Below are positions 1 through 64,000 of a stretch of DNA of 64,000 nucleotides, one piece after another. The position numbers and the translations under genes were made by a program. How positions within the stretch are numbered: position 1 is the stretch's first letter; the number at the start of each line of letters is the position of its first letter. The stretch covers positions 19,907,001-19,971,000 of the forward strand of contig NC_091972.1 of NCBI RefSeq assembly GCF_036711975.1, written 5' to 3'. This DNA is from Onthophagus taurus. Lineage: Eukaryota; Arthropoda; Insecta; Coleoptera; Scarabaeidae. A model generated the notes under the pieces. That model searched no databases. It saw nothing but the letters and a program-made list of their open reading frames with translations, and had not been told where the DNA came from.

Positions 1-639
1 CTGTATCTAACAACCACTTCCGGTTGTTAGATATGCCTGAAACTTTAAGTCTGATATTCTATTATTGTTATGCGAGTTTACACCAAATATACGAGATTTA
101 TCTTTTAAGAAAAAGAATATAAGCATTTTATATGAAAACGGTCCAATAACACACTCAGTCACTGATCATCTTTGATCGCTAATATCTTGGTAAGGAGCAA
201 GTTAAAGCAAGATGTGGTTATCATGTTATATAGAGCACATCTCAAAGAATAAGAATATTCTAGCGACAAAAGTTCTTCTTGCGTCTTCTGCGAGATATAT
301 ATGTTAAAACATTTTAATGTAACTTCAAGTAGGTGTTAATTAGCTTTAAAAGAAGTGCTTATTACGTATTTCTGCAAAAATATTTTAAAAATTAGAAAAG
401 TGCCAAATGAAGACCTTTCTATACTGTTCAAGATAGCAACAACGCATTGTCTTGAAAAAGTGGAACACAATATATTTTCTTCATCTAAAGTTGTAGCATT
501 TTATGATATTTAATACACAAGAATTGTAGTACTGTTTTATTGCGTACAGTTGGCACTAGAAAGTACATAAGACTTTATTCCTTTCACCTCTCAGTCTATT
601 AAGACCTAAAGTACATGTAACATGTAAAAAAAACGAAAA
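1..639. other. AT-rich stretch without recognised gene
   Basis: I see no open frame of note, no terminal repeat and no RNA gene. A poly-A/poly-T rich patch near 625-650 borders the LINE relic that follows and may be the decayed 3' tail of that minus-strand element. Confidence 0.4.
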
Positions 640-1610
640 AAAAAATTTTGAAAATTTGATTTTCGTTCACATTTTACCGCTTGTGGACCACTGTGGTCAA
701 TACATCTTTCCTTCTTACGTTAATATTATGGACATCGCTTCTGAAAGATAGGCGTTGTAGCAAGTAAGGAGGCCGTTGACTTTTAATAATTTTATAATGA
801 GCGCAAGTTGCGTCTAGTTTACGTCTGTTCCTCATGTTCAACTACCTAGTCTCTGCTAACTTATCACTAATATGGTTATATTTACGAATTCCGTATATAA
901 ACCTTAGACAACCGTTCTGAAGGTTCTGTATACAACGCCCACTCGCCCCCGGTAAATTTGGACCATAAACAACGTCGCAGTAATTTAATTTGCTTAGAAC
1001 CTAGCTATCACACAGCATATTTTTTAATTTAAGACATCCCTATAGGCATACAAGAGACGGAGGGCGCCATACCCACCCCGCAAGCACCTGGCCACATGCT
1101 CCTCAAACCTCAACTGATGATCCAATGTGACTCCTAAAATTTTTATATCCTCAGAAACAGTAAGAGGTTCGCCATCCACCACCAGTTGTCCGAATATCAA
1201 AGGTTTAATTGCCCTCCTTGTGACACTACCGCAAAGCAGAAGAACAGACGACTTAGATGGATTAAGCACAACCTCATGGCGTTTCGCAACATCAGAAAAT
1301 AATGCTACATCTGAGTTAAATTTTATGCAGGCATCATCCCAATTATTTGGATTAAAATTCAGCAGAAGCTGTGTATCATCTGCATACAAGTGAATCTGCG
1401 AATGCTCAAGAACTTGGTTAAAATCAGATGTATAAATAGAGAACAATAGTAGCCCCAAAATGGACCCCGAGGGACTCTACGAGTAACAAACAGAGCGCTC
1501 GATATCTGACTATTAATCTTCACAACCTGAGACCTATCCGACAAAAATGACTTTATCAAAATTACAGCCTGATTTCCAAGACCAAAATAATGTAGTTTAG
1601 ATGTAAGTAT
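640..1610 (-). pseudogene. LINE reverse transcriptase relic (CR1/Jockey-like)
   Basis: On the minus strand, fragments in several frames read in the order of a non-LTR retrotransposon RT. The piece at 1570-1440 carries VPRG (palm motif, frameshifted). The 144-codon piece at 1458-1024 carries HLYADDTQLLL, the catalytic YADD box, followed by an NPSKS-type stretch and ILGVTLD. A C-terminal piece at about 1020-690 reads LNYCDVVYG and NGCLRFIYGIRKYNHIS, typical of the region after RT. Frameshifts and stops show that it is dead. No endonuclease domain is left. The family name is inferred from motif style only. Confidence 0.85.
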
Positions 1611-1611
1611 A

Positions 1612-2823
1612 TTATAACTTTTGCTTTACCAAGCAGAAAGGTTGTGACGGCTGTACTCAATAGAATGACACTGAGCACTGGTATCAACAAGAACTTGATG
1701 AATGTTTTGGCAACAGCTGTACAGGAAATGGATACATTAGATAGATATTGCTGCTTGTTATTTGATGAGATATCACTAGAACCCGGTTTATCATATACCA
1801 TGAAAACAGACACGATAGATGGGTTTGAGGATTGTGAGGACCACAAATCCACCAAGTTAGCTGATCATGCCATGATGTTCATGTTGCGTGAGCTAAGGAA
1901 GAAGTGGAAGCAGCCCATCGCTTTTTTTCTTTACGGAAGGTACACTGTCTGCTGCTGATATTCAACGAAATATTAAAGAAATAGTAAGTTCATGCCATGA
2001 GATTGGACTCCATGTAGCTGCAAGTGTTTGTGACCAAATGTCCACAAACTGCACTGCGGTAAAATTACTTCGTGAGACGTCGCGAAGAGATGCTATTCTG
2101 CAAGGAGAAGAGTTCAGAGGAATAGGATTTAAGGTTAATGGTGAGGAGATTATTCCAATATTCGATCCGCCATATTGAATCAAAGGATTAAGGAACAATT
2201 TACAATTGCACGATATTTTTTTCAAGTAGCAAAATGCAGAATACACCGCTTCGTGGAAGCATATTATTCGTATGTACGAGCTGGACAAATTGAAGGGAGC
2301 AGGCTTTGAATTTCTGATACCAAAAAATGTAAACCCAGATGCCCTTGAAAATTTCTTTGGTTGTATTCATTTACAAGGAGCTAGGAATATCAATCCTACA
2401 TGTAGTTCTTTCCAGCACAGCTACAAAACATTAATTATTAATAATTACACTTCTCCTCATTCTCCCGGTGCGAATTGTCAGGAGGAAATTCTGAAACAAT
2501 TGCAGTGCAGAGATTGCAAAAACGAACTTTTGACGTTATTGGAATTGCCCCATAATGAATTAATTGAAATCAGAATTGAAATTTCTGATTATTAAAACCG
2601 AATACAACATTTATTTCCATCTTTATTTATTTCCACGTTGCCACAAGTAGCTAACAAACAATTTGTGAAAAGAACATTAATACATCATATTGTTAAATAT
2701 GTAACTACTTTTCACTTTAGTTGTACGAAACATAATCTATTTTCAATTTGTGAGGCACTTTCGGCTACACGTTTTAAAAAATTAAAATTAAAAAAAGCAT
2801 TAAACAACTACTTTAATTTTTAG
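1612..2823 (+). pseudogene. P-element superfamily (THAP9-like) transposase relic
   Basis: The reading is collinear with P-element/THAP9 transposases. At 1644-1958 is LLFDEISLEPGLSY, holding the first catalytic Asp of the RNase H-like core. After a frameshift, about 1940-2178 reads VCDQMSTN (second Asp region) and ends FDPPY, followed by IKGLRNNL, which is the P-family FDPPH-x-x-K-x-x-RNNL box with His changed to Tyr. At 2272-2595 is NPDALENFFGCI, a conserved C-terminal block of this superfamily. The same frame continues past one stop (2593) to 2823. The THAP zinc finger is missing, so the copy is 5' truncated. It abuts the LINE relic, perhaps having inserted into it. Confidence 0.85.
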
Positions 2824-3149
2824 TTATGTGTTGTAATCGTGGTTGTATTTCAATTTAAATTAATAGATTTGTTTAAAGTAGGGGCCTTAAACGAAATTGA
2901 TTAAAACAGTTTCCTTATTTTTGAATACAATTATTACAATCTTTTGGAATCAATTTTTCTCATCTTCAACAACATATGGTATTGAAGAAAGAATAAATTA
3001 ATTCCGAAAGCTTGGATTGGGAAACAAGAAAAGTGTCGCTACTCCCAAGAATTTATTAATTTGAAGGTAATAAGTTTTAGTTTATAATTTTATACATAAA
3101 CCTTAAATTCTTTTATTTTATATATTTACATTCATATAATACATTTTTA
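2824..3149. other. AT-rich spacer
   Basis: No coding signal and no repeat structure seen between the P-like relic and the MITE. Confidence 0.4.
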
Positions 3150-4096
3150 TACAGGGTGATTCATAAGTAATGGGCCAAATTGTAAATGTACGTTCAGGAG
3201 GCCAAAATAATAATATTTTCATTAACAATAATGGGTCTTAGTCTGCTCCTTACTGAGATACAGGATGTTAAAGCGAAAAAAATAAAATAGATTTTTGTTA
3301 ATAGATCAGCTACTTTTCTACATAATGACTCATAGTTGACTTATAGTTTTTGTAAGGGTAAACAATAATGTGTGAGAGGATTTGAGTTAACTCGTAGATG
3401 TCGCCACATGCGCCATATGAATTAGATGAAATCAGCTACAAATTTTTTATCGCTCATTATTTTACAACATACTTGTTTAATTTGGATAGCCCCATCATTT
3501 CTGTAGAAAAAAGCTATACTTCTTTGATCTTGAAAATATTAACGATTTTCGAGATATTTGAATTTTACTAATTCACTACACTACATTTCACGGTGGTCGA
3601 CGTAGCATTAATCTGTTAAGACACAAGCATGGCATGGAATGTTGACATTTACCTAACCGTAATTGATAATTGATAACAATATTAAACTGAAACCATAAAA
3701 AAATTACGTAATAAAACAATTTATTGTACGCCAGTTAATAAAACGAAATACAACATTAGAACAGACTTGAACTAAGACCACTTACGACAACTGTTATCAA
3801 AACCTACATGTTAATGTTGTGCGAAGTTAAATTAAATTTAAGCTTAATTACGAGTTAACTCAAATCCTCTCACACATTATTGTTTACCCTTACAAAAACT
3901 ATAAGTCAACTATGAGTCATTATGTAGAAAAGTAGCTGATCTATTAACAAAAATCTATTTTATTTTTTTCGCTTTAACATCCTGTATCTCAGTAAGGAGC
4001 AGACTAAGACCCATTATTGTTAATGAAAATATTATTATTTTGGCCTCCTGAACGTACATTTACAATTTGGCCCATTACTTATGAATCACCCTGTAT
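3150..4096. mobile_element. MITE with about 250-bp terminal inverted repeats
   Basis: The left arm (3150-3404, starting ACAGGGTGATTCATAAGTAA) is the near-perfect reverse complement of the right arm (about 3842-4096, ending in ATGAATCACCCTGTA). The ends CAGGGTGATTC and the flanking TA are the hallmark of insect mariner-type elements. The 440-bp interior has no transposase. It is therefore a long-TIR, non-autonomous Tc1/mariner-group element. The high arm identity suggests a young insertion. Confidence 0.9.
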
Positions 4097-4574
4097 ACTT
4101 CTTTGCTTCTTTTTCTTTTAATTTAATATAATTGATAATATATAATGTATCTCTCAGAGTTAAACTGTATTAACTCCGCTTTTTTGGCTAAAATGGTATT
4201 TATACTATTTTCTTACTAAAATAGGAAAGTAAGAAAATGTCAAATATAATTTTAGTAAAAAAGTGAAATTAATGTAGTTTACCTGGGATACAGCAAATGT
4301 ACAATTTACAAATAGGCGGGAATTCTCCTTATAGCGGCAGCGCCACTAGCGGTAAAAGGTGAACTAATATTAGAGAGAAAAAATCGTCGTAGATGGCCCA
4401 CATCTATATAAGTATATGTATCTTTCATCTATGTATTGTAAGTAATTTTAATCGTTCTGTTTTAAATTTGCTTAAAACTTAATAATTATATTTGTATCAA
4501 CTATCACGATCGTTAATTATGTTAATCAGTGTAGAGTCTCTGAAGATGGCGCATAGCCGAAACTAGTAAGATTC
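4097..4574. other. Intergenic spacer
   Basis: No gene seen. It contains several short AT-rich imperfect repeats. The duplicated block shared with 22 kb begins near its right end. Confidence 0.35.
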
Positions 4575-4750
4575 ATAAATTTGTTAATTAAAGACCGGTT
4601 TAATAGTACAAAAACTATATATTTATTCTTTTCTCCTTATAATCTTGAAAGCATTACATCATTTACTTTTAAAAATCTAAGAAAACTAGTAGATAAAATT
4701 AATAAAAGAAACTTTCCCAAATTAATAATTTAATATGTTTTACTTAAAAA

Positions 4751-5277
4751 TCACCAATCACAAACATTTAGGATGGGGTTAAATACTAATCCCGCTGGGC
4801 AAGGCATGTCGTGTACTATACCAAAATTATCGCATTTGCAGTATCTATTAGGGTTTGTAGGATGTACGTGGAAAACTGGGAATGTTCCAGGTGTGAAAGG
4901 GCAAGTAACCGATGCACAACCTCCAGGACTTGGAGCTATTGTAGTGGTGTCTGTTGTCGTGGTCTCTGTTGTAGTAGGTGGTGTTGGAGGGACTGGAGGT
5001 GCTGCTGGCCAGTCGCAAACACCTAGAGTGATGTTGAAATGTAAACCGGCTGGACAAGTAAAAAGCACCGGCGTTCCCCAGACGCAATAATAAAACTTAG
5101 TAGGATCGGTAGAATGAAGAAGAAAGTCTACATAAGTGCTATGTACGCTTGGGCAGACGCCAACGGGATCTGCACCAATCCCAATAATACCCAATAAAAA
5201 TAGAACGGCTACAGCTGTAAATAAAATTAGATATATAAAAAATAATTTCGATTATTAAAATGATTCTTACCTTTCAT
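4751..5277 (-). CDS. Secreted two-domain chitin-binding protein (peritrophin-like), gene A
   Basis: Two coding exons: 5277-5271 (ATG AAA G) and 5214-4751, with a 56-bp intron that starts GTAAG and ends TTTACAG. Splicing gives 156 aa. Residues 1 to about 17 (MKAVAVLFLLGIIGIG) are a clear signal peptide. Two CBM14/peritrophin-A domains follow (about 20-72 and 103-156), separated by a Thr/Pro linker with TTTETTTTDTTT. Diagnostic CDW and FYYCVWG motifs are present. CBM14 domains bind chitin, so the likely place of action is the peritrophic matrix or another chitin layer. In both domains the second Cys (HSTDPTKFYYC and NPNRYC) and the last Cys are absent, and the protein stops right after CDW. Near-identical to gene B. 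The short first exon was placed by splice signals and by comparison with four paralogues. Confidence 0.93.
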
Positions 5278-5307
5278 TACTGTGGTTAATTGTTAAACAG
5301 AAGGTAA

Positions 5308-5360
5308 AGTCTGATTCGACTGTAAAATCGGTACAACTTATATACCACGAATTTTTATCT
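5308..5360 (-). promoter_or_regulatory. Core promoter of gene A (GATA site, TATA box, initiator)
   Basis: Read on the minus strand: AGATAA (5360-5355), 10 bp, TATATAAG (5344-5337), then TCAGACT (5314-5308) whose A is 32 bp from the start of the TATA box. The ATG follows 35 nt after the presumed start site. The same spacing recurs at the other four loci. WGATAR is the target of GATA factors, which drive midgut genes in insects; that link is inference. Confidence 0.8.
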
Positions 5361-5934
5361 TCTTAAGGTCATTTTTACCACCTCTTGTTTTTATTAATCT
5401 AACTCTTAGCCAATGAGAGTGCGTAAAATTGCGGTATAGTAACAATCCCCTGGATAGATTATCAGGAAGATTGTAAAAGTGGGCAGTGTTAGATCAAATT
5501 TGTAATCTTCGTCATTCTATAACAATTGATCATTATTAGTCGAAATAATAGATCGGACATAGCACATGAAGATTTTAGACATGAATATCACAAGAAATCT
5601 CTTCTAGTTTTTTCTTAATTACAGTCGGACATAGGAAATAATATTATACAGGTGCGTAAACCATTAATCAGAATATTGATACAATAAGCATCAAATATTT
5701 AACTGTTATAAATTGAAATCAATACTGATAGTAGGTATTTTTATTAATTCCATTAACTCTAAGAATAATTAAAGCAACAAATCTTAGAAACAATCTTTCT
5801 ATTCAACAATAAGTTATCTTGACGGGTATGACAAGTGGTAGTATCAATTATTATCAGATTCCTAAACTTAGATGTACAGATAATTGCAAAAAAATTAGTT
5901 CTAACGCAGATATTAATTAATTAACGTAATACGT

Positions 5935-6840
5935 GGTGCAATAAAAAATCGTGCCACCGACATTTAGAGGAACGAAGAAATTATTTTTAGGTACTTAACA
6001 TTAGATTAAATTTCCTATAAAATAGTTTTAATTTCAGCTTAATATCTCAATTACTTTTTGAAATATGATTTTTTAAATTTGGTGTTTTACAATCTCAGCT
6101 TGTCCAAGCAGACGTGGAGAGATCAATTAAAAAAATCGTAATGTCCAAATTTGTGGAAATAAAGAAATAATTCTTAACTTATTAAATATTAATTAAACTT
6201 ACTTTACAACCGCTTATATTTCGTGATAATATTTAAATCCGTTTCAGAGATGCCGTAAATTGCACTTCAATCAACTTAACTTCAATACTACACAGTTGAA
6301 TTAAAAAATCGTATCATCGCGATTTAGGGGAACGAAGGAATTCTATTTGGTGTTTTAATACTATATAGATTAAATTATCTATAAAATGGTGTTTATTTCA
6401 ACATAATACCACAATTACTTTTGGAGATATGATTTCTTCAATTTCGGTATTTAAAATGTTAACTTGTTATAAGCAGATATGCAGAGGTACATTAAAAAAA
6501 TGATAACGTCGAAATTTATTGAAACAAAGAAATAATTTTTAACTTATTAAATATTAATCAAATTTACTTTAAAACCGCTTATAGGTATTTCATGATAATA
6601 TCTAAATCCGTTTTAGAGATACGATGGCGTAATATTGCACTTTAATCGTCTCAAGCCCAGTTGAATTAAAAAATCGTATCATCGTAGTTTAAATGAACGA
6701 AAGAATCATTTTGGGTGTCTTAATACCAGATTAAATTTGCTATAAGATGGTGTTTATTTCATCTTAATGCGTCAATTACTTTCTGAGATATGATTATTTC
6801 AAATTCGAAAATTTAAAAAAGTCATTATACGTATATTTGT
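5935..6840. repeat. 360-bp tandem repeat, three diverged units
   Basis: Landmark TTAAAAAATCGT followed by GAACGAAG recurs at about 5943, 6303 and 6667, a period of 360-365 bp. Each unit carries the same order of blocks (AACGAAG, CTATAAAAT.GTTTATTTC, GAGATATGAT, GAAACAAAGAAATAAT, ACCGCTTATATTTC). It lies 0.6-1.5 kb upstream of gene A. No coding potential. Confidence 0.85.
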
Positions 6841-7639
6841 ATGAATGAAGAAATAATTCATCCAAAGTATTTAATTTTAAATTTACCTACTTCAATCCAT
6901 TAACTTAATTAAATTTCTGTTGTGATTAAACTTTCTCGGAAATATTAAATCGTTAAGATAAATAAAACAACAGGTATTATTCTCGAAAAAGCACTTCGCC
7001 TAATTTTTAAATCTATCGGTTAGCCAAACATTTAATACCGTCCTTTATCTGTGTATATGTGTGGAAAATTTTGTAATTGCAATTTAATATCCGTAAGATA
7101 AATCGGAAAGATCAAAATATATTAATTATCAAGATCAGAAATACTACAAAACCCTAAAAATGTTCTAATCACTCCAGAAAAAAAATTAAAAATTGTGGAA
7201 TTGCATCATTTAAGATATTTGATCTATTTATTCAAATGGAGAACTTGAAAACTTTGGATTTCATAAATTTACATTGATATGAAATCAAAGGGAAGTGAAT
7301 ATGATCAATAATTAAGCTATTCTATCGGTAGCATTCAAGGTTTTTCAATTTGGCCATAATTTTATTATATCACGTATCACCTCAATCGACGTACTTTAAT
7401 CAGCAGCAAATAATGTTATCGAATTAATATCTGCCTTAGAACTAAAACATTTCAATTATCTGTTCATCTAAGTTTAAGAACCTCACAATAATTGATACTA
7501 CCATATGTCATACACATCAAGATAATTTATTGTTCAATACACAGATTGTTCCGAAGACTTATCACTTTAATTATTCTTATTATTAATAGAATTTATTAAA
7601 ACTGACAGTTATAGATATTGATTTCAATCTATACCAGTT

Positions 7640-8000
7640 CAAGTTCAAATTGGCACTAATCAAACTCAAAATGGCATTAATCAAAATCAATATCACATTA
7701 ATCAACATCAAATTGGCATTCAATAATACAGAAGAGCCTCGATAATCCGAACCGCAGTAATCCGAACGTCCGCTCATTCATTGACAAAATACCAAATACT
7801 TTAGGTAACTAAACTACTCAACAACTATACTTATCAACTACTTTCCACGATGTACTTTCTTTTTCTAAAAATTAGTTATATCTCCTTAGTAAATAGATAA
7901 ATAATAAATAAATTTGACTAATTAGAATTGTATATGTCAGCTAAATTACGTTAGGTAAATGAATAAATTTTCTAGCAAAAATGACTATTTGTCTAACAAC
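7640..8000. repeat. Short imperfect minisatellite and spacer
   Basis: About 7645-7735 holds three or four imperfect copies of a 20-24 bp motif of the type AATCAA.ATGGCATTAATCAAA. The rest of the stretch has no coding signal. Confidence 0.55.
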
Positions 8001-8008
8001 TAAATTGA

Positions 8009-9018
8009 TTTAGTTCAATTTTCCATATCATTTTTCTCAGTGCAGAGGAAGAGGAAGCGACAGAAAGTAAGCACTTAAATTCCCTAATAGAGTTGCAAAT
8101 TAACAATGTAGATAGATAACAATATAGATAGATTAAATACCTCAAACAGCTTTTGACCAGAAACCCTAATTGACCCAAAGAACCTACCCTCACTGTAGCT
8201 CAGATAAATATTTTATGACAGCCTTTTTAAATTCATATCTCGACTTAAAACAAAAGCAACGATTAAGATCAATCAAATACTTTGCAACATTGTATGAAAA
8301 TAATTTCTTAAATAGTTGAGTCCTATGCCTTGGAATTGCGACCTGACTCCTGAATCGAGTACCGAGATTGTGAATATCAGTTCTGTAAGCTATACGACAG
8401 TACAGGTAAGGAGATATTCGCCAAGTCACCACACTAAGAAAAAACAAAGCGGTATGTAAAAACCTTCTCTTCCCCATATTTAGCCAATTGGCGGTCTCTA
8501 ACATATGAGAAACATGCTGACGACGTTTAATACCATAGATAAATCGTAAGCAACTATTCTGCACTCTCTGAATTCTACCATCACTAACTTGATCTATAAA
8601 CGAATGATAAGGTGCATCACAGTAATTAAAATGTGATAGTACAAATGACTCACACATAACGATTTTCAAAGTTTTGATATTGTAAACCGCTTTGTGTGAA
8701 TATAATAGGACACAAACTTCCTCAATCTTAATTCTGAATCTATCCAGACTTCCAAATACCTGGCTAAATCCTGATACAACATCTCAGCCCCCCCAAATAA
8801 GTAATCCCAGATCCCGGTGCGCAGCTAGTTTATTTCTTCCATTCGCAAAGACCAAACCAACCAACCAAGTTTTATCCGAATTCACCACTAAACCGCTCAA
8901 GTCCTGATTGATTTGACTAGAAGCCAACGCAACATCCGCTTAAAGGAGTAATATATCTGTGTATCATCCGCGTAGAGATGATAGCGACAAGTACGAATGT
9001 ATTTTTGAATATTCAGTG
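8009..9018 (-). pseudogene. LINE (element A) RT, downstream half: YADD box to C-terminus
   Basis: Minus-strand reading from 9018 gives CRYHLYADDTQIYYSFK (catalytic YADD), then through several frame breaks VVNSDKTWLVGL and GLLIWGG. A clean 159-codon stretch at 8669-8190 reads SFVLSHFNYCDAPYHSF and QNSCLRFIYGIKRRQHVS, the usual CR1/Jockey C-terminal region. The upstream half of the same RT lies at 14173-14530, displaced by a mariner insertion. Sequence below 8190 is probably its 3' UTR. Confidence 0.85.
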
Positions 9019-9742
9019 TATACAGGTGTTCATTTCAAAACTTTCCACCTCAATTTCTGTAAATCCGGAAGTTTAAAAAGAAAATCGCTGAAATAGGTAA
9101 AGAATAAAACCAAGGGGGACAACTTTTTATGCAAAAATTGACTCACTCACTTCAACCCCCCGCCGCCAGAAACCAACCCCTTAAAAATCTTAAATGGAAA
9201 GGGGTGTCAAGTGATACCTCATTTTAAAGGTCTTTTAAGGTACTACATGTTAGTATTTATTTTTTTTAAATTGATCGATTCGTTTTCGAAATTTTTGCGA
9301 AAATCTTTGTTTTGTATTTCCCGCTTTAATTAATATTAAAAACTTTAATCACCTTCTTAAAAGCAAGAATAAGTAATCTTTTATTATTAATTTATAAAAT
9401 TAAATTACCATGTTCGTTTTTACAACGACCATTAAACCTTTATTATTTCGGAGCAATCGGAAATATTTAAGAAAACTAAACACGTATAATTATGAATTAA
9501 ACTAAATTTTATTGAAAGTATTTTACATTAAACCTGTATGAAAATTACTCTTGACTCGAATGGCCAAAAAAAGGAAAAAAAGAGACGAAATTTTTCTCTT
9601 TCTATAAACGAGTTATAGGCAGGCTCACAGTGCGAGAAAAGAATAAAATAAAAGTGCAATTCTAAACATAAGTTTATTTGGCTATTACTTAAACAACTTT
9701 GTGTTATCCACTTAACAAAGTTATTTAAATAAAACAGCAATA

Positions 9743-10745
9743 ATGGTTTACAGTTTGCAGGAAAGGATTGAAATTGTATTAATGTATGGATCCCAAAATG
9801 AATGTGCTCGACGAACTGCCGCAGTTTTTAATGAAAGAACGTATCTCATACATACGTCCTGAATCTCATGAAGAAATTCACTCGGACTAGGTCCGTTGCC
9901 AACATAAAACATAATGAGTCGAGAGTTTTGAATGAAACCGCTCAACTGGAAGTGTTGGGTCATTTCGATATCAACCCCAATACTTCATTGCGTCAAGTAT
10001 CTCGTGCAACTGGTATATCCTTGGGTTCTGTTCATAAAGTTGTAAAACTTCACAAATTCCATCCTTATAAATTGAAAATACATCAAGAGCTAACTGAAGA
10101 CGATTTTGACAGGAGAATACAGTTTTGTGAAGAAGTGACCACTATTATTAATAATAACAACGTTTTTGTGAAAAATATCTGCTTTAGTGATGAATGCATT
10201 TTTCTTTAAATGGATTTGTAAATAAACATAACTGCAGATATTGGAGTAATGAAAACCCTCATCTGACTGTAGAAGGGCATACACAATAACCTGAAAAAGT
10301 TAATGTATGGGCCGGCATTTTGGGAGACCAAGTGATTGGTCCAGTGTTTATCGATGGAAATTTAAACGGCGAAGTGTACTTGGATATGTTAGAAAATACT
10401 ATCAATCCACTAATTACGGAAGCTCTCGAGAATCAGTTGGATAGAGAAGAAAATGCCTTACTTGATGAGAATGAATTACATTTTCAACAAGACGGAGCTC
10501 CTCCTCACTATGTTCTCCCAGTACGACCAGCTAGATCACCAGATTTGACGCCATTAGACTTTTTTTTATGGGGTCATTTAAAGTCTGTTGTATTTACCCC
10601 TCAACCTCAAAATTTAGAAGAACTTCGTCAGAGAATTACTGCAGCTTGCCGTGGAATTCAAAGGGAAGTTTTTGAAAATGTGCGCCGTAGTTTTGAACAA
10701 CGGTTGTACCATTGTTTAGCTAATAACGGACAACACTTTGAATAA
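9743..10745 (+). pseudogene. Mariner-type (IS630/Tc1/mariner) transposase, broken
   Basis: Starts at ATG 9743 ([16 protein letters not shown], the N-terminal domain of this insect mariner group). It is frameshifted near 9860, continues at 9868 with the second helix-turn-helix (TSLRQVSRATGISLGSVHKV) and the first catalytic box ICFSDECIF (near 10190), is shifted again near 10203, meets a stop near 10289, and reaches QQDGAPPHY (second Asp) and SPDLTPLDFFLWG (third Asp). About 15-20 residues usually found between the second and third Asp are missing. The C-terminus (YHCLANNGQHFE) is complete. Dead copy. Confidence 0.9.
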
Positions 10746-11006
10746 TTATTATTAAGTTGATTTTCTCTGCAAAAAGTTTTTGTACATAATTAAATAACTG
10801 AAAATAAAATAGAACGTTTCAAGCAGTTAAAAGTTGTTTAAGTAATAACCAAATAAACCTAAAAGAAAAGAAAAATGAAACAGAAATCGTTTTTTCTAAA
10901 TATCTCTGACAGACGCCAGGCAAGCTAGCCAACGTAGGTATATCATTGTCAAAATAACCTAAATATCAAAGATTTCGGATTGCTCGGAAATAATAAAGGT
11001 TTAATG

Positions 11007-13778
11007 ATAATAAGTTAATAAGTTTTAAAGATAATAAGTTTTTCTATAGATCATTCTTAAATGAGTTGGAGAATACGTTTGCAAATGTGGTGCCGACAGT
11101 GGACACTGTTGTGTTTACTGGTGATTTGAATATTAATTTATTAATACCGGGCAACGTGTCAACCATGGCTTTAACAGATGTTTGTGATTCTTTTGGTTTG
11201 GTACAGCTTATAAATGACCCCACAAGGGTGACGGGCCAGACTTCTACATTAATTGACGTTTTTTATATTTCGAAACCCCATACAGTCAACGTAAGTGGTG
11301 TGTATACCACCCATGGTATCTCAGATCACAATATAATTTATTGTAACCTTAAGGGCGCAACACATATCAAATCAAGCTTTCAAAATATAGCCAGGTCATT
11401 CGGAAACTTTCATTACGACAGTTTTCTAAATGATCTTCGGCAAGTTCCTTTTTCTTATATCTTTGATATAGAAGAGTCTAACGTCAAAGCCGAATTCTTA
11501 ATGGAACAGATAACTAATATCTTAGATCTCCATGCACCCGTCAAAGTAAGTACACATACTGGTCCCCCGTCACCTTGGATAACACAGAATATAAAATTTA
11601 TGCAAAGCTTAAGAGATAAAGCCTTTACAAATTATCGGTCAAATAAAACATCTGCTAAATGGGATTATTACAAGTCGTTGCGTAATTTGGTTAATAAATC
11701 AATAATTCTAGAACGTAAGGCATACTTTGAATTTCAATTGAGAATTACAAATAACAGCTGGAATTCATTGAGAAATGCCGGAATGTTTAAAAGAAATATT
11801 ATTTCAATACCTAAACACCTTGGTTCCCCAAACGCTATTAACAACTTTTTTGTCAATGCAATACCCAGAAGCCATAGTCCTGATCATGAATTACTAAACT
11901 TTTATAACTGCAATAAACTAAATGATTTAACCTTCGGTTTTCATACTGTTGATGAGTTCGAAATTGAAAAGGCTATCAGCACTATCAAAAGTAAAGCTTC
12001 CGGATATGACTACCTCAATATTAAATGTATTGATTTGTGTTGTTCACATATTACACCTTACCTTTGTAATCTCATTAATACTTGTATTGTTAGTGGTGTA
12101 TTCCCTACCATCTGGAAAAAAGCGTTGATAAAGCCCTTGCCTAAATCGAACGCACCAACTGCTTTAAGTGATCTGAGGCCAATAAGTGTGCTGCCGGTGT
12201 TGTCAAAGGTTATGGAACGAATTTTATTTGAACAAATAAATAGTTATGTGGAAGATAATAATATTCTACCCGTAAATCAGTCCGGTTTTAGAAGGGGATT
12301 TAGTTGTACTACAGCACTAATTCACATTATCGATGATATCCTGCGGGAAAGTGATAGGGGTAGGATGACGGTACTCTGTTTGCTGGATTATTCCAAGGCA
12401 TTTGACACAGTTGATCATGAAACACTCTCAGCAATACTAGGTTATATTGGTTTTGAATATAATGCAAAAAAGTTGTTAAATGATTTTCTAACAGGTAGAG
12501 AACAGGCAGTATCGGTAGGGGTTGATTGCTCTGATTTTCTGGAAGTGAGATCGGGGGTGCCGCAGGGATCGACTCTTTCGCCTATTTTGTATGCATTATA
12601 CACATCAAATTTTATCAAATCCATTTCACATTGTAAGGCGCACTTTTACGCAGACGACACCCAGCTGTACTATTCCTTCCCTCCGTCTGAGGTGGTTAAA
12701 GCGGGTATAGATATAAATAGTGATTTGCAAGCTTTATGTGATATTTCCGACCGCCATGGGCTTCATATAAATCAGAGTAAGTCTCTTGCCATTGTTTTCG
12801 GTCCAAAGAGCCTCAGACAGCAAGTTGCAGACACCCTCCATCTATTTGTGAACAATGAACCGTTACAATTCCATAAAACAGTACGAAATTTGGGTGTCTT
12901 AATAGACGAGAATTTGACTTTTAATGATCACATCAACAAATGCATACAAAGGGCGTATGGGAGTTTGAAGGTTATCTACTCGAACAGACATTATTTGAAC
13001 CATAAAACAAGGAAATATCTCTGTGAAAGTCTGGTCCTCTCACTTTTTAACTATGCAGATGTTCTGTACTCTCCTTTTTTGTCCTATGTCTTAAAAGAAA
13101 AAATTCAAAAAACACAAAATTCCTGTATACGTTTACTGTTTGGTCTTCACCGAAGTGACCATGTAAGTGACAGGTTGCCGGAATTAAAATGGTTAAACAT
13201 GCAGGGAAGGAGGGTGCTGCACTCTGTATGCCTCTACCACCGGGTCCTCCATCTTTATAAGCCACCTTACCTCTATAACAAAATAAGTTTTCGCGGGGAT
13301 GTACACACTGTAAATATTAGATTTAAAGGGAGATTATCTCCACCTATTTTTCATAAAGCTTTTTTCAAAAAGTCATTTTCCTATCAGATCGCTAAGACAA
13401 TGAATGAACTTCCTCTTGAGTGGACAGTGTGTGCATCATCAATAACTTTTAAAAGACACGTGCTAAATTATTTGCATGGATGGCAGTGACCTTCACGTTT
13501 GTAAAAATGGCTTTACATCTGCATAATGTTTTTTTTTGTTGTATGTTACAGTTAATGCGCATTCTATTAATGTTTAAATTCTCTATGGTATGGTGGAAGA
13601 ACAACATGAGTTGAACCATGCCATAAGATTGTTCTCATGTATGATTTTTTTTTTATTGGCAATTATTTAATTTTATTTACTGTTTATTTTTTGTTTTTTC
13701 TTCAATGATTTATTACAATGATTTTTTTTTGGTATGCTAGGAGAACAATAAAGCAGTTTATTATTATTATTATTATTA
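11007..13778 (+). mobile_element. 5'-truncated CR1/Jockey-like LINE (element B) with (TTA)n tail
   Basis: Inserted in the right inverted repeat of the mariner. The interrupted sequence TTTAATGGTCG is split with TTAATG on both sides (11001-11006 and 13779-13784), and the first letters may belong to the tail. The 3' end is a run of TTA repeats (about 13757-13780) and the 5' end is truncated inside the endonuclease domain, both usual for target-primed insertion. The coding part is uninterrupted, so this is the youngest of the three nested elements. Confidence 0.9.
11039..13489 (+). CDS. LINE endonuclease-reverse transcriptase, N-terminally truncated
   Basis: Open for more than 800 codons with no stop. 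The natural reading enters from upstream (FYRSFLNELENTF, from about 11040); no genuine ATG is expected because the 5' part was lost. Counting from TTG at 11066: residues 1-95 are the end of an endonuclease/exonuclease/phosphatase fold with GDLN at 19-22 and SDH at 86-88. RT spans about 330-610 with SGFRRGFSC, DYSKAFDTVDH, GVPQGSTLSP and FYADDTQLYY (YADD at 528-531). The C-terminal 190 residues (NSCIRLLFGL, PPYLYNKISFRGDVH) match the usual tail. It would copy its own RNA at a nicked target, but the lost endonuclease half and promoter make this copy inactive. Confidence 0.92.
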   Translation, partial: FFYRSFLNELENTFANVVPTVDTVVFTGDLNINLLIPGNVSTMALTDVCDSFGLVQLINDPTRVTGQTSTLIDVFYISKPHTVNVSGVYTTHGISDHNIIYCNLKGATHIKSSFQNIARSFGNFHYDSFLNDLRQVPFSYIFDIEESNVKAEFLMEQITNILDLHAPVKVSTHTGPPSPWITQNIKFMQSLRDKAFTNYRSNKTSAKWDYYKSLRNLVNKSIILERKAYFEFQLRITNNSWNSLRNAGMFKRNIISIPKHLGSPNAINNFFVNAIPRSHSPDHELLNFYNCNKLNDLTFGFHTVDEFEIEKAISTIKSKASGYDYLNIKCIDLCCSHITPYLCNLINTCIVSGVFPTIWKKALIKPLPKSNAPTALSDLRPISVLPVLSKVMERILFEQINSYVEDNNILPVNQSGFRRGFSCTTALIHIIDDILRESDRGRMTVLCLLDYSKAFDTVDHETLSAILGYIGFEYNAKKLLNDFLTGREQAVSVGVDCSDFLEVRSGVPQGSTLSPILYALYTSNFIKSISHCKAHFYADDTQLYYSFPPSEVVKAGIDINSDLQALCDISDRHGLHINQSKSLAIVFGPKSLRQQVADTLHLFVNNEPLQFHKTVRNLGVLIDENLTFNDHINKCIQRAYGSLKVIYSNRHYLNHKTRKYLCESLVLSLFNYADVLYSPFLSYVLKEKIQKTQNSCIRLLFGLHRSDHVSDRLPELKWLNMQGRRVLHSVCLYHRVLHLYKPPYLYNKISFRGDVHTVNIRFKGRLSPPIFHKAFFKKSFSYQIAKTMNELPLEWTVCASSITFKRHVLNYLHGWQ

Positions 13779-14172
13779 TTAATGGTCGTTGTAAAAACGA
13801 ACATGGTAATTTAATTTTGTAAATTAATAATAAAAGATTAATTATTCTTGCTTTTAAGAAGGTGATTAAAGTTTTTAATATTAATTAAAGCGGGAAATTT
13901 CGAAAGCGAATCGATCAATTTAAAAAAAATAAATACTAACATGTAGTACCTTAAAAGACCTTTAAAATGAGGTATCACTTGACACCCCTTTCCATTTAAG
14001 ATTTTTAAGGGGTTGGTTTCTGGCGGCGGGGGGTTGAAGTGAGTGAGTCAATTTTTGCATAAAAAGCTGTCCCCCTTGGTTTTATTCTTTACCTATTTCA
14101 GCGATTTTCTTTTTAAACTTCCGGATTTACAGAAATTGAGGTGGAAAGTTTTGAAATGAACACCCTGTATAT

Positions 14173-14530
14173 CGAGTACAGTAGTGGACCAAGCACTGAG
14201 CCTTGGGGCACGCCCGCTTTTACATTTAAGATGCTGGATCGACTGCCCTCTAACAACACACTCTGTGTACGATTTCGCAAATAATTATCTATTAAATGAA
14301 CACCACACCGGCTCATCCCAACATAATGAAGCATACACAACAGTTATATCAAAAGACTTTGAAAAATCCAAAAGCACAAGCACTGTAGTTAATTCCGCAT
14401 CCCTAGCCGTAACAATGTCATCCATAACGTTTGTAGGGTAGTGGCACAACTGTAGCCAGATCTAAAACCTGACTGCAAATCGGGCAAGATTTCAAGCTGA
14501 TTTAGGTCTGCACGAACCATCAGTGTAGAT
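14173..14530 (-). pseudogene. LINE (element A) RT, upstream half: fingers/palm to VPQG
   Basis: Minus-strand frames read LEILPDLQSGFRSGYSCATTL (about 14510-14440), then VHLIDNYLRNRTQSVLL and AGVPQGSVLGPLLYSIY, stopping at the mariner terminus at 14172. The missing continuation (HLYADDTQ) is at 9018, so both halves belong to one gene. Besides the insertion there is a one-base frame difference across the junction and several stops. Confidence 0.88.
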
Positions 14531-14779
14531 TTTAAGAGTGTTGTTTTTATCTACTCCTGTGGAACCACTATGGGTGAGGTATTTCCTTGAAAATGTGAAT
14601 TTAGCCGGTATATAGTCCGTGCAGCATTCCAATAGAGGTGTGTTTGTCAATGCCTCCCTCCAAAGTGCTGCACTTCCTTCGGTTTCCTCTCCCTTGAAAA
14701 GTCCTACTTCCCGTAGTCACAACATGGTAATCGAAGAGGTAATAATTACTCCCATATATATTATTATCTATCATAATTA

Positions 14780-15140
14780 TTATAATAGAGGCAGACAGCG
14801 TGATAGAGACGAACAACAAAGTTCAAGAGGTAACCATTATCATGGCGGAAGAGGTCAGCAGGGCGGTTATGGAATGAAAAGTTTTTATACGCAGGTCCAA
14901 ACTATGATGATAGGTAAAGACGAAAGATCAGATTTAGGTGATGAAATAGAAATTCATTGATTATTAGACAGTGGCTGTACTGATCATGTAATAAATAATG
15001 ATCAATATTTTCATGATAATATAACATTAAGAGAACCTGTAAATGTAAAAATTGTAGGTATTAGTAGTAGACACGTTTAAAAGCGATCACGTATTATTTT
15101 TCACAACATCAAATTGGCATTATTAGTGGAGGGTGAATTA
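14780..15140 (+). pseudogene. Copia-type LTR retrotransposon fragment (gag end and protease)
   Basis: A Gly/Arg/Gln-rich stretch (RGRQRDRDEQQSSRG, end of gag) is followed after a stop by LLDSGCTDHVINNDQYF, the aspartic protease motif DSGCTDH of Ty1/copia elements. Stops follow at about 15078. No LTR seen. A small relic. Confidence 0.75.
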
Positions 15141-15194
15141 TTTGGTAAATGATTTACACCTGCGAGTTCATATGTATGAGTAGATGAGCTGTTC

Positions 15195-15545
15195 ATAGAG
15201 TCCCAAATTTGATCTGCATATTTAATAAATCAGCGATCTACGTTTCCAGAGTTTGATCAGCAAATATCGATTTACTACTTGTGAACCACCAGCAGTAGCT
15301 AACATACTTCTAAAAAAGTCATACGGTTTTTGCATCCCCATCTCAGAACCTGACAAGAAATCATCTAAGCATCTAAGCCTTTCTTCACTGAGAGATAGTC
15401 TATCAATTAATGTTTTCAGAAAATAATACATATCATTTTCGGGGGGATTGCTGATTACATCATAGATTTGAGAAATTACATCGATTGGTAAATTTACAAT
15501 AACTAAATTATATTTTGATTTATCATTAAGAATTCTAGAAATGGC
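15195..15545 (-). pseudogene. Ty3/gypsy-type gag fragment
   Basis: Minus-strand reading from about 15540 is open for about 100 codons: KYNLVIVNLPIDVISQIYDV, then LSLSEERLRCLDDFLSGSEMG, KPYDFFRSMLATAGGSQVVN, RYLLIKLWKRR. This is the capsid-like gag region found in many insect gypsy/Mag elements and related gag-like proteins. No LTRs or pol adjoin it. Confidence 0.7.
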
Positions 15546-15960
15546 GAACCATATTTATGGTTTATTGATGCAGAAAGGAGGTAATTTCACATGTAAAATA
15601 TTGTCTATTGAGTTGTCGCCATTACATTTATCGTCTTATTGCATTTTAAATAGATGAACGTGGGAAAGATATTAAGTTTGAAAAATATCGAATTTTGAAA
15701 CGATACCTTCGTCTCTAACTATTCTATGGGAGAAACAATAACGTGACTACTCACTAACAGCTTGTATAGGTACAATGAAAAATGGAACGTTGAAAACTTG
15801 AGATCTTGGGCAATTTCTCTAATCAAATGTTGAAAGGACAGCTGCCTAATTAGAAGTTCGGTTTTGTTCTGGTAAAGATGAATTTCTCGAAGAACTTAGG
15901 TTCCAGGTTAGTAACGATGTGATTTCTGGACACTTGTAGTAGTGGGGGGGCTTTTCTTTA
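15546..15960. other. Spacer without recognised feature
   Basis: No coding signal. A G-run (15943-15950) precedes the mariner terminus. Confidence 0.35.
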
Positions 15961-17432
15961 TACAGGGTGATTCGGGAGGAAATGGAAAGATTTTAAGGAC
16001 ATGTCTAGGAAGCTAAAATAAGCAAAATAAGCCCATATGTTCAAATCCGATTTTCATTTGTTTCCGAGATAATTAGGTTTTTCTTTTTAAAAAGTTAATC
16101 AAGTTATGTTTGACAACGTTATCCTATATGACAATTTGAAACAAAATGTTAATTAAAGTGATAGTTGTAATTGTTACGAAATAATAAAAATGCCTCACAT
16201 TTTCAGTCATAGAGAATATGCAGATATGGTGTTTGTTTATGGTTTTTGTAATGGTAATACTGTTCGTTCAGTAGAAGAGTATCGACGTCGTTTTCCGAAT
16301 CGAAGAATTCCTAATAGGCAAGTGTTTCAAACTGTTTTTACACGTGCTGGCGAAAGTGGAATGTTCCCAAGTGCAAGCATTGTTTCTGAAAAACAGCAAG
16401 GGCTCAGTTTGGAACATGAAGAAAATATTCTGGATGTTGTAGAAAATAATCCAGGGATAAGTACAAGGCGTATGGCAATACAATTTGAAATTCCACAAAC
16501 AATGGTTTGGAAAACATTAAAGCGGCAAGGCTTAAACGCTTTTCATTTGCAGAAAGTACAAAATCTCCAAGAAAGCGATTATCCATTAAGACTACAATTT
16601 TGTCAATGGATTCGTGAAAACAGAAGATTACTTAAATGCATATTATTTTCTGATGAAGCTCAATTTACTCGAGATGGAATTAACAATTACCATAATAATC
16701 ATCGATGGTCGGACGAAAATCCCCATGCCACGCAAGAACACAATTTCCAACATCGGTTTAGTATTAATGTATGGTGCGACATTCTAAATGATCAGTTGTT
16801 TGGTCCTTTTGTGTTGGATGGCCGTCTTACTGGGGAAGGTGATTTACATTTTTTGGAAGACCATTTAGAGGAAATATTGGACGATGTACCTTTGAATATT
16901 CGACAACGTATGATCTTCCAACATGATGGAGCACCCCCTCATTATTCAAATAATGTGAGGAATTTTCTAAATACGCATTTCGGTGATCGCTGGATTGGCA
17001 GAGGAGGCCCGCACCCTTGGCCACCGAGATCACCGGACCTCACTCCCCTAGATTTTTGTCTTTGGGGATGGATGAAGTCCTTAGTTTATGCTAGGAAAGT
17101 GGACACAAGGGATGCGCTACTAGATCGTATTCTTAATGTTGCGGCGTTCATTAGAGCGTTCACTGAAACTGACTACCAGGTCCATTTATAAACGCGCAAA
17201 TAAGTGTATCGAAGTGGGTGGTGGAGTTTTAGAAAATTTAATGTGAATTAATGCTACTTGTTTTTTTGGTTTGTTAGTTTAGTAATAAATTTGGTTTAAT
17301 TTTGAAATTATTATTGTTCAAAATATCTCAAACAAATGAAAATCGGATTTGAACATATGGGCTTATTTTGCTTATTTTAGCTTCCTAGACATGTCCTTAA
17401 AATCTTTTCATTTTCTCCCGAATCACCCTGTA
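15961..17432 (+). mobile_element. Nearly intact mariner-group transposon (DD41D)
   Basis: Inverted ends CAGGGTGATTCGGGAGGAAA (15963 onward) and its reverse complement ending at 17430, flanked by TA. The inverted repeats extend about 110 bp, taking in AAAATAAGCAAAATAAGCCC. It encloses a single long transposase gene. The arms are almost identical, so the insertion is young. Confidence 0.95.
16190..17246 (+). CDS. Mariner-group transposase, DD41D, with one C-terminal frameshift
   Basis: Open from ATG 16190 for 333 codons to a stop at 17189-17191. Residues 1-60 are the N-terminal domain typical of this insect group (HREYADMVFVYG). A helix-turn-helix lies near 85-115. Catalytic residues are visible: D155 in ILFSDEAQF, D246 in QHDGAPPHY and D288 in SPDLTPLDFCLWG. 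The spacing of 41 between the last two gives DD41D. A +1 frame from about 17155 reads RSIYKRANKCIEVGGGVLEN to a stop at 17244-17246, which is the usual C-terminus, so a single indel has replaced the last 25-30 residues. Otherwise undamaged. Confidence 0.92.
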
Positions 17433-17832
17433 TATATTTTTTACATTATAGGGTATGGTTGGCTGTGATGCCGCCACAATAAACCCTATTGTTTACGTTT
17501 CAGACATACAGGAATCATGCTGTATTATTTTCTTTTTAATTGTTTATTACCCGAATTAATAGATCCAAAGCTTCCTATTATCCAATAGAAAGCAAATTAA
17601 AATTTCCTAAAGATTTTTCTATTCAGGGCTGTTTGATTTATTACACTATTAGCCACATTTTTTATATTTGAATCATTATTTAATATTAGTAGAGAGAAAG
17701 ATATTTATTCCAGCTTATCACAATACAATTAAAAATTTAATAATATTATTATACAATGTAAACTTAAAGTTAAACTTGGAAGCTGGAACGGGATACCGAC
17801 CGTGGTCCTTCTGCCTATGTTACACTGATTAG
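17433..17832. other. Spacer without recognised feature
   Basis: AT-rich, no coding signal or repeat structure noticed. Confidence 0.35.
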
Positions 17833-18490
17833 TCATCTTTTAGGAATCCACGATTTTATTGTAAGAAGTGTCAAAATTTGAGGATTGGAAAAGAGCTTTT
17901 GTAAGCTTTTTGTGCGAGGAGAGATATTCGTTGAGTAATGGGAATAATTTGGAATTTTATTGTTAAAGGGGTTGAATAGGGGATTTCTGGGGTTACGAAG
18001 TTTGGATATTATTCTAATTGCTGATCTTTCTGCAACTTCTAGATGCGATGTCGCCTTTTTGCTGATATTAAGGAAGATGGGAGCTCCATAATCAAGAATG
18101 GGTCTCCAAATTGTTATATAAATATGCATCGCACATTTAAAATTTATCCCATTGTTCTTGTAGGTGCGACATCTAAATTGCTTTGCACGTGCTTTGACTT
18201 TCATTTTAAACTTTTTCGTGTGGATGTCAAATTTTAATTTGTTATCAAAGTTTATCCCAAGATATTTACAAGAATTCGTTGGATTTCAGATAATCTATGG
18301 AATGGTAGAAGTAATTGCGATTTTGGAGGGTTTATGTGAATTCTCCAGATTTTGAACCAGTTTTCGACTTTTTCCGTCAATATTTGAAGGCCATCCACTG
18401 CGCTTTTCAATTTTGTATCGTGCGTCACTAGAGCTGTATCGTCCGCATATTGTAGCGTATAATGGACGAATGAATTGGTGGACGTAATTA
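17833..18490 (-). pseudogene. LINE reverse transcriptase relic (Jockey-like)
   Basis: Minus-strand reading from 18490: LQYADDTALVTHDTKL (catalytic YADD), LTEKVENWFKIWRIHINPPK, then after stops the 123-codon stretch 18204-17833 with YITIWRPILDYGAPIF and HLEVAERSAIRIISKLR. This is the end of RT and the C-terminal region of Jockey-type LINEs. It is a different family from elements A and B (YADDTAL rather than YADDTQ). Confidence 0.85.
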
Positions 18491-18550
18491 ATATTATTAT
18501 TAATTATTTATTACACATTATTTCATTAACTTATACAAGGTGATGCAGAC

Positions 18551-20948
18551 TAGGGATGTTACGGAGGTGAGTTTACCGGAACCGGAGTCGGAATCGGAGT
18601 TTTTAGATATAATTTATCGGAGTCGGAGTCGGAATCGGAGCCGGGATTCGGAGCCGGAGTCGGAGCAGGAGTCGGAAGCGGAGTACAAGAGAGATGTGAT
18701 TGTTAACTGTTAAGAGTAACCCTAATAAAATGATAGAAACATAATACAGCAATCAGTCTCTTTAATCAATACTTAAAATATTAATTAGATATTAGACACA
18801 CACTCGTACGTAGGTACGCAACAATAGGAAAATATCTTAATAGTGTTAAATTTAATTTAAATCAAATGAAATGACTCTAAAAGTAGCAAATTGTATTTAA
18901 TAAACAAAAGCTTGGCAGCATAAATGAGACCGGCGCCACTAAAAAGTTGCTCACTTGCCACTGACCCTGAAGGACACGATAAATATTGACGAGCAATTGA
19001 GTGCAATGTTTGAAATTTTGTATTTACTCTCCACCATAACAAGAGATCGTCTCTAACAGGAATACGTTTTTCTTTGTTTGTTGTACTCATTAAGTAAGGT
19101 CTTCCATATGATGAATTTGTCAACCGATTGGCTATCCTTTGCGGTGTTATCATCATCATCATCGCTACTCATCAATATATTTGATAAAATTGACTGAACA
19201 TTCATTGCTATTGCAAAGAAGTTATTAAAGGAAAGATCATCAAATCTTGAATTCAATTGTTCGTTGGTACATTTTATTGCGGACTTAAATGTTGTAGAGG
19301 TATCTGGTTTACAGTCTTCCAGTTTCAATGTATGTTTTAGAATGTGTATAAGTGGAATTACCGATAAAATGCTAGTATTACTATCATTCATGTTTCTGGT
19401 AACCTCTTCAAATGGTTGAAGAATAGACACTAATTTGTTGAGATACAGGCATTCTGCAGGAGATATTTGTGGGATACTATGTTTACCAGCATAAAGGCAC
19501 AACGAATCCTTTGTTTTAATCATTCGTTCCAGCATGTAGAAAATGCTATTCCACCTGTAAATAAAAGTAAAAGAATATGGAATTTAATTCTCAATTAAAT
19601 TAAATTATGTACTACACTTCTGTACAACGCCTAAAGCCGTTTGGTTGAGTTGTTCTGTTTGTATTTTGTTTAGTTCCGTTTGAGCAATTTGAGAATGATT
19701 AAAATGCGTACAAATTTTTTTGCATTTCGCTATCAAATTTTTGATTTCTTCATCAGAATCTAACAGCTAGCCTCATTGCACGTATCATATTTGACCCACA
19801 ATCACGAATGAAACAGTGGATTTTGTCAGACGTTATTTGCCATTCCTGAAGCATCTTATTAAATTTTTCCTGAATTACATCTCCTGTATGTCGGCCATCA
19901 AAAGGGTGGCATTTCAAAACAAGTTTTATTCTCTTAAAATCTTCAGTTATGCCATGCGCTGTCAAACTTAATAAGGTTCAGTCCAAACATCGGTGGTAAA
20001 TCAAATTTTTGTAAAAGTTTTCAACAAATCCACTACCTTCCTGGCCAGCTTAGGATACAACTCATCACAAATAAATGACGTAAAAAACTGTCTTCCCTGA
20101 TAAATAAAATAAAAACTGATAATTCGGCGCGATGAATTGCAACAGTCGTCGAAATTCGATACCTTCTACAAAATTTGATGGAAGGTCTTGCAGAGCAATC
20201 ATCTGAGAGATCAAATTATCAATTTCCACTGATTTAGGATTTGAAGAAGCCAATTTTTGATTTTTCATCAAAGCGTCTTGGAGAGTCATTTGTTTTTTAA
20301 CTTCTTGAACTTCTTGGGGTACAGTCGAGGGCTGCTTTTTTTCAGTTTCAAGCTTAATGCATTCTTCGTATTCAGTAATATGCAACGACTTTAAATGACC
20401 TTTTAACGAAGTAGTTGTACCTCCTTTTCTTGAATAGGTTTTCTTACATCTCTTACACATTGCCGAATTTGCGTCTACTTCATTGAAGTAGTTACAATAC
20501 TTAACTCACAAGTTTAGAATCTTTAAAGGGTCGATGCGCGACGAGCTTAGACTAACACACAAATGAAAAAACAAAATACACGCGAGCGGGATTCCCCGAA
20601 ATCGATCGAAAAAGAAAACGAAATAACAAGCAAACGTTAACGTAGACGCACAGTGCTGCCAAAGAATTTATAAGGTAATCAAAATTACTTTATGTTAAAG
20701 TATTTTTTTTTTTATTTCGTTAATTTAGTTTTATTGGTAATGAAGGTTCTACCTGCCTGTAAAGCATTTGCTCGCATCGAGGAACCCCGCTAGCGTGCGA
20801 GACACGTCGAATTTTATACACTGCTACATTTCGATCTTCGTTATAACTCCGATTCAAAATTATCGGAGCCGAAGTCGGAGTCGGAGGTGTAAAATCAATC
20901 GGAAGTTCCGACCTTTCGGAGTCGAAGCGAAGATCCGTAACATCCCTA
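18551..20948 (-). mobile_element. hAT transposon (ZBED type) with 8-bp target-site duplication
   Basis: Ends TAGGGATGTTACGG (18551) and CCGTAACATCCCTA (to 20948) are inverted repeats. The 8-bp duplication ATGCAGAC flanks both sides exactly (18543-18550 and 20949-20956), which defines a hAT insertion. Subterminal arrays of CGGAGTCGGA lie inside both ends (18580-18685 and 20860-20890), and both are written in the same orientation. The interior is a broken transposase gene on the minus strand. Confidence 0.96.
18857..20530 (-). pseudogene. hAT transposase (ZBED4/6-like), broken
   Basis: Order on the minus strand: a BED zinc finger at 20500-20370 (NEVDANSAMCKRCKKTYSRK, then LKGHLKSLH giving C-x2-C and H-x4-H); a linker; an RNase H-like core piece at 19965-19753 with GRHTGDVIQEK and HCFIRDCGSNMIRAM (second catalytic Asp region); a helical piece 19535-19053; and the C-terminal hAT dimerisation block at about 19000-18860 (YLSCPSGSVASEQLFSGAG). 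Frameshifts near 19965-20065, 19560-19750 and 19100 separate the pieces. Not functional as written. Confidence 0.9.
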
Positions 20949-20956
20949 ATGCAGAC

Positions 20957-21499
20957 CACCTATGCAGTCCGTTTTTTAAACGGAAATATCCAAAAACTTG
21001 GAATGAAAAGTAATAATCATAAAGTGGATATGCTTTGCATAGCCAAGAAACGAAAACACGTCTATAGGATTGTTTATGTACTTTTTTTTAATTAGTTACT
21101 ACATTTTTTATTTAATTTTTGTTACTACCTCTGTCTTCAAATAAAATTACTTACACAGTTACTCTAAACCGCCCTGTATATCAAACGTTTTGTAATAAAT
21201 TTTGTACCGAATTTTTCACATTCCGTGAAGTTATAAATGTTATTTTATAAACACATAAATAATATAATGTTGTTTTAGCCTCGCAAAATTTTTTATTGCA
21301 TTTGAAATTGATTTTTGCTTTACATTGAATTATAAACCCACAATCTTAGATGTTCTCGTCTTTCTCTAATTTCTCTATTAAAATAAACTCGTCGAGAGCA
21401 TGGAAATATTTGATGTTTCTTTATCTATAATGGGTCGGGCCTAGTAGAAAATAAACCTAGTAGACCTGGTAAAGTGGGCTCTTAAGTCTTAACTCTGGA
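20957..21499. other. Spacer; isolated mariner-like end near 21180
   Basis: No gene. CCGCCCTGTATA near 21168-21180 resembles a mariner terminus and may belong to the relic transposase just to the right, but no partner was found. Confidence 0.3.
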
Positions 21500-21820
21500 T
21501 ACGTTTCTAATAGCATTTAGTGTTTTGTCATTTTTTTCCTGATTATTGGTTTTTCTTGAAAAGTCAGGTCGTTTAGTCCACCCCATAGATAAAAATCTAA
21601 ACGGTGTGGAACCAATGTGGGTTTTGCTCGAACCAATAATGCATATTATGAAAGTTTACATCAGCTGCATTATTGAAAGATGCTTCATGCGTCCGTAGTA
21701 TTTGTAATAAAAAGTTTGGATTTACCCGAATCATATTTAAAAGAAAGTGATAATACTTCAGTCTGTTATCATGATGTAAAACAATGTGGTGGATATGCAT
21801 ATTATTCTCTTGAGAAATTT
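21500..21820 (-). pseudogene. Mariner-type transposase relic
   Basis: Minus-strand frame 21800-21597 reads YYHFLLNMIRVNPNFLLQIL, RTHEASFNNAADVN and HNMHYWFEQNPHWFHTV. This matches the block around the first catalytic Asp of DUF4817-type insect mariners (normally FTDEATFTNHGNVN..HNMHYW). The FTDE box has become RTHE, so the first Asp is lost. Both ends are missing. Confidence 0.75.
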
Positions 21821-21984
21821 TTGTTGAAAACTTAACTTACTCAATTAGTGACAGATGTCAATTTATCAATTTGTAGTTAGGTAATGGAATTGATTACATC
21901 ACTAGTTATAAAAAAATGACGTTACATAACGTAAGAAAGACATGTAAAATTTAATTTTCATAATGAAATTAGGTAAAGTATATA

Positions 21985-22070
21985 ATAAAAAAACTTTCCC
22001 AAATTAATTATTTATTATGTTTTGCTTAAAAATCACCAATCACAAACATTTAGGATGGGGTTAAATACTA
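21985..22070 (-). pseudogene. 3'-end fragment of a gene A/B copy
   Basis: On the minus strand 22069-22033 reads FNPILNVCDW then stop, followed by the same 3' flank as genes A and B (AGCAAAACATAATAAATAATT). The sequence breaks off at 22070 and passes into the 3' flank of gene B. It is the leftover of a short tandem duplication of about 205 bp. Confidence 0.85.
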
Positions 22071-22245
22071 TGAGTGCAATTTATTAATTGAAGACCAGTT
22101 TAATAGTATAAAAACTATATATTCTTTTCTCCTCGTTATTTGTAAAGCATTACAACATTTACTTTTAAAAATCTAAGAAAATTAGTAGATAAAAATAATA
22201 ACAAAACTTTTCCAAATTAATTATTTATTATGTTTTTCTTAAAAA

Positions 22246-22775
22246 TCACCAATCACAAACATTTAGGATGGGGTTAAATACTAATCCTGCTGGGCAAGGC
22301 ATGTCGTGTACTATACCAAAATTATCGCATTTGCAGTATCTATTAGGGTTTGTAGGATGTACGTGGAAAACTGGGAATGTTCCAGGTGTGAAAGGGCAAG
22401 TAACCGATGCACAACCTCCAGGACTTGGAGCTACTGTAGTGGTATCTGTTGTAGTGGTCTCTGTTGTAGTAGGTGGTGGTGGTGGAGGGACTATAGGTGC
22501 TGCTGGCCAATCGCAAACACCTAGAGTGATGTTGAAATGTAAACCGGCTGGACAAGTAAAAAGCACCGGCGTTCCCCAGACGCAATAATAAAACTTAGTA
22601 GGATCGGTAGAATGAAGAAGGAAGTCTACATAAGTATTATGTACGCTTGGGCAGACGCCAACGGGATCTGCACCAATCCCAATAATACCCAATAAAAATA
22701 GAACGGCTACAGCTGTAAATAAAATTGGATATATTAATAATAATTTCGATTATTAAAATGATTCTTACCTTTCAT
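22246..22775 (-). CDS. Secreted two-domain chitin-binding protein (peritrophin-like), gene B
   Basis: Two coding exons, 22775-22769 (ATG AAA G) and 22712-22246, with a 56-bp intron (22768-22713) starting GTAAG. Splicing gives 157 aa. It is nearly identical to gene A. Differences are a few residues, mainly in the linker (APIVPPPPPPTTTETTTTD), one residue longer. Signal peptide 1 to about 17, CBM14 domains at about 20-72 and 104-157. It also lacks the second and sixth Cys in both domains and ends right after CDW. Intact reading frame, splice sites and promoter suggest an expressed duplicate. Role as for gene A: chitin binding outside the cell. Confidence 0.93.
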
Positions 22776-22805
22776 TACTGTGGTTAATTGTTAAACAGAA
22801 GGTAA

Positions 22806-22858
22806 AGTCTGATTCGACTGTAAAATCGGTACAACTTATATACCACGAATTTTTATCT
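22806..22858 (-). promoter_or_regulatory. Core promoter of gene B
   Basis: AGATAA (22858-22853), 10 bp, TATATAAG (22842-22835), initiator TCAGACT (22812-22806) 32 bp from the TATA start. Unchanged from gene A over the whole core. Confidence 0.8.
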
Positions 22859-23429
22859 TCTTAAGGTCATTTTTACCACCTCTTGTTACATTTTTATTAA
22901 TCTAACTCTTAGCCAATGAGAGTGCGTAAAATTGTGGTATAGTAACAATCCCCTGGATAGATTATCAGGAAGATTGTAAAAGTGGGCAGTGTTAGATCAA
23001 ATTTGTAATCTTCGTCATTCTATAACAATTTATTGATCATTATTAGTCGAAATAATAGATCTGACATAGCATATGAAGATTTTAGACATAAATATCACAA
23101 GAAATCTTTTCTAGTTTTTTCTTTATTACACTCGGATATAAGAAGTAATATTGTACAGGTGCGTAAATCATTAATCAGAATATTGATGCAATAAGTACCA
23201 AATATTTAACTGTTATAACTTGAAATCAATACTGATAGTGGGTATTTTTATTAGTTCCATTAACACTAAGAATAATTAAAGCAACAAATCTTAGAAACAA
23301 TCTTTGTATTGAACAATAAATTATCTTGACGAGTATGACAAGAGGTAGTATCAATTATTATCAGATTCCTAAACTTAGATGTACAGACAATTGCAAAAAA
23401 TTAGTTCTAACGCAGATTGACGTAATACG

Positions 23430-24680
23430 CGGTGCAATAAAAAATCGTGCCACCGAGATTTAGAGGAACGAAGACATTATTTTTAGGTACTTAACATTAG
23501 ATTAAATTTCCTATAAAATAGTTTTAATTGCAGCTTAATATCTCAATTACTTTTTGAAATATGATTTTTTAAATTTGATGTTTTACAATCTCAACTTGTC
23601 CAAGTAGATGTGGAGAGATCAATTAAAGAAATCGTAATGTTAAGTTTATAGAAATAAAGAAATAATTCTTAACTTACTAAATATTAATTAAACTTACTTT
23701 ACAACCGCTTATATTTCATGATAATATTTAAATCCGTTTTAGAAATACGATGCCGTAAATTTCAATTAACTTAACCTCAATACTACACAGTTGAATTAAA
23801 AAATCGTTCCATTACGATTTGGAGGAACGAAGGAATCCTTTTCGGTGTCTTTATACTAGATTAAATTTGCTATAAAACGGTGTTTATTTCAACTTAATAC
23901 CACAATTACTTTTTGAGATATAATCTCTTCAAATTCGGTATTTGCAATGTTAACTTGTCATAAGCAGATATGCAGAGATGCATTAAAAAATCCTGTCGAA
24001 ATTTATTGAAACAAAGAAATAATTTTTAACTTATTAAATATTAATTAAATTTACTTTAAAACCGCTTATATTTCATGATAATATCTAAATTCGTTTTAGA
24101 GATACGATGGCGTAAATTGCACTTTAATCGATTTAACCTCAATAGTTCACGGTTGAATTAGAAACTCGTATCATCGCAGTTTAGTTGAATGAAGGAATCA
24201 TTTTGGGCGTCTTATTACTAGATTAAATTTGCTATAAAACGGTGTTTATTTCAACTTAATACCACAATTACTTTTTGAGATATGATTTCTTCAAATTCGG
24301 TATTTGCTATCTTAACTTGTCATAAGTCGATATGCAGAGATGCATTAAAAAATCCTGTCGAAATTTATTGAAACAAAGAAATAATTTTTAACTTATTAAA
24401 TATTAATTAAATTTACTTTAAAACCGCTTATATTTCATGATAATATCTAAATCCGTTTTAGAGATACGATGACGTAAGTTGCACTTTAATCGTCTCAAGC
24501 TCAGTTGAATTAAAAAATCGTATCATCGTAGTTTAGATGAACGAAAGAATCATTTTGGGTGTCTTAATACCAGATTAAATTTGCTATAAGATGGTGTTTA
24601 TTTCATCTTAATACGTTAATTACGTTTTGAGATATGATTATTTCAAATTCGAAAATTTAAAAAAGTCATAATACGTATAT
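23430..24680. repeat. 360-bp tandem repeat, four diverged units
   Basis: Unit landmark (AAAAAATCGT or its variant GAAACTCGT, then GAACGAAG) near 23439, 23799, 24159 and 24511, a period of about 353-360 bp. The two middle units are most alike (shared CATTAAAAAATCCTGTCGAA), pointing to a recent unit duplication in this copy only. Confidence 0.85.
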
Positions 24681-25509
24681 TTGTAGGAATGAAGAAATAA
24701 TTCATCCAAGGTATTTAATTTTAAATTTACCTACTTTAATCCATTAACTTAATTAAATTTGTGTTGTGATTAAACTTTCTCCGAAATATTAAATCGTTAA
24801 GATAAATAAAACAACAGGTATTATTCTCGAAAAAGCACTTCGCCTAATTTTTAAATCTATTGGTTAGCCAAACATTTAATACCGTCCTTTATCTGTGTAT
24901 ATGCGTGGAAAATTTTGTAATTGCAATTTAATATCCGTAAGATAAATCGGAAAGAACAAAACGTATTAATTATCAAGATCAGAACTACTTCAAAACCCTA
25001 AAAATGTTCTAATCACTCCAGACAAAAATTAAAAATTGTGTAATTGCATCAATTAAGATATTTGATGTATTAATACAAATGGAGAACTTGAAAATTTACG
25101 ATTTCATAAATTTACATTGATATGGAATCAAAGGGAAGTGAATATGCTCAATTAAGCTATTCTATCGGTAGCATTCAAGGTTTCTCAATTTGACCATAAT
25201 TTTATTATATCACGTATCACCTCAATCGACGTACTTTAATCAGCAGCAAATAATTTTATCGAATTAATATCTGCGTTAGAACTAAAACATTTCAATTATC
25301 TGTTCATCTAAGTTTAAAAACCTCCCAATAATTGATACTACCACATGTCATACACATCAAGATAATTTATTGTTCAATACACAGATTGTTCCTAAGACTT
25401 ATCACTTTAATTATTCTTATTATTAATAGAATTTATTTAATGTGGCCGTCATAAATATTGATTTCAATCTAGTATACAGTTAAATTCTTAAGGTTTTTTT
25501 TTAATGTAA

Positions 25510-25975
25510 AAATATTTGGATTTATCTTCAATTTCGACAATAACGTTAATTGTGCTATTAAATTGGTATAAAAACCACTTTATAGGTAATTTAATTTAGT
25601 ATCAAGACACCAAAAATGATTCTTTCTTGATGATACGATTTTTTGAAATTGATTAAAGTGCAATTTACGGCATCGTATCTCTAAAACGGATTTAGATATT
25701 ATCATGAAATATAAGCGACTTTACAGTAAATTTAATTAGTATTTAATAAGTTAAAAGTTATTTCTTTGTTTCAATAAATTTTGACGTAATGATTTTCTTA
25801 ATGCATCTCATTACTGATTGTGACAAGTAACATTGTAAATACAGAATTTGAAAACATCATATCTCAAGAGATATTAAGTTGAAATAAACACCGTTTTATA
25901 GCAAATTTAATCTAGTATTAAGACAGCGAAAATGAATCCTTCGTTCCTCTTAACGATGATGGTACGATGTTTGAA
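25510..25975. repeat. Inverted copy of the 360-bp repeat (about 1.2 units)
   Basis: Reads as the reverse complement of the upstream array: GTATCAAGACACC, GATACGATTTTTTGAA, GGCATCGTATCTCTAAAACGG, ATCATGAAATATAAGCG, TTATTTCTTTGTTTCAATAA, AAACACCGTTTTATAGC and TCCTTCGTTCCTC appear in reversed order. With the direct array it forms a large imperfect inverted repeat. Confidence 0.85.
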
Positions 25976-26229
25976 CGAGGAATAGCAGTATAAAGCAAGC
26001 AAAGTAGTAGTAGTTTTTTTAATTCTTTCTATTCTACTTATATAAAGTTGATATTGGGGATTCCAAACTGAGTGTAGCTTTTTGTCTACAAAAGCAACTC
26101 CCTAAAACCTAAATGTGCTACGATACATTTTTTGTATATGACTTTCAAACCATCGATATACTAAAGAAAAGAAAATAGAAAACAATAATAATATACTTCA
26201 CAATGTTATATAAATACTTCACTTTGTGT
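25976..26229. other. Spacer without recognised feature
   Basis: No coding signal seen. Confidence 0.3.
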
Positions 26230-26780
26230 CTTGTATCAAACCTTATAATACATTATGTAAAAGGTGACTTAAATACTGTGCCAGACGCACATTCACGTAT
26301 TGCAATAGATTCGCTGGATTCATCATATCCCTCTCTTGAAGTTCTTAAGGAAGCTTAAGATGTTGACGTAGAACTTCCACATATACTTCAAAAACAATCG
26401 TTACATCCTCTTAAGGTATATCATTTATCTAAAATTAGAATTCAAAATTCTAATTTAAATCTTTGGTACGAAGATTCTTCTAAATCGCCAAGAATCTACA
26501 TACTCAAAAAACTTCGAAAAACCATCTTCGATAAATTTCATTCTATATCTTATATCGGTTTCAAATCAACGCGAAACAACATTAAAAATCGTTTCTTTTG
26601 GCCACACTTAACTAAACAAATTAAATTTTGGTGCAAAACGTGTATTGTAAACCTTGTCAAAAATCAAAAGTTCAAAAATACACAAAATCGCCACCACAAA
26701 AATTCAACTTACGAACAGGTAGATTCGAACATATTCATATACATTTAATTCACACCTAATTTAGGTTGCTCTTCCGTTCT
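26230..26780 (+). pseudogene. Ty3/gypsy pol fragment (end of RNase H and start of integrase)
   Basis: KGDLNTVPDAHSRIAIDSL (26257 onward) is the RNase H end motif (normally N-x-VADALSR). After a stop the frame gives LKKLRKTIFDKFHSISYIGF, then NNIKNRFFWPHLTKQIKFW and CKTC, the H-x-H..C-x2-C zinc-binding domain of gypsy integrase, followed by QVDSNIFIYI. Stops and frameshifts inside. No LTRs found nearby. Confidence 0.8.
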
Positions 26781-27035
26781 TATAGGATGAGAAAGGAGAA
26801 GGAGGTATTTGCGACAATTAAACAGAGAAAAGTGTTATATTTGGGAGGGGAAAAGTATCAAATACTCCAAGTTATTATGCAAGGAAAAATCAGAGGAAAG
26901 AGATCATGATCCATAAGGAGAAGACAAAACTAAGAACTTGAGGGAATGGTATGACTGCAATCATAACCAGCTAATTAGATCTGCGGTCTCGAAAGTGGAA
27001 ATCGCCTTAATAAAAGGGCACCTGAAAAAGAAAAA
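26781..27035 (+). pseudogene. LINE C-terminal relic
   Basis: Broken frames read LGGEKYQILQVIMQGKIRGK and, after frameshifts, LIRSAVSKVEIALI. This is the C-terminal signature (YxLLQLILQGKIxGKRGxGRR) of a common insect endonuclease-RT LINE family. Nothing else of the element remains. Confidence 0.65.
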
Positions 27036-27654
27036 GAAGTTAAAAATGATTCCCACTGGTGTCTAAACGCACCAGCGTTTTTAAAATTATTTTACAGCCA
27101 TACATTTCCAAATTTAAAGGTGTTAGCTGTTTGTACGATAACAGTATAAGGTTGTTAGGCTATACATATCAAAATATTTCATAATTCTTGCTATTTAAAC
27201 CATATTTACATCAATTCTTTTCTATTGAACATTTCTGTTCAAAATGTACAATGAAAATAAAACTATTTTTAGTGCATAAAATTCTTCAAAATTTTTTCAT
27301 TTGCAAGTTTTTAGTGCATACTTTCCTCATATATATCTTGAAACGCGAAATAAAAATATGGATTCTGAAAATACGACTTGAAACATTAATGGTGCAAAAA
27401 CGCACCATTGGGACGATGTATGAAGAGATATAAGGATTGCATCATCTTTCGTATTATTTGAAACCAGTTTAGACGCGTCTGTTAGGTGAATTTCCGAACG
27501 AATTTAGTCATTTATGGAATACTGCGTTAAGAGTGTGTTTTTGTGCAAAATGTCTCGGTTTCTCACAAAAAGGGAATTAGATGCTTCTCTAGAAGAAATT
27601 GTTAATGAACTGGAAATAGAGAGAAAGGGAGGTAATTCTTATATTATTTTGTTG

Positions 27655-28050
27655 TGGTTTAATAGTATATTATTCAACAAGCGTATAATGGTGGTTGTTC
27701 CCCACGAAGAAGAAGTTGCAACACGAGCGAACGAAGCGAGCGAGTGTTGTAATCTGAGTGGGTAACATCCATTATACGCAAGTTGAATACTATACTTTAT
27801 CTACAACTATTTAATTTTGAAAAAAAAATCAAAAAAAGGAAAAAAAATAAACTTGATAGACATTTCAGACATAACCTCAATATAAGAAAGCTGTCATTTC
27901 TGTTAATATTTTATTTTTTGATTAGTAGGCCATGTCAGAACTGTGGAATAATGGCTTCATTATTCAACACTTTATCAGTCATGGGTAATGCGTGTCATTA
28001 CCCGTCAAAAATCAAATGAATAGATAATTCAATAGTTGTAGATAAAATTT
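27655..28050. repeat. Interspersed repeat with palindromic CGAGCGAACGAAGCGAGCGA core
   Basis: The block TTTAATAGTATATTATTCAA to AATAGTTGTAGATA recurs in a rearranged form at about 45650-45960. Both have the GC-rich palindrome, the ATTATACGC flank and the terminal TATCTACAACTATTGAAT and GGGTAATGACACG stretches. It has no coding content and sits in the likely piggyBac intron. Family unknown. Confidence 0.7.
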
Positions 28051-28726
28051 ATTTTTATACGAAATTGACTTTAGCCGTCGTGGATGCTGTATATATTCCT
28101 CCTCCGGTTGACTACCTAACAGATGAGGAGTGTATAGACATCGAAAATTTAACGTCTATGAATTGTCCTCAGGACATAGACATCGCCGGTACTTACGAGG
28201 TACAAGTACCCAATGCAGACGAATACAATTCCTCACACGATGAGTTTTTCGCGGTGAAACAACGCCGTCTTACGAAGGAAAAAGAAAATAGATTTGATAT
28301 AAAATAGAAAAAAAGTCAGATCGATTACACACACTCCGCATTATCAATCGAATCTTTAGATCATGATGTTCTTCAAGAAAAACTTGTGGAAAAGACGCCT
28401 TTGGAATTATTTTTTTTATATTTCGATGATGAAATGCTAAATTTAATTATTAACTTTTCTTTAAAATACGCACACGACAATAATCGACCAAACTTTCGTT
28501 TCGACAAAGAACAATTATTAAAATTTTTAGGTATTGTTTTACTTTCTGGATATCACACATTACCAACAATTCCTATGTTTTGGTCTAATGAAGAAGACAA
28601 AGGGGTCGAAATTGACAAAAAAACCATGAATCGGAATACATTTCAGAACATAAAACAAAACCTTCGTTTATCAGATAACAGTCTATTAGATCCATCTGAT
28701 AAATTTGCAAAAATATGACCATTCCT

Positions 28727-28762
28727 TCATTATTATTATTATTACTATTATTATTATATTTA
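28727..28762. repeat. (ATT)n microsatellite
   Basis: About ten ATT-type trinucleotides with one interruption, replacing the deleted central part of the piggyBac transposase. Confidence 0.85.
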
Positions 28763-30095
28763 TTTCACTTTGAACCTTACGCTGGAGTCGCAATGAAAAC
28801 AGGAAAATCAAAATTAGGCTTGGGTGGTGAAGTAGTTATGTAATTACTCTCTGTAGTGAAAAATCCTCATGTTCATCGGATATTTTTTGACAATTTTTTT
28901 TCATCGTTTGATTTGTTTGTTGAAATGAAAAATAAAGGTTTTTTTGCTACCGGTACTGTACGCGATAACAGAACGAAAAATTGTCCGTTAGAAAACATAA
29001 AATGTACTTTCAAGAAGGAAAGGGGTTTTTTTGATACAGCTTATGATACCTGTTCAAAAATTTCTTTAGTACGATGGAATGATAACTCCGTTGTCACTGT
29101 AATTACTAACCATTTGAATGTGGAGCCAATACAATCAATTAAGAGGTACAACAGAAAGAAAAAAAAGGAAACACTAGTTAATCAACCTTATGCGGTATCA
29201 GAATATAATAAATTCATGGGTGGTGTAGATTTACACGATAACGGAATAGCCAACTATAGAACAAGAGCATTAGGAAAGAAGTGGTGGTGGCCACTATTTA
29301 TTAATTCATTGGATAGTGTCATAATAAACGCGTGGAAATTATACAATACTGTCAATAATACTAAAATGGCACAATTGGATTTTAAATCACATATTGCAGT
29401 TCGGCTAATGAAATATGAAAACGCAACACCTAATACTGAACGAAACACGAGGTCAAACAGAGAATTTGAATCTTCCAATGACCATTTAATAAAGAATCAC
29501 GACTCTAAAGCTCGTAGAAGATGTAAAATATACCATAAACATACTATACATATGTGTAGTAAGTGTAATGTTCATTTACATGTAGAGTGTTTTACGGACT
29601 ATCACAATAAATCTTTATACTGTTAATCCCATTGGTGCGTTTTTGCACCAATTTTACTTTAAATATTTTTTATTAATAATTTTTTATTAAACTTTATACT
29701 AAAGTTGGTATTTGTTAGTATAATATTGTATTAGTATTATTATTTATTTACGACTAATTTATTACTTAGTTAATAAATGATAATCAAAATTTTTGTGTGC
29801 TGTTGTTCACTTATCTTACCAGTGGTGCATTTTTGCACCATCTCATATCTCAAAAACAACTTTTTGTTTCAAACACCTCTGTACATTTTTCATCATTCCA
29901 TCTTATCTTAAGGAAAAGTATAAAAAATCATTTTTTTAAACATAAAGCAGCTTGGGACTAAATGGGTTAATTGATACAGTTTCGTTTTTTCTGGAGTGTT
30001 ATTTACAGTTTCAAGTAGACATAATGTAATACACAAAAATGTAACATGCTGCCTACATCTACGTTTATGTCAAGTGATTTAATAAAACTTATGAC

Positions 30096-31145
30096 TAGGG
30101 CTCGGATTTTATGCAAAATGCATCTTCTTTATTTTCTGGAATATTTTTTTCAAAATTAGTTTCTGGGCGAATTACATAAAAAGAAGGCAGATGGTACAAT
30201 AAAAAAATTGCATATTTTGCATATTTTTACAATTTTTTTGATTGTTGCATAAATTAGCTTTTTACTGCATATTTTCGCATATTTTGTCATTTTACTAGAT
30301 TTGTTTCTTGTTGCTTAATAAAATAAAATATAATGACTACGTGATTTTTAAATATGTGAACATACCTTTTAGTTTAAAGCACAATACAGGATATTTTTTG
30401 ATTGCGGGTTGGTTTCTTGTTTACAACGATTCACAGAAACATGCGGGGAATCCCTAGCGTTGTTGAGTTTAAGTTTAAGGAAATCCCCTACCATAGTTAC
30501 TGTGGCTGTGTTCAGTGTGTGTGAACATTAATCTACCAATCTATAACAACAATGCCTAAAGTGTCTTGTGTCCCAGTGGATAAAAAGTTATCCCGAACTA
30601 AATTTAAATAATGAGGAACTATTTTGTAAAACTTGTCGTAACGTTTTAGCCAACGATTTAAGTTAAAAATTAGAGTTTTCAGAGGAGTTGCCAATGGTTT
30701 GTTCCGAAATTGTATTTCTCATAGACTTTTACAGTAGGAGTTAAAAAAAATGGGAAACTGTTCAATTAAAACTATATTAAATTTGATGTCCCATCTTCTT
30801 GGAATATGTTTTTACATATGTTTCTAGACAATCGACAATAAAAAATACGAATCTGTTTTATAGTCTCAGAATTAAATTTTCATCTGTTAGAGTATCTATG
30901 GCTAACTTTTTTAATTATTTTTTTTAAAATAACGTGTCAGAGGAAGAAAATAAATGGAACAATATGTGAAAAGTGCAAAACATATAAAAAAATGTGATAG
31001 AAATAGATTGATAACAACTATGAAAAAAGTATATGTTTGCATATTTCCACATATTTTTGCATATTTTTTGCATATTTTGAATAAAAAGCTTGCATATTTA
31101 TGCGCATATTTCCTATAATCTGACTGCATAAAAATTCGAGCTCTA
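30096..31145. mobile_element. Non-autonomous hAT-type element, 1.05 kb, 8-bp TSD
   Basis: Ends TAGGGCTCGGATTTTATGCA and the reverse complement of TGCATAAAAATTCGAGCTCTA are inverted repeats. The 8-bp duplication CTTATGAC flanks exactly (30088-30095 and 31146-31153). GCATATTT motifs cluster near both ends (30205-30290 and 31028-31110). The middle keeps a scrap of a BED-like finger (SYPELNLNNEELFCKTCRNV at about 30591-30650) after MPKVSCVPVDKK, so it derives from a coding hAT element. Confidence 0.92.
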
Positions 31146-31312
31146 CTTATGACTAAGGAAAGGTAATGGTTAAAGCAGAAATAAGCATCTGTTACTAATG
31201 CTACAAATCGTTTATTATATATATCGTTTACATACTAATTTTAAGAACCATTCGGATAATTAAATAGTAAATTGAATTAAAAATATAGAGAGGTCCGGTT
31301 TCAGAAATATTA

Positions 31313-34067
31313 TTATATTGAACATCCAGCATCATTTGGCCAATCGCAAACATTTAAATCGGTGTTGAAATGTAGTCCAGGTGGGCACGGCATGTCATGT
31401 ACAATGTCGTAATTATCACATTTGCAATATCTTTCACAATCTTCGGGATGTGCAAAGAAAACGGGGTATTCTCCAGTGGGGTTCGGACATGATGCTGTTG
31501 AACATTTTCCAGCGCCTGAATCAGTCGTTGAATCTGTTGGGGTAGGATCTGTTGGCGTTGGATCTGTTGGGGTGGGATCAGTTGGTGCTTCAGTAGGTTT
31601 TTCAGTTGGTTTCTCAGTAGGTGTTACAGTTGGTGTTAAGGTGGGCGTTTCAGTAGGTGTAGGAGTTACTACTGAGCCGTCGCATCCAGCGTTGTTGGGC
31701 CAATCGCAAACATTTAATTCGGTGTTGAAATGTAATCCATCTGGACATGGCATGTCATGAACTGTACCAAAGTTATCACATTTACAATATCTTCCGCAAT
31801 CTTCGGGATGAGCATGGAAAACAGGGAAATCACCTGGAGTGTACGGGCAAGTTACTGATCCACATTTTCCAGAATCGGGGGTGGATGTAGGTGTTTCAGT
31901 AGGTGCTTCAGTAGGTTTATCAGTGGGTGTTACAGTTGGTGTTAAGGTGGGCGTTTCAGTAGGTGTAGGGGTTACTACTGAGCCGTCACATCCAGCGTTG
32001 TTGGGCCAATCGCAAACATTTAATTCGGTGTTGAAATGTAATCCATCTGGACATGGCATGTCATGAACTGTACCAAAGTTATCACATTTACAATATCTTC
32101 CGCAATCTTCGGGATGAGCATGGAAAACAGGGAAATCACCTGGAGTGTACGGGCAAGTTACTGATCCACATTTTCCAGAATCGGGGGTTGATGTAGGTGT
32201 TTCAGTAGGTGCTTCAGTAGGTTTTTCAGTGGGTGTTACAGTTGGTGTTAAGGTGGGCGTTTCAGTAGGTGTAGGAGTTACTACTGAGCCGTCGCATCCA
32301 GCGTTGTTGGGCCAATCGCAAACATTTAATTCGGTGTTGAAATGTAATCCATCTGGACATGGCATGTCATGAACTGTACCAAAGTTATCACATTTACAAT
32401 ATCTTCCGCAATCTTCGGGATGCGCATGGAAAACGGGGAAATCACCTGGAGTAAACGGGCAAGTTACTGATCCACACTTTCCAGAATCAGGGGTAGATGT
32501 TGGTGTTTCAGTTGGCGTTTCAGTAGGTTTCTCAGTTGGTGTTTCTGTTGGTGTTTCAGTGGGTGTTTCAGTAGGAGTTTCAGTGGGCGTTTCAGTAGGA
32601 GTTTCGGTAGGTGTTTCAGTAGGTGTAGGCGTCTCTACCGAGCCACCTTCGCATCCAGCGGTCTCGGGCCAATCACAAACATTTAAGTCGGTGTTGAAAT
32701 GTAATCCAGGTGGACATGGCATATCATGAACTGTACCGAAGTTATCGCATTTACAATATCTTCCGCAGTCTTCGGGATGAGCATGGAAAACGGGGAAATC
32801 ACCTGGAGTAAATGGACAGGTTACTGAATCGCACGCTGAAGAATCAGGAGGAGATGTTGGTGTTTCAGTAGGTGTTTCAGTAGGTTCTTCAGTAGGTTCT
32901 TCAGTTGGTTCTTCAGTAGGTTCTTCAGTAGGTTCTTCAGTAGGCTCTTCAGTAGGCTCTTCAGTAGGTTCTTGAGTAGGAGTAGGCGTCTCTACTGAGC
33001 CACCTTCGCATCCAGCGTTCTCGGGCCAATCGCAAACATTTAAGTCGGTGTTGAAATGTAATCCAGGTGGACATGGCATGTCATGAACTGTACCGAAGTT
33101 ATCGCATTTACAATATCTTCCGCAATCTTCGGGATGAGCATGGAAAACGGGGAAATCACCTGGAGTAAATGGACAGGTTACTGAATCGCACGCTGAAGAA
33201 TCAGGAGGAGATGTTGGTGTTTCAGTAGGCTCTTCAGTAGGTTCTTCAGTAGGTTCTTCAGTAGGTTCTTCAGTAGGTTCTTCAGTAGGTTCTTCAGTAG
33301 GTTCTTCAGTAGGTTCTTCAGTAGGTTCTTCAGTAGGTTCTTCAGTAGGTTCTTCAGTAGGTTCTTCAGTAGGTTCTTCAGTAGGTTCTTCAGTAGGTTC
33401 TTCAGTAGGCTCTTCAGTAGGTTCTTCAGTAGGTGCAGGCGTCTCTACTGAGCCACCCTCGCATCCAGCGTTCTCGGGCCAATCGCAAACATTTAAGTCG
33501 GTGTTGAAATGTAATCCAGGTGGACATGGCATATCATGAACTGTGCCGAAGTTATCGCATTTACAATATCTTCCGCAATCTTCGGGATGAGCATGGAAAA
33601 CGGGGAAATCGCCCGGAGTAAATGGACAGGTTACTGAATCGCATACTGAAGAATCAGGAGGAGATGTTGGTGTTTCAGTAGGCCCTTCAGTAGGTTTTTC
33701 AGTAGGTTCTTCAGTCGGTTCTTCAGTAGGTTCTTCAGTCGGTTCTTCAGTAGGTGTAGGGGTTACAACTCCACCCCCATCACACCCAGCATTATCGGGC
33801 CAATCGCAAACACCCAATTCTTGATTAAAATGTAGGTTATCTGGGCAGGTAAAAAGTACCGGCGAACCCCATACGCAATAATAAAACTTAGTACAATCAC
33901 TATCATCAATAAGAAAATCTACGTAGTCACCATGGGTGCCTGGGCAGACACCAACGGGCTCTGCGCCAATTCCAATAATACCAAATATAAATAAAATAGC
34001 TATCGCTACAATTAAAAAATATTATTAAAAATTATAAATGATATATAAAAATGTTCCTACCTTTCAT
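31313..34067 (-). CDS. Secreted multi-domain chitin-binding mucin (peritrophin-like), gene C
   Basis: Exons 34067-34061 (ATG AAA G) and 34005-31313 with a 55-bp intron (34060-34006, GTAGG to TTGTAG). Splicing gives 899 aa. Residues 1 to about 17 (MKAIAILFIFGIIGIG) are the signal peptide. Eight CBM14 domains follow, with Cys patterns such as PEDCGRYCKCDNFG..HDMPCPPGLHFN..NVCDWP..AGC. The first (GVCPG..CTKFYYCVWG) has the type seen at the N-terminus of the paralogues. Domains are joined by repeat linkers: TEEP 4-mers in the N-terminal half (the longest about 20 copies, coded near 33240-33430) and TETP/TLTP types in the C-terminal half. Many Thr suggest O-glycosylation. Likely a cross-linking chitin-binding mucin of the peritrophic matrix. 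No frame damage. Confidence 0.95.
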
Positions 34068-34097
34068 TGCTGTTGTTAATTGTTAAACGGAAGTTAT

Positions 34098-34150
34098 ACT
34101 CTGATTTGAACGGGGAACGAGCAGAATTTATATACCTCCAATTATTATCT
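34098..34150 (-). promoter_or_regulatory. Core promoter of gene C
   Basis: AGATAA (34150-34145), 10 bp, TATATAAA (34134-34127), initiator TCAGAGT (34104-34098) with 32 bp between. The bases around these motifs differ from the other genes, so the retained spacing is informative. Confidence 0.8.
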
Positions 34151-35997
34151 TGTTATTTGATCAACTTTGTAATCTATATCCGCTTTTTTTAATTATTACT
34201 CATTATTTGTGAAAACAATATCTTGGAAATATAAGTATATGAAGACCTTAGATTACTCTCAATTCGTTGTCAATGTCTTTATATACACTTGAAATAAGGG
34301 AGTACGAAGAAATGTGATTCACTAGGAAACTATTAAATCTATTAATTTATAAATGTATCATTAAACACACACTTCAAATCTGATTACATCATCTTTTTCA
34401 ATATTGTATTTAAATACATCTAAAAGCAGAGTAAATTTAAAACTTTTCTTATTAATTTTGTCGATTCGTTGAATTTCGTAGATATATTATTGCAACTATT
34501 TTTTTAATATTAAAATTTTTTTAATTTAATATATATGAAATTATCTTCGATTTATCAGTACCTTGATCACAAACCTTTGAAGTATTACAAGTAATTATGT
34601 TAATGTTATCACAGGAAATCTTTTCAAGTGTTTTTTTAATTATTATCGGAAGTAGTGAGATGGTGTTATACGGGTGTCCTAAATAATTTCACTTCCAATT
34701 TATTAATCAGAAAATTACCTCGTTTTTCTTTCGAAAAACCATTAAATTTTTAACAATTCTATATTAAAATTAACATTTATTATAGATTACATCGTAAAAT
34801 TAAGTTATTTAGCGCCAAATAAAAAAGTGAGAATAAGGTTGAGTGATTAAAACACCTATATATCAAACAACAAGTAATCTTGATCTGTATTACTACATGT
34901 TATAACATGTTTTTACTTTGATTTTAATTGGATAATACTATTTACTGCTGTTTGAAGTGCCCATGTAGACGCGTACGTGATTTTAACAAATCAATATTCA
35001 GATTCCTCTCCCGCTTGTTCCTATTCAATATATGTGCGTGTTTACGAGAAGATCCACTTTGTTTGTCGAATGGAGAGGGTCGTTCGTTTTTAGGATGATT
35101 ATTACGATTTCGGTTTGGGTAGAATCTCAACTCAAATTTGTAACGTCGTGGTATTGAAGTTAAATTTTGTTTTGAAAAGCGAATGAAAAAAATTTAATTC
35201 AATATGCATATTATAATGCACTGATTGTGGGGTACATTTTTTTCTGTACTCTGTAAATTTTTGTGGAAAACGCACAAAGAATGAAGAGATGAAATCGATT
35301 GGAGCTTCACAATGTATACGTAAGTAACTTATTTATAACTAATTACAATATTCAAAAAATACGCTAAAATAATGCCAGAAAATTTTATTTTTCATTAAAA
35401 AACTTATATTTAGTATAGATTTTATATTATTGAAAAATTTTCTTATATATTTATTTGGTTTATTGCGTCATCTGCCTTTCGATTGCCAACTGCCAGCCTT
35501 TGCGATCTTCCAAGTCTCCTGGTACCAGGTTTCTTTCGGACATCGTCTTTGGAATTCCTGATTCCTAAATAGTTTTTGGACATCTCTTGGATCTTCTTTT
35601 GGTTGTACCCTAATGGTTCTCAGGGTTGAGAAACCAGTTATAGCTACATTTAGTACTCTTCAACATTTAAAATTCGGTACCTTAGTTCAAAATTGGAACA
35701 CATGCGAGAAAAAAATCAAAATAGTGTTTCTTAGCTCTTGTTGCGTATAACCACCTTCCATTTTATTTGTGTATCAAGTATTTTAAAACACAAAAAATAA
35801 TTTTCAATTATTAATTTCAATCAATTTCCTCATTTATGGCCATCAAAACCGCTGTTATGGCCATAAAAGTTTCCAGTTATGGCCACCATAATTTGTTTGC
35901 GTAGAAATCAATCGCAATAAAGTATTTTTATTGTTTGTATGTATGTTTGATTTTATTAGGCACATAGATACAATAAAAGTTAAGGAGATGAATACAT
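34151..35997. other. Upstream DNA of gene C, no recognised gene
   Basis: AT-rich. A 62-codon open stretch (35130-34942, minus; NRNRNNHPKNERPSPFDKQ) matches nothing I know. About 35450-35640 is less AT-rich and may be a decayed LINE tail on the minus strand, but I cannot support a family. Confidence 0.35.
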
Positions 35998-36815
35998 TTA
36001 TTGTTTTTCAAATATGTCTACAGCACTGCGGAAAACAAGCGTCATCTTTCGACCAACATTTTTCAGTTTGGGTTCTGGAAGCGTTCCAAGGATTTCTTCA
36101 ATGGCACATTTGTCATTGTCTAACACTTTGAAATGTGTTTTACAATTAGTCTGATCTAAGCTTTTTAGACATTGCATTTCAAACTCATCGTCATCCAACA
36201 CACACAAAATTTTTGCAACATACTCCTGTAGTCTTGATTTTCTGTCTCAATATCATCTAAGCTGCTCTCGCTTTCATTCTACTCTTCTTCCTCTAAACAG
36301 TTTTCCTTTGTCTTCTTTGCCTTCTGCGCTTCCTTTACTTTATTTTTCTGGATTTCCCTTTTCTTCTTTCTTTCCATTTTCAGCTCTTCTTGAATTTTCT
36401 TCTCTTTCTCTTTGAATTCAAAATATTCCACTCATTTGTTAGACGTAATATTGCTTGGAGTATATTCTTTTTTCCTTTTTCGTACTGTCGGTTTATGGTG
36501 TGTTAAGAAATGACATCACTTTTAGCTCTGCTGTTGAAGTACAAATCCTATGAGTTCTCCTTTTGGAGCAAAACAGAAACAAGTCTCATCCATATTAAAG
36601 ATGCGCTCTGGATCCCTTATTGCTAAAATTTCTTCTTCTGTGAATAAAATTTCAACTTCCTTAAACCAGTTCCGTATTTTTTCCTTAGTACCATTGCCCC
36701 TTGCCTTGTTGACATATTCTGAATGCTTCTGGGTGTCTATTTAGGAAAGAAGTAAGCCACTTTTTACCAGGCGTATTCTTGGAAAATGGAGTTTTCAAAA
36801 TCTATTAAAGCATCA
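35998..36815 (-). pseudogene. pogo/Tigger-like (jerky, CENPB-type) transposase, C-terminal and central part
   Basis: Minus-strand pieces: TPGKKWLTSFLNRHPEAF (36790-36740, CENPB-type HTH end), then in another frame NGTKEKIRNWFKEVEIL and DPERIFNMDETCFCFAPKGE (36690-36545), holding the first Asp of the DDE domain. After a deletion of most of the catalytic domain come a Lys/Glu-rich coiled-coil stretch (36420-36280) and an acidic tail ending SAVDIFEKQ (36207-35998). The start of the gene is at 41333-41046. Confidence 0.82.
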
Positions 36816-36984
36816 AATTTAACAGAATAGCACATCAGCTAAAACATGGAAACCATTTTCAAATTGTTTCAATATCGGAAACGTCATCTAACACCGTCTG
36901 TGATGAATTAGGGTCTGACAAAGCCCTCTAATGCACTTACTTTGCAACTACTGTCTATTAAGATCTTAATGCGCAACGACTTCT

Positions 36985-37105
36985 TCTGAAATGGCCATAA
37001 ATAGTATTCCTCTAACAGAAAAGAAAAACAGCCTACTAGAGTGTGTATAGTATGTAGCAATAAAAAGGATGACAAAGGAAAAAGAAAGAGGAGAGAATCT
37101 CATTA
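36985..37105 (+). pseudogene. piggyBac transposase C-terminal finger relic
   Basis: Broken frames read IPLTEKKNS and PTRVCIVCSNKKDDKGKRKR, the start of the Cys-rich C-terminal finger of a piggyBac transposase family other than the one at 28-29 kb. A TTAA preceded by CTTTAAAGGG at 38637-38649 has the look of a piggyBac right terminus (TTAACCCTTT on the other strand) and may belong to it. Confidence 0.6.
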
Positions 37106-37325
37106 TTATTAACCTTGTAATTACCTTGTTACCTTGTAACGCAACATGTTATGTGTTTCACCATACTTCCAGGTTTACCATACAGAATTAAACTATTGAT
37201 TACTTCAATTTTTCTACGTATTACTTTCTTGTATACATATATTTTTTCAAATACGTATCTAACTATGCATCATTTTTACATTTATATTGTTATTATCATT
37301 TCTGTCCATCTTGTAGAATAAAACT

Positions 37326-38472
37326 CAAAACTGCACTTTTTCAATGGATTTCATTTCATAATTCGACCGGTTTCGATTTAGTTCAAAATCATCTTCAGGA
37401 ACAACATCAGTTTTAATTCACCAACACTGAAATCAGTCCTACTACCTTCATTTCATTGACATGTTGGAAAAATGAAATTAAAAAGTACAACTAGTTATAA
37501 TAATATTAAAAACTTTAACAAATTAAATACTACTAGTTATTTTTGATACAAGATAGCGAAATGACACTTTTGCATTTGAGAACGAAAATTGTTAAAGCTC
37601 GCAAAAAAAATCATTCGAGAATACAAAAGAATTTCGCTGTGGTGTATACAACAATATTTTTTCGAAAACTGCGTGTTCCAAAGTTTATAAATTAATAAAA
37701 CGATCCAATTCAGTATAATGACATTTAGAATTCATTTAATATTATGTCCATCATCTAAACATCACATTGACATAACCTCATATATTGAACAAATGTACTG
37801 TTATAAATTTACATTTAAACATGAAATGATAAAACAATTAAATGTTTGTTATTTTATGTTAATAATTTGTTCATAACAATAAATTAACAATTAGTAGTAT
37901 CAAATTCTTTGATTATCGTAGCTGGACGTAAAAAACTTTTATCTACGACTGCTTGGATAAGTCATCATTACCACACTCATTTGAGGTGATTTGAGTTACG
38001 TAATGAAGTTCATTACCGCACTAGTTTCATTACGTAACGCATTTTTAGCCAACGAGCAACAATTCAAAAGAAAAAGTGCTACCTATTTAAAGAGAAACAA
38101 CACTATTTATTAATAAACATTAATTGTTATGTTTTTACATTTCGAAACACTTATTTCAGATGAGTAAACATGTTATTGAAACTGGCATTAATTCAAAATT
38201 GTCAACAATCGTTTCAAAATATTTTTATAAATATCAAAACAGACCTTTTTAAGGAAATTGATTTTTAAAGAATTTTTAGCAATTGTAGATAAAATGTTGT
38301 ATATCACACGTGGGCTAGAGCATAATTACAGTACTCGTGTGATTACACGACTCGATTTTTGTAACATGTCAATGAAATGAAGGTAGTAGGACTGATTTCA
38401 GTGTTGGTGGAAACCGGTCGAACTGAAATTATAAAATAAAATCCATTGAAAAAGTGCAGTTTTCAGTTTCAT
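37326..38472. mobile_element. Non-autonomous inverted-repeat element (1.15 kb)
   Basis: Left arm 37326-37470 (AAACTGCACTTTTTCAATGG, CGACCGGTTTC, CACCAACACTGAAATCAGTC) returns inverted at 38360-38470. The left arm has about 55 extra bases. The interior (37470-38350) has no coding content but contains a palindromic patch around 37985-38045 (ACGTAATGAAGTTCATTACCGCACTAGTTTCATTACGTAAC). Confidence 0.85.
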
Positions 38473-38929
38473 TTTATTTTTACATTTTTTTGAATTAAAA
38501 AACAACATTAATTTATGAAAATAAAGTTTATTTTTTAAACAGACTTTTGTTGGTTCCTAATTTGTCAAAATTTTTGTTCTTTTTATTAAGAAAATAGTTT
38601 TTTTTTTAGTTCATTTATCTGAAAAAAAATCGGTCTTTAAAGGGTTAATTTACAGTGACACAATAAAGTCTACATACAGCCCGGAAAATGATAATATCTC
38701 AGCTCTCGAAATGTAATTCAATGAAATTTTTTAACAAAACATGTAAGAAGTCCATATTATTTGCATATTTTTCATTAAAACTATATAGGTTATTATTAAT
38801 CAAGGGGAACACAAAACATAATCATATCCTTAACTCAAAAAAGTCTGCATATAGTCCTAAAAAAAAGTCAATCAGTGTCCGTTATAGCTCAAAAAGAAAT
38901 ATACAACTATCTAGCGCTGAATAACAAAT

Positions 38930-39400
38930 AAAACTAGACTAACACTAGCACTAGACGTGGAACTAAAAACATTCCGTTTAGCCGTGCGTCTCTTAAAACG
39001 GTAAACTTATTAGTATTTAGTATTAGTGTTAGTTCTAGTTTTACACTAACACAATCACTAGAACTAACACAAGACCTAGAACTAACACAAGACCTAGAAC
39101 TAGAATGATTCGGGTTTAGCAGTCTTGAGAGACGTGCGGCTAAACCCGAATGTTTCTAGTTCTAAATCTAGTGTTAGTTCTAGTTTTGCACAAGAGCTAA
39201 CACAACACCTAGAACTAGAATAATTTGAGTTTAGCAGTCTTGAGAGACGTGCGGCTAAGCCCGATACTTTCTAGTTCTGGGTCTAGTGTTAATTCTAGTT
39301 TTGCACTATTACTAGAACTAACACAAGACGTAGAACTAGAATAATTCGGGTTTAGCCGTCTTGAGAGACATACGACTAAATCTACTGCTGTAGCCTTCAC
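38930..39400. repeat. Tandem array of large palindromes (CTAGAACTAACAC / GGGTTTAGC type)
   Basis: Three hairpins in a row share one design: outer AGTTCTAG and CTAGAACT stretches, inner arms such as ATTCGGGTTTAGC (39108-39120) and GCTAAACCCGAAT (39139-39151), and a loop with CTTGAGAGACGTGCG. The spacing between hairpins is about 115 bp. No coding content. Confidence 0.85.
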
Positions 39401-39536
39401 TTCGTAGCACAAGTCGAACAATTTCGACTTTGTATTAAAATAATATAGACTTCTAATATCCTTCGTTTAAAAAATTTATTGAATTACATTTCAGGAGCTG
39501 AGATATTATCATTTTCTGGGGTGTATGTAGACTTTA

Positions 39537-40005
39537 AAATTGATAAAATTCTCCATATTATTCAAATAATTAAAAAAATATAGGAAAAAGTAAAAACTTT
39601 TTATGAGAAATACTAAAATATTTAATTGAATTTAATATTTATTTTTTTTGGAAAATAACCTATGTTAAAATGAAAGTTTTAAAGGATTTTTATTTAATTT
39701 TTTGATTTTTGTAAATTTTAAAATGTTTTGTGTTTAAGAAGAAAAGCTTAAACTTATACCTAATCCAACATACCTTAACATTTTTCCATCAATTTGTAAA
39801 TTAATTTAAGTAAGTTTACTTTTTCAACTCCGATACCTTCATTTTTTACCGTTTTCGTTATATATGTTCCGTTTAACGTTTTTGTTAATTCTTCTGTTTT
39901 CCTATATTAGATGAAACATTAGTTTCGAAACATGTTTACTAATTAAATTAAATATTTTAGTATTTCTCATAAAAAGTTTTTACTTTTTCCTATATTTTTT
40001 TATGG
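39537..40005. mobile_element. Foldback MITE, copy 1 (8-bp TSD)
   Basis: Inverted arms ATAGGAAAAAGTAAAAACTT near 39582 and its reverse complement ending near 39993. AGACTTTA is duplicated on both sides (39529-39536 and 40006-40013) and occurs once in the uninterrupted host repeat. Shares AAATTCTCCATATT, the arm sequence and the TTTCGAAACATGT core with the copy at 51433-51924. Confidence 0.85.
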
Positions 40006-40122
40006 AGACTTTATTGTATCACTGTATGTGTAATTTATTGATGTTTGTGATAGAACTTGTCTTGTTTATTTTATAGCTACTTTCTTTTCTGAGATTTATT
40101 CTCTTATATCTTCATTTCAATA

Positions 40123-40293
40123 TACAGTGTGTTAATTAATTATCGTACCCGACGTCATCATTGCAAGTATGCAACCAATATCACAATATTGCTATTGCAA
40201 TACGCGATTTGCGTATGGTGCGTATTGCTCTGTGATATTGGTTGCATACTTGCAATGATGACATCGGGTACGATAATTAATTAACACACTGTA
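40123..40293. mobile_element. Short hairpin MITE (170 bp)
   Basis: TACAGTGTGTTAATTAATTA at the left matches the reverse complement of the right end. The arms run 75-80 bp with few mismatches, and TA flanks both sides. The whole element is almost one palindrome. Confidence 0.9.
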
Positions 40294-41045
40294 TGTTAAG
40301 TTTTCAATATTAAGCCATATAGCCTGGTGAATTTGCGACTGTTACCCGTCGATATTTGTGACAGTTTTTCCTAACAATTGTTTCTAGATCATTGTTATCC
40401 AAACTTCGGGAACCACTTCGCCATTCACCATGTCTTGAAACTGCACTGCTAGCCTTTACAAATGTGTTTCTGCACAAGGTATAGTTGAGTCATAAAATTC
40501 CTCTCCGCTCCTCTCCGCCAATCGGGTTCGTTATCTTCTTTAATAACATTCGATAACATTCGAATAACATTCAACTTAACGGAATTAAAGATCGCTTCGG
40601 AATTGAAACATCAAAGACATAGCGGCATTGATACTGATGGACATCGTCTTATTTACGAAACATTTCGTTTTTTCGAGAAACCCTTCACATTAACTAAACA
40701 GAAGTAATTAGGACAAATAATATGTAAAGTTTTCTGTATTTTTAAAATGGTCTTTAATTAAAAAAACCATTGGTCCTATTAGTTTCGGCTAATCACCACC
40801 TTCTGAAACTAGTTTTTTAAATGATGCAAAAATAGATTAAAAAGGAAAACAGTATTTCGAATTTAGTGTTTGACCACTTTGATTACATTATTTGACCAAT
40901 AATATCTAGTCTTTAACCTTAAAACCATAAATGTTTGACCGATTCTTAATATAATATTCATTTTAATTATTTTTCCATACTATTTTCTTCACGAAATAAT
41001 GTTTATATTTTTTGATTGATTTAAATGGAGCAAAATATTCTTGAC
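40294..41045. other. Spacer without recognised gene
   Basis: No convincing coding frame. It may include unrecognised parts of the interrupted pogo-like element. Confidence 0.3.
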
Positions 41046-41333
41046 TTAACTTTTCACCCAAATTTTGTGTTTTCCAACTGGGTTTTTGTAACCCCTATCT
41101 GCTGAATGAAACAACCATTTAACCAGTAGTTTTTCTTCATCAGAATTTAAAAATGCTGGTGGCCCATTTTCCTCTGCATTGGTGTTTTCCTTTTCGTTAT
41201 AAATAAGAGTTGACTTTGGTACATTACACATCTTCGCTGCTTTTTCATAAGATAAACCAATACTTTTTGCATCGAGAGCCTTTTGAAGATAGTCTTCACC
41301 AATATTTATTCTAATTAACATTCTAAGAACCAA
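41046..41333 (-). pseudogene. pogo/Tigger-like transposase, N-terminal part
   Basis: Minus-strand frame reads YLQKALDAKSIGLSYEKAAK, CNVPKSTLIYNEKENTNAEE and PPAFLNSDEEKLLVKWLFHS, i.e. the psq-type helix-turn-helix and the start of the CENPB DNA-binding domain. The continuation (GKKWLTSFLNRHPE) is at 36790, so about 4.2 kb of other DNA separates the two halves, both minus-strand and in the right order. Confidence 0.82.
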
Positions 41334-42573
41334 ATTTCAATTCACCTACTTGGGAATAGTCAGAAAGAACAAATGCGCATTATCTGTGAGATTTTCAAAC
41401 GTTATAGGACGAATTAGTTCCGTCATGTACGATTTTCAGAAACACATTACTTTAGTTTCGTACATTCCTAAAATAAATAAGAATGTTATATTATTGTTTG
41501 GTGTTATTGGTTGAACTGTTTTGGCTTAATGTTGGGTTGACTTTATTTAGATTTGGGTTGGTTTACATAGAATTTAGGTTGGGTTTATATGTTGACTTAT
41601 CTACATAGCTTTGTATTTGCGTGGAGTATCTAAATTAACTTAAACCTACTTGTCAATTTTGAATTACAATACTTGTTATAGTTGTGGAATTGGTTAGGTG
41701 TTTAAGCAGTCATTAAATACGTTGTTTAATTCTTGAAAAAATCTTTAGGAAGAATGTGCGAAGACATCCAATTATCATCCAATTGATACCTACAACTTGC
41801 AACCATGTGTAGAAGAAAATTTTCATAAAACTCATAAAATCTTAATCGAATTTGGTTTTCCATTATCAATGCAAAAACCTTGAAGCAAAATGTTTGTCAA
41901 AATTATCTTTTAATTTAACTTCCTCTGATTGTCGAGTGTGGTTCTGGACATATCAAAAGAATTAAAATATACATATTCTGGTAGAGTAATTCTCTATACA
42001 ACAGCTACAATAAATACGATATTATTCTAAATGCCATTTACGCATAATACGAGATATTAGAGGTAATTACTCGATGAATTTGTTACTGCTCAATAAATGC
42101 AGATAATTAATTTTATTTCAATTTTTTTTATTAAATATTTTTATAATAATTTTTCGAGTAGACGTTTCTTCTGGTATCTAGTAATGATCCAAAACTACTC
42201 ATTAATCATCGATCATCACTCCGATCCATATCTTATCGGTCTTTTTACGTCGCATCAAAGGGATGATACGCGGGTTTTTTCAATCTAGACGTGATCGAGA
42301 ATCGTCGGCGCGTTTTGAAGATGTTATTATTGATTGGAACGCATTGAAGATCGCGACTTTATACGCGGCGGTGATACGAGTCGATGATGCGCATAAACCT
42401 ATTTATAAATCTCCCGGCAAACAAACTTATAGCCTTGTTTTTCTAATTTGCATGTCGATATCTTCGTTGTTTTTAGAGATTGCGGAATATTAAATACACC
42501 AATACACAAATCTTTCCTTCATCTAAAATCGCTTTGTCCTGTCGCTATCTTGATATCCATGGCGAAAAAAAAT
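41334..42573. other. Spacer; less AT-rich patch at 42200-42430
   Basis: 41500-41600 repeats TTGGGTT/TTTAGGTTGGG. 42200-42430 is richer in G and C with several CG pairs, and a 76-codon frame (42263-42493) that matches nothing known to me. No gene call is justified. Confidence 0.3.
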
Positions 42574-42600
42574 GGAGGGCGTCGCACAGTGGGGCGAAAC
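42574..42600 (+). other. Possible left terminus of the Transib-like element
   Basis: CACAGTGGGGCGAAACGCTG begins at 42575 after GGCGTCG. Transib ends and the RAG recombination-signal heptamer share CACAGTG/CACWATG-like sequence, and Transib prefers GC-rich 5-bp targets. No matching right end was found up to 46 kb, so this stays tentative. Confidence 0.35.
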
Positions 42601-43126
42601 GCTGTTTTGCTGGCCAAAACCTATTTTATCAAGCATTTTCAAATGAAGGGGGAAGTGTTAATTATCTAAACCGTAAAAAATTAGAAGTATGCAAAAAACG
42701 CTGTTAAAGTCGAGAGAGTTACGCGCTGTCGGACAATCCGAAAATTTAGCAGAACTTCAAAACTTTTTATTTTAGAAACCATTTCGGAAATACTTCTAAT
42801 TTTTTGTATATACTAACTTTGTCATTATCTTCGCTAGTTTTCTTGTTATATTTTCTTTTGTGTAAGACTGCTAGTTAATGAATAATTTATGTTTGAGTAG
42901 ACATATCGTTGTGAGCTAAAACTATCTACGTCTAGAGTTTGGTATCAAAAGATTCCCCATTTAATGTAGAATCTGCTCATAATAAAATCTCTTCGTCTCT
43001 TTCCATATATTGATATTCGACTACACCGCAAAGAAAAACATTTTCTTTAGGTTTATGTATAAATACGAGTGTAAATATCGCGACAATTAGTAGTAATACT
43101 TCAATTCAGTTGCTAAATACTGCAAA

Positions 43127-45003
43127 ATGTCTCAGTTTGTTATAAAAATCAAAGAATTATGCCTAGAGTTTATTGAACATGGCAATCACATTTCTTCTGC
43201 TCGTAATTATATCGCAGGACGTTTTAATTTATCTGAAGAAGATCTCAATTGTGTTGTTCAAAATATTCAACAACGTCTGCTGGCGTCTTTCAAAATTAAA
43301 TGGTCTGCATCTCATAGAATGAAAGAACGTTTTTTAGAGCAAAATTCTGAATGGTTAGATAAAGATTTCGTTGTGAATCTATAAGAGGAAAATCTACTAT
43401 CTACGTCTGGAGTAATCTCAGAAAAAGGCCGTCCGTGTAAAAAATTTGATGATTCCAGTGAAAGGACAAAGAGAAGAAATTCAACTCGCTTGCTGCAGAC
43501 TGAAGGTTTGGACCAATTACGTCATGCATTTTGGCAAGGACTACGAACAGAAGGCCAAATTAGGAACGCAAATATTATTGAAAGTATAAAAAATATATCA
43601 ACGGACCAGCAAGATTTGCATTATCGAGTATTATTCCAAAATGAAGGTATCGAAAGTCCATTGAGTAAAGAAAATTCGTTGGCTCTAATGGCAGATATAG
43701 GACTATCTAGATATCAGTATAATATATTACGATCATACGCTGCAACACAACGATGTAAATTATTATCTAGTTATTACCAAGTTCAGAGCGCAAAGAAAGA
43801 TTGTTACCCAAATCCTCCATAGATAACTGTCACACCAGTAAGCGCCAGTATAACATTACAAAGCTTACTTGATCACACCACCAAGAGACTTTTAAAACAC
43901 AATCAGAGGAAGTGTTAAAATATCTTACGGTAACTGATCTCATATTAATGTGTAAGTGGGGATGTGATGGGTCTTCTGGACAAAGCCAATATAAACAGAT
44001 TCTACCAGGTGAAACAGATTAAATAACCGATTCTCATTTGTTTATTTCATCATTAGTCCCTTTGCGTATAACCGACAAAACATCCACAACAATATTATGG
44101 GAAAACCCAACTCCTTCTTCAACTCGATTCTGTAGACCTATATCTATAGAGTTTGCAAAAGAAACTGCGGAGAGAACCAGATGTCTAGCTTCAAATATAG
44201 AGTCCTAAATTGATAAGTTAGCGCCAGCACTTATAATGGTAGGTGTTAAGCAATTTAGTACAAACTACCAATTATTTTTTACAATGATCGATGGAAAAGT
44301 ATGCATCACATTAACAGACACTCCTTCTACATCTACTTGTATTCTTTGCCTTGCCAAACCAACGGAAATGAATAATCTGGAGAAGGTAACAAGACTATCT
44401 CGGGAAGATACATACATATAAATTTGGTCTCTCTTCATATCTCGTACAATCTTTTATTTAAAAAATGATCTGCCATTGATCCTTTAAACAAGATTGAAAA
44501 AGAGACTAAGAAAAAACAAGTACAAGACCGATTTAAAGATGAAGTAGGTATAATTATTGATAATCCTCGACAAGGTACTGGAAACTCCAACGATGGTAAC
44601 ACTGCTAGAAGATTCTTTTCTAATCCTTCTTGCACAGCAGATATTACAGGAGTAGATGAGGATTTAATGAAAAGGTTTTTCCATAATTCTTCAAACATTA
44701 GCCAGCGGAAGAACCATAGATGTCAAAAAGTTTGGGGAATACGCATATAAAACAGCAGAACTGTATGTAGATCTATATAAATACAGCCTGCTTCAGTACA
44801 CAAAATACTTATTCACGGTGAAAGCAACATACAAAATATGCTGTATTACCAATAGGACAACTTTCAAAAGATGCACAAGAAGCTAGAAATAAATTGCCAC
44901 CAATCAAAATGTTTTCAATACGTTACTATACACCTCTGATCCTTATATATCATCAATTAGACATGTTGTAAAAAAAAGCAAGTTAGACTTAGATCCAGAT
45001 GCC
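43127..45003 (+). pseudogene. Transib/RAG1-like transposase, broken
   Basis: Starts at ATG 43127 (MSQFVIKIKELCLEFIEHGN). Stops at 43382, 43820 and 43916 and several frameshifts interrupt it. The core order matches Transib and RAG1: KWGCDGSSGQSQYKQ (first Asp codon 43966-43968), WENPTPSSTRFCRPISIEF, FFTMIDGKVCITLTDT (second Asp 44290-44292) followed by STCILCLAKP (C-x2-C, as in RAG1 after its second Asp), DNPRQGTGNSNDGNTARRFF, and QLSKDAQEARNK (Glu 44879-44881, aligned with the RAG1 catalytic Glu). Sequence after this decays. A TATAAATA lies upstream at about 43061. Assignment rests on my recall of the family. It is a mobile-element relic, not an immune gene. Confidence 0.78.
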
Positions 45004-45645
45004 TAAGCAAGCATTATTTTTTTCTAAAGGATAAATCTATATTTAAATATCATCTGTGTCTTATTTTAGAAGAAAAATTGTGACTAACTTATGATTTCTC
45101 TGCAAAGTACACATAAAATTCTAGGATAATGATTATACCGTTTATATTATTTATTGGAAATTCACAGGGTTGCTATTAGGCGAATGGGACAACATCTTAA
45201 CTAACACTTTTAAACATACTATAAGGGTACTAAATGTCGTTAGAATCATAAGGTAATTTTTAAATAAAAGCAAGAAAGGGGTAGTTTACCCATACAACCC
45301 TCTGGCACATGTGTGATACATCAATGTAAAGCTCTTTAAAAATGAATATCAGTTTATATACAGTTTGTCCCCGGATCTAGTTACAAAGAGGAAAAAAATT
45401 TTTATTACTGAATTTTCAAACTTATCTCAGCATAAATAATGCGTCGGATATGTTCAAAGCATTAAATCGCACGAATTTTATACTCTAACTATAGAAGTTA
45501 ACTAATTATTCCCATTTTTATGTAAAAATTGGACCTTTTTTCTAAAGTTCAATTTATGATATGTAACCATAGAAACCATAAAAGTTACAACTTAATTATG
45601 TTAGTGAAAAATATACGGACAAATCAAATTAAAATATGGCAAAAT
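45004..45645. other. Spacer without recognised gene
   Basis: No coding frame or clear repeat. It may hold the decayed 3' part of the Transib-like element. Confidence 0.3.
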
Positions 45646-45965
45646 AATTGAATAATAGTATATTATTCAACAAGTGTATAATGACGGCTGTTACCCACGA
45701 AGATGAACTTGCGTATAATGGATGTTACCCACTCAGATTACAACACTCGCTCGCTTCGCTCGCTCATGTTGCAACTTCATCTTCGTAGGTAACAGCCGCC
45801 ATTATACGCTTCTTGAATAATATACTATTATCTACAACTATTGAATTATCTATTCGTTATACAATTGATTTTTAACGGGTAATGACACGTATTACTCATG
45901 ACTGACATGAGGAGCGCATTAAATCACTTTCAGTTTAATCACATGACTGCACAAACATTTTCTCC
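45646..45965. repeat. Inverted-repeat element with CGCTCGCTTCGCTCGC palindrome
   Basis: AATAGTATATTATTCAACAA at 45655 returns inverted near 45832 (TTGAATAATATACTATT). Inside it, GCGTATAATGG and the GC-rich palindrome are also mirrored. The outer right part (TATCTACAACTATTGAAT to GGGTAATGACACG) matches the repeat at 27.8-28.05 kb. Confidence 0.75.
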
Positions 45966-46414
45966 CCCGAAAACTGCGAAAACCGCGTATAATTGCCGTA
46001 TGCTAATGTCTACGGCGGCGGCGTCATAACTTTCTTATATGATACGAACAAAACTCCGAGACCATATAGAGCCTATAGAAAATTGTCCACTCTATATAAT
46101 GATATATAACTTTAGTAGATCACATAATAGCACAAATATGTTGTCCTCTTTATTCCCTCCTCCTTTATTTAAGAATAAATTCGATCAAGAGACGTGTAAT
46201 GTACACTTTAAAGGTATTCATAATCCCCTAATCCAATGACTGAAGTAATGATGTAGTGTTTGGTGGGAAAACAATACCTTAATGTTGGAATGCGCAGACA
46301 TTAATTTACAACATTATCTACAATTAATAATGCTTTAAAACCTAAATCAACAATTTTTAAACCAATCTAAAAATGTTGATGCAGTAACCCATGCCTTACG
46401 ATTCAATCTTTCAA
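45966..46414. other. Spacer without recognised gene
   Basis: Contains a small GGCGGCGGCG patch at 46013-46023. No convincing coding frame. Confidence 0.3.
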
Positions 46415-46670
46415 ACTTTTTTTGTACATAACCTCAAATATCTCAAATCCCGGCGTGATTACGAAATGACTTTCATTTTCAGCCCTTAACGCTGCTCGGT
46501 TTGAAAGAACATCCCGTTAAAGTCATCTATAACCACGATATGCCGCTTAGTACATCACCCATCTCTTCAAGTCCATTTTGAAAATTCACCGACTGCTCAT
46601 TAAGTGGGCGATAGCTGCAAGGTGAGTCATAAAACTATCTGTAAATTTCATTATTCGATGTCAAGTTATC
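46415..46670. repeat. Duplicated 3' flank of gene D (also at 53450-53745)
   Basis: The stretch from TTTGTACATAAC through TAAGAACATCCCGTT-like sequence to GCGATAGCTGCAAG.TGAGTC is shared by both places in the same orientation and lies just downstream of the minus-strand chitin-binding genes. The gene D and gene E regions are therefore one segmental duplication. Confidence 0.85.
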
Positions 46671-47746
46671 ATACTGCGCATTTAGCATCGGTTAAAGGAT
46701 CACAACCTGTCGGTGTGGGAATAGTTGCTGCGGATGGATCACATCCAGCATCAGCTATGTGGTCGCATACATTTTTGCTGGGATTGAAATGTAATCCAAC
46801 TGGGCAAGGCGACGGTGCCGTAGTTATCCCATTAGCAATATCTTCCACAATCTTCTGGATAAGGGTGGAAAACTGAGAATTCACCAGTCTAGGGGCAGGT
46901 TACTGATACGCATATTCCACAGTCGAGAGTTTGAGTAGGTACTGTTGGTGTGACAGTGAGAGTAGGTGTTGGCGTTACGGGACCACCTTCACACTCTGCT
47001 GCTTTTAATTCGGGATTAAAGTGTAATCCTGGTTGGCAAGGCATATCGTGAATTTTGCTGTTATCGCAGTTACAATATCTTCCACACTCTTCAGGATGTG
47101 GATGGAAAACTGGGTATTGTCCAGGAATGCAGGGGCAAGTTACATTTGCCGCAATCAGGAACGGTAGTAGGATCACTTGTTGGTGCACCAGTGGAACCAG
47201 GTTCACATCGAACATCAATTGGCCAATCGCAAACATCTAGTTTGGGGTTGAAATGTGAACCCGATGGGCAAGGCATATCGTGAACTGCACCGTAGTTATC
47301 GCACGTACAATATCTGCCACAATTTGTAGGATGTGGGAAGAACTCTGAGAATAACCCGGGTGTGTACGGGCAAGTTACAGATAAGCATTCACCACAGTTC
47401 GGGGCAGGGGTAGTAGTGGATTCGGTGGGTGGAGAGGTTGTGGTTACGGTGGAGCATCTAGCATTGCTTGGTCAATTGCAAACATTTAATTCGGTGTTGA
47501 AATGTAAGCCGTCTGGGCAGGTGGTTTATTACTTTATATACCCAGACACAATAATAAAACTTGCTGCAATCCCGAATATCACGCAAAGTATCTACATAGG
47601 CATTAACAGTACTTGGACAAGCGCCGTCAGGTTCAGCGCCCATTTGAATAACACCCAATACTAATAGAACAGCTACTGTTGCTGTGACCAAAAATTGATT
47701 ATTTAAAAAAATAATTCCTATTATTAAAATTGGTCACACCTTTCAT
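46669..47746 (-). pseudogene. Broken four-domain peritrophin-like gene D
   Basis: The start is intact: exon 47746-47740 (ATG AAA G), 58-bp intron, then MKATVAVLLVLGV as signal peptide and a first CBM14 domain (GACPSTVNAYVDTL, CSKFYYC). A frameshift follows near 47530 (VYKVINHLPRR replaces the normal VLMTCPDG stretch). The second domain (YGAVHDMPCPSG) is in another frame, the third (YPVFHPHPEECGRYCNCDN) again shifted and missing the CDWPEA motif, the fourth shifted between VTCP and VNSQFSTL. The protein would be cut within the first domain. Closest to gene E in its signal peptide and promoter. Confidence 0.88.
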
Positions 47747-47776
47747 TGTTGAAGTTGATTGTTAAACAAAATGTAA

Positions 47777-47829
47777 ACTCTGATGTGACTGTAAAATCGG
47801 AACAACTTATATACCACAATTTTTTATCT
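47777..47829 (-). promoter_or_regulatory. Core promoter of pseudogene D
   Basis: AGATAA (47829-47824), 10 bp, TATATAAG (47813-47806), initiator TCAGAGT (47783-47777) at the standard 32-bp spacing. Still intact although the coding region is broken. Confidence 0.78.
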
Positions 47830-48490
47830 CATAATTGGATCAATTATGTAATCGATATCCGGTTTTGAAATAATTAATAAGTACTTTTCAAATTTGCCGA
47901 AAAGATTAACATCTAAGAATGTTAGAAATTAACTGAAAACTGTATTTATTTTACTGACTACATATTAACTTAACCAAATTATAACATCTATTATAATTTT
48001 TAAATATTTAAATTTTGTTATACTCTTTTTAACCTTAATTTTAAATTATCTCCGTTTTATCAGTTTATTGATCAAACTTTTGAAGAGTACAAGTTATTTA
48101 ATTAAAATCGGACGTAGGAAGCAATATAGAGGTGTCCTTAATAATTAGATTTCTGAACATATTTAGGTCGTCCCTTAATTTTTGTAGAAGAATAATAATT
48201 AAATATCAAAATTTAAAAAATCAATCAGGTGTAAATTTAAATTAATATGTTTTGAGGGATTATTACAATATTACATCAATTAATGACAAGAAAAAAAATT
48301 CATTAATTATTGAAACAGCCTGTATATTAAATAATCTTGATTTGTAGATCTTGTAGAATTGTAATAAATTCTCAAATTTACAAGTACAGAACATTAAAAT
48401 GATAAAGCGCTTTGAAGGATTTTAATTTGATAACACTATTTCCTGCTGTTAACAATAGACCGGCTGAAGTGGTGTATAATAAGTTGCCCA
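47830..48490. repeat. Duplicated upstream region of gene D (also at 56555-57215)
   Basis: Long stretches are nearly the same in both places, for example GGACGTAGGAAGCAATATAG, TTTAGGTCGTCCCTTAATTT and CAATAGACCGGCTGAAGTGG. The shared part ends at GTGGTGT.TATAAT, where the Ginger-like element sits in the second copy. Confidence 0.88.
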
Positions 48491-49084
48491 TATGTACACG
48501 TGCAAGTGATATATGTATATATTTCTATTTAGAGATATTTAGGGTTATGTACAAGAAAAATGGCTTTTTGGCTACTTTTGAAGTTATTGTGTTCTTCTCT
48601 GAAGGTGACAGCTATGTTTATTGCGAGGGGTAAACCGCTGGGGAAGTAGGTGTACAAAATAGGGGAAGTTCGACGAATTACGGGGAAGTCTGGGGAATTA
48701 TGAGGAGATGCGAGTAATTACGGGGAAATACAAGGAATTACGGGGAATTATCGAGGAAGTTTGGGGCAGTACGGGGAATTATTGGGGAAGTACGGGAAAT
48801 TATTTAGAGAAATTTGGGGATATATTGAAACACGATCGAACACGATTAAACACGATATCTAACGATCGAAGTTACGATGTTCCATAAACAAGCTAGATCT
48901 AGTATTAGGTGCGCAGTTTCTGTTTCATAAAGGGTGTGTGAATTGTTACTAGTAGAAGCATCGTTTTCATTCAAAGGTAAGATTGAATGAGTATCATATT
49001 AAAATTTAAATTTATATTAACATATCGTGAAGAGTCAATGATACTAAATTCGCTCGTAAATTCTGTTTTGTATTAGGCGCCAGG

Positions 49085-52000
49085 ATGACGGCAAATCGCT
49101 ATCGCTGTTTTCAAGAGGCCGAAAATTTTCTACAATTTCAATTAAATGAAAATGTTAAGGAAATTCTTATTATTAGCGGATTTGATAATGAGGTGCTGCT
49201 TGGTACGATTGACGAAAATGATCTAGAAAAAATAGAAGCATTTATTAGAAATGACTACCATGAATTACTAACTTTGGAAGAAAAAAATTTGTTTTACGGG
49301 ATTTTTAAAAATAATCCGCAGCAATTTAAATTGCTATCTGGCACGAAAAAACAAATAGTTTTAATTTCCAAATTTTATAAATCCAAATACGAGAGAAAAA
49401 TATCGACTCAGTCTACGCAAACCGACATAACTGAAAACATTTCTGAGCAGACATTACCACCCCCCTCAGCACAACCATTAAGTGAGACTGCAGCTACAGA
49501 TCAGGAAACAGAAAAGTGCGTTATATTAAAAGCTCTTAAGTGCTGGCTTAAAACAAAAGTTAGTCAGGAACAATGGTTAATATTTGAATCAAAATGTAAT
49601 GGTATAAGCCTAAAAATTCAAAAAGGATTAGATGAACATTTTTCTTGCACTGTGACTTGCTTTTGTGGTCAAAGTTGAAAAATCCAAAAGGTGTCCAAAA
49701 CAGACACTTGTCAACCAAGACGGCTATATGCTAATGTTCATAAACATTTTTTAAGTAAACATATTACTGCGCATACGAACGATCAAATTAATGCACCAGC
49801 TATTGTTGAAAGTAAACGCAGGGAAACATCAATTACTGATTATTTTACGTTGAACCCAAATCCGTGTTCTTCACGTGCAAGTTCTTCAGTTGAAAATAAT
49901 TCACAAAAGATTATTATACTAGAAAATATTTCCGTAACACCTGTTGACCGTACTGACACATCTCATCATGAATGTCTGAAGAGTATTGAAAATATTTACT
50001 TTAATGAAACCGCCTCGGAAACCGATAAAGAAAATGTTTCCTCAGAAGTATCAATCAGCGTAACCGAGTGTGTAACTCCAACAAAGACCGAAATCTCGAC
50101 GACACCCTTACACAAGTTCCTATACGAAAAATTGTTACTCGTAATAATTTTCCCCAGACTAGCTCTTCAAAATGGAAATTAGAAAAGTACGGAAGAAGTG
50201 AAAGATCTAAACGCAAAAGAGACAATATTGACAATAATCAACTGTTTATAACAGAGTTTTTTCTTTACTAAACGACGCAACAAATGTTTTATCTGCTAAT
50301 CCCGAAATAATTAATCAGATCGATGATACTCTTAAAATTAGAGGGGAAAGCGATTTCTCATTGAAAAATGCGTGAAAGAATGTGACAGGGTTGCTAAAAA
50401 TTCTTTGTGAAATTTTCCTAAAAAATACAAAACGTTCAAAATATAAACACACTTTTGACGACGTTATTAAAAAATTTAGTCTTTATTTATTTTACATTGG
50501 TGGTAGACTTTTGTATGAAGTCCTTTATACAAATTTAAAGGGCGCACTCCCAACAATTTCGACCCCGAATAGATATGTTAACAATCAGAATAAGTATTTT
50601 GATGAAGGCAGTTTCGACTTTGCAAATCTTAAAGTTTTTCTGGACGAAAGGAATCTTGCCTCGATTGTTTGGATTGCTGAAGACGCCACCAGGATAACGG
50701 GAAAAGTTGAATACAATTCTAGAAACAATACAGTGATGGGATTTTCTCTGCCACTTAAAAATGGTTTGCCTGTAACAGATGCATATTTGGCGACTTCATC
50801 AAGAGTTATGCAGGAATATTTCCTAATAATAATGGCGCAACCGCTGTGTCAAAACGCACCAGCTTATTGTTTATCAGTATATGGCACTGACAACACATTT
50901 ATATACAAAGACGTTCTTCAACGATGGAAATATTTAGAAAAGGAAGCTATTCGTTATGGAATAAAAATATTGGGTTACTCCTCTGATGGAGATACGCGGC
51001 TTCTACAGTCTATGCGTATAAGAGCAAAACTTCCTTTCAAACAAACGCAGGAACCTAATTGGCCGTGGTTTCAAATACCCATAGACAATGAATTTAACCC
51101 TGAAAACTGGCAATGTTTTACACAAGACGAGGTTCATATCGGAACTAAACTACGAAATCGCCTACTTAAAGCCAACATTTATTTGCCGATAGGAAATTTT
51201 ACTATATCCGTAACGCATATTGAAGAACAAGTGAAGAATCAACCAAAAAACAAACATATTTTAACGATTTCCGATCTAAATCCAACAGACCGAATGAACT
51301 TCAAATCAGTGGAAAAAATTACATCCTTAGAAGTATTGGAATTGCTGAAGAACGTAGAAGATTCAGAAGGCACAATCTCGTATTTGAAAGTCATCAGTTA
51401 CATATTAAACGCATTCTTAAATAAAAACATATAAAAGGGATGAAATTCTCCATATTTCTCAATAAAATATATAAAAAATAGAAAAAGTAAAAATTTTTTG
51501 TGAGAAATAATTAAATATTAAAATTTATTATTAAAGAGCAGACATGTTTCGAAACGATTGTTTCATCTTCAGTACTTTAAAATATATGCAAAATGATGGA
51601 AAAAATACAAAAATATAAATAAATTGGGAATATCTTAGTAAATTTTTTTAGCAAAATTTTCTTAAAAAATAAAATTATTTCTATATAGGTTTTCTTTTTG
51701 TTAAAAATGAAAATAAAACATTTAGAAATATTGGAAATAAACTTATGAAAAATTTACTAAGATATTCCCAATTTATTTATATTTTTGTATTTTTTCCATC
51801 ATTTTGCATATATTTTAAAGTACTGAAGATGAAACAATCGTTTCGAAACATGTCTGCTCTTTAATAATAAATTTTAATATTTAATTATTTCTCACAAAAA
51901 GTTTTTACTTTTTCTATTTTTTATATAAAAACATATCTTTAGAAAAACGACTGTATTATATTTGGCACGCTGTGTTTTACTTCCGCATATGGAGATATTG

Positions 52001-52340
52001 GATAAAAGAACACAAAACATATAAACTAACCGATAATTTCATCACCTTAAACGCCTACCTCTGTGTAGAACTAAATGCACACTATTTGATAAAACTTGTA
52101 TGCATATTTCGAAGTAACAATTTTCATTCTGATATGTTTTGTCCGTGGCTATTTGTCCGTGGCTGGATTTTTTTGTATGGCCGAAAACACCAGACATCGC
52201 GGTTGTTGATGAAGAGTATGTATTTTACGGTAACATTAATTTACTTGGTAACGGCATATTTCAAATTAGCAGACATGATGATGTAGAAATAAAGAAATTA
52301 TACAAAGCTTTCAAACAAAATTATAAAAAGCTTTAAATCT
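49085..52340 (+). pseudogene. Transposase of the 48.6-52.7 kb element (P-like RNase H core), broken
   Basis: N-terminal part 49085-49678 (RYRCFQEAENFLQFQLNENV, VKEILIISGFDNEVLL, then a Ser/Thr linker and TCTVTCFCGQS, perhaps a finger), 49691-50271 in shifting frames, and the main 350-codon stretch 50382-51434. Candidate catalytic sites follow P-transposase order: IVWIAEDATRITGKVEYNSR (Asp), ILGYSSDGDTRLLQSM (Asp) and CFTQDEVHIGTKLRNRLLK (like FDPPH..K..RNNL). A foldback MITE (51433-51924) cuts it after LNAFLNKNI. It resumes at 51925 with YYIWHAVFYFRIWRYW and YLCVELNAHYLIKLV. Proteins of this type are known to me only as uncharacterised repeat ORFs. Confidence 0.78.
51433..51924. mobile_element. 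Foldback MITE, copy 2
   Basis: Arms of about 200 bp: TAGAAAAAGTAAAAATTTTT to AATATCTTAGTAAATTTTT and the reverse complement up to 51915. ATAAAAACATAT occurs on both sides (51421-51432 and 51925-51936), giving a duplication of at least 8 bp. Same family as 39537-40005. Confidence 0.88.
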
Positions 52341-52689
52341 GTTTGGTCAGTATTATTATTTTCTGTTTTTATATAGAAAAACTCAATGTTTTTATTTGCC
52401 AAAGAATATATGTTAATTTTTATTGACTTTTATTTGGGTGTTTTACTTAAATACACACGTGGATATGCCGTCCGAAGGGAGAGGAGATACAAGTATGTAA
52501 GAAGAATTACGGGGAAGTATCAGGAAGTATAAGGAATTATGAGGAAATACACGGAAATACAGGGAAATACTAGGAATATAAGTAGGAAGTATAAGGAATT
52601 ATTTGTCAAAGGGGAAGTAGGTGTACAAAATTTGAACTAGCGGTTTACCCCTCGGTTTATTGTAAGGATGTCAGTGTCCTCGTTCAAAA

Positions 52690-53262
52690 ATATAGACTGT
52701 TGTATGACCCATTACATTACACTATATTACATAGACAATTTTTGTGCCCTTCACCAGGAAACGATAGTTGTATGGACTAATACGCCCAACTATCCAAGGT
52801 GAAGAAATTCCTTTTTCAAAGGAAGTCAAATATCCAGGAGTAACCCTAGACAAAACCCTCTCATGGAATGGAGTTTTGCACAAAGCTAGACTATCCTTGT
52901 GAACTTGTCTGGCAGAAGTATACTGCCAGACACCTCGAATTAAGCGAGCCTACAGCCTAGGTACGTACTGTACTGTATTCCAGGCGGAAGTATTTGCTAT
53001 TGATGTGGGAGCTAAAATCATTCTTGAGAGAGGGGTAAAGAACATGACACTACGACTGTTCTCAGACCGTCAAGTTGCTCTCCAGGCGTTGCAAGCCGTG
53101 GAAACGGTGTCGGTTCTGGTTAATGACTGCAAGAGAACATTAAACACGCTGAGTTGTGATAACAGAGTTTCTCTGATCTGGGTCCCAGGTCACTCTGGAG
53201 TTGCTGGCAATGAAGTGGCAGATGAGCTAGCACGAGAGGGCAGCATACAGAACCGACAGTAA
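52690..53262 (+). pseudogene. R1-like LINE relic with RNase H domain
   Basis: 52745-52920 matches the LINE at 63.4-63.6 kb almost base for base (CCAAGGTGAAGAAATTCCTT, ACCCTAGACAAAACCCTCTC), then jumps to the RNase H domain. 53005-53262 reads LRLFSDRQVALQAL (Asp) and IWVPGHSGVAGNEVADELAR (His and Asp). QAEVFAI just upstream supplies the Glu. The RT and the stretch between are deleted. Confidence 0.85.
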
Positions 53263-54040
53263 ATTAATATCTTCATGCTCATACCGCGTTCAGTGTTCAA
53301 CTTAAGGGGTCATAACTTATGAAGGAAAAATAGTACAACACCATTCAATAACACATTTTGTAGGACAATGATTGTACTGAAATATGTAATAGATAAAATA
53401 GAGCAAAAAAGTATTGTGCGTCCGATATATAACTTCAAAAGTAGCCAAAAATCCATTTTTCTTGTACATAACATCAAATATCTCAAATCTTGACGTGATG
53501 GTCCAGTTCTGAGCTCGGATTATGATTTTTAGCAGAATGTTATTTCGGAAATGACTTTCATTTTCTCTTAACGCTGTTCGGTTTGTAAGAACATCCCGTT
53601 GAAATCATCTATAACTACAATATGCCGCTTAGTACATCTCTTCAAGTCCATTTTGAAAATTCACCAACTGCTCATTAAGTGAGCGATAGCTGCAAGATGA
53701 GTCATAAAACCATCTTTACATTTGTTTATTCGATGTCTATTATCGATACATTTTCTACATCAGTTCATGTGACTTCATCATTTGTACATTTTATTTCGTG
53801 TTTGTTTTTTTTCTAAAATCACTCTTGATCAAGTAAGGTACACTCTGGAGTTGCTGATTATTGCTATTTGCGGAGAACATCCTTTTGGGATTTATGTTAT
53901 TGAAAAATAATTATTATTAAATTTTATATTATTATTAAAAAAATAATAATAAAAGAAAAACTTCATTTGCTACTAACAGTTTATTATATTGGTAGGTACT
54001 ATTAAAAACAATTCGGATTTATACATAATAAATTGAATTA
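53263..54040. repeat. Duplicated 3' flank of the gene E region (matches 46415-46670)
   Basis: 53450-53745 is the counterpart of 46415-46670 (CATCAAATATCTCAAATC, GCTGTTCGGTTTG, CCATTTTGAAAATTCACC). A part near 53440-53475 also occurs inverted near 48545-48580. The rest (53746-54040) is AT-rich with no gene. Confidence 0.75.
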
Positions 54041-54810
54041 GATTTAAGGCAGTCCGACATCAAAAGTTATTATGCTGCGGCTGGATCACATCCGGCGTTA
54101 TTTGGCCAGTCGCAAACATCTAAAGTGGGGTTGAAATGTAAACCAGCTGGGCAAGGCATATCGTGAACTGTGCCGTACTTATCGCATTTGCAATATCTTC
54201 CACATTCTTCTGGATGAGGGTGGAAAACTGGGATTTCACCTGGAGTGTAGGGACAGGTTACTGATGTGCACTGTCCACAGTCGGGAGCTTGAGTAGGTTG
54301 TGTTGGTGGGCAATCTGTGGGAGGAGGAGTAGTTGGGCAATCTGTGGGAGGAGGAGTAGTTGGGCAATCTGTCGGAGGAGGAGTAGTTGGGCAATCTGTG
54401 GGAGGAGGAGTAGTTGGGCAATCTGTGGGAGGAGGAGTAGTTGGGCAATCTGTGGGAGGAGGAGTAGTTGTGCAATCTGTGGGAGGAGTAGTTGGCGTTA
54501 CGGGACCACATTCACATCCTGCTGCTTCTGGCCAATCACAAACGTTTAATTGGGGGTTAAAGTGTAATCCATCTGGGCAAGGCATATCGTGAATTGCGCC
54601 GTAGTTATCGCATTTACAATATCTTCCACAATCTTCAGGATGTGGATGGAAAATTGGGTATTGTCCAGGAACGTTGGGGCAAGTTAAACCCTCGCATCTG
54701 CCGCAATCAGGAACGGTAGTAGGACCACTTGTTGGTGCAGGAGTGGAACCAGGTTCACATCCAGCATCACTAGGCCAATCGCAAACATTTAATATGGAGT
54801 TGAATTGAAT
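54041..54810 (-). pseudogene. 5'-truncated tandem copy of gene E
   Basis: Minus-strand frame from about 54800 to 54070 is open: the end of a CBM14 domain (NVCDWPSDAGC), a full one (GRCEGLTCPNVPGQYPIFHP), the linker with seven TPPPTDCP-type repeats, and the last domain ending CDPAAA. It has no signal peptide, exon 1 or promoter. Its upstream border (near 54810) is the 3' flank of gene E (TTAGATTTAAGG.AGTCCGAC), which is repeated at 54040-54062. So it is a tandem duplicate cut at the 5' end. It could only be expressed as read-through from gene E. Confidence 0.85.
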
Positions 54811-54841
54811 TAGATTTAAGGGAGTCCGACATCAAAAGTTA

Positions 54842-56471
54842 TCATACTGCGGCTGGATCACATCCGGCGTTATTTGGCCAGTCGCAAACATCTAAAGTGG
54901 GGTTGAAATGTAAACCAGCTGGGCAAGGCATATCGTGAACTGTGCCGTACTTATCGCATTTGCAATATCTTCCACATTCTTCTGGATGAGGGTGGAAAAC
55001 TGGGATTTCACCTGGAGTGTAGGGACAGGTTACTGATGTGCACTGTCCACAGTCGGGAGCTTGAGTAGGTTGTGTTGGTGGGCAATCTGTGGGAGGAGTA
55101 GTTGTGCAGTCTGTGGGAGGGGTAGTTGTGCAATCTGGGGGAGGAGTAGTTGTGCAATCTGGGGGAGTAGTTGTGCAATCTGGGGGAGGAGTAGTTGTGC
55201 AATCTGGGGGAGTAGTTGTGCAATCTGGGGGAGGAGTAGTTGTGCAATCTGGGGGAGTAGTTGTGCAATCTGGGGGAGTAGTTGTGCAATCTGGGGGAGT
55301 AGTTGTGCAATCTGGTGGAGTAGTTGTGCAATCTGGGGGAGGAGTAGTTGTGCAATCTGGGGGAGGAGTAGTTGTGCAATCTGGGGGAGGAGTAGTTGTG
55401 CAATCTGGGGGAGGAGTAGTTGTGCAATCTGGGGGAGGAGTAGTTGTGCAATCTGGGGGAGGAGTAGTTGTGCAATCTGGGGGAGGAGTAGTTGTGCAAT
55501 CTGGGGGAGGAGTAGTTGTGCAATCTGGGGGAGGAGTAGTTGTGCAATCTGGGGGAGGAGTAGTTGTGCAATCTGGGGGAGTAGTTGTGCAAGGAGGAGG
55601 AGTAGTTGTGCAAGGAGGAGGAGTAGTTGTGCAAGGAGGAGGAGTAGTTGTGCAAGGAGGAGGAGTAGTTGTGCAATCTGGGGGAGGAGTAGTTGTGCAA
55701 TCTGGGGGAGGAGTAGTTGTGCAATCTGGGGGAGGAGTAGTTGTGCAATCTGGGGGAGGAGTAGTTGTGCAATCTGGGGGAGGAGTAGTTGTGCAATCTG
55801 GGGGAGGAGTAGTTGTGCAATCTGGGGGAGGAGTAGTTGTGCAATCTGGGGGAGGAGTAGTTGTGCAATCTGTGGGAGGAGTAGTTGTGCAATCTGTGGG
55901 AGGAGTAGTTGGCGTTACGGGACCACATTCACATCCTGCTGCTTCTGGCCAATCACAAACGTTTAATTGGGGGTTAAAGTGTAATCCATCTGGGCAAGGC
56001 ATATCGTGAACTATGCCGTAGTTATCGCATTTACAATATCTTCCACAATCTTCGGGATGTGGATGGAAAATTGGGTCTTGTCCAGGAACGTTGGGGCAAG
56101 TTACAGACTCGCATCTGCCGCAATCAGGGGCACGGGTAGTAATGGATTGGGTGGGTGGACGGGCTGTGGTTTCGGTGGAGCATTTGGCATTGCTTGGCCA
56201 ATCGCAAACATTTAATTCGGTGTTGAAATGTAAGCCGTCTGGGCAGGTCATAAGTACTTTAGATCCCCAGACACAATAATAAAACTTGGTGCAATCTTCA
56301 CTATCACGCAAGGTATCTACATAGGCATTTACAGTACTTGGACAAGCGCCGTCGGGTTCAGCGCCAATTCCAATAACACCCAATACTAATAGAACAGCTA
56401 CTATTGCTGTGAAAAAAAAATGATTATTAAAAAAAATAATTCCTATTATTAAAATTGTTCACACCTTTCAT
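54842..56471 (-). CDS. Secreted three-domain chitin-binding mucin with Cys/Thr/Pro repeat, gene E
   Basis: Exons 56471-56465 (ATG AAA G) and 56406-54842 with a 58-bp intron (GTGTG to TTCACAG). Splicing gives 523 aa. Signal peptide 1 to about 18 (MKAIVAVLLVLGVIGIG). CBM14 domains at about 20-78 (GACPST..EDCTKFYYC..AKC, all six Cys) and 97-155. Then about 280 residues of 7-9-residue repeats (PPDCTTTPP and variants PPCTTTPP, PPTDCTTTPP), about 35 in number, each with one Cys. A last CBM14 domain (GQCTSVTCPYTPGEIPVFHP) ends the protein. Thr/Pro repeats suggest O-glycosylation, and the regular Cys could cross-link chains, which is inference. Likely a peritrophic-matrix mucin. No frame damage. Confidence 0.94.
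55080..55912 (-). repeat. Minisatellite coding the DCTTTPPP repeats of gene E
   Basis: Units of mostly 24 bp (21 and 27 bp variants), consensus on the plus strand AATCTGGGGGAGGAGTAGTTGTGC. All unit lengths are multiples of three, so copy-number changes keep the frame. Four units in a row (about 55590-55680) replace AATCTGG by AAGGAGG, giving PPPC without Asp. Confidence 0.92.
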
Positions 56472-56501
56472 TGTTAAAGTTGATTGTTAAACAACTGGTA
56501 A

Positions 56502-56554
56502 ACTCTGATGTGACTGTAAAATCGGAACAACTTATATACCACAATTTTTTATCT
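56502..56554 (-). promoter_or_regulatory. Core promoter of gene E
   Basis: AGATAA (56554-56549), 10 bp, TATATAAG (56538-56531), initiator TCAGAGT (56508-56502) with 32 bp between. Nearly the same as pseudogene D through the whole 5' flank. Confidence 0.8.
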
Positions 56555-57215
56555 CATAATTAGATCAATTATGTAATCTATATTCGGTTTTGAAATAATT
56601 AATAAGAATTTTTCAAAATTGCCGAAAAGTTCCATATCTAAGAATTTTTAGAAATTAACTGAAAACTGTGTCTAGTTTACTGACCACGTATTAACTTAAC
56701 CAAATTATAACATCTATTATAATTTTTAAATATTTAAATTTTGTTATACTCTTTTTAATAAAACCTTAATTTTAAATTATCTCCGTTTTATCAGTTCATT
56801 GATCAAAGTTTTGAAGAGTACAAGTTATTTAATTAAAATCGGACGTAGGAAGCAATATAGAGGTGTTTTTAATAATTAGGTTTCTGAACATATTTAGGTC
56901 GTCCCTTAATTTTTGTAGAAGAATGATAATTAAAAATGAAAATTTAAAAGAATCAAACAGGTGTAAATTAAAATATAATATAATATGTTTTGAGGGATCA
57001 TTACAATATTACATCAATTAATGACAAGAAAAAAAATTCGGTAATTGGTGAAACAGCATGTATATTAAATAATCTTGATTTGTAGATCTTGTTGAATTGC
57101 AATAAATGCCAAAATTTACAAGTACAGAACATTAAAATGATAAAGCGCTTTCAAGGAATTTATTTTGATAACACTGTTTCCTGCTGTTAACAATAGACCG
57201 GCTGAAGTGGTGTGT
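56555..57215. repeat. Duplicated upstream region of gene E (matches 47830-48490)
   Basis: Counterpart of the gene D upstream block in the same orientation. It ends at the left terminus of the Ginger-like element. Confidence 0.88.
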
Positions 57216-58133
57216 ATAATGTATATGTTATGGCTAAAAGTCGAATTCCAGCTAAACCTAAGTTTAACCGGTTAAAGTTGGGAATTACCCGGGTCTTACG
57301 GTTAAAGTCCGAAGAGTTTTCAGCGCTTCGAACTTTAACCGGCTAAACCTAGGTGTAACCAATGGCAGTCGGTTAAAGAGCGCGAGGTTAGTTACTTTAA
57401 GTAAGCTTGTAGAACAATAAATTTTTAGGTAATAAATAAATGAAATCCATAATTAAGAACATTAATTTATTATTTATTTAAAAATAACAATTAACTAGTA
57501 TATTTCATATTAAACTAACGTAAAGAAATAGATATTTTCAAATAGATGCACACTTTCATTTTAAAGAAAAAAAATTAGTGTTTTTTTATTTGTTATTGCA
57601 AGATAAACTGGAATGGCACTTAGAGTTGCATAAAATATTTGCAGCTTTGCAAAGGCATTTTTTTGCTCCGCATTTTGTTTTACAATGGCATTTCTTAAAT
57701 CCTTGACCACCAGAGGTTGACTGTAAATTTGCAAGTTGTCGTAAGGACTTTTTGTCAGCTGAAACATTTTCAATATTTACAAATTTTGGTTCACATACGG
57801 TAAATTGATGCCTTCAAAACATTTCAGAAATGGTTCCTTTCTCATTACCTAACTTGTAGAGTCCATCCTCAGTACGTTGGAGAACGGTTAAAATAATGTT
57901 TCTAAAGTCACCCTTACCTTTATCTACGTCAGGAATTTTAACTCTAACGTTGTCACCAACATTGCACGGTGGATACTTGACATTTGACAAAGATTTCATT
58001 TTTTCAGCCTGTTCTGCTAGGTTTGCCTTTGCTTCGATTCTATTATTAATAATGTCATTTTTCTTTGAGCACAAATCACATAAATCATTGTTGTTTGTAC
58101 ACATTTCGCACATATTACTATGTGCCATTTCCT

Positions 58134-59382
58134 CAGTGTTGTTAAATACCCGGGTATTTATTTTCAAGGGTAAATATCCTGGATATATACCCGGGGGTAT
58201 TTACCCAAGATGGGTATTTTGAGGTATTTATAAATTTAATTTAAATTGAGTTGATGGCAGATTTGCAAGCACTTCAAGAATGCAGAGTCGCTTATCGACA
58301 TACCAAACTTATTTATAACATCTACAGGAATGCTACAATGACGGTAAAATTGCATGAAAGTATTGAAGAGAGTAAAAGTAGTAAAGTACTGATTGTGAGT
58401 AAAACAATGCGGGACACTGTTGGAACTCAAATTGTTCATCACAGTCCTCAGAGTACATTTAAACAACTGGATTGGACCCAAAAAGGCATAAACATTGATT
58501 GCAAATGCTTAAATAATTTACGCTACGCGGACGATATAGTTCTTATATCGGATAGCCTTGGAGAGATTAAACTAATGATGAACGACTTAAAGGAGGTGTG
58601 TGCAAGAGTCGTGCTAAATATCAACAAGAAGAACATCAAGATTGGGGATAATGAGATTGAGAGGGTTCACAGCAATGTAATCTTGGCTATGAGGTTCGTA
58701 TATCGAGAGATAATCAAACAAGCGAACTAAACAGAAGGATCTTAGAGACATCTTCAAGAGAAAAAGCCAAGAAAGGCTTTCAATCAATGCGTGTTTCCGG
58801 TTATGACATAAGGCTCCGAAACTTTAACATTAACGGTAACCACTGCCAGGAGGGTCTAACTCTGAGGGACTACATACGAAATGAAGACCTACGAAGAAGA
58901 ACTGGCGTAAATGATGTGGTTAACATTGTGGCAAAGCTTAAGTGGAACTGGACGGGTCATGTCGTGCGAATGAAGAATGAGCAGTGGACAAAATGGTTGC
59001 TTGAGTGAAGACCGCGAGCGAACAGACGAAGTAGACGTCAAAAGAATGACCAACAATTGTATTCAAACAGCACAGAATAGGGAAGGTCTATGTCCAACAA
59101 TGGACGCAGAGGGCTGCTTGGTGATAATAATCATAATAACTTGATCTAATCTAAATTACGACAGATTCGTCTAATGATAATACGTCTTTGATTGTTGGCA
59201 ATTCCTCGTCTTCAACGTCCTCATCGTCTTCCTCTTCAATTTTATTGGAATCGATATATTTTTACTGGTATCACTTTTATACCCACTGTTTGGGTATTTA
59301 CCCTGGGTCGGGGTAAATACCCGGATAAATACCCATTTTAGAAATACCTACCCGCCGGGTATTTACCCAGCGCCCAGCACTG
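58134..59382. mobile_element. Non-autonomous hAT element, 8-bp TSD, carrying a LINE fragment
   Basis: Ends CAGTGTTGTTAAATACCCGG and the reverse complement of CCGGGTATTTACCCAGCG..CAGCACTG are inverted. CATTTCCT is duplicated exactly (58126-58133 and 59383-59390). The subterminal parts are packed with TAAATACCCGGG-type palindromes. On the other strand the target reads GAGGAAATG, part of the Ginger gene (GEEM). Removing the element restores continuous reading there. Confidence 0.93.
58250..59135 (+). pseudogene. LINE RT and C-terminal fragment inside the hAT element
   Basis: 58251-58730 reads MTVKLHESIEESK, STFKQLDWTQKGINIDCKCL and NNLRYADDIVLISDSLGEI (catalytic YADD). After frame breaks 58787-59008 reads MRVSGYDIRL, EDLRRRTGVNDVVNIVAKLK and WNWTGHVVRMKNEQWTKWLL, the C-terminal signature of a common endonuclease-RT LINE. 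It ends in a TAATAATCATAATAA-like tail. Endonuclease and the first half of RT are missing. Confidence 0.85.
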
Positions 59383-60262
59383 CATTTCCTCTCCACTTTG
59401 AGTATCGTCATCGATACTTTGTTCGCATTCTTCCTGTGTTCTCAGTAGCTCCTTTAATTCCTATTCTGTAGAAATATTATCAATTAATTCGGAGGGAAAT
59501 AGAGATGACTTTAAACCAACTTTCACCTCACAGCCGAACATAGCTTTATATGGTGAACGCGTTATACCGGCGTGATGGGCTCTATTTTTCATCAATTGGA
59601 CAAATCTAAGTCCTTCAGACCATTGATTACAATTTTCGTCTTTCATCATATTTCAATATCTTGATTTGCCCTTTCAACACTACCTTGAGATTGGCTGTGA
59701 CGTGGTTTTCCTTGTATTATTTTTAATCCTGTCCACATGGATATTAAATTTTCAACTATTTTGTTTGCAAACTCCCTTCCATTATCGGCTCCAAATATGC
59801 AAAAAATATCTAACAACAGTCTAGCAACCTCTTCAGCAGTTTTACTCTGCAATGGTCGTAGCTGCACAAACTTTGTAAGGTGATCTTGATAAACAAGAAT
59901 AAATTTGAAATTACCATCAGGATTGGTTTGCATGTCGATTAAATCGACTTGGCAGCGGCTATTCATTTCTTTAGATACAATCGGTTTGACCACAATGCTT
60001 TTTTTGGCCGATTTTAATTTCATTTGGCACGATTTGCATAATCGAAGAAATATCATTATAACTTCCTGAGTGATATTTTTATATTTTTTTTTTAGCTTCC
60101 TGAACCATCCTGTTGCGACCACCATGTCCAATGGACACATGTATTTCATGAAGTTATTTGATATACAAATAACTCTTCATTTTTCACATACTGTTTAATT
60201 ACAGAATCGGTTTTACAAACAGGAGCAATTAATTTATCGGTACCAGATATATGACATAAATA

Positions 60263-61648
60263 CACTGTTGGAAATAATTCACGAGCACACCCTACATAAT
60301 CTGAACGCGTGAAGATAAATCCATAATATTTGCGGAGTACAAAGGTTTACTGTAGACGAGTTTATTCAGGGAGTTTCGAGTTGTTCCGTCGCGGCATTGT
60401 TGACTGAGCCGCCCTTCCAAGTGGAACATTCCGTCGCTATGGAGACCGAAGTGGATGGAAAATACCGGTCGTTTTTAGTGTGGTGTGAGGGACCACATTG
60501 TTATCGTACTCTGTGCGCAATGGAAGGGCGATCGCGTTTCTTAAGCGAGTTTGGGCGAGGAATGTTTGTGGGTATGCACATTGAGGGTGTATCGTTCTGT
60601 GAAATTGCGCGTCGTTTCGAGCGGTCGTTATCGGCAGTGCAACGGGCATGGCGAGAATGGTCTGAGGTAGGACATAGTCCCCGTCACACGAGGATCGCGC
60701 TCTTGTGCTCAGCGCTTTAGCGTCGTGTGTGTCCTCCTCAAGGCAACTTGGAGCTGTTTGGCCACTGGCAGGGGAAGGCGCACTCACTACGCGTACAGTA
60801 CGGCGGCGTTTAGTAGATAGTGGACTGCGCGCGCCTCGTGCGATACAACGGATTGCAGTAACACCCAAGCACCGCAGCATACGTCACGAGTGGGTCGACG
60901 CTAGGCATTAGTAGGTTGCCGAGTATAGGGACATTTTGTTTTCCGATGAATCAAGATTCGAATTAAGCACCGGTGATGCGCGAATTTTAGTTCGTCGGAG
61001 CCGTGATGATCGTCTAGTCGAGCAGAGTGTGCAAGAACACCCTATTCGCTGTCCTAGAACGCATTATGGTATCGGGTGCGATTACATATGGTGGACGTAC
61101 ACGTCTGCTACGTGTATAGCAGACCATGACGGGTCAACGATACGTAGATGAGGTGCTACGGTCCGTTGTGCTTCCCTACGTTCGGCGGCTCCCAGGTCTG
61201 CTATACATGCACGACAACGTACGACAGCACATCGGGCGTGTTGTATAGACCTTTGTGGAAGAGCACCGTATACGAATGCTTCCATGGCTAGCTCGGTTTC
61301 CGCATCTGAATCCGATCGAACATGTTTGGGACATGACTGGTCGGAGACTTCTACGTTATCCGGCTTCCTCGGCTAACGTTGAGGAGCTATGGAGACGAGT
61401 TGAGGTGGCATGGTTGGCCATCCCTCTCGCTACAATATAGCGACTTATAGACTCCATGCCACATCGTGTAGCGATGGTACGCGAAGCTCACGGGGGATAC
61501 TCTCGCTATTGATGTTTCTCCTCCCAGCAGAGTTGTGCCGTTCTCCATGTGAGAGTAAGTTACACTACTTTAGTACTACTTCCATACCAAATTTTATTGC
61601 GCGTTCAGATTATACAGGGTGTGCTCGTGAATTATTTCCAACATTGTA
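60263..61648 (+). mobile_element. Tc1-type transposon nested in the Ginger-like element
   Basis: Ends CACTGTTGGAAATAATTCAC (60263) and GTGAATTATTTCCAACATTG (to 61648), flanked by TA. The inverted repeats are about 50 bp and include GAGCACACCCT and CTGAACGCG. It is richer in G+C and CG pairs than its surroundings. It splits the Ginger gene between KRLD and SGTDKLI. Confidence 0.93.
60520..61512 (+). pseudogene. Tc1 transposase (DD34E), broken
   Basis: Start at ATG 60520 (MEGRSRFLSEFGRGMFVGMH) with the first HTH SFCEIARRFERSLSAVQRAW. Frameshift and stop near 60718, then pieces in several frames: FSDESRFEL (first Asp, 60936), GAITYGGRTRLLRV, YVDEVLRSVVLPYVRRL, YMHDNVRQH (second Asp, 61204 region), RFPHLNPIEHVWDM (Glu, 61310 region) with 34 residues between Asp and Glu, and SMPHRVAMVREAHGGYSRY at the end. 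An in-frame stop after GRVV and several indels disable it. Confidence 0.88.
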
Positions 61649-62239
61649 TATCTAATCGTTTCAAACGACGATAATGCAACGCTGATTTTTTGCTAGACTG
61701 CTTAGCTTCTTTCACTTCTTCAATAAACTTATTATATTGTGCATTATTCATGTAAAAGTTATTCTTAGGATCCTTAGCGGACAAAGCGTTTTTGAATTCT
61801 TCATAAAAACTTGACTTAAACACCTTCCATTTTTGAAGTTAATTCGTCAAAGTAATGATAACGAACTAACCAAATGTACAACGAACGAGATCGATTTGCT
61901 CTATTATTTAATAAATACGCACAGGGATGGCGCAATAATGATGCAATACTAACCGAATGCACAACGAACACAATCGCCTTGTTTTAACGTGTTCTCTGTC
62001 GCTGGCGCCGTCCTCTTATTCCCGTAAGTGATAGCTCGAGATAGGGCCGAGACAGGCGGCAGCGAATGTGTTAACCAACTGCCACCGGTTACACCCAGGT
62101 TTAGCCGGTTAAAGTTGGAAGCGTTGAAAACTATTTGGACTTTAGCCGTAAGACCCCAGGTAATTCTCAACATTAACCGGTTAAACTTAGGTTTACCCGG
62201 AATTCGAGCTCTAGCCGTAACATATACAAGTAATAATGT

Positions 62240-62935
62240 AATGTAATGAAAATAGCGCAACTTCACGCTCATGTTACAACCTAATTTTTTGAAGTTTTCT
62301 AGCATCACACCCACTAACATCTTACAATTAGCAGCTTTATCATTGCCCAAGAAACCATTGACAACTGCTTTGAAGCTAGTTCACACCTCTCTTTCAATTC
62401 TCTAATCTGTGACCCAACGAATATCCCTTCTTTTATTTTAGCATCACTCAAGTTGGGATATTTATCTACAAATACTTAAAACAAGCACCATTTTTATTAA
62501 GCGCCTTTACTAACTGCTTCATTATTACTAATTTGATATGAACTGGGAGTAGTAACATCTTTTTCGCATTAATCAATGGATCTTTGAGAATGTTTGAGTC
62601 TTTTGCTTCGAGGCAAGTACGACTAGGCCAATTCTCTTTAATATAGTGCTATTCCCGATCTCTGCTATCCCATAAACATATAAAACATGGATATTTTGTA
62701 AAAACCGACTCTTGACCAAAAAGCAGTCCAGTTATTATCAAATCTCCACATATATTACGTTTGTGTTGTTTATATTATATAGCTTCAAGAATAGTTTTAA
62801 AATTGATGTATGATTCTTTTAAGTGTACCGAATGAGTAATAGGTAAGGAGGCGTATTTATTTAAATTATGCTGCACAACCGCTTTAAAACGTCTCTTAAA
62901 AAAATCAATAAACAACCTACTATTCATGGATCATA
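62240..62935 (-). pseudogene. Relic of an unassigned arthropod repeat-associated ORF family
   Basis: Broken minus-strand frames read FTKYPCF and CLWDSRDRE (about 62700-62650), NILKDPLINAKKMLLL, VHIKLVIMKQLVKALNKNGACF (62590-62490), IKEGIFVGSQIRELKER and FLGNDKAANCKMLVGVMLEN..FKKLGCNMSVKL (62350-62250). I recall this motif order from many uncharacterised arthropod repeat proteins. I do not know a superfamily name or function. It ends at the Ginger terminus. Confidence 0.65.
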
Positions 62936-62944
62936 CTCCTAATG

Positions 62945-64000
62945 CCTTTTGACCCATCAGCCTGACGTCATTTCTGTTGGAAACCCTTGAAAAAGTTCTG
63001 CAGAATTGGCTCTACATAACTTGGTTGGTAGAGTATCCAGGACGTTCCAACATAAAGAGATTTTGTTATGTGCGTTTTTGGTTATAGGTGCGTTCAACAA
63101 CGCAATACCACAATCCCTTGAAAGAGCTGCTCTTGACAGGAGAGTGGAAGCAATTAAACATTTCATTCCACGGTGACACGATACGCTTCAGGCCGGGAGA
63201 TGGCTGTACGCAGGGAGGGATGTTATCTCCCCTACTTTGGCCCTTCTGGTTGATGATCTGATTGCGATAGTCGAAGCCGTTGGTGTAGAAATACAAGCTT
63301 ATGCTGATGACATTGTCGTTATGGTCAAAGGAACCTGTTTGTCGAGGATATCCAAAATCCTCCAGGTGATCCTACATACCATTTGCGCTTGGTTTAAGGG
63401 AGAGAATCTCTGGATAAACCGGCAAAAGACAATTGTTGTGCCCTTCACCAAGAAACGAAAGTTGTATGGACTAATACGCCCACCTATCCAAGGTGAAGAA
63501 ATTCCTTTCTCAAAGGAAGTCAAAGGGAGGAGTAACCCTAGACAAAACCCTCTCATGGAATGAACATTTGCAGGGACTTTTGCACAAAGCTAGACTATCC
63601 TTGTGAACTTGTAGCCTTTGTGGAAAAAATTGGGGTCTTACTCCTGAAAGACTGTACTGGCACTATGTGACTTTGGTTAGACCTATGATCACATACGGAG
63701 CAGCAGCCTGGTATAGGAAAGTCCGACAGACTTCAGTTATCAATAAACTTTCACGAATTCAACGAGTAGCTGGATAGGCAATCTCTGGTACGACAAGCAC
63801 AACGTCAACTCTAGCAATGGACATTCTGCTTAGCCAACCTCCTTTGCATTTGCATATAGAGAAAGTGGTTACAACTACCATTTACAGATTTAAGCAATAT
63901 GCTCAAAACTGTTCCGACATGTCCTACCAATGGGCTGCGGAAGACATTATACAGTGCAATCAATGCCATCAGATTTGGCGGGATCACTATCAGTGATTAA
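62945..64000 (+). pseudogene. R1-like LINE reverse transcriptase, running off the window
   Basis: ISLTSFLLETLEKVLQNWLY (62955-63015) opens RT. A frame break and partial deletion remove the middle. FRPGDGCTQGGMLSPLLW (63190-63240) and EIQAYADDIVVMVKG (63290-63335) carry the palm motifs. WFKGENLWINRQKTIVVPFT (63390-63450), frame breaks, then LCGKNWGLTPERLYWHYVTL, VRPMITYGAAAWYRKV and LDILLSQPPLHLHIEKV-like sequence to the end. The RNase H domain that this family carries (see 53005-53262) would lie beyond the window. Confidence 0.85.

Follow-up and report, generated by a model that had tools for sequence, protein, structure and literature searches.

A defective DNA transposon of Onthophagus taurus with a P-like core appears to represent a distant sister lineage of P elements

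A stretch of 64,000 nucleotides from the beetle Onthophagus taurus (NC_091972.1, positions 19,907,001 to 19,971,000, here called the window) contains a transposon that the initial annotation, made from the letters alone, described as an unclassified DNA transposon family with a P-like core. To which group of transposons does this element belong, and how might its transposase recognise its ends?

Ends of the element and copies in the genome

The element extends from 48624 to 52654, and its exact ends are fixed by a pair of terminal inverted repeats (TIRs) together with the flanking target-site duplication (TSD):

48616..48623, no strand: left target-site duplication GTTTATTG
48624..48639, forward strand: left TIR, perfect, 16 bp
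52639..52654, reverse strand: right TIR, perfect, 16 bp
52655..52662, no strand: right target-site duplication GTTTATTG

The inverted copies of the TIR, CGAGGGGTAAACCGCT, match over 16 bp with 0 mismatches. When up to 3 mismatches were allowed, the window contained 2 matches, both at the element tips, where shuffled sequences predict 0.06. The boundaries given in the initial annotation are therefore upheld, and so is its 8-bp duplication, which recurs across the genome copies described below. An RNase H domain (PF00075, E 7e-9), probably part of a non-LTR retrotransposon, adjoins the right end of the element at 52903-53259.

Further copies were collected with the TIR pair, as had been suggested, from the 290.8 Mb of the same genome. 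The exact TIR was present at 36 places and its reversed control at 0; the 36 resolved into 16 pairs, spanning 1,485 to 7,374 bp, and 4 singles. In a looser search two of the four singles gained a partner TIR with 1-2 mismatches, namely L025 (1,102 bp, perfect 8-bp duplication) and L043 (3,244 bp, duplication 7/8, one mismatch); the singles at C3:144078 and C11:14463799 had no partner TIR, the looser search included. The 16 pairs together with L025 and L043 thus make 18 two-ended copies of what we call family A. The duplication was perfect in 14 of the 16 exact-TIR pairs, L013 and L014 being exceptions by one base each. The 100-bp flanks of these two copies agree with those of L011, L012 and L015 at 98-100 of 100 positions, and the five copies therefore represent one duplicated site. 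A segmental duplication, in which one 2.06-kb copy and its flanks are present five times, was observed at C7 27.508-27.831 Mb. Counted by site, family A has 14 insertions, 13 with a perfect duplication and one with 7/8.

Six of the eight one-mismatch TIR matches belong to a second, diverged family (family B), with the left TIR CGAGGGGTATTTCGCA (CGAGGGGTATATCGCA in L031) and the right TIR CGAGGGGTAAACCGTT. All 6 two-ended copies of family B are flanked by perfect 8-bp duplications, and in tblastn searches their coding pieces were 33-44% identical to the family A protein (39-44% for the best pieces). With both families pooled there are 20 separate insertion sites, 19 with perfect duplications and one with 7/8. 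The lineage has one more match in the genome, at C2:23773305-23775114. At L034 (C7:35792661-35802361) a one-mismatch TIR has GGTGTAC close by; neither a second end nor a transposase match was found at this locus, which is perhaps a third family.

Structure of the window copy

The transposase gene of the window copy consists of the following parts:

49085..49675, forward strand: gene start, helical domain and first half of the finger domain
49658..49762, forward strand: CxC...HxxxxH putative zinc finger, split by a stop in this copy
49676-49678, forward strand: in-frame TGA
50239..50262, forward strand: PIP-box-like QLFITEFF, a candidate for PCNA binding, directly preceding the HTH domain
50376..51434, forward strand: longest ORF, 352 aa, with the HTH region, the first RNase H half and the start of the insertion domain
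50682..50684, forward strand: catalytic Asp 1, aligning with D230 of P transposase (DmTNP)
50985..50987, forward strand: catalytic Asp 2 in SSDGD, aligning with DmTNP D303
51123..51167, forward strand: QDEVHIGTKLRNRLL, start of the insertion domain, aligning with D-x-PH-x-x-K-x-x-RN of P transposase; not the third catalytic residue
51433..51918, no strand: nested insert of about 486 bp, mostly two 180-bp inverted arms, which splits the gene
51921..52334, forward strand: rest of the insertion domain, then about the last 50 residues of the C-terminal domain

The protein that had been placed at 50382-52340 is not one ORF, since the core ORF of 352 aa (50376-51434) is followed by the nested insert. 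The arms of this insert are 99% complementary, and it shows an apparent AT-rich duplication of 10-12 bp; it is possibly MULE-like or a foldback MITE. Besides the insert, the gene carries the in-frame TGA, frame changes and another stop before 50376, and an internal deletion near 52139-52163 takes out the segment with the catalytic Glu. This third catalytic acid, in the motif SQxCE, is missing from all the family A core copies, the one in the window included. The copy in the window is dead and non-autonomous.

Relatives of the transposase

The read-through protein of the window matched 56 proteins at E<=1e-3, none of which (0) has a functional name, in agreement with the statement that such proteins were known only as uncharacterised. 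They come from beetles (Brassicogethes, Callosobruchus, Photinus, Aquatica, Phaedon and others), the ant Cardiocondyla and the sponge Amphimedon. A second search, with relative P0039 as query, gave 173 proteins; among the best 120 of the 173 many have PHD and some have Ulp1 domains, and the Em... identifiers among the same 120 presumably denote the sponge Ephydatia. In P0032, P0166, P0227 and others, Ulp1 protease and PHD finger domains lie behind the transposase core. A literature search covering titles and abstract openings found no published name or description of the lineage.

The HTH model PF12017 scored above its cut-off in P0032 and P0039 and at E<=1 in 11 of 55 relatives; a Pfam search did not find it in the window protein. 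The same kind of search gave 0 THAP matches in the window read-through and detected the THAP domain of L044, an ordinary P element of this genome used as a positive control, so the reported lack of a THAP finger was correct. THAP is likewise absent from the precomputed Pfam annotation of the 56 relatives (in which most entries are blank) and from the 25 of 42 families listed for the 55-row lineage alignment. In its place there are an N-terminal helical domain (about residues 1-110), weakly SAM-like, and the CxC...HxxxxH finger, whose putative zinc ligands C192, C194, H221 and H226 (window numbering) are invariant in 15 alignment rows.

Placement of the core with P transposase

In P transposase the catalytic residues are D230, D303 and E531, as given in PMC7776569. 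In the lineage alignment the corresponding D-D-E triad is conserved, with counts of 47/47, 54/54 and 52/52 among ungapped rows. A structure model, made for relative P0003 and not for the window copy, has a P-type split RNase H fold with an insertion domain. Sequence identity in the hhalign alignment was 15%, and L044 aligned with the lineage over 415 columns. No Pfam P-element model reached its cut-off in the window protein, and P transposase was not among the matches when sequences of solved structures were searched by profile.

Because fold and profile match the named P superfamily, an outcome that the initial annotation had itself set as refuting, the claim of an unclassified superfamily falls, and that of a P-like core stands. 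Of the three acidic blocks on which the latter had been based, the second contains Asp 2. The third, QDEVHIGTKLRNRLL, corresponds to the D/H-x-K-x-RN motif at the opening of the insertion domain; it does not align with the catalytic Glu, which belongs to the motif SQxCE. Since no THAP domain was found and most of the GTP ligands described below are replaced, we treat the group as a sister lineage rather than classing the element as a P element. On alignment and modelling, then, the element would belong to a distant sister lineage of P elements, with a P-like core and target duplication and a front end of its own.

The GTP site

PMC7776569 describes P transposase as the only one among transposases and integrases to bind GTP as a cofactor, with contacts at D528, K385, K400, V401, S409, F443, D444 and N447, and PMC10983969 reports that zfTHAP9 retains the GTP residues. 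These positions were mapped by aligning L044 first to DmTNP and then to P0003, and were counted in the ungapped rows of the 55. The P residue was found in 0/52 rows at D528 (Q in 52/52), 0/53 at K385, 0/55 at K400 (N in 53), 1/55 at V401 (F or Y in 54), 1/53 at F443 and 1/53 at N447 (L in 35), the placement of K385 and of F443-N447 being less secure than that of D528, K400 and V401. The same columns in 38 P rows contained D in 38 (D528), K in 30 and R in 4 (K385), K in 24 and R in 10 (K400), V in 37 (V401), F in 37 (F443), N in 38 (N447), S in 38 (S409) and D in 32 (D444). The same picture emerged when 40 lineage proteins and 38 P proteins were aligned jointly with MAFFT. The lineage thus seems to be without the residues with which P elements hold GTP, and its transposase may be independent of GTP.

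There is an appreciable chance, if short of an even one, that the element is instead an ordinary member of the P superfamily in which GTP is still used, by way of a rearranged pocket, and that the changed ligands reflect alignment error or compensation. The insertion domain has been retained and falls inside the aligned range of the model, and two of the ligands are often retained, Ser at S409 in 27/54 rows and Asp at D444 in 19/53. Against this, the D528 position is fixed three residues before the catalytic Glu, K400 and V401 lie within an aligned K-M-K-V / D-K-M-N-F block, and the two alignment methods concur. The sequence motifs also separate the two groups, with SQxCE..F..xR in 34/56 and 96/116 lineage proteins and 0/99 P proteins, and NQ[DN]..E..F in 59/99 P proteins and 0/172 lineage proteins.

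Subterminal arrays

Inside the TIRs, the window copy contains repeated units and a 21-bp box at both ends:

48640..48660, forward strand: 21-bp box GGGGAAGTAGGTGTACAAAAT, abutting the left TIR
48640..48803, forward strand only: GGAA(T/G)TA-like units at about 10-bp spacing, forming the left subterminal array
52503..52619, forward strand: right subterminal array, in the direction of the left array
52611..52631, forward strand: the 21-bp box again, in direct and not inverted orientation, 7 bp from the right TIR

The same-direction arrays noticed in the window proved to be general. GGAA(T/G)TA units point one way at both ends in 24/24 copies, and the opposite strand has 0 motifs within the 250 bp at either end. 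In 22 copies there were 5-11 units in the left and 1-10 in the right 250 bp, and L025 and L043 followed the same one-strand pattern. When each end of the 22 copies was shuffled 300 times, the observed count was reached by 0/300 shuffles at 22/22 left and 21/22 right ends; the exception was the right end of L018 (16/300), where other sequence starts about 54 bp from the tip. In family A the spacing between units peaked at 10, 20-22, 30-32 and 40-43 bp; the peaks of family B lay around 9-11, 20-22, 29-31 and 39-41 bp. The period is about one DNA turn. The family B counterpart of the box has the core GGTGTACA at 6/6 left ends and AGTGTACT at 5/6 right ends (all except L035).

A 10-bp tandem unit yields 10-bp spacing on its own, and the arrays could be neutral repeats spread by slippage, with no role in transposition. 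We regard this as unlikely, because motif and direction are shared by both ends in all 24 copies, across two families with proteins no more than about 33-44% identical by tblastn pieces, and because the density of the motif inside 22 copies is no more than 0.23 per 250 bp. As the initial annotation proposed, such arrays could plausibly let a transposase tell left from right.

State of the gene in other copies

A deletion of residues about 932-1274 (P0001 numbering) is common to the window copy, L017, L021 and L022; L020 and the L042 locus retain slightly more of the C-terminus (from 1239). In a six-frame motif scan, the family A core copies (L017, L021, L022, L043 and the window copy) had both Asp motifs in 5/5 and the Glu motif in 0/5. 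Family B copies had the second Asp motif in 6/6, the Glu motif in 5/6 (all except L033) and the first Asp motif in 0/6. With 35 of 76 candidates scored, no copy with all three catalytic motifs and no complete gene was found in the assembly.

Right before the QDEVHIG motif L017 and L021 have a stop and L022 has a frame break; the window copy is open there. The stop common to core copies is a sign of a defective shared ancestor. L022 also has an element nested inside it at 3040-4763, one piece of which weakly matches RAG1 (PF12940, E 9e-4, below cut-off), making a Transib-like insert possible.

KP elements are repressor-making deletion derivatives of P, and family A might spread in the same manner. 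The 2.06-2.09 kb copies L010, L011, L013 and L014 keep open frames of 446-463 aa that contain N-terminal domains only, and 12 of 15 separate-site copies have no in-frame stop in the aligned N-terminal codons (frame shifts excluded). Against this, the frames of L012 and L015 are interrupted, and a dN/dS of 0.94 (105 non-independent pairs from 15 copies) gives no sign of selection after insertion. We consider such repressor-driven spread improbable: with this dN/dS and a median dS of 0.017, the family A copies are little diverged and consistent with neutral drift.

Proposed mechanism

We estimate a probability of about 0.86 that the window element is a dead, non-autonomous cut-and-paste copy whose transposase is a distant sister of P transposase. 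Sequence and model show the HTH, the split RNase H domain, the D-D-E triad and the mostly helical insertion domain (all in relatives), and the 8-bp duplications at 20 sites. A superfamily unrelated to P, which the 15% identity in hhalign and the lack of a Pfam match for the window protein might suggest, is contradicted by the profile alignment and the P-type fold model and is very improbable.

For the distant sister of P transposase, we envisage that the full protein would be supplied in trans by an autonomous partner, none of which was found in the assembly. Its N-terminal finger would bind the ten-bp-spaced GGAA(T/G)TA arrays, the SAM-like domain would drive oligomerisation, and the HTH and RNase H domains would pair and cut the 16-bp TIRs. 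Transposition would proceed without the hallmark GTP site of P transposase. Since arrays and 21-bp box are direct, we propose that the two ends are not equivalent; the complex would encounter arrays and box in one orientation at one tip and in the reverse orientation at the other.

More tentatively, and at somewhat under even odds, the lineage may be an ancient sister of P, extending from sponges to insects, that has the P fold without GTP, a SAM-like oligomeriser and a finger reading helically phased one-way arrays. If so, GTP use in P would be a later addition, or its loss could be dated and dissected. A sister group with the P fold, an intact triad and an altered GTP site would be a natural test of the role and origin of the cofactor. 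The results also suggest that the P superfamily has exchanged the front end with which it reads DNA, and the polar design of the ends may be compared with the 12/23-like asymmetry of P and RAG.

Comparison with known systems

Kolobok elements duplicate a 4-bp TTAA target. Among 18 listed duplications of the present element, all of 8 bp, TTAA duplications number 0, and 4/18 contain TTAA internally. Compared by description, Kolobok and KolobokP are also DDD/E DNA transposons, and KolobokP has direct repeats at its ends; the long terminal direct repeats and homing endonuclease are features of KolobokP and not of the element described here (PMC9587614). In Hermes (hAT), many short subterminal repeats are bound by BED fingers, according to PMC10368747, and we use the reading of such repeats by an N-terminal finger as a working analogy.

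The closest comparison within the genome is L044, which shares the superfamily core. L044 has an open frame with a THAP domain, and its THAP, RNaseH_N, GBD and RNaseH_C domains are over the Pfam cut-offs, whereas the window protein shows none of them. Ordinary P elements are, by Pfam matches, abundant in the genome: 150 scored loci exceed the PF21787 cut-off, and eleven of these have open frames of 706-855 aa. The window, too, contains what remains of an ordinary P-element transposase, at 1674-1934 (to about 2600; PF21787, 82 bits), with P-type FDPP-motif and NPDALENFF remnants readable by eye downstream.

P transposase (6P5A, 6PE2) and THAP9 resemble the lineage in the HTH, the order of the RNase H D-D-E residues and the inserted, mostly helical domain, and P elements do so also in the 8-bp target duplication and in their internal-deletion derivatives. 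Unlike P and THAP9, the lineage has no THAP domain detected by Pfam and has the SAM-like and CxC-HxxxxH front end instead, and six of the eight GTP ligands of P are kept in only 0-1 of 52-55 rows. P and THAP9 make a 17-nt staggered donor cleavage with GTP as cofactor (PMC7776569 and PMC10983969). P has TIRs of 31 bp, with one 10-bp site at each end and 11-bp repeats in inverted orientation (PMC7776569); the ends of the sister lineage, in contrast, combine a 16-bp TIR with arrays that run the same way at both ends.
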